Origin: a virus
Length of the DNA: 21,265 nucleotides
Direction: 5' to 3' (one strand)
IMG/VR virus record: IMGVR_UViG_3300025705_000029
Location: 1-21,265 of that record
Shown: positions 1 to 21,265 of the stretch, in pieces
How positions within the stretch are numbered: position 1 is the stretch's first letter
Layout of the letters: each line of letters begins with the position of its first letter
Notes under the pieces: model-generated
The model's input: only the letters and a program-made list of their open reading frames with translations
Told to the model about the DNA's origin: nothing
Database searches by the model: none
Position numbers and translations under genes: made by a program

Positions 1-1
1 T

Positions 2-679
2 AATGAAGCGGCAGAATGCAAATATTGCGGTGGTGATTGCCCTAATGATGAAGAACACGCTTGTGACGGCTACTTGGGCGACATTGATGGACTATATGAA
101 GCTGGACCCGAAGCTAACGAGGATGCAGGCAAAGTAGGATATGTAGAAATGTTCTTTACAGACCGTGATGGCGGTGAAGTTAGTCATGAAGTAGAAGTTA
201 CACTTAAAGACGGTAAACTATCTATTACTGGCAACATGCCTGGACCAGAAGACGATTTATATTACGATGAGTCAGATATCGAAGAGCAACTACGTGATGC
301 TATGCAAGATATGAGCGTTATTAGTTGGATGAACGAAGATATTACTGAAGACCCAAGCAAGCCAAATTTCCCACAAACTGTGGAACTTGCTGGAGATAGT
401 ATCTGGGATAGAGAAACACCAAACCCAAAAACAGTTACAGTAACTGATTATGAAATGGAAGCTGATAAAGACGGATATGTACACGTAAAGGTAATGCATG
501 ACGGTCCGTGGACTATCTATACTGACACAGGATTTGAAAAGGCCATCAGCGAAATGATTGGTATGAAAGTATCATTCACTGAACAAGGTATGCAAGAAGA
601 AGGCGTAGCAAGTTTAGAAAGTGGTGATGACATGGATGAAGACATTAGCATCCTTAAACGAAACGCAGGAGTAGTATAA
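2..679 (+). CDS. Acidic hypothetical protein with Cys-rich N-terminal part (5'-truncated by window edge)
   Basis: The frame is open from the first bases of the window, so the gene begins upstream; an internal TTG at 74 is probably not the start. The codons before 74 encode a cysteine cluster (C-K-Y-C-G-G-D-C, then H-A-C-D-G-Y about ten residues on) that looks like a small metal-binding knuckle. The rest is strongly acidic, with predicted beta-rich stretches around VEVTLKDGKLSITG and a hydrophobic segment near WTIYTDTGFEKAISEMIGM. The C-terminus ends in D-I-S-I-L-K-R-N-A-G-V-V, similar in style to the end of the next protein. The stop overlaps the start of the following gene by one base (TAATG), implying co-transcription and translational coupling. 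From memory, related Cys-knuckle proteins occur in T4-like marine phages without assigned function. No function is proposed. Confidence 0.75.
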   Translation, partial: NEAAECKYCGGDCPNDEEHACDGYLGDIDGLYEAGPEANEDAGKVGYVEMFFTDRDGGEVSHEVEVTLKDGKLSITGNMPGPEDDLYYDESDIEEQLRDAMQDMSVISWMNEDITEDPSKPNFPQTVELAGDSIWDRETPNPKTVTVTDYEMEADKDGYVHVKVMHDGPWTIYTDTGFEKAISEMIGMKVSFTEQGMQEEGVASLESGDDMDEDISILKRNAGVV

Positions 680-1101
680 TGTACCGTAAATTATCAGATA
701 TTTTAGAAGAAAACAACTTAGCAGCAACAACCGAAGCAGTGGGCGATAGTGCTTCTGGTTTTTATAGATTGCAAGATGAATTTGCAGGCGGTGAAGCAGA
801 TGGCGCACACAAAGTTCTTATTGATGAGCTAGTACGTTACTTGAGCGGCGATCAACTTGAAGATTTTGTTTCTGATTTTGAAAGACACCATGATATGGTA
901 GGCGACATGGAAGAAGCTGACATTGAAGAAGCTGACATTGACGAAGATAACGCATTTAATAGTGCGGCCGCTGAAGCAGCAAAAAGAGGCGACAGCCACT
1001 TTGAATTCAATGGTAAAAAATATCCAGTAAAAATGGACAAGAAAACAGCAGATGGTTTAACAGATGACATTGAGCATCTAAGAAAACTATCAGGAATTTA
1101 A
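679..1101 (+). CDS. Acidic hypothetical protein, 140 aa
   Basis: This is a 140-residue protein with no recognised family. The N-terminus (MYRKLSDILEEN) looks like an amphipathic helix, and the middle is acidic and helix-rich. A perfect tandem duplication of 15 bp (910-924 and 925-939) makes the peptide E-E-A-D-I twice. The C-terminal third contains a basic patch, FEFNGKKYPVKMDKKTA, followed by a leucine-bearing tail ending H-L-R-K-L-S-G-I. The start overlaps the previous stop (TAATG), and a strong terminator follows 24 bases after the stop, so this is the last gene of its operon. Its position directly before the terminase and its acidic/basic composition would suit a small virion or scaffold component, but that is inference only. 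Confidence 0.75.
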   Translation: MYRKLSDILEENNLAATTEAVGDSASGFYRLQDEFAGGEADGAHKVLIDELVRYLSGDQLEDFVSDFERHHDMVGDMEEADIEEADIDEDNAFNSAAAEAAKRGDSHFEFNGKKYPVKMDKKTADGLTDDIEHLRKLSGI

Positions 1102-1125
1102 TATCCTATCTACCTTAGGACCACT

Positions 1126-1153
1126 GAGCCCACAACTTGTGGGCTCTTTTTTT
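1126..1153 (+). terminator. Intrinsic terminator after the 140-aa gene
   Basis: A perfect 9-bp GC-rich stem (GAGCCCACA at 1126-1134 with TGTGGGCTC at 1138-1146) has a 3-nt loop and is followed at once by seven T residues (1147-1153). This is a textbook rho-independent terminator. It separates the upstream acidic-protein genes from the terminase transcription unit, and it argues against the earlier possible terminase start at 1137, which would lie inside the hairpin. Confidence 0.93.
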
Positions 1154-1157
1154 CAGT

Positions 1158-1165
1158 AATAAATA
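1158..1165 (+). promoter_or_regulatory. T4-type late promoter box upstream of terminase
   Basis: The sequence AATAAATA lies 19 bases before the terminase ATG at 1185 and just after the terminator. T4 late promoters carry TATAAATA at about -13 to -6, recognised by the phage sigma factor gp55. Transcription would start near 1171, leaving a short leader with GAGG (1176-1179) as a weak ribosome site. The same ATAAATA core recurs before the genes at 2769 and 15422. Confidence 0.6.
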
Positions 1166-1184
1166 CTATTATAATGAGGTTAAT

Positions 1185-2747
1185 ATGGCCACTACAGGTA
1201 CAACAAACACAGACTTAGTTAAAAAACCGTATCGAAAAGAACAGATTACGCATGCTCAGGCAACTGAGCTAGCTAAGTGTATTCAAGACCCAAAATATTT
1301 TATGACTGAACATTGTTGGATTCAGCATCCAACTAAAGGGCGACTTAAATTTGATTTATTCCCATACCAGCAAGAACTGGTTGACACATATCACGAACAT
1401 CGTTATAGTATAGCTCTTATCAGTAGACAGATGGGTAAGTCAACGGCCGCGGCAGGATACCTGCTGTGGTATGCAATGTTTAATCCAGATCAAACAATTC
1501 TTATTGCGGCGCACAAGTACAGTGGTGCTCAAGAGATTATGCAACGTATACGTTTTGCATATGAAACTCTGCCTGATCATTTACGTGCTGGTGCAGTTAG
1601 TTACAACAAAGGTAGTATTGAATTTGATAATGGTAGTCGTATTGTAGCACAAGCAACAACAGATAATACTGGACGTGGTTTAAGTATATCGTTAGCATAC
1701 TTGGACGAGTTTGCATTTGTTAGACCAAACATTGCCCGTGAATTCTGGACAGCATTATCTCCTACATTAAGTACAGGTGGTAAATGTATTATTACAAGTA
1801 CACCCAACCAGGACGATGATCAGTTTGCACAGATTTGGAGAGCAAGTCAAAAAATGTTTGATGAGTTTGGTAACGAAACACAAGTGGGTATAAATGGTTT
1901 CCGTGGATACAGTGCTGATTGGAAATTACATCCAGATCGTGATGAGGCATGGGCCAGTGTTGAACGTGGTAAAATTGGTGACGAACGTTTCCGTCGTGAA
2001 CACTTGAATGAGTTCATTGCGTTTGATGAAACACTTATTGATAGTATACGACTAACTGAACTCAAAGGCGAAGATCCATACAAAAAAACTGGACAAGTAC
2101 GCTGGTACGACACAGTTAAAGACAAAAATACATATGTGGTATCGTTGGATCCAAGTTTGGGAACTGGCGGAGATCCAAGTGCTATACAAGTGTTTACACT
2201 GCCGGGTATGACTCAGGTAGCAGAATGGCAACACAACAAGACTCCTGTACAAGGACAAATTCGTATAATGAAAGAAATATGCGAAGCATTACGTAGTGAA
2301 GGTCCCAATAGTGAAATATACTGGAGTGTGGAAAACAACACACTGGGCGAGGCGGCACTCGTTGTAATCAGTGAGATGGGCGAAGAAAATATACCTGGTA
2401 CATTCTTAAGTGAACCTAGAAAAGGTAATGGGCGTTCGTATCGTAGAGGGTTCAATACCACAAATAGAAGTAAACTCACTGCTTGTGCTAAGTTTAAACA
2501 GTGGGTAGAAACAGACAAACTAAAAATAAAGAGTAAACGACTACTGGGAGAAACCAAAGTGTTTGTAGCACGTGGTGCTAGTTATGCCGCCAAAGAAGGC
2601 GAAACTGACGATTTAGTAATGAGTACACTGCTGGCAGTGCGTATGACGATGCTAATTAGTCAGTATGACGAAAACACATTTGAAGACATGCGTGATAGTT
2701 TTGGAGACGATGAATATCTTGCTCCAATGCCAATCGGGCTAATATAG
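1185..2747 (+). CDS. 17: Terminase large subunit, gp17-like packaging ATPase/nuclease
   Basis: This is the DNA-packaging motor ATPase and headful nuclease, 520 aa from the ATG at 1185; the longer frame from TTG 1137 runs into a terminator hairpin and is rejected. The N-terminal ATPase domain shows a terminase-type Walker A SRQMGKST (residues 80-87), Walker B ending in YLDEF (catalytic Glu175) and the coupling motif ITSTPN (203-208). The C-terminal RNase H-fold nuclease shows three acidic motifs: SLDPSLG (Asp322), SVENNTLG (Glu383) and ETDDLVMS (Asp475/476). Known biology: gp17 assembles on the portal and translocates concatemeric DNA into the prohead, then cuts it. The gene is preceded by a late-promoter box, as expected for a late function. 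No small terminase (gp16) is visible next to it. Confidence 0.97.
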   Translation: MATTGTTNTDLVKKPYRKEQITHAQATELAKCIQDPKYFMTEHCWIQHPTKGRLKFDLFPYQQELVDTYHEHRYSIALISRQMGKSTAAAGYLLWYAMFNPDQTILIAAHKYSGAQEIMQRIRFAYETLPDHLRAGAVSYNKGSIEFDNGSRIVAQATTDNTGRGLSISLAYLDEFAFVRPNIAREFWTALSPTLSTGGKCIITSTPNQDDDQFAQIWRASQKMFDEFGNETQVGINGFRGYSADWKLHPDRDEAWASVERGKIGDERFRREHLNEFIAFDETLIDSIRLTELKGEDPYKKTGQVRWYDTVKDKNTYVVSLDPSLGTGGDPSAIQVFTLPGMTQVAEWQHNKTPVQGQIRIMKEICEALRSEGPNSEIYWSVENNTLGEAALVVISEMGEENIPGTFLSEPRKGNGRSYRRGFNTTNRSKLTACAKFKQWVETDKLKIKSKRLLGETKVFVARGASYAAKEGETDDLVMSTLLAVRMTMLISQYDENTFEDMRDSFGDDEYLAPMPIGLI

Positions 2748-2756
2748 ACTGAAAGC

Positions 2757-2763
2757 ATAAATA
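2757..2763 (+). promoter_or_regulatory. T4-type late promoter box for the 441-aa gene
   Basis: ATAAATA sits between the terminase stop (2747) and the ATG at 2769, with only five bases between box and start codon. With T4 late-promoter geometry (start about six bases after the box), the transcript would begin at or next to the ATG, giving a leaderless message. No Shine-Dalgarno sequence is visible before this ATG. Confidence 0.6.
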
Positions 2764-2768
2764 AGTGT

Positions 2769-4094
2769 ATGGCGATTAATATAGATAAAGTTGGTGAACA
2801 AATTTTTAAAGTCCTCAAGGGACATGGATTGACTCTTGAGTTGTTTACTAGCGATGGCAAGAGCACAGTTGATCCAATGGAAGCAAAGCGTTTTTATAAT
2901 GCTGAAAACAAAATGATGGTCAACTTGGATGTCGCCGATGAGAAATCAGAATTAAAAATAGGACTTGGAAAAAGTGCTGATGTAAATGGATTACGTAAAT
3001 TATTTGACAATTTACGCAGTTTAGCCAATAGAAACATTATTGAGTATACATTACGTACCTTTGGCAAGGATATTGAACCAAGAGATTTTGCCTTTCAGGC
3101 GAAAAAGGATAGTGAAATGAAAGTACAAGAAAGTTTTAGTAAACCATATGGAAGTAGCAAGAGTAGTTATCAAGCTCTTGAAAATGCACGTTTAATTATT
3201 AAACATAAAAAGCATGTAGATGAGGAAGTACGTGGAAGCCGTAGTCGAAATATTCACAGTTTGTTTATTGAGAACGCAGACGGCGAACGTTATAAATTCC
3301 CAGGCACCAATTTAAGTGCCGCCCGTGCTATGCTAAGACACATTAAAGAAGGTGGTGTTCCACATGACGAAATGGGTACACACATTGTTGCACTATCAGA
3401 AGAATTTGCAGAACTTACTAAATTTCGTAATTACGCAAAGAAAAGTTCACTAATCAGTGAAGACACACAGGATGTAATTGAAGGCGTCAGCAATCGTCTT
3501 GAAGGAATCCGCAAACAGTTTAAATCACTCAGTGGCACGAAGGGCTATAAGCGTTACAGTGAAGGCTATACAGAAAAAGCAGTTTCTCTAGAAGAAGAAG
3601 GTGTTGATAGCTTGAAAGATCAATTTACTGTACGTAGTTTTGACGAGAATGTCGCCTCAGCGTTACCGCATGTTGCACGAGTAGTGAGAGAAATTTCAGA
3701 TACAAAGGGCCGAGCACACCGCTTGAAGGCTCTGGTTACAAAAGTCACAAGTGGCACAGATCTTACACTAAGTAGGACATTAGATGCCGCAGATCCTGAT
3801 AATCCTGAGAACATGCGTTTTGGTACACCACTAGAACAGCAAGCAGCGTTCTCAGGATATCTTTCTAAGCACGTAAAGGATGACGAGCTTAGTAATATGC
3901 TAATGCAACTTGGAATGGACATGCACGACATGGATCCAAAACAGCAAAATTTAGCAAATAAAGTATTGACTTACATTAAAGGTAATGTTAGTATTAAGAA
4001 TCCTAAGGAGGCATCAGAAGATGCAACCGAAAATGTGTACAAGCAAATTGAAGAATCATTCAACAAATATAATCCAGAAGATTTTTTATTATAA
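2769..4094 (+). CDS. Conserved hypothetical late protein, 441 aa
   Basis: A 441-residue soluble protein with no enzymatic motif I can identify. Residues 140-196 hold a stretch I recall as a conserved block in T4-like marine phage proteins: a basic segment RLIIKHKKHVDEE, then SLFIENADGERYKFPG, then an alanine-rich helix SAARAMLRHI. The remainder is mostly charged and helical, without membrane segment or signal peptide. The start is fixed by an in-frame TAG at 2745 and by the late-promoter box directly upstream. The late promoter and the terminase neighbour suggest a virion or assembly role (inference). The gene ends just before a strong promoter for gp32, the -35 box of which begins 5 bases after the stop. 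Confidence 0.8.
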   Translation: MAINIDKVGEQIFKVLKGHGLTLELFTSDGKSTVDPMEAKRFYNAENKMMVNLDVADEKSELKIGLGKSADVNGLRKLFDNLRSLANRNIIEYTLRTFGKDIEPRDFAFQAKKDSEMKVQESFSKPYGSSKSSYQALENARLIIKHKKHVDEEVRGSRSRNIHSLFIENADGERYKFPGTNLSAARAMLRHIKEGGVPHDEMGTHIVALSEEFAELTKFRNYAKKSSLISEDTQDVIEGVSNRLEGIRKQFKSLSGTKGYKRYSEGYTEKAVSLEEEGVDSLKDQFTVRSFDENVASALPHVARVVREISDTKGRAHRLKALVTKVTSGTDLTLSRTLDAADPDNPENMRFGTPLEQQAAFSGYLSKHVKDDELSNMLMQLGMDMHDMDPKQQNLANKVLTYIKGNVSIKNPKEASEDATENVYKQIEESFNKYNPEDFLL

Positions 4095-4098
4095 GTGC

Positions 4099-4127
4099 TT
4101 GACTTTACACATTAAATATAGTATAGT
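4099..4127 (+). promoter_or_regulatory. Sigma70-type promoter for gp32
   Basis: TTGACT (4099-4104), a 17-base spacer, and TATAGT (4122-4127) form a strong host-type promoter. Transcription would start near 4134, leaving a leader of about 110 bases before the gp32 ATG at 4247. A TTAAATA word (4112-4118) lies in the spacer and could act as an overlapping late element, but that is weak evidence. Confidence 0.8.
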
Positions 4128-4174
4128 ATACGTATGCTCAAAGTATAAGTGTATTATACAAAACTTAGGCAAAC

Positions 4175-4213
4175 GTCACGTAAGTGGCAACACAAAATTA
4201 GGTATTATACCTA
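4175..4213 (+). promoter_or_regulatory. Structured gp32 mRNA leader, possible autoregulatory operator
   Basis: Two small hairpins lie in the gp32 leader. The first is GTCAC/GTGGC with a GTAA tetraloop (4175-4188, one G-U pair). The second is TAGGTA/TACCTA with a TTA loop (4199-4213). The ribosome site (AGGAGA) follows about 20 bases later. T4 gp32 represses its own translation by nucleating on a folded pseudoknot upstream of its start and then spreading along unstructured A/T-rich leader. The arrangement here is reminiscent, but I could not demonstrate a pseudoknot. Confidence 0.4.
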
Positions 4214-4246
4214 GTTACTAATAAAGGCTAATATAGGAGAATAATT

Positions 4247-5224
4247 ATGGCATCTTTAGCAGAAATCAGAGCAAAACTGCTCGAACAAGAAAAAGGCGGA
4301 AATACCCGCAGTAACTCATATGGTGGTGACAACGCAATTTTTGCGTTTTGGAATATTCCAGAAGGTCAATCAGCAACAATGAGATTCCTCCCAGATGGTG
4401 ATGACACGAATACTTACTTTTGGCGTGAACGTCAAATGATCCGTATTCCATTCAGTGGCGTTGCTGGTGGAGATGAACACAAACCCGTAACAGTAACGGT
4501 TCCATGTATGGAAATGTGGGGTGAAACTTGCCCAGTACATGCTGAAATTCGTCCTTGGTTCAAAGATCCAAGCATGGAAGATATGGCACGTAAGTATTGG
4601 AAAAAGCGTAGTTACTTGTTTCAAGGATTTGTAGTTGACAGTCCACTACAGGAAGACAGTGTTCCTGAAAATCCAATTCGCAGATTTATTATTAATCCAA
4701 GTATTTTTAATATTATCAAACAAGCGTTAATGGATCCGGACTTTCCAGAAATTCCAACAGACTTTGAGCAAGGTACTGACTTTAAACTTGCAAAAACGCA
4801 AAAAGGTCAGTATGCAGATTACTCAACATCAAACTGGGCTCGTAGAGAGCGTGGCTTGACAGAAGATGAGCGAAATGCAATTGCATCAAATGGGTTGCAT
4901 AATCTGGATGATTATATGCCAAAGAAACCTACAGCAGAAGGCGTTAATGCTATCTTTGAAATGTTCGAAGCTAGTGTAGATGGCCAGTTGTATGATCCAG
5001 CTCGCTTTGGACAATTTTATCGTCCAGCAGGTGTAAACTTGGATAACATTCCAAGCGCACCAGCAACAGCAACACCTGCTCCTGTAGCAGAAACAGCACC
5101 TGCACCGGCACCGGCGCCACAGGCAGTTGCAGAGTCAGCACCAGCACCAGCAGCTCCAGCGGCTGATGCTAGCCAATCTAGTGCAGCAGATATTCTTGCC
5201 GCAATTAGAGCTCGCAAAAACTAA
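4247..5224 (+). CDS. 32: Single-stranded DNA-binding protein gp32
   Basis: Phage ssDNA-binding protein, 325 aa, coating single strands in replication, recombination and repair. The core is recognisable from FAFWNIPEGQSATMRFLPDG (about residues 32-51) and the region after WRERQMIRIPF. A zinc-site-like cluster is present at His78, Cys87, Cys95 and His98; T4 gp32 uses one His and three Cys, so the last Cys appears replaced by His (CPVH). The DNA-binding core continues to about residue 260. The tail, from about residue 265, is a long Ala/Pro-rich low-complexity linker ending in a short basic peptide, instead of the acidic partner-binding tail of T4 gp32. The ribosome site is AGGAGA, nine bases before the ATG. 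It heads the gp32-uvsX-uvsY block and has its own strong promoter and structured leader. Confidence 0.95.
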   Translation: MASLAEIRAKLLEQEKGGNTRSNSYGGDNAIFAFWNIPEGQSATMRFLPDGDDTNTYFWRERQMIRIPFSGVAGGDEHKPVTVTVPCMEMWGETCPVHAEIRPWFKDPSMEDMARKYWKKRSYLFQGFVVDSPLQEDSVPENPIRRFIINPSIFNIIKQALMDPDFPEIPTDFEQGTDFKLAKTQKGQYADYSTSNWARRERGLTEDERNAIASNGLHNLDDYMPKKPTAEGVNAIFEMFEASVDGQLYDPARFGQFYRPAGVNLDNIPSAPATATPAPVAETAPAPAPAPQAVAESAPAPAAPAADASQSSAADILAAIRARKN

Positions 5225-5242
5225 AACATAAGCTGACATTAT

Positions 5243-5265
5243 AGTGGGGGATCAATTCCCCCACT
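5243..5265 (+). terminator. G5/C5 hairpin between gp32 and uvsX
   Basis: A perfect 8-bp stem AGTGGGGG/CCCCCACT with a 7-base loop (5251-5257) lies 18 bases after the gp32 stop. The bases after it (GTTTATATT) are only moderately T-rich, so termination may be partial. Alternatively the hairpin protects the 3' end of gp32 message. A second hairpin with the same GGGGGATC left arm occurs at 10387. Confidence 0.6.
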
Positions 5266-5289
5266 GTTTATATTCTATAGGAGATTACT

Positions 5290-6414
5290 ATGGCAAGACC
5301 ATTTGACGTAAGCAAATTCCGTAAAAGTATTACTAAAGCGGTACCCGGACTAAGTGTCGGGTTTAATGATCCAGATACATGGATCTCAACAGGTAACTAT
5401 ACCTTAAACAAACTAATCAGTGGAGACTTTGAAAAGGGTATTCCACTAGGTAAAGTATCAGTATTGGCTGGTGAATCAGGCGCAGGTAAGTCATACATTG
5501 CGGCTGGTAATATTGTTAAACAAGCACAACTTCAAGATATTTTTGTTGTACTGATTGATACTGAAAACGCACTAGACGAGACTTGGTTGCATGCACTAGA
5601 TGTAGACACCAGTCCTGAAAAATTGTTAAAACTTAACTTAGCAATGATTGACGATGTAGCCAAAGTTATGAGTGATTTCATGACAGACTATAAAAAGGAA
5701 TGGGCAGACAAGGAAAAGGACGAACGTCCTAAAGTATTGTTTGTGATTGACTCATTGGGTATGATGTTGACACCAACTGATGTTAAACAGTTTGAAGCAG
5801 GTGATATGAAGGGTGACTTGGGCCGTAAGCCTAAAGCACTAACATCACTGGTTCGTAACACTGTTAATATGTTGGGCGAATACAACGTAGGACTAATGGC
5901 AACCAACCACACATACGCATCGCAGGATATGTTTGATCCAGATGATAAGATTAGTGGTGGACAAGGCTTTATCTACGCAAGTAGTATTGTGGTTGCTATG
6001 CGTAAACTTAAACTAAAAACAGACGCAGACGGCAACAAGACTTCACAAGTACATGGTATTAGAGCGGCGTGTAAAGTAATGAAAACACGTTATGCTAAAC
6101 CGTTTGAAAGTGTACAAGTGGAGATTCCATATGAAACAGGTATGAGCCCATACAGTGGACTTGTAGAGTTCTTTGAAGCCAAAGATATTCTAAAGAAGAG
6201 CGGTAACAGTTTGGAATACACTAGCCACGTAACTGGTGAAGTAATTAAAATGTTCCGTAAGCCTTGGAATGCTAATAAAGATGGCGCATTAGACCTTATT
6301 ATGAGAGAATGGGATGACATTGCTGTTGATCAGTTAACTGAACAACCCGTGGACGAAGATTCCGAAGAAGAACTAAATAGCCTTGATGAAAATTTATCCA
6401 CTATTGAGGAATAA
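5290..6414 (+). CDS. uvsX: UvsX RecA-like recombinase
   Basis: Strand-exchange protein of the T4 recombination system, 374 aa. The RecA core shows Walker A GESGAGKS (61-68), a following acidic strand VVLIDTENALDE and Walker B VLFVIDS (149-155). Further on, MATNHTY and SGGQGFIYASSIV match the DNA-binding loop and ATPase region of UvsX-type proteins. The C-terminus is acidic (about the last 35 residues), as in many RecA-like proteins where it modulates DNA binding. The ATG at 5290 is preceded by TAGGAGAT. UvsX would load onto gp32-coated DNA with UvsY help; both partners are encoded on either side here. The TAA stop is separated by only two bases from the next start. Confidence 0.96.
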   Translation: MARPFDVSKFRKSITKAVPGLSVGFNDPDTWISTGNYTLNKLISGDFEKGIPLGKVSVLAGESGAGKSYIAAGNIVKQAQLQDIFVVLIDTENALDETWLHALDVDTSPEKLLKLNLAMIDDVAKVMSDFMTDYKKEWADKEKDERPKVLFVIDSLGMMLTPTDVKQFEAGDMKGDLGRKPKALTSLVRNTVNMLGEYNVGLMATNHTYASQDMFDPDDKISGGQGFIYASSIVVAMRKLKLKTDADGNKTSQVHGIRAACKVMKTRYAKPFESVQVEIPYETGMSPYSGLVEFFEAKDILKKSGNSLEYTSHVTGEVIKMFRKPWNANKDGALDLIMREWDDIAVDQLTEQPVDEDSEEELNSLDENLSTIEE

Positions 6415-6416
6415 TA

Positions 6417-6665
6417 ATGAAACTATCAAGTAATGACGCAGTAAGTCTTGCAGAATTGTGGGACAGCATCAAAGCATATGTTCCAGTTAAGGATAGAAGC
6501 ACAGCGGCCCAGCATTTTTTAAGTGCGGTACAAGAAAGTGCTTTGTGCGATCTAGAAGAACATGCAAACGAACTTCATGGAGTTTGTAGCATTCTAGATC
6601 GTGCCCTTAAGGAATATGATGTTGATGATGAATTAGAAGAATATGAAGAAGAATCTGAGTGGTAA
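6417..6665 (+). CDS. Small acidic hypothetical protein, 82 aa
   Basis: An 82-residue, mostly helical protein with a highly acidic C-terminal tail (YDVDDELEEYEEESEW). No family recognised. It starts two bases after the uvsX stop and ends seven bases before the uvsY-like start, so it is translated from the same message. The position between the recombinase and its mediator suggests a recombination accessory role. The acidic tail could mimic DNA or contact a DNA-binding partner; both ideas are inference. Confidence 0.75.
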   Translation: MKLSSNDAVSLAELWDSIKAYVPVKDRSTAAQHFLSAVQESALCDLEEHANELHGVCSILDRALKEYDVDDELEEYEEESEW

Positions 6666-6672
6666 TTAGACA

Positions 6673-7128
6673 GTGAACTGGTTATCAAAGATACGAAAAG
6701 ATATCAATCAAATAGTTTATGCGATTGACTACTATGAAAAAGAGCTTACTGAAGCTAGGGTTCAAACAGGACTTCGTGGCAGTGTTGAAAAACATAGCCG
6801 CGATATGCCTGGAGTAGTTGAACAACGTTTTGGACAATTACAAGAAATCGAAAGTATTTTAGAGTTCTTAAACATAGAACTACGTAGAATGCGTAGTGAG
6901 AAATTCAGGAAGTTTCTGGAGCATTATAACAGACAACTTACTAGCCGTGATGCGGAAAAGTATGTTGATGGTGATCCAGATGTCGTGAATCAACAGCATC
7001 TTATTAATGAGTTTGCCCTGTTGCGTAACAAGTATATAGGACTATCAAAAGCATTAGACGCCAAGCAGTTTCAGATCAATAACATTGTGAAGTTACGTGC
7101 AGCTGGACTTGAAGATGTGAGTTTATAG
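6673..7128 (+). CDS. uvsY: UvsY-like recombination mediator
   Basis: A 151-residue helical protein. I assign it to UvsY on pattern rather than close identity. It has an Arg/Lys-rich helix (ELRRMRSEKFRKFLEHY), then a D-G-D-P-D-V segment, then a helix LLRNKYIGLSKALDAKQFQI followed by N-N-I-V-K-L-R-A-A-G-L. This matches the order and spacing of the T4 UvsY C-terminal half (basic helix, acidic turn, ALDAIKSRGFAIKHIQDMRA). UvsY displaces gp32 and loads UvsX on single strands, which fits its place downstream of both genes. The start is GTG at 6673; an in-frame TAG lies at 6667, so no longer form exists, and no good Shine-Dalgarno is visible, suggesting coupling to the upstream gene. Confidence 0.72.
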   Translation: MNWLSKIRKDINQIVYAIDYYEKELTEARVQTGLRGSVEKHSRDMPGVVEQRFGQLQEIESILEFLNIELRRMRSEKFRKFLEHYNRQLTSRDAEKYVDGDPDVVNQQHLINEFALLRNKYIGLSKALDAKQFQINNIVKLRAAGLEDVSL

Positions 7129-7228
7129 TGTAACAGAAGGTGTGATCAGGCCTTGTTGTATATAGCTAACACAGAACGTGTTGCAAAGTCGTTAAAAATA
7201 TCGTCTGCGAACATCCATTCTGTTACAC
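7128..7228 (+). ncRNA. Candidate structured RNA element downstream of uvsY
   Basis: The ends form a perfect 11-bp inverted repeat: GTGTAACAGAA (7128-7138) and TTCTGTTACAC (7218-7228). The helix continues inward with GGTGT (7139-7143) against ACATCC (7211-7216), interrupted only by single unpaired bases at 7214 and 7217, giving about 16 bp in all. Inside, a hairpin AACAC/GTGTT (7168-7182) has a 5-base loop. No open reading frame is credible here. An intrinsic terminator lies about 60 bases downstream. It could be a small RNA released from the uvsX-uvsY message or a protective 3' UTR structure. It does not match a tRNA fold. The first base overlaps the uvsY stop codon. Confidence 0.5.
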
Positions 7229-7241
7229 AATTTACTTATCG

Positions 7242-7259
7242 TATGATTAAAAAATCATA
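7242..7259 (+). other. A/T-rich small hairpin
   Basis: TATGATT (7242-7248) pairs with AATCATA (7253-7259) around a four-A loop. It is followed by a run of A, not T, so it is not a forward terminator. It lies between the structured element at 7128-7228 and the true terminator, and may only add stability to the 3' end. Confidence 0.3.
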
Positions 7260-7288
7260 AAAAAACCAATAAAAATTACAAGTACTTG

Positions 7289-7319
7289 AAAAGGCAGGAT
7301 TTATTCTTGCCTTTTTTTT
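7289..7319 (+). terminator. Intrinsic terminator of the recombination operon
   Basis: An 11-bp stem AAAAGGCAGGA/TCTTGCCTTTT (one G-U pair) with a 5-base loop (7300-7304) runs into eight T residues (7312-7319). It ends the gp32-uvsX-uvsY transcript and insulates the early promoter that begins 11 bases later. Confidence 0.93.
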
Positions 7320-7329
7320 CTGTTTTTTG

Positions 7330-7358
7330 TTGACAACCAAGACGTCTTACTGTATATT
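7330..7358 (+). promoter_or_regulatory. Consensus early promoter with palindromic spacer, copy 1
   Basis: TTGACA (7330-7335), 17-base spacer, TATATT (7353-7358). The spacer contains the perfect 10-bp palindrome AAGACGTCTT (7339-7348). The same -35, spacer and most of the -10 region recur at 7995-8023, and the downstream TGGTATA and AGGAGTTAG are also shared. The exact -35 suggests strong host-sigma70 early transcription; the palindrome would suit a dimeric repressor or activator. Confidence 0.88.
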
Positions 7359-7390
7359 AATGGTATAAGTTAAAAAACAGGAGTTAGCAA

Positions 7391-7762
7391 ATGGCATATG
7401 TTTCACAAAAAGACAAAGCAGAATTAGCACCAGGCATCAAAGCAGTGCTTAAAAAGTACAAAATGAAAGCCAGTATCGCTGTTCGTAACCATTCAACACT
7501 TTGCGTTAATATCAAAGAAGGCGCAATTGACTTTAGCGATAGTTTTACACATGGTGATGGTTATATTCAAGTTAATGAATATCATATCGACCGTCACTAT
7601 GCAGGTAAAAAGCGTGAGTTTTTTAACGAACTACTAGCGGCAATGAAAGGCCCAAAGTACTTTAACGATGATGATGCAATGACTGATTACTTTAGTCGTT
7701 CACACTATACTGACATCAATGTTGGTAAATGGAATAAACCTTATAACTATACAGGAGTATAA
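7391..7762 (+). CDS. Conserved phage hypothetical protein, 123 aa
   Basis: A 123-residue protein of a type I recall from many phages and some plasmids, function unassigned. Recognisable pieces are the N-terminal helix pair (LAPGIKAVLKKYKMKASIAV), a beta stretch RNHSTLCVNIKEG, the block NEYHIDRHYAGKKREFFNEL, and the C-terminal YFSRSHYTDINVGKWNKPY. No catalytic motif is evident. It is the first gene behind a strong palindrome-bearing promoter, with a good ribosome site (AGGAG, spacing about eight), so it is probably expressed early and abundantly. An early host-interaction role is possible but not shown. Confidence 0.85.
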   Translation: MAYVSQKDKAELAPGIKAVLKKYKMKASIAVRNHSTLCVNIKEGAIDFSDSFTHGDGYIQVNEYHIDRHYAGKKREFFNELLAAMKGPKYFNDDDAMTDYFSRSHYTDINVGKWNKPYNYTGV

Positions 7763-7763
7763 A

Positions 7764-7973
7764 ATGACAAAAATTAAATTTGATATCAACCAATTGGATG
7801 ACATTATGATTGGTGATGTAGATATGAAAGACTATCCAGACTTTTGTGATGCGTATGTTGAGTCAGCATCGTTCAAAGGTATTGAATTAACTGATCAACA
7901 ACTGGAAGAACTTAATATGTCAGATGAAACCCGTGAATGGGTTAATGCAAATGCATACGAAAGTTTATTTTAA
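7764..7973 (+). CDS. Small acidic hypothetical protein, 69 aa
   Basis: The ATG at 7764 is chosen because it follows AGGAG (7753-7757) and the previous stop by one base; a longer frame from 7719 would overlap the previous gene. The 69-residue product is acidic (KFDINQLDDIMIGDVDMKDY at the start) with a helical C-terminal half. It resembles small phage proteins with a repeated Asp-rich N-terminus, but no family or function is recognised. It is co-transcribed with the gene before it. Confidence 0.7.
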   Translation: MTKIKFDINQLDDIMIGDVDMKDYPDFCDAYVESASFKGIELTDQQLEELNMSDETREWVNANAYESLF

Positions 7974-7994
7974 TAAAATAAATTAAAATAAGGC

Positions 7995-8023
7995 TTGACA
8001 ACCAAGACGTCTTACTGTATACT
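7995..8023 (+). promoter_or_regulatory. Consensus early promoter with palindromic spacer, copy 2
   Basis: TTGACA (7995-8000), 17-base spacer, TATACT (8018-8023). The 17-base spacer is identical to that of the promoter at 7330, including the palindrome AAGACGTCTT (8004-8013). The two copies differ by one base in the -10 hexamer and by one in the bases before the shared TGGTATA word. It drives the 91-aa and 61-aa genes. Confidence 0.88.
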
Positions 8024-8054
8024 AGTGGTATATTAAATAAGAAAGGAGTTAGAA

Positions 8055-8330
8055 ATGAGTGTAGAACTTAGAACTGTTATTTCAGATTTAAATTATATTC
8101 GTGGCACGGCTACTCCACGCCAACGACTAATTGATATGACGGAGATGACACCGCAGCAAGCCAATGATGTCTTTGCGTTTATCAATTTGAGCTTAACATC
8201 AAAGGTAATGAAAAAAGAAGGTGAGCGAACACGTATTGAAGTAAAACGTGAAACCGTTAAACTATTCAATGCCATTACCCAATTACAATGCATGGGCTTC
8301 AAGGCTCCTGCCAATCTTTCAAACATATAG
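8055..8330 (+). CDS. Hypothetical protein, 91 aa
   Basis: A 91-residue, slightly basic and helix-rich protein. No recognised domain; the middle (MTPQQANDVFAFINLSLTSKVMKKEGERTRIEVKRETVKLF) could be a small helical bundle. It has an excellent ribosome site (AAGGAGTT) and its own palindrome-bearing promoter, so it is a likely early gene. Such small early genes in T4-like phages often act on the host, but nothing in the sequence shows this here. Confidence 0.75.
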   Translation: MSVELRTVISDLNYIRGTATPRQRLIDMTEMTPQQANDVFAFINLSLTSKVMKKEGERTRIEVKRETVKLFNAITQLQCMGFKAPANLSNI

Positions 8331-8339
8331 GAGACACGT

Positions 8340-8525
8340 ATGCCAGATGAAAGCAACTTTAGACTATTTGTGAATAACATGTATCAGGCTGCAATGAATG
8401 AACGATCAGCCTATAAACAAGAACCATGCACAATTCAGGAGTACTTTGATAACCATAAGTTTTGGTTAAAAGCTCAGTATCAAAGTGGCAAAGAAAACAA
8501 AAATGTTGTTGACATTGTAGATTAA
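8340..8525 (+). CDS. Hypothetical protein, 61 aa
   Basis: A 61-residue protein, MPDESNFRLFVNNMY at the start, with aromatic residues spread through it (Y, F, W) and no recognised motif. It starts nine bases after the previous stop, with AGGAG eight bases before the ATG, so it belongs to the same transcript. Its 3' end overlaps the promoter of the next gene: TTGACA (8509) lies in its last codons. Confidence 0.65.
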   Translation: MPDESNFRLFVNNMYQAAMNERSAYKQEPCTIQEYFDNHKFWLKAQYQSGKENKNVVDIVD

Positions 8526-8537
8526 ATTTCGTATACT
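8509..8537 (+). promoter_or_regulatory. Consensus-like early promoter for the 230-aa gene
   Basis: TTGACA (8509-8514), 17-base spacer, TATACT (8532-8537). The -35 is inside the end of the previous gene, whose TAA stop lies in the spacer. There is no AAGACGTCTT palindrome, unlike the two promoters just upstream. Confidence 0.82.
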
Positions 8538-8567
8538 ACACAGGTAAACAGGGCAAAAGGCAGAACA

Positions 8568-9260
8568 ATGAAAAAGAAATATGACATCTTTAAAGTAATG
8601 ACACTTGCTATTGCAGTTGATGAACTTCAAGGCTTCATCAAAAGTGGATATGGTTATCATGATTATAAAAATAATACCAATGTATATGATAATAAGTCTG
8701 CCATCAAGATGATCCTCCAGGAGAATCCAGACGCACCTGTCATTGAGATAACCCAAAAACATCGTGACCAAGCTTCTGAGCTCAAAGAATACTTTGACAG
8801 TGTTATTGTGATGAAGAAGCTCACAGGCAGTGTTAATGGGTTTGAAGACACTGTAGGCCAATTACTTAACTATACAGAAGTAGACAACTATGGCATTAGT
8901 GTAATTGCAAGTCTGCCCAACAGTTTACGCATCCAGAAACAACGTGACGAAATGGAAGAATTTTACGATGAAAAACGTCACACCAGTGAGTATGTTGGCA
9001 GTGTTGGCAAACGATTTAAGTTTAACCTACTAATTCAGGATATTAAATTTATTGCCAAATATAACATTCATTTGGTAACTGGTGTAGAAGGTGACGTAAA
9101 CTTAGTTAAGTTCTTTTGGAGCAAAGACCCAGACATCAGTAGTATCCTTGTTGGTAAAACTATGGACGTTACTGGATTTGTTAAAGAGCAAAGTATTAGT
9201 AAATTCAGTAAATGCAAAGAAACTGTAATTAATCGTGTAAAAATTCAAGAAAGTGCTTGA
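8568..9260 (+). CDS. Hypothetical protein, 230 aa, possible C-terminal OB-like module
   Basis: A 230-residue protein without a firmly recognised family. The N-terminal half is helical and charged. The C-terminal 40 residues (SSILVGKTMDVTGFVKEQ, then FSKCKETVINRVKI) resemble a small beta-barrel segment of the form V-G-K-x-(beta)-G-x-V-K ... E-T-(beta)-N-R-V-K. I associate that form with OB-like nucleic-acid-binding or exonuclease-linked phage proteins, but this is a weak impression. It has its own promoter, and its stop codon TGA is inside the -35 box of the next promoter. Position before the AAA+ ATPase may indicate a joint role. Confidence 0.75.
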   Translation: MKKKYDIFKVMTLAIAVDELQGFIKSGYGYHDYKNNTNVYDNKSAIKMILQENPDAPVIEITQKHRDQASELKEYFDSVIVMKKLTGSVNGFEDTVGQLLNYTEVDNYGISVIASLPNSLRIQKQRDEMEEFYDEKRHTSEYVGSVGKRFKFNLLIQDIKFIAKYNIHLVTGVEGDVNLVKFFWSKDPDISSILVGKTMDVTGFVKEQSISKFSKCKETVINRVKIQESA

Positions 9261-9285
9261 CAATAACTACACTAGATGTTATCAT
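9257..9285 (+). promoter_or_regulatory. Early promoter for the AAA+ ATPase gene
   Basis: TTGACA (9257-9262), 17-base spacer, TATCAT (9280-9285; five of six consensus). The -35 hexamer overlaps the TGA stop of the preceding gene. A leader of about 30 bases follows, with AAGGAGTG as the ribosome site. Confidence 0.72.
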
Positions 9286-9320
9286 GTATATATAAGTTAA
9301 TGCAAAAGGAGTGAGAACCA

Positions 9321-10331
9321 ATGCAAAAAGTACGTGTTTTAACCGGAGTATATGCCGGAGCAACAATCAAAGATACTGTTTTTAAACTTGAAAAGCCTTT
9401 TAAGATAGGCCGTAACGGTGGATTTATCACAGTGTGTGGTAAAGATATTCCAGGAATGCCAGATCGTAGGATCCGCATTAAAGTGGAAAGTGCAAACAGT
9501 TTTGAGGATGTTGACGATAATGCGTCAGTAGGCACACCGACGTCAGACGTCAAGCCAGAAGAAACTGACGAACAAGTAATTGAACGACTACGTGAGCGGT
9601 TCCAAATTTTGGAAGACATGACAGAGGCCGCTATTGATGGAGTTGTTCGTGGAATGGTTGTAACAGGCCCTCCAGGTGTAGGTAAAAGTTTTGGAGTAGA
9701 GCAAGTGCTGGATTCAGCAAAGGTTGCTACAAAACTAACTAATGCACCAGAACGTTACGGCGTTGTTAAAGGCGCCAGCTCTGCTATTGGTTTGTACAAA
9801 ACATTGTATGAATATGCAGACAAAGGTTCAGTACTTGTGCTGGATGACTGTGATACTGTATTGTATGACGAAACTAGTTTGAATTTGCTTAAAGCCGCAT
9901 TAGACAGTGGCAAGAAGCGTAAACTAAGTTGGTTGGCAGACAGTGCATTGTTACGCCGAGAAGGCATTCCAGACACATTTGAATTTAAAGGAAGCGTTGT
10001 GTTTATTACAAACCTCAAGTTTGAAAAAGCTCGCGGTAAGATTGCAGACCACCTGGGTGCGATCATGTCACGTTGCCACTACTTGGACTTGACAATGGAT
10101 ACAATGCGTGAAAAGTTTTTACGGTGTAAACAAATTGTTGGAGATGGCATGCTTGATGAGTATGGCTTCAACAAAGCCGAGCAAGCAGAGTTGCTGGAAT
10201 ATGTTTACATTAACCGTAACCGACTGCGTGAATTGAGCTTACGTATGGTTACCAAAATTGCAGATTTACGAAAGATGAATCCTGTAAAGTGGAAAACATA
10301 CTCAGAGTCAACATGCATGCGGAGAGTTTAA
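9321..10331 (+). CDS. AAA+ family ATPase
   Basis: A 336-residue protein with a clear P-loop ATPase core. Walker A is GPPGVGKS (116-123) and Walker B VLVLDD (171-176); a sensor-1 strand SVVFITN ends at Asn231 and a candidate arginine finger lies at Arg251 (GAIMSRC). The N-terminal ~60 residues (VRVLTGVYAGATIKDTVF, then KIGRNGGFITVCGKDIPG) look like a small beta-barrel of KOW/SH3 type, which may bind a partner or nucleic acid. The linker at 60-85 is acidic. The ATPase could be a remodelling factor or helicase-loader-like; it is not the clamp loader gp44 by its motifs. It has a consensus-like promoter and a strong ribosome site. The target is unknown. Confidence 0.88.
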   Translation: MQKVRVLTGVYAGATIKDTVFKLEKPFKIGRNGGFITVCGKDIPGMPDRRIRIKVESANSFEDVDDNASVGTPTSDVKPEETDEQVIERLRERFQILEDMTEAAIDGVVRGMVVTGPPGVGKSFGVEQVLDSAKVATKLTNAPERYGVVKGASSAIGLYKTLYEYADKGSVLVLDDCDTVLYDETSLNLLKAALDSGKKRKLSWLADSALLRREGIPDTFEFKGSVVFITNLKFEKARGKIADHLGAIMSRCHYLDLTMDTMREKFLRCKQIVGDGMLDEYGFNKAEQAELLEYVYINRNRLRELSLRMVTKIADLRKMNPVKWKTYSESTCMRRV

Positions 10332-10381
10332 TTGGTTAGCTTCTCCTCTGTCTATATCACTCTCACTCCAGCTAGCTAATT
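10330..10381 (+). other. Long stem-loop with pyrimidine-rich loop
   Basis: AATTGGTTAGCT (10330-10341) pairs with AGCTAGCTAATT (10370-10381) over 12 bp with two G-U pairs, starting in the stop codon of the ATPase gene. The 28-base loop is almost all C and T with two CTCC words. It lies six bases upstream of a second, GC-rich hairpin, so the two may act together in message ending or processing. Confidence 0.5.
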
Positions 10382-10386
10382 AAAAC

Positions 10387-10408
10387 GGGGGGATCGAAAG
10401 GTCCCCCC
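10387..10408 (+). terminator. G6/C6 hairpin before uvsW
   Basis: GGGGGGATC (10387-10395) pairs with GGTCCCCCC (10400-10408) with one U-G pair and a GAAA tetraloop closed by C-G. It is very stable but is followed by ACCCTTATCTTCTTG without a T run. It may act as a weak terminator, pause or 3'-end protector. The left arm GGGGGATC is shared with the hairpin after gp32. Confidence 0.6.
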
Positions 10409-10420
10409 ACCCTTATCTTC

Positions 10421-10449
10421 TTGACAACAATAGGTAAAATCTGTATAGT
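10421..10449 (+). promoter_or_regulatory. Consensus promoter giving a predicted leaderless uvsW transcript
   Basis: TTGACA (10421-10426), 17-base spacer, TATAGT (10444-10449). The uvsW ATG at 10456 is seven bases after the last base of the -10 hexamer, at the expected transcription start. There is no space for a Shine-Dalgarno sequence in such a transcript. Confidence 0.8.
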
Positions 10450-10455
10450 ATTATT

Positions 10456-11910
10456 ATGGCAAAGATTATTTTAAAAGATGAAGTAAATTGTAAGATCGAA
10501 GGTCTCGATCTGGATACTCGCAAGAAACTGGTCAACAAGTTCAGTTTTATGTTGCCGTATGCATATCATGTGCCGGCATACAAACTAGGACGTTGGGATG
10601 GTAAGGTTAATTACTTTAACATTGGTGGGTCTACATATACAAATCTATTGGAAGACATATTGCCAGTATTAATTGCTGACGGTTATGAAGTAGATATTGA
10701 TGACCGCAGAACAGAAATTAAATTAGATTTCCCACAAATTACAGAAAAACATTTTAGTGATAAACGGTGGCCTGAAAAACATCCAGTTGCAGGCGAGCCA
10801 GTTGTATTGCGTGACTATCAGGTTGAGATTATAAATCAGTTTCTCAGTAACCCACAGTGCTTACAAGAGATTGCAACTGGTGCAGGCAAGACATTAATTA
10901 CAGCCGCACTCAGCAACCTAATAGAACCATATGGTCGTAGTATTGTAATTGTACCCAACAAAGACTTGGTGTTACAAACAGAAGTAGACTACATCAACTT
11001 GGGATTGGATGTGGGTGTATACTTTGGGGATAGAAAAGAATTTGGCAAAACACATACCATTTGTACATGGCAGAGTTTAAACAGCATGGAAAAGCGTTTT
11101 CGTAACGGAGACAGCGATGTAAGTGTTGTGGACTTTGCGGCTGATGTACAGTGTGTTATTGTAGATGAGGTACATCAAGCCAAAGCTGATGTGCTTAAAA
11201 AGTTACTCACAGGAGTATTTGCTAATGTTCCAATACGTTGGGGTCTTACTGGTACAATACCAAAAGAAGACTCAGACAAGATTGGACTTACAATTAGTCT
11301 GGGGCAAGTGGTAAATAAACTTGCGGCCAGTGAGTTACAAGACATGGGCGTTCTAGCACAGTGTGATGTGAACGTTCTTCAACTTCAGGATACTGCTGAA
11401 TACAGCAACTATCAGGAAGAATTAACATACTTAACCACAGATAAACAACGCCTGGATTATATGGCTGGATTAGTCAAGAGTTTAAGTCTTGAAGGTAATA
11501 CACTAGTATTGGTTGACAGGATTAAGGCTGGCGAAGGATTGATTGAGCGACTTCCAGAAGAGTCGGTGTTTATTAGTGGCAGTATGAAAAGTAAGGATCG
11601 CAAAGATGAATATGATGAGGTTAGTGAGGCAAACAACAAAATTATTATTGCTACTTATGGTGTGGCCGCTGTTGGCATTAACATTCCTCGCATCTTTAAT
11701 CTTGTTCTTGTTGAGCCTGGTAAGTCTTTTGTGCGTGTTATCCAGTCTATTGGCCGTGGCATACGTAGAGCAAAAGATAAAGACAGTGTTCAAATTTGGG
11801 ATATAACCAGTACAGCTAAGTTTAGCAAGCGCCATTTACGTGAGCGCAAAAAGTTTTATAAAGATGCTAACTATCCCTTTACTATAGATAAGGTAAAATA
11901 TAGAAAATGA
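10456..11910 (+). CDS. uvsW: UvsW-like RNA-DNA / recombination helicase
   Basis: Superfamily 2 helicase, 484 aa. In T4, UvsW unwinds R-loops and branched recombination intermediates and helps switch replication from origin-dependent to recombination-dependent mode. The N-terminal ~110 residues form the UvsW substrate-recognition domain (YAYHVPAYKLGRWDGKVNYF is typical). Helicase motifs: a Q-motif-like LRDYQ (118-122), Walker A TGAGKT (141-146), DEVH box (237-240), motif III LTGTIPK (264-270), motif V around YGVAAVGINIP, and motif VI QSIGRGIRR. The predicted mRNA is leaderless. The stop overlaps the next ATG by four bases (ATGA), beginning a tight operon that runs to the oxygenase gene at 15005. 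Confidence 0.96.
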   Translation: MAKIILKDEVNCKIEGLDLDTRKKLVNKFSFMLPYAYHVPAYKLGRWDGKVNYFNIGGSTYTNLLEDILPVLIADGYEVDIDDRRTEIKLDFPQITEKHFSDKRWPEKHPVAGEPVVLRDYQVEIINQFLSNPQCLQEIATGAGKTLITAALSNLIEPYGRSIVIVPNKDLVLQTEVDYINLGLDVGVYFGDRKEFGKTHTICTWQSLNSMEKRFRNGDSDVSVVDFAADVQCVIVDEVHQAKADVLKKLLTGVFANVPIRWGLTGTIPKEDSDKIGLTISLGQVVNKLAASELQDMGVLAQCDVNVLQLQDTAEYSNYQEELTYLTTDKQRLDYMAGLVKSLSLEGNTLVLVDRIKAGEGLIERLPEESVFISGSMKSKDRKDEYDEVSEANNKIIIATYGVAAVGINIPRIFNLVLVEPGKSFVRVIQSIGRGIRRAKDKDSVQIWDITSTAKFSKRHLRERKKFYKDANYPFTIDKVKYRK

Positions 11911-12407
11911 AAATATTAACAGTAGAAAATAAGCCGTACGAATTAGACTTTGTACCAGAAGAAATAGAAGATGTGCGTTACGGCGTATTAGATTATAGTA
12001 ATAAAAACGATGCAGATTATTTCTTTGTGCCGCTTGTTTTTCTTGAAATATTTAATGCACCTGCGGCAGTATTGCGCATAGGCAATCACATGGTTAAGAT
12101 GCCATTGGATTGGAGTTTAATTATTTGTGAGCCAGATGTTGGTGAACCTGAAGTAGTACCCATTACAAGTTTAAATGATCGAGGCTTCCATGCATTTACA
12201 TTTAATCCAATCTCAGGGTTTTTACCCAAGTTTCAGAATGTGGAAATTACAAATGTATTTCAGGAAGTTAAATGGCATTTTCCAAAATTAAAGTTTGGAC
12301 ACTTTTTAGCGGTGCCACTGGGAGATGAAGAAGGCAGCAACTGTGCCTTTTTTGTCAAAGAAACCAGTAAGGTTCCTGATATACTAGACACATATTATTT
12401 GTGGTAA
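11907..12407 (+). CDS. Conserved marine-phage hypothetical protein, 166 aa
   Basis: A 166-residue protein of a family I recall as widespread but uncharacterised in T4-like and other marine phages. Characteristic blocks are VFLEIFNAPAAVLRIG, MPLDWSLIICE, ITSLNDRGFHAFTFNP and VKWHFPKLKFGHFLAVPL. The fold looks beta-rich and compact, with no membrane segment. It overlaps the uvsW stop by four bases, so it is translationally coupled to the helicase. Function unknown; placement in a replication operon is the only clue. Confidence 0.85.
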   Translation: MKILTVENKPYELDFVPEEIEDVRYGVLDYSNKNDADYFFVPLVFLEIFNAPAAVLRIGNHMVKMPLDWSLIICEPDVGEPEVVPITSLNDRGFHAFTFNPISGFLPKFQNVEITNVFQEVKWHFPKLKFGHFLAVPLGDEEGSNCAFFVKETSKVPDILDTYYLW

Positions 12408-12411
12408 TAGT

Positions 12412-12621
12412 ATGAGTGGTCAAAGACGTTGGTTAAAAACATGGGCTAGAACTGTTGGTATGCCGATTGGTGTTACTGATGAAGACAAGCCTGAGTTTTT
12501 GCCTATTTCACAAACAGATGTAAAACGTGCATTAATTTTTAGGACGTTCTGGATTATCTTGCATGTTGTAACATGTTGTGCTATCATAGCAGGTAATGGC
12601 AGAACACTGGGATTTTGGTAA
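12412..12621 (+). CDS. Small single-pass membrane protein, 69 aa
   Basis: A 69-residue protein with a basic N-terminus (RRWLKTWAR) and one predicted transmembrane helix at about residues 40-61 (ALIFRTFWIILHVVTCCAII), ending with a short tail GNGRTLGFW. By the positive-inside rule the N-terminus would be cytoplasmic. No family recognised. It starts five bases after the previous stop, and its TAA overlaps the ATG of gp62 (TAATG). It could tether replication proteins to the membrane, or be a host-envelope effector; both are speculation. Confidence 0.7.
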   Translation: MSGQRRWLKTWARTVGMPIGVTDEDKPEFLPISQTDVKRALIFRTFWIILHVVTCCAIIAGNGRTLGFW

Positions 12622-13082
12622 TGAGTAATAAACTAACAATTAAAGAAGAGATGCGAGCGATTGATCAGCGTGACGTCGGTTGGTGGGATACACTAACTGA
12701 AGAAGAACAAAAGAAGATTAGTCCTTGGTTATTGATGCGATATACCAGTGCATGTGATACAAACCATGATGCAATCCGTGATCATTATTTAACAATGACT
12801 AATGAACTAGTTAATGTACAGTTTAATACATTGCGGCATCATGTACAACTACAGCATCGCTTAATGCAAGTTGTTGGTATTGGTAAAAGTCAATATCATC
12901 CGTGGATAGCACCCGGCAAGAGACAAAAGAAAAACAAAGTGGCTGAATGGTTACTAACACTGTATCCAGGCATCAATGATGACGAGTTGGATATATTATT
13001 GGAAAGTCCTAAAGCTGAACTTAAAAGTCTGGCAGAGTCAGCAGGCATGACAGACAAGGATATAAAGGCATTATTTAAATAA
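12621..13082 (+). CDS. 62: Probable clamp-loader small subunit, gp62-like
   Basis: From ATG 12621 the product is 153 aa; the earlier TTG at 12615 is rejected because the ATG overlaps the previous stop. The protein is helical. I assign gp62 by pattern: PWLLMRYTSACD near the start, then NELVNVQFNTLRHHVQLQHRLMQ, then a basic HPWIAPGKRQKKNKVAEWL, then a helix pair around a YPGINDDELDILL turn. This matches the order in small gp62 proteins of marine T4-like phages (P-F-x-x-N-R, N-x-x-x-x-L-Q-x-D-Y-L, basic K-W segment). gp62 joins gp44 to load the sliding clamp gp45. gp44 is not adjacent, unlike in T4. A divergent sequence, so moderate confidence. Confidence 0.6.
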   Translation: MSNKLTIKEEMRAIDQRDVGWWDTLTEEEQKKISPWLLMRYTSACDTNHDAIRDHYLTMTNELVNVQFNTLRHHVQLQHRLMQVVGIGKSQYHPWIAPGKRQKKNKVAEWLLTLYPGINDDELDILLESPKAELKSLAESAGMTDKDIKALFK

Positions 13083-13741
13083 TGTACAGTTGTGAATATT
13101 GCAAAAGAAGTTTTAAACGTGAGAGTAGTCTTGCTGTACACATGTGCGAACGCAAGCGACGAGCTCTTAATCGTAGCGAAAAGCACGTTGTAGCAGGATA
13201 CAATGCCTACAACTACTGGTATAAATTGGCAATGGGCAGTAAGAAAGACAAGTCATATGATGATTTTGCTGGCAGTCAATACTACAGTGCGTTTGTGAAG
13301 TTTGGCAGATACATACTTGATATCCGTGCAGTTAATCCAGAATCATACATACGCTGGCTAACCACAAACAAAACTAAATTGGATACTTGGTGCAAGGACA
13401 GTGTTTACAATCGTTACTTGGCTGACAGTAGTAAAAGTGAAACCGCTGACAGAGCATTAGAGCGTTTTGTAATACATGCTGAAGCCTGGAGTAAAACAAG
13501 TGGGCATCATTGGAGTGACTATTTTGATAAGGCTACTCCACACAGTATTGTAATACACATTGGCAACGGAAAGATATCGCCCTGGATAATTTATAGCAGT
13601 GACAAAGCACAAAAATGGCTGGATACTATTCCCAATGACATGCTCAAGCAAGTGGCAGATACACTGGATCCTAATTTTTGGGTACGCAAGACAAAACTAT
13701 TTCCACAGGAAGTTAATTTTATAAGAGAGATAATTGGATGA
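13082..13741 (+). CDS. Protein with N-terminal zinc-finger motif, 219 aa
   Basis: The first 26 residues form a zinc-finger-like motif: Cys4-x2-Cys7, an aromatic Phe11, Leu17, His20 and Cys22, followed by a basic patch ERKRR. This is C2H2-like with a final Cys in place of His. I recall such fingers (form F-K-R-E-S-x-L-x-V-H-M-C-E-x-K-R-R) on several T4-like marine phage proteins. The remaining ~190 residues are helical and rich in Trp and Tyr (for example YWYKLAMGSKKDKSYDDFAG, WITSS-like SPWIIYSSDKAQKWLD) with no recognised domain. A DNA- or protein-binding role in replication is likely. Its ATG overlaps the gp62 stop by one base, and its own TGA overlaps the next start (ATGA). Confidence 0.85.
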   Translation: MYSCEYCKRSFKRESSLAVHMCERKRRALNRSEKHVVAGYNAYNYWYKLAMGSKKDKSYDDFAGSQYYSAFVKFGRYILDIRAVNPESYIRWLTTNKTKLDTWCKDSVYNRYLADSSKSETADRALERFVIHAEAWSKTSGHHWSDYFDKATPHSIVIHIGNGKISPWIIYSSDKAQKWLDTIPNDMLKQVADTLDPNFWVRKTKLFPQEVNFIREIIG

Positions 13742-14313
13742 TACCAGCAACAGACATTGACATTGATACAGCAGACAGAAATCGTGTACTGGAATTATTC
13801 CCACATACAGTAGCAGTAATCAAACGTGATAATAAAACTGTTAAACACAACACTGGTGTATACTTTCACAAGATGCCCAGTGAGCCATTTACTGGCATGG
13901 CTACAATTGATCACAAGGAAGCAGAAGATCGCGGCTTTTTTAAACTTGATATACTTAACCTAAGTTTATACAAAAACATCAAGACACCAGAACAACTGGA
14001 TGAACTTATGGAAATAGAACCGCAGTGGGATTTACTCGCACATGATGAGTTTATTGATATGCTGTTCCATGTCAAAGGACACGGCGATATTTTACGTAAA
14101 CTAAAGCCCACAAACATCACACAACTGGCCGCAGTGTTGGCTATTATACGTCCTGCAAAGCGACATTTGGTTGACAGTGATTGGGATACTATTATGAAGC
14201 AAGTGTGGATACCGCCCACAGACGGAACTTATTACTTTAAAAAGAGTCACGCTGTTGCCTATGCACATGTTGTGGTTGTACAAATGAATCAGTTGGTAGA
14301 CACACTAACATGA
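13738..14313 (+). CDS. Miniature C-family DNA polymerase (DnaE/PolC alpha)-like protein
   Basis: A 191-residue protein that reads as a condensed palm/fingers core of bacterial replicative polymerase alpha. TDIDIDTADRNRVLEL (5-20) aligns with the PDFDVDF catalytic motif and the helix after it, giving Asp6 and Asp8. HNTGVYFHKMP (37-47) aligns with the AGGVVIAP strand. IDHKEAEDRGFFKLDILNL (57-75) aligns with the segment ending KFDFLGL, with Asp71 as third catalytic Asp. ILRKLKPTNITQLAAVLAII-RP (118-139) aligns with the LIKRLKP...IALVALFRPGP helix, and YFKKSHAVAYAHVVVVQ (166-182) with GFNKSHSAAYALVSYQ. It lacks the PHP domain, the upstream G-R-G-S motif, most of the fingers and the beta-clamp and OB modules. 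It may be a polymerase-derived factor, a minimal enzyme or a structural adaptor. It overlaps both neighbours by four bases. Confidence 0.72.
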   Translation: MIPATDIDIDTADRNRVLELFPHTVAVIKRDNKTVKHNTGVYFHKMPSEPFTGMATIDHKEAEDRGFFKLDILNLSLYKNIKTPEQLDELMEIEPQWDLLAHDEFIDMLFHVKGHGDILRKLKPTNITQLAAVLAIIRPAKRHLVDSDWDTIMKQVWIPPTDGTYYFKKSHAVAYAHVVVVQMNQLVDTLT

Positions 14314-15005
14314 GTTTCAATATAGAAGAGTTTTGGCATCATGGCTTCTGCAAAATAAGAGAAAATATACCACGCAGTACAATAGATGCACATCGTGGAT
14401 TTTTACAATCCAGTCAGATAAGAATTGATCGTGGGCATGATGTACACGGCAACTATTACAGTAAACCTCCCAAGCGTAAAATACAATGGGCTAATACCTG
14501 GAGTCAGGAACTAAGCGAAACACAAGTAGTAAATGCATGTAATAAATTTTATATGCCACAGATAGCACTACTGTTGGATGATCCAGTGTTGTATCACAGC
14601 GATGTTGTGACAACTTATCCAAACTATCAGACAGTGCGACCGCATATTGACACACCTTATAGACATGAAAGTTTTGCTGATGAAGATCAGTTCTTGGGTG
14701 TACAGTGCTTGTTACCGCTGACTGAAAACTTTGGACCACGCACTGGCGGTACAGCATTTGTGTCTGGCAGTCATAATACTAAATGGAATATCAAAGACTG
14801 TTACAATGGAAAGCACGATGAGTACTTTACACAAAATTGTCAGGCAACACATGTAAACTACGGAGAAATGCTGATATGGCATCCCAGAGTGTTACACAGT
14901 GCAACCCCCAATCACGGCGTGGAAAAACGTCCAGCACTATTAATGCTGTATGTAGAACGCCACATACATGATGAATTAAGAGTAATTGAAAATATTATTA
15001 GTTAA
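14310..15005 (+). CDS. Fe(II)/2-oxoglutarate dioxygenase, PhyH-like
   Basis: A 231-residue protein of the phytanoyl-CoA dioxygenase type. The iron-binding triad is visible as His112-x-Asp114 (VRPHIDTP) and His196 (RVLHSATP). The residue expected to bind 2-oxoglutarate is Arg207 (EKRPALLMLYV). The strand GPRTGGTAFVSGSHN (142-156) is typical of PhyH folds. These enzymes couple oxidation of 2-oxoglutarate to hydroxylation of small molecules or other targets. The substrate is not predictable. Such oxygenases are common accessory genes of marine myoviruses. The start overlaps the polymerase-like gene (ATGA). The 3' end overlaps the convergent gene on the minus strand by eight bases, with no terminator between. 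Confidence 0.9.
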   Translation: MSFNIEEFWHHGFCKIRENIPRSTIDAHRGFLQSSQIRIDRGHDVHGNYYSKPPKRKIQWANTWSQELSETQVVNACNKFYMPQIALLLDDPVLYHSDVVTTYPNYQTVRPHIDTPYRHESFADEDQFLGVQCLLPLTENFGPRTGGTAFVSGSHNTKWNIKDCYNGKHDEYFTQNCQATHVNYGEMLIWHPRVLHSATPNHGVEKRPALLMLYVERHIHDELRVIENIIS

Positions 15006-15378
15006 CTTTTCGGACTAATTGAACATTTTTACGTTTAACTCGCTTTTGCATGATGTCACGTAAACAAATAGTTGGTCCGTGTAGGACTTCAAAGTCTTTA
15101 TTTGTAAACGTTACTAATGAATCGCGAAATACTTTAAAACGTCCGCCCATAATAATATTAATTGGAATTTTACGATTAGTTTCCCACCACCACTCTTCTC
15201 CCAATTGGAGAAATGTTCTTTTTAGTTTTGGATCTTTAATTTGTTCGTAAATATACATGCTGATAACATTGTTATCAATATTTTGCATAATACCTACGTA
15301 TTCATTATTACCGTAACTGGCGAGTGTTAAAAATGGGAACTGTTGTAAAAGTTCTTGATATTGGTTTTCTATTGTCAT
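14998..15378 (-). CDS. Conserved marine T4-like hypothetical protein, 126 aa
   Basis: A 126-residue protein of a family I recall as conserved but unassigned in T4-like phages of marine bacteria. Conserved-looking blocks are LASYGNNEYVGIMQNIDNN, the tryptophan cluster LGEEWWWETNRKIPINIIMGG, and a basic C-terminus KRVKRKNVQLVRKVN. It is a small alpha/beta protein with no catalytic motif. It is the only minus-strand gene in this part of the window, convergent with the oxygenase (eight-base overlap) and divergent from the structural gene at 15422, with 43 bases between the two starts. The N-terminal start ATG 15378 is the only good choice; no clear promoter was found on this strand. Confidence 0.85.
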   Translation of the reverse strand: MTIENQYQELLQQFPFLTLASYGNNEYVGIMQNIDNNVISMYIYEQIKDPKLKRTFLQLGEEWWWETNRKIPINIIMGGRFKVFRDSLVTFTNKDFEVLHGPTICLRDIMQKRVKRKNVQLVRKVN

Positions 15379-15396
15379 AATAATACTTATCTTTTA

Positions 15397-15403
15397 ATAA
15401 ATA
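15397..15403 (+). promoter_or_regulatory. T4-type late promoter box for the structural gene
   Basis: ATAAATA (within TTAATAAATAG) lies 18 bases before the ATG at 15422. Transcription would start near 15409, at the GGAG that serves as ribosome site, so the leader is very short. Compare the boxes at 1158 and 2757. Confidence 0.6.
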
Positions 15404-15421
15404 GTGTTGGAGAATTTATAT

Positions 15422-16570
15422 ATGGCACAAGGCACCGGATACATTAACACCCAACGTGGTGATGTCGTTTTGACAACCCGAACGGGAACTACTAGGAACC
15501 AACCCAGTAGTTACAAACCTTTTAAACTTCTGAAAGGTGTGGACACTACTATTACATTTTTTATTAAAGAGCTTGACGCAAGTCCTGTACAATTGCATGA
15601 CAAAACGATTAAAGCACAAATAACTAAAAATAAAGATAATACGGTCCTTGTTAGTAAAAACTTAAAAATTGCAGACTACGACAATGGTGTCGTTACATTG
15701 CATATCTCTCCTGGCGACATTGCCAGTTTTGATCCTGCCTTCTACAATATACTACTTACTTATACTAATCCAAACAACCAGATTCACGCCATGCATGCAG
15801 ACCAAAATTACAGGTATTGCTATACAGCAGAAGTGGTTGATGACTGTGGTCCAATGGATATGGGTGCAAGTTCAGAAATAATGGCATCCAATTTAATATA
15901 TCAGGAAGAAGTTGCACTGTCAGCATCTGTAACCTATTCTGGTTTAACCAGTGCATTGTTTGCAAGTGGTAGTGCAATGGGTAATACTCATTACACCACT
16001 GATAAATTTGTATACTCTGGCAGTGGCGTTAATGCCAGTTTAGAGATAGTTAAAACAAACGGCAATTATACAGTGAGTGCCACCAATGGCGGTATAGGCT
16101 ACAGTGTGGGCGAAACAATTACAATATTGGGAACTTTCCTGGGCGGCGAATCACCAACACATGATGCCGTAATTACCATTGGCACTGTTAGTGCAAGTGG
16201 CGGTATTACCAGTTTAAGCGCAGGCGGGACACCAAACTTCAACAGTAAATCATATATCACTAGCCCATTAACTGGTTCAGCAATGCGAACTGGTGCATGT
16301 AATGGATTAAACACCATTAGTATACAGAACAGTGGATTTGAGGGTTCATTCCAACTGCAAGGCACACTATTAACTAATCCAACAACTGATAATGATTGGT
16401 TTGCAATTAATCCCCATGGTCAGTCTGACATCTTTGGTGCCATTAATGTAAACAATACTACAAATGCCCAGTCTACTGAAGCATTTACATTTGACGGTAA
16501 TTTTATGTATATTAGAATTAAATTCAATATTATCAAAGGATCGATTGACAAATTACTATATAGAAGTTAA
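15422..16570 (+). CDS. Probable virion structural protein, 382 aa
   Basis: The ATG at 15422 is preferred to a TTG at 15404 that would overlap the late-promoter box. Residues about 30-140 look like a beta-sandwich of the kind found at the N-terminus of phage baseplate proteins (TITFFIKELDASPVQLHD, IKAQITKNKDNTVLVSKN, DNGVVTLHISPGDI, FYNILLTY). Residues 213-260 hold a glycine-rich beta segment (YTVSATNGGIGYSVGETI, then LGTFLGGESPTHDAVITIG) of a type repeated in marine phage tail and baseplate proteins. The C-terminal part is Ser/Thr/Asn/Gly-rich, as in receptor-facing structures. A late promoter precedes it. The exact part of the virion is unknown. gp61 follows after nine bases. Confidence 0.78.
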   Translation: MAQGTGYINTQRGDVVLTTRTGTTRNQPSSYKPFKLLKGVDTTITFFIKELDASPVQLHDKTIKAQITKNKDNTVLVSKNLKIADYDNGVVTLHISPGDIASFDPAFYNILLTYTNPNNQIHAMHADQNYRYCYTAEVVDDCGPMDMGASSEIMASNLIYQEEVALSASVTYSGLTSALFASGSAMGNTHYTTDKFVYSGSGVNASLEIVKTNGNYTVSATNGGIGYSVGETITILGTFLGGESPTHDAVITIGTVSASGGITSLSAGGTPNFNSKSYITSPLTGSAMRTGACNGLNTISIQNSGFEGSFQLQGTLLTNPTTDNDWFAINPHGQSDIFGAINVNNTTNAQSTEAFTFDGNFMYIRIKFNIIKGSIDKLLYRS

Positions 16571-16579
16571 TATAGTAAT

Positions 16580-17599
16580 ATGCATATCGTAATTGAGTTC
16601 ACTAAAAATCTGATACCTGCTTCGTGGAAGCCAACTGGTTCTGGCTGGACCAGTGGCAATTGTCCTATGTGCATTACAAATGGACAAGGTAGACCTGATA
16701 CTAAAAAACGTGGTGGATTTTATTTTGAAGAAGATAAATTTCAATATAACTGCTTTAATTGTGGATACAAAACTGGTTGGAGTACTGGCAAGCAACTGAG
16801 CGGGCATCTGAAGCGTTTATACAGCGTGTTAGGGGCAGATGAATCAGACATACATCGTTTACAAATTGAACTGATGCGTGAGCGAGACACGGCAGAATTG
16901 TTTATACAAACAGTAAAACAAGATCAACCAGTGAAAATAGACTGGCCTACTGTACAATTACCACAAGATTCCAATCCAGTCAAGAACTATCCAATACATG
17001 AACTGGACGAAAAGAGTGTACAGCGTTTTGTGGGTGCATGTGAATTTTTAGTAGAACGTGGACTTGACAACTGGACTGACTGGCATTACAGTACATTTAG
17101 TCACTTTCGTAATAGAGTAATACTTCCATTTCGTTACAAAGGAAATATAGTTGGGTACACTGCACGTTGGATCGGAGATGTTCCCAATAAAGAAACGCCC
17201 AAGTATCATGTACAACAACCCAAGGACTTTGTGTTTGGTTTGGATCGCCAGCGTGACAAAAAGATAACTATTGTGACAGAAGGACAATTGGACGCAGTTG
17301 CTATTGATGGCGTAGCTATTGGCAGCAACAACATGAGCATGGAGCAAAGTAAAATTATAGAACTTAGCGGTAATAGAAATATATTACTACCAGATGCAGA
17401 CAAGGCTGGTATGAAACTTGTACGACAAGCAATAAAACGAGGATGGGAAGTCAGCTTTCCGCCCTGGGACGAAGATGTCAAAGATGCCAATGATGCCGTA
17501 CAAAAGTATGGTAAGTTATTTACAATCAAGAGTATTTTAGACTTCAGTATAGGAAATCCTACTAAAGCAGAAATAATGGGAAAAAACTATTGTAAATAA
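16580..17599 (+). CDS. 61: DNA primase, gp61-like
   Basis: Primase subunit of the T4-type primosome, 339 aa, making RNA primers for lagging-strand synthesis with helicase gp41. The N-terminal zinc-ribbon has Cys28-x2-Cys31 and Cys58-x2-Cys61 (CPMC and CFNC). The TOPRIM domain has the Glu motif TEGQLDAV (Glu234, Asp238) and the DxD motif DADKAG (272-274), with the expected spacing. The segment HYSTFSHFRNRVILPFRYKGNIVGYTARW before it is typical of DnaG/gp61-type cores. No ribosome site is obvious, and it starts nine bases after the structural gene, so read-through or coupling is likely. gp41 lies two genes downstream in the same direction. Confidence 0.95.
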   Translation: MHIVIEFTKNLIPASWKPTGSGWTSGNCPMCITNGQGRPDTKKRGGFYFEEDKFQYNCFNCGYKTGWSTGKQLSGHLKRLYSVLGADESDIHRLQIELMRERDTAELFIQTVKQDQPVKIDWPTVQLPQDSNPVKNYPIHELDEKSVQRFVGACEFLVERGLDNWTDWHYSTFSHFRNRVILPFRYKGNIVGYTARWIGDVPNKETPKYHVQQPKDFVFGLDRQRDKKITIVTEGQLDAVAIDGVAIGSNNMSMEQSKIIELSGNRNILLPDADKAGMKLVRQAIKRGWEVSFPPWDEDVKDANDAVQKYGKLFTIKSILDFSIGNPTKAEIMGKNYCK

Positions 17600-17632
17600 T
17601 CTGCAAAACAAATATAATCGAGGAGAGCAGTT

Positions 17633-17950
17633 ATGAGAACTAAAGAAGAAATTTTAGCACAGATTACAGAAGTTATGGACGAATATGTAACACCAAATGT
17701 AGCACAGCATGGTGGGCAGGTAAACATACTTGACTTTGACTTAGAAACTGGTGTTTTAAGTACACAACTCAGCGGAAGTTGCAGTGGGTGTGCTAGTAGT
17801 ATGGCAACATTAAAGCAAGGTGTTGAAAGCACACTAATGCATTTTGTTCCAGAAATTACAAGTGTTACTGGCGAAGACGACCCGATGTTTAACAATCCGT
17901 ATTACTCGCCAGACCAATTTGGCAATTATAACTTTGATGATTATCAGTGA
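17633..17950 (+). CDS. NifU-like Fe-S cluster scaffold domain protein
   Basis: A 105-residue protein matching the NifU C-terminal (Nfu) domain. It has the helix before V-A-Q-H-G-G-Q-V-N-I (23-32) and the conserved loop GSCSGCASS with Cys50 and Cys53. It continues with a helix TLKQGVESTLMHFVPEITSV, as in NfuA/Nfu proteins. The CxxC pair of two monomers holds a bridging [4Fe-4S] cluster in cellular homologues and passes it to client proteins. The last ~25 residues are an acidic, Tyr-rich tail specific to this copy. It has a strong ribosome site (GAGGAG). As a phage accessory gene it may help mature host or phage iron-sulphur enzymes. The stop overlaps the next start. Confidence 0.9.
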   Translation: MRTKEEILAQITEVMDEYVTPNVAQHGGQVNILDFDLETGVLSTQLSGSCSGCASSMATLKQGVESTLMHFVPEITSVTGEDDPMFNNPYYSPDQFGNYNFDDYQ

Positions 17951-18231
17951 TGCATAGTAGGACGCTTGGAAATTCAGACCGACACTGGGAGCCATTACAT
18001 GAGGTAGATTATTTGAGAACATTTGTAGTTGAGCCCGACAGAACAACATTACGAGAAGAGTTTGCATGGTTTCCAAAACGTTCAACTTTTGGCTCGCTTA
18101 TTTGGATGAAATCGTATATAATATACGAAACATGGGTAACAATACGTGGTGTAGAAAAAAGATTACTGGACACAGCATTGTACACACAGAGCGAGTTCGT
18201 TGAAGCAAAATTAAAAGGTGAAGTCAATTAA
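17950..18231 (+). CDS. Conserved small hypothetical protein, 93 aa
   Basis: Start chosen at ATG 17950, overlapping the NifU-like gene stop (TGATG); a GTG three bases upstream is also possible. The 93-residue product is rich in aromatic and charged residues: HWEPLHEVDYLRTFVVEPDR, then FAWFPKRSTFGSLIWMKSYIIYETWVTIRG. I recall similar short proteins next to gp41 in T4-like marine phages but no function. No membrane helix is confident, although the SLIWMKSYIIY stretch is hydrophobic. It shares its last base with the first base of the helicase start (TAATG), so the two are coupled. Confidence 0.75.
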   Translation: MHSRTLGNSDRHWEPLHEVDYLRTFVVEPDRTTLREEFAWFPKRSTFGSLIWMKSYIIYETWVTIRGVEKRLLDTALYTQSEFVEAKLKGEVN

Positions 18232-19667
18232 TGGCAGAAGATTATGGAATAGATTTACAAAAGCTGTATCTAGAGTTTTTACAGGCAGACAAAGAATTAT
18301 TTGTACGCTGTAATGCTATTATAGATTCAGAGTATTTTGATCGCAGTTTGCGTAGTGCTGTTCGCTTTATGCAAGAGCATGTGGAAAACTATGGCGACAT
18401 GCCTACACTTGAACAAATGAAAGTCAAGGGTAGTGTGGAGTTACAGGACTTGCGAGACAATACATCAGCACATCAAGACTGGTTCTTGGATGAGTTTGAA
18501 AAGTTTTGTAAGCACAAAGGATTAGAGAAGGCAATTTTAGCAAGTACAGACAAACTGGAAAAAGGTGAGTTTGGTGCTGTTGAAATGATGATTAAAGATG
18601 CAGTTGGTATTGGACTTGCAAAAGAACTGGGATCTAACTATTGGGATGATCCTGCAGGACGTATACAACGCATCAAAGACAACCGTGGACAAAATAGTAC
18701 TGGTTGGAAAACAATGGATAACATACTGTATGGTGGATTTAATCCAGGCGAACTAAACATCTTTGCAGGTGGTAGTGGATCTGGTAAAAGTTTGTTTATG
18801 CAAAACATGGCACTCAACTGGAGTTTGGCTGGCAAGAACGTGGTGTATGTTAGTTTGGAACTTAGTGAAGAGCTGTGTGGCATGCGTATTGATGCTATGG
18901 TAACAGGCATGAGTACAAGAGACGTTATGCGCAATGCAGATGATGCCGCACTTAAAGTTAAAATGAAAGGCAAAAAAGCCGGAGTAATACAAACTATACA
19001 AATGCCAAATGGTGCAACCATTAACGACATTAAAGCATACATTAAAGAAGTACAAATACAAATGGGCATCAAAGTTGATGCATTGTTTGTGGACTATTTG
19101 GATTTGATGATGCCAGTAACAGTTAAGGTTAATCCAAGTGATCAGTTTATTAAAGATAAGTTTGTGTCGGAAGAACTACGTAACTTGGCAATGGAAATGC
19201 AGTGTGTGTTTGTTACTGCATCGCAGTTAAACAGAGCGGCAGTAGAAGAAATAGAATTTGATCACTCGCACATTAGTGGAGGGTTGAGTAAGATACAAAC
19301 TGCTGATAACGTGATAGGTATCTTTACAAGTAGAGCAATGAAAGAACGTGGAAGATATCAAATACAGTTTATGAAAACTAGATCATCTAGTGGTGTAGGA
19401 CAAAAAGTAGATTTAGAATTTGATGTAGATAGTTTGCGTATTAGAGATCTTGCAGAAGATGAACAACAATCATATCAAAGCACAGGCAGTTCAATTGTAA
19501 GCGGTATAAAGAAACAATCAACTGTAACAGAATCAAGTCATAATGCAGGACAAGAAACTGCACTACGTGAGCCAGGAGATGGCGATACTATAGGTAAGAT
19601 AAGCGGTAAAGCACAGAGCAGTAAACTACGTGAAATGCTTCAAAATATAAACGTTGATTCAGATTAA
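18231..19667 (+). CDS. 41: Replicative DNA helicase, gp41-like (DnaB family)
   Basis: Hexameric 5'-3' replicative helicase, 478 aa. The N-terminal ~150 residues form the helical domain that binds primase. The RecA-like core begins at GWKTMDNILYGGFNPGELN and has Walker A GGSGSGKS (180-187), the strand VVYVSLELSEE, Walker B ALFVDYLDLM and the H3-type strand CVFVTASQLNR. A glycine-rich DNA-binding loop region follows at HSHISGGLSKIQTADNVIGI, with an arginine-finger candidate in QFMKTRSSSGVG. The C-terminal ~70 residues are polar and low in structure. It works with gp61 primase, encoded just upstream. The stop overlaps a convergent gene on the minus strand by four bases, with no terminator. Confidence 0.96.
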   Translation: MAEDYGIDLQKLYLEFLQADKELFVRCNAIIDSEYFDRSLRSAVRFMQEHVENYGDMPTLEQMKVKGSVELQDLRDNTSAHQDWFLDEFEKFCKHKGLEKAILASTDKLEKGEFGAVEMMIKDAVGIGLAKELGSNYWDDPAGRIQRIKDNRGQNSTGWKTMDNILYGGFNPGELNIFAGGSGSGKSLFMQNMALNWSLAGKNVVYVSLELSEELCGMRIDAMVTGMSTRDVMRNADDAALKVKMKGKKAGVIQTIQMPNGATINDIKAYIKEVQIQMGIKVDALFVDYLDLMMPVTVKVNPSDQFIKDKFVSEELRNLAMEMQCVFVTASQLNRAAVEEIEFDHSHISGGLSKIQTADNVIGIFTSRAMKERGRYQIQFMKTRSSSGVGQKVDLEFDVDSLRIRDLAEDEQQSYQSTGSSIVSGIKKQSTVTESSHNAGQETALREPGDGDTIGKISGKAQSSKLREMLQNINVDSD

Positions 19668-20224
19668 AATAAGTTTTTTACACTCTCACTGATACTTTCT
19701 GATGTAGCACTTTGCCACAGAGTTGGTATAGGAATTTCTAATAGATTGATTGGACAAGTTGTATACAACCATTTGTGTTGTGGCGTCCATGGAGGTTCTC
19801 CTCCCATTTCACCTTCCAGTTGTCCTGCTTGCCAAGTGCTAACACCAACACACAATCTCCAATTGCTTGGCCCGCGGTTCTCGCCTATTTCACGTAGCAT
19901 TGCTTCACTACTAGTAACACACAAACCCGGAGTTACACTAAACGTATCACCAACAGTGCAGTCTGGTGTATGAATAAAATGCAGGCCTTCTTGTGCTACT
20001 GGTCCACCTTGAAACACATGTTCGTTGGCATATATTCCGCAATCAATACCTTGCGAAACTGTTTTTAGATCTAAACTAGGATGTGGTTTGTTGACTACTA
20101 ATCCCCAAGCACCTTTGGCATGATGTTCACAAACAAGTATAACACTTTCATTAAAGAAAGGACTATTTGTGGTTGGTTGAGATATTAGAACTTTACCCTG
20201 CAAACTGTTAGGTCCGGAATACAC
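19664..20224 (-). CDS. YqgE/AlgH family protein (UPF0301/DUF179)
   Basis: A 186-residue protein that matches the bacterial AlgH/YqgE family. The N-terminal LQGKVLISQPTTNSPFFNESVILVCEHH-type block, followed by GAWGLVVNKP, is the family signature (G-K-L-L-I-A-x-P, P-F-x-x-S-V-I-x-x-x-E-H, G-x-x-G-L-V-I-N-x-P). VFQGGPVAQEGLHFIHT is the second conserved block, and the C-terminal WQAGQLEGEM matches the family's G-Q-L-E-x-E motif. Length is close to bacterial members (about 185 aa). The start is GTG at 20224 with AGGA nine bases upstream. In bacteria the family is linked to transcription or virulence regulation and has no firm biochemical role, so the phage function is open. It is last in a minus-strand operon, convergent with gp41. 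Confidence 0.9.
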   Translation of the reverse strand: MYSGPNSLQGKVLISQPTTNSPFFNESVILVCEHHAKGAWGLVVNKPHPSLDLKTVSQGIDCGIYANEHVFQGGPVAQEGLHFIHTPDCTVGDTFSVTPGLCVTSSEAMLREIGENRGPSNWRLCVGVSTWQAGQLEGEMGGEPPWTPQHKWLYTTCPINLLEIPIPTLWQSATSESISESVKNLF

Positions 20225-20233
20225 GTTAGAGTC

Positions 20234-20416
20234 CTATCTTAGTTTTTTTAACTGCTGGGTTGTAGTTTTAATTTTTCCATCAGCCGCCCGTTGATATGCT
20301 TTACTGTTTTCACGTTCAGCAGGTTTAGTGATTGTTGCAGAATCTACTCTAGGCCTTTGACCTGTAAATTCGCCTTGCTTGATCATACCTTGTTTATCTA
20401 CTTCTTTTTGTGCCAT
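20234..20416 (-). CDS. Basic hypothetical protein, 60 aa
   Basis: A 60-residue, basic, polar protein with no hydrophobic core, probably disordered or nucleic-acid-binding: KQGEFTGQRPRVDS, then ITKPAERENSKAYQRAADGK and a C-terminal TTTQQLKKLR. The ribosome site AAGGAGAT lies eight bases before the ATG, which supports a real gene. The first 23 bases overlap the end of the upstream hydroxylase gene in another frame. The AlgH-like gene starts nine bases downstream. No family recognised; the frame is supported by the ribosome site and the tight operon spacing. Confidence 0.65.
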   Translation of the reverse strand: MAQKEVDKQGMIKQGEFTGQRPRVDSATITKPAERENSKAYQRAADGKIKTTTQQLKKLR

Positions 20417-21074
20417 AGAGTATCTCCTTGTTAAACGTATTTACCACAGTTCTAAACACTGCGGCGGTGCATAACTTGGTGTATTCCCACCAGTCCCAAC
20501 GACTACGCATGTACTTGTTGGGTGGAATTCCCAATGCTGATCTGTGTATGTCTATAATAAAAACCAATCTGTTTGTGGTAGCATTTGACCATGCAATGTG
20601 TACACCTGAGTTGTCAAAACCAAACACACCATCTCTCCAACCTATGCGTTGACCCATTACCCAAAGACCCATATCACCTTCAGGTATCATCAAAGGTATA
20701 TGACATCTTATGTATTTGCAGTAACGGTTTTCTTCATCTCCGTTGTGCAGTGGAATCTTTGCACCTGGTTTGAGCAAACTATAACTTGCTACATTTACAT
20801 CATCGCCAAACATCTTTACTAGTTTGTGTGCTGTGGGATAGTTGTTTTTGATCACACGTTCTTTGTCTGCCCACTGCTTTTGATAGAGTACGCCCAAAGG
20901 CACCCACCCGTTGATGTCATGCCAATACTTTTCTTCATCGCCCTTGCTCTGCTGTTCTTGTTGTTCTAGTACTTCAGGATGAACTCGTAAAAAGTCTGCC
21001 ATCAATTGAGGTGCTAGATCTGTGAACTGCTGTGCAAAAGGTATTTCGTGATGTCGCCATATGTACTTACGCAT
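20394..21074 (-). CDS. Aspartyl/asparaginyl beta-hydroxylase-like protein
   Basis: A 226-residue protein whose C-terminal half matches the Asp/Asn beta-hydroxylase fold, an Fe(II)/2-oxoglutarate oxygenase. Metal ligands are likely His110 (KIPLHNGDEENR) and His159 (GVHIAW). The strand YIRCHIPL (121-128) and basic Arg169 (NRLVFIIDI) fit the cosubstrate site and following strand; the motif WRDGVFGFDNSGVH is also typical of the family. The N-terminal ~100 residues contain no clear domain and are Gln- and Lys-rich. In bacteria these enzymes hydroxylate peptides, lipids or small molecules; here the substrate is unknown. A TTAAATA box lies just upstream, so late transcription is possible, with almost no leader. 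Confidence 0.85.
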   Translation of the reverse strand: MRKYIWRHHEIPFAQQFTDLAPQLMADFLRVHPEVLEQQEQQSKGDEEKYWHDINGWVPLGVLYQKQWADKERVIKNNYPTAHKLVKMFGDDVNVASYSLLKPGAKIPLHNGDEENRYCKYIRCHIPLMIPEGDMGLWVMGQRIGWRDGVFGFDNSGVHIAWSNATTNRLVFIIDIHRSALGIPPNKYMRSRWDWWEYTKLCTAAVFRTVVNTFNKEILYGTKRSR

Positions 21075-21079
21075 ATGTG

Positions 21080-21086
21080 TATTTAA
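21080..21086 (-). promoter_or_regulatory. Possible late-type box (TTAAATA) for the minus-strand operon
   Basis: On the minus strand TTAAATA ends six bases before the ATG at 21074, again giving a near-leaderless start under T4 late-promoter geometry. It lacks the ATAAATA core of the other late boxes, so support is weaker. Confidence 0.35.
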
Positions 21087-21098
21087 CGAGTGTACACA

Positions 21099-21127
21099 CA
21101 GGGGCTCATCGTTTGAACAAGCCCCTG
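21099..21127 (-). terminator. Hairpin between two minus-strand genes
   Basis: CAGGGGCT (21099-21106) pairs perfectly with AGCCCCTG (21120-21127) around a 13-base loop. It lies just after the stop of the partial gene on the minus strand. No T run follows on that strand, so it may be a weak terminator or an mRNA 3' end stabiliser. Confidence 0.5.
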
Positions 21128-21134
21128 AGAGTGG

Positions 21135-21265
21135 TTATATAGTTCGTTTGGATACAGTTATATGATTGAGCACAAGACCTGTGTTGGCTCCGTGCTTGAC
21201 AGTGTATCCACTAGTACCACCTGCATTAGTGTCAACGCTTAGTCGACTACGTGCAAGTATGGCAT
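21135..21265 (-). CDS. C-terminal end of a gene entering from the right edge (partial)
   Basis: On the minus strand one frame is open from the window edge to a TAA at 21135-21137. It gives a 42-residue tail of a larger protein: it starts A-I-L-A-R-S-R-L-S-V-D-T-N-A-G-G-T-S-G-Y and ends H-I-T-V-S-K-R-T-I. The Gly/Ser/Thr-rich, beta-like composition resembles the C-terminus of marine phage virion proteins. A hairpin follows directly downstream. It is too short to name; the real gene lies mostly outside the window. Confidence 0.6.
   Translation of the reverse strand, partial: AILARSRLSVDTNAGGTSGYTVKHGANTGLVLNHITVSKRTI

Follow-up and report, generated by a model that had tools for sequence, protein, structure and literature searches.

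The 10-bp palindrome AAGACGTCTT, placed between the -35 and -10 elements of early promoters in a T4-like marine phage, is probably an operator. The dimeric protein that would bind it sequence-specifically would be encoded by the phage itself and would control its early genes. As judged from the comparison of sequences, the palindrome is the unit under selection. That it serves as operator for some dimeric binder is quite likely, that this putative binder is phage-encoded is somewhat less so but still probable, and repression rather than activation is an even call; we infer binding, phage coding and repression with a confidence that falls in this order.

Two related promoters in the window

The stretch analysed here (the window) is the entire 21-kb virus record. 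Its ORFs, which we read as terminase, UvsX, UvsY, UvsW, primase and a gp41-type helicase, presumably make it a T4-like marine myovirus; the UvsY assignment is also made by PHROG. ORFs 17633-17950 and 19664-20224 are taken to be a NifU-like iron-sulphur scaffold gene and a YqgE/AlgH-like gene, respectively.

At 7330-7358 and at 7995-8023 lie two promoters of the sigma70 type (Table 1) with 27 identical bases in common. The shared 27-mer, TTGACAACCAAGACGTCTTACTGTATA, extends from the -35 element through the palindrome into part of the -10 element, and a TGGTATA word begins two bases 3' of the -10 element at both promoters. The preliminary description of this DNA, which had reported a common TTGACA, a common 17-base spacer with the palindrome and a common TGGTATA, was thus accurate, as was its remark that the remaining strong promoters of the window (1381, 4099, 8509, 9257 and 10421) have spacers unrelated to this pair. 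Both promoters are of the early type by sequence, the term "early" being taken solely from the promoter type, and combine near-consensus -35 and -10 elements with the optimal 17-base spacing. With one mismatch allowed, AAGACGTCTT is found in the window only at these two places. A pattern this short matches twice in 11 of 100 shuffles, so that the two matches are not improbable in themselves; the shared 27-mer is improbable. From the -35 element on, the two copies are 82 % identical over 62 nt, with similarity reaching the ribosome-binding site; the 60 nt 5' of the promoters are unrelated (35 % ungapped identity). Since neither these flanks nor the genes are related, duplication of the whole unit was rejected.

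Table 1. Promoter elements, proposed operators and neighbouring genes of the window
Feature	Position	Strand	Sequence or description
Terminator-like hairpin	7288-7316	+	Directly 5' of promoter 1; 12-pair stem, T tail; PeSL-like arrangement
-35 element, promoter 1	7330-7335	+	TTGACA; from sequence
Spacer, promoter 1	7336-7352		17 bases
Proposed operator, promoter 1	7339-7348	.	AAGACGTCTT; motif scan and comparative scans
-10 element, promoter 1	7353-7358	+	TATATT; from sequence
Post -10 element, promoter 1	7361-7367	+	TGGTATA; conserved, member of the common promoter frame
Gene under promoter 1 (gene 7391)	7391-7762	+	123 aa; phrog_10415, of unknown function; many T4-like phages have relatives
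Small ORF	7764-7973	+	69 aa; presumably same unit as gene 7391; no family match
-35 element, promoter 2	7995-8000	+	TTGACA; from sequence
Spacer, promoter 2	8001-8017		17 bases
Proposed operator, promoter 2	8004-8013	.	AAGACGTCTT; motif scan and comparative scans
-10 element, promoter 2	8018-8023	+	TATACT; from sequence
Post -10 element, promoter 2	8026-8032	+	TGGTATA; from sequence
Gene under promoter 2 (gene 8055)	8055-8330	+	91 aa, function unknown; relatives, all of them close, found at 10 loci
Small ORF	8340-8525	+	61 aa; presumably same unit as gene 8055
Strong promoter of gene 8568 (contrast)	8509-8537	+	No operator in window; 26 operator-promoter instances in relatives
Strong promoter of AAA ATPase gene 9321 (contrast)	9257-9285	+	No operator in window; 21 operator-promoter instances in relatives

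In promoters with this palindrome (class 1), the -10 element and the element that follows it often form an inverted repeat of their own, TATACT-N3-AGTATA, followed by GTTAA (7353-7367 and 8018-8032 in the window).

Recurrence of the palindrome and its behaviour as a unit

In IMG/VR, where the marine contigs are redundant and incomplete and several scan counts are lower bounds, the exact 27-mer occurs in at least 21 stretches and the promoter form TTGACA-N3-AAGACGTCTT-N4-TATA in at least 115. The same palindrome read backwards, TTCTGCAGAA, which is also palindromic and has the same composition, was found in none of the IMG/VR stretches when placed at the same position. Large contigs with class-1 sites carry 2-13 of them in promoter spacers, as against 0-1 in shuffled genomes, and together the two comparisons led us to reject chance as the source of the pattern. 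Among 84,980 genomes of bacteria and archaea (257 Gb), none had a match to the promoter form, so a host or prophage promoter was likewise rejected for this form.

The loci fetched contain 294 distinct operator promoters 5' of 86 gene families, a tally that, like those of arms and offsets below, is enriched by the use of the motif in fetching. The commonest families behind these promoters are the relatives of the window genes 7391 (33), 8568 (26) and 9321 (21). Since the last two lack the operator in the window and have it in relatives, sites are gained and lost at the promoters of related genes. A point against the operator idea is that strong promoters without a site are numerous in these genomes.

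Homologues of gene 7391 were fetched through protein similarity, with no use of the motif, and a TTGACA-type promoter lies immediately 5' of almost every one of them. Many of their spacers are variants in which the symmetric arms are kept while the flanks have changed (ACCAAGACATCTTACTG, CCAAGATATCTTGGTGC, GTAAGAGTTCTTGGTGT, AGTAAGACATCTTACTG); some have drifted or been replaced (e.g., TTGCTTCATAAATGGAG). Two further scans required the -35, the -10 and the downstream element and left the spacer free. Among the loci first fetched in this way and devoid of the exact AAGACGTCTT, 26 unique spacers have AAG at position 4, and 22 of these have the mirror CTT after it; of the 88 spacers that lack AAG, 5 have CTT. 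This count is the conservative one. Both the spacer-free scans and the ortholog set found by protein yield AAGR-NN-YCTT. At the fourth arm position, A..T is found 116 times, G..C 10 times and a mixed pair 10 times (Fisher P = 1e-8, with unique spacers counted as independent although the phages are related). The centre of the palindrome varies freely, and overall the outer flanks lack symmetry. Because the arms co-vary (AAGA..TCTT, AAGG..CCTT) around this free centre, the general operator can be written AAGR-NN-YCTT. The AAGG..CCTT variants prevail in contigs G020 and G010, the latter having many promoters in common with contig G012.

The promoters share a common frame consisting of the -35 and -10 elements and, after these, conserved RTATA and RKTTAA. 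Within it the palindrome is found at spacer offsets 3 (96 unique spacers), 2 (24) and 5 (15), while spacer length stays constant; some copies adjoin the -10 element directly. The palindrome thus slides between registers as a unit, which argues for a separate binding site rather than for polymerase contacts, which do not slide.

Such repeated promoters could also be explained with no regulator at all. A strong promoter cassette would be copied within and between genomes by homologous recombination, with spacer identity due to the common origin of the cassette and to its optimisation for RNA polymerase. Arbiol (2010) and Comeau (2014) reportedly dealt with cassettes of this type, the PeSLs (promoter early stem-loop), in T4-like phages. 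PMC4503421 describes them in these phages, and the present promoters resemble them in being early, repeated genome-wide, sometimes preceded by a terminator hairpin and followed by small variable genes. The similarity of the window copies as far as the ribosome-binding site and the conservation of the -35, -10 and downstream elements fit copying. So do the terminator-like hairpins, detected within 65 nt 5' of 48 of 259 operator promoters and at 19 of 600 control positions, which suggests that cassette copying probably helps to spread operator promoters. However, most copies have no detectable hairpin (in the window, one was found 5' of promoter 1 only and none 5' of promoter 2), and the spacer palindrome with its co-varying arms would, provisionally and with respect to the open-access literature, set the present promoters apart from PeSLs. 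Neither copying nor polymerase contacts would lead one to expect covariation of the arms around a free centre, and sliding at constant spacer length or different sites in the same frame are equally unexpected from either. Copying without a regulator is therefore unlikely as the whole explanation, while PeSL-like copying, by which a promoter reaches new sites together with its leader, is probably part of the spread.

The preliminary description had proposed an operator for a dimeric regulator coordinating the two small-gene units, with a recent duplication as the alternative. The operator idea gains from the recurrence, the arm covariation, the sliding and the other sites in the same frame, its binder staying putative; the scope given to it was too small, as the promoters are phage-wide and family-wide. 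Absence of the motif elsewhere and drift of the palindrome in relatives had been named as contrary signs. The motif recurs widely, and it is the centre and flanks that drift, around co-varying arms. Pure duplication fails on this covariation and on the replacement of one class of site by another, though promoter-plus-leader copying is a likely part of the spread.

The putative binder

In the mechanism we favour, a dimer would occupy AAGR-NN-YCTT between the -35 and -10 elements of early promoters served by host sigma70 and, as a repressor, would block RNA polymerase by occlusion. Early genes would thus be switched off as infection proceeds, and incoming phages with the same operator class would perhaps be silenced as well. 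A near-consensus promoter with optimal spacing and a compact palindrome on DNA covered by the polymerase has the anatomy expected of an operator for an occluding repressor. The half-sites of a 10-bp palindrome are closer together than is usual for helix-turn-helix dimers; a dimer of the ribbon-helix-helix type would fit them.

The binder might instead be an activator or a factor that appropriates sigma70. MerR-type activators do bind in the promoter spacer. However, these promoters already have near-consensus elements at the best spacing, and a site that shifts register would fit occlusion more readily than an activating contact of fixed geometry. As a rival explanation, this reading is given a low probability. 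An N4-type hairpin promoter for a virion polymerase was rejected, since the palindrome is perfect, loopless and inside an ordinary sigma70 promoter.

A host regulator, for example a MetJ-like repressor, would account for the failure of family searches to find one in the phages. Searches of phage proteins with the RHH_1, MetJ, Arc, HTH_3 and MazE families gave nothing above cut-off (weak MazE matches below it were seen in contigs G013 and G014), Pfam scans of small phage proteins gave no obvious regulator among the top 25 families per scan, and co-occurrence of gene families with the operator, in incomplete contigs and with families split by lineage, gave no candidate. Moreover, the 8-bp consensus of the MetJ met box, AGACGTCT (PMC4239095), is contained in AAGACGTCTT. 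MetJ operators, however, consist of two or more tandem boxes, whereas each promoter here has one, and a variable centre as well as AAGG..CCTT, dominant in two contigs, is tolerated. In view of the single site, this tolerance and the lack of a recognisable MetJ in 15 phage records, the palindrome is not classed as a MetJ operator. Nor do cellular genomes point to a host site: none of those searched matches the promoter form, and the 11 genome matches of the 16-base AGTAAGACGTCTTACT are acidobacterial repeats or belong to coding-like stretches and hairpins from unrelated taxa. Control by a host regulator is unlikely. Three observations favour coding by the phage, namely that the promoter form is missing from these genomes, that the 16-base version has no convincing host sites and that related phages differ in operator class. 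Titles in the open-access literature reveal no bacterial or phage regulatory site with AAGACGTCTT. In MAGs of Acidobacteriaceae, AGTAAGACGTCTTACT lies inside interspersed repeats of TCTTACTAGTAAGA units that are apparently unrelated to phage promoters.

Alternative sites at promoters of other phages

Class-1 sites were found in no promoter spacer of Melnitz, Slickus01, POP12 or contigs G017, G018 and G019, several of which have other sites instead. Methylophilales phage Melnitz is a relative of the window phage (gene 7391 is 62 % identical to one of its genes). Its sigma70 promoters were treated as early, 31 early promoters being predicted with no identifiable middle promoters (PMC9004378), and its authors proposed simplified regulation (PMC9004378). 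A term search of that paper found neither "operator" nor "palindrom". In place of the class-1 palindrome, Melnitz has a recurrent spacer site, TGTT-N5-AACA, in 10 spacers.

At 8 promoters of G019 (e.g., 31317 and 58051, reverse strand), ACGAATCA is located just 5' of the -10 element, or its reverse complement just 3' of it, and 3 Melnitz-type sites are present besides. In phage Slickus01, which is cultured on Alishewanella SMS8, AAGCTAGTA-N6-TACTAGCTT, a 24-bp inverted repeat, spans the spacer and the -10 element of 7 or more near-identical promoters. They are found in a cluster of small genes at 9590-14670, one of them 5' of its gene 7391 homologue. From the sites recognised, a single operator class dominates nearly every genome, with G019 as the clear exception and one stray match in G020. 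The G019 promoters with inverted ACGAATCA after the -10 element also have TGTTCT-N-AGAACA-like spacers, so this phage may combine two control sites.

Temperate phages of the lambda type have repressor operators inside their early promoters. The present sites are similar in that palindromes lie between or over the -35 and -10 elements at several phage promoters and that specificity differs among related phages. In contrast, these phages look strictly lytic (they are T4-like, and no bacterial genome searched has the promoter form), and the family and co-occurrence searches found no cognate repressor gene. It is possible, but rather doubtful, that such lytic marine phages possess an immunity-like layer, in which each lineage would have its own dimeric early repressor of an unrecognised family, operators would diversify as in temperate phages and incomers of the same class would be silenced. 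If operator classes were specificity groups, they would provide a predictor, readable from sequence, of interference between co-infecting lytic phages. The defined operator, its variants and its target genes make the question of early-gene timing in T4-like phages without recognised middle promoters testable, and the cultured Slickus01 also offers a system for testing the operator idea.

Gene 7391 homologues are present in Pectobacterium phage POP12 (promoter upstream of 80501) and Agrobacterium phage Atu_ph07 as well, and there inverted repeats flank the -10 element (CGTTTCGATGG..CCATCGAAACG and TTTCGAT..ATCGAAA).
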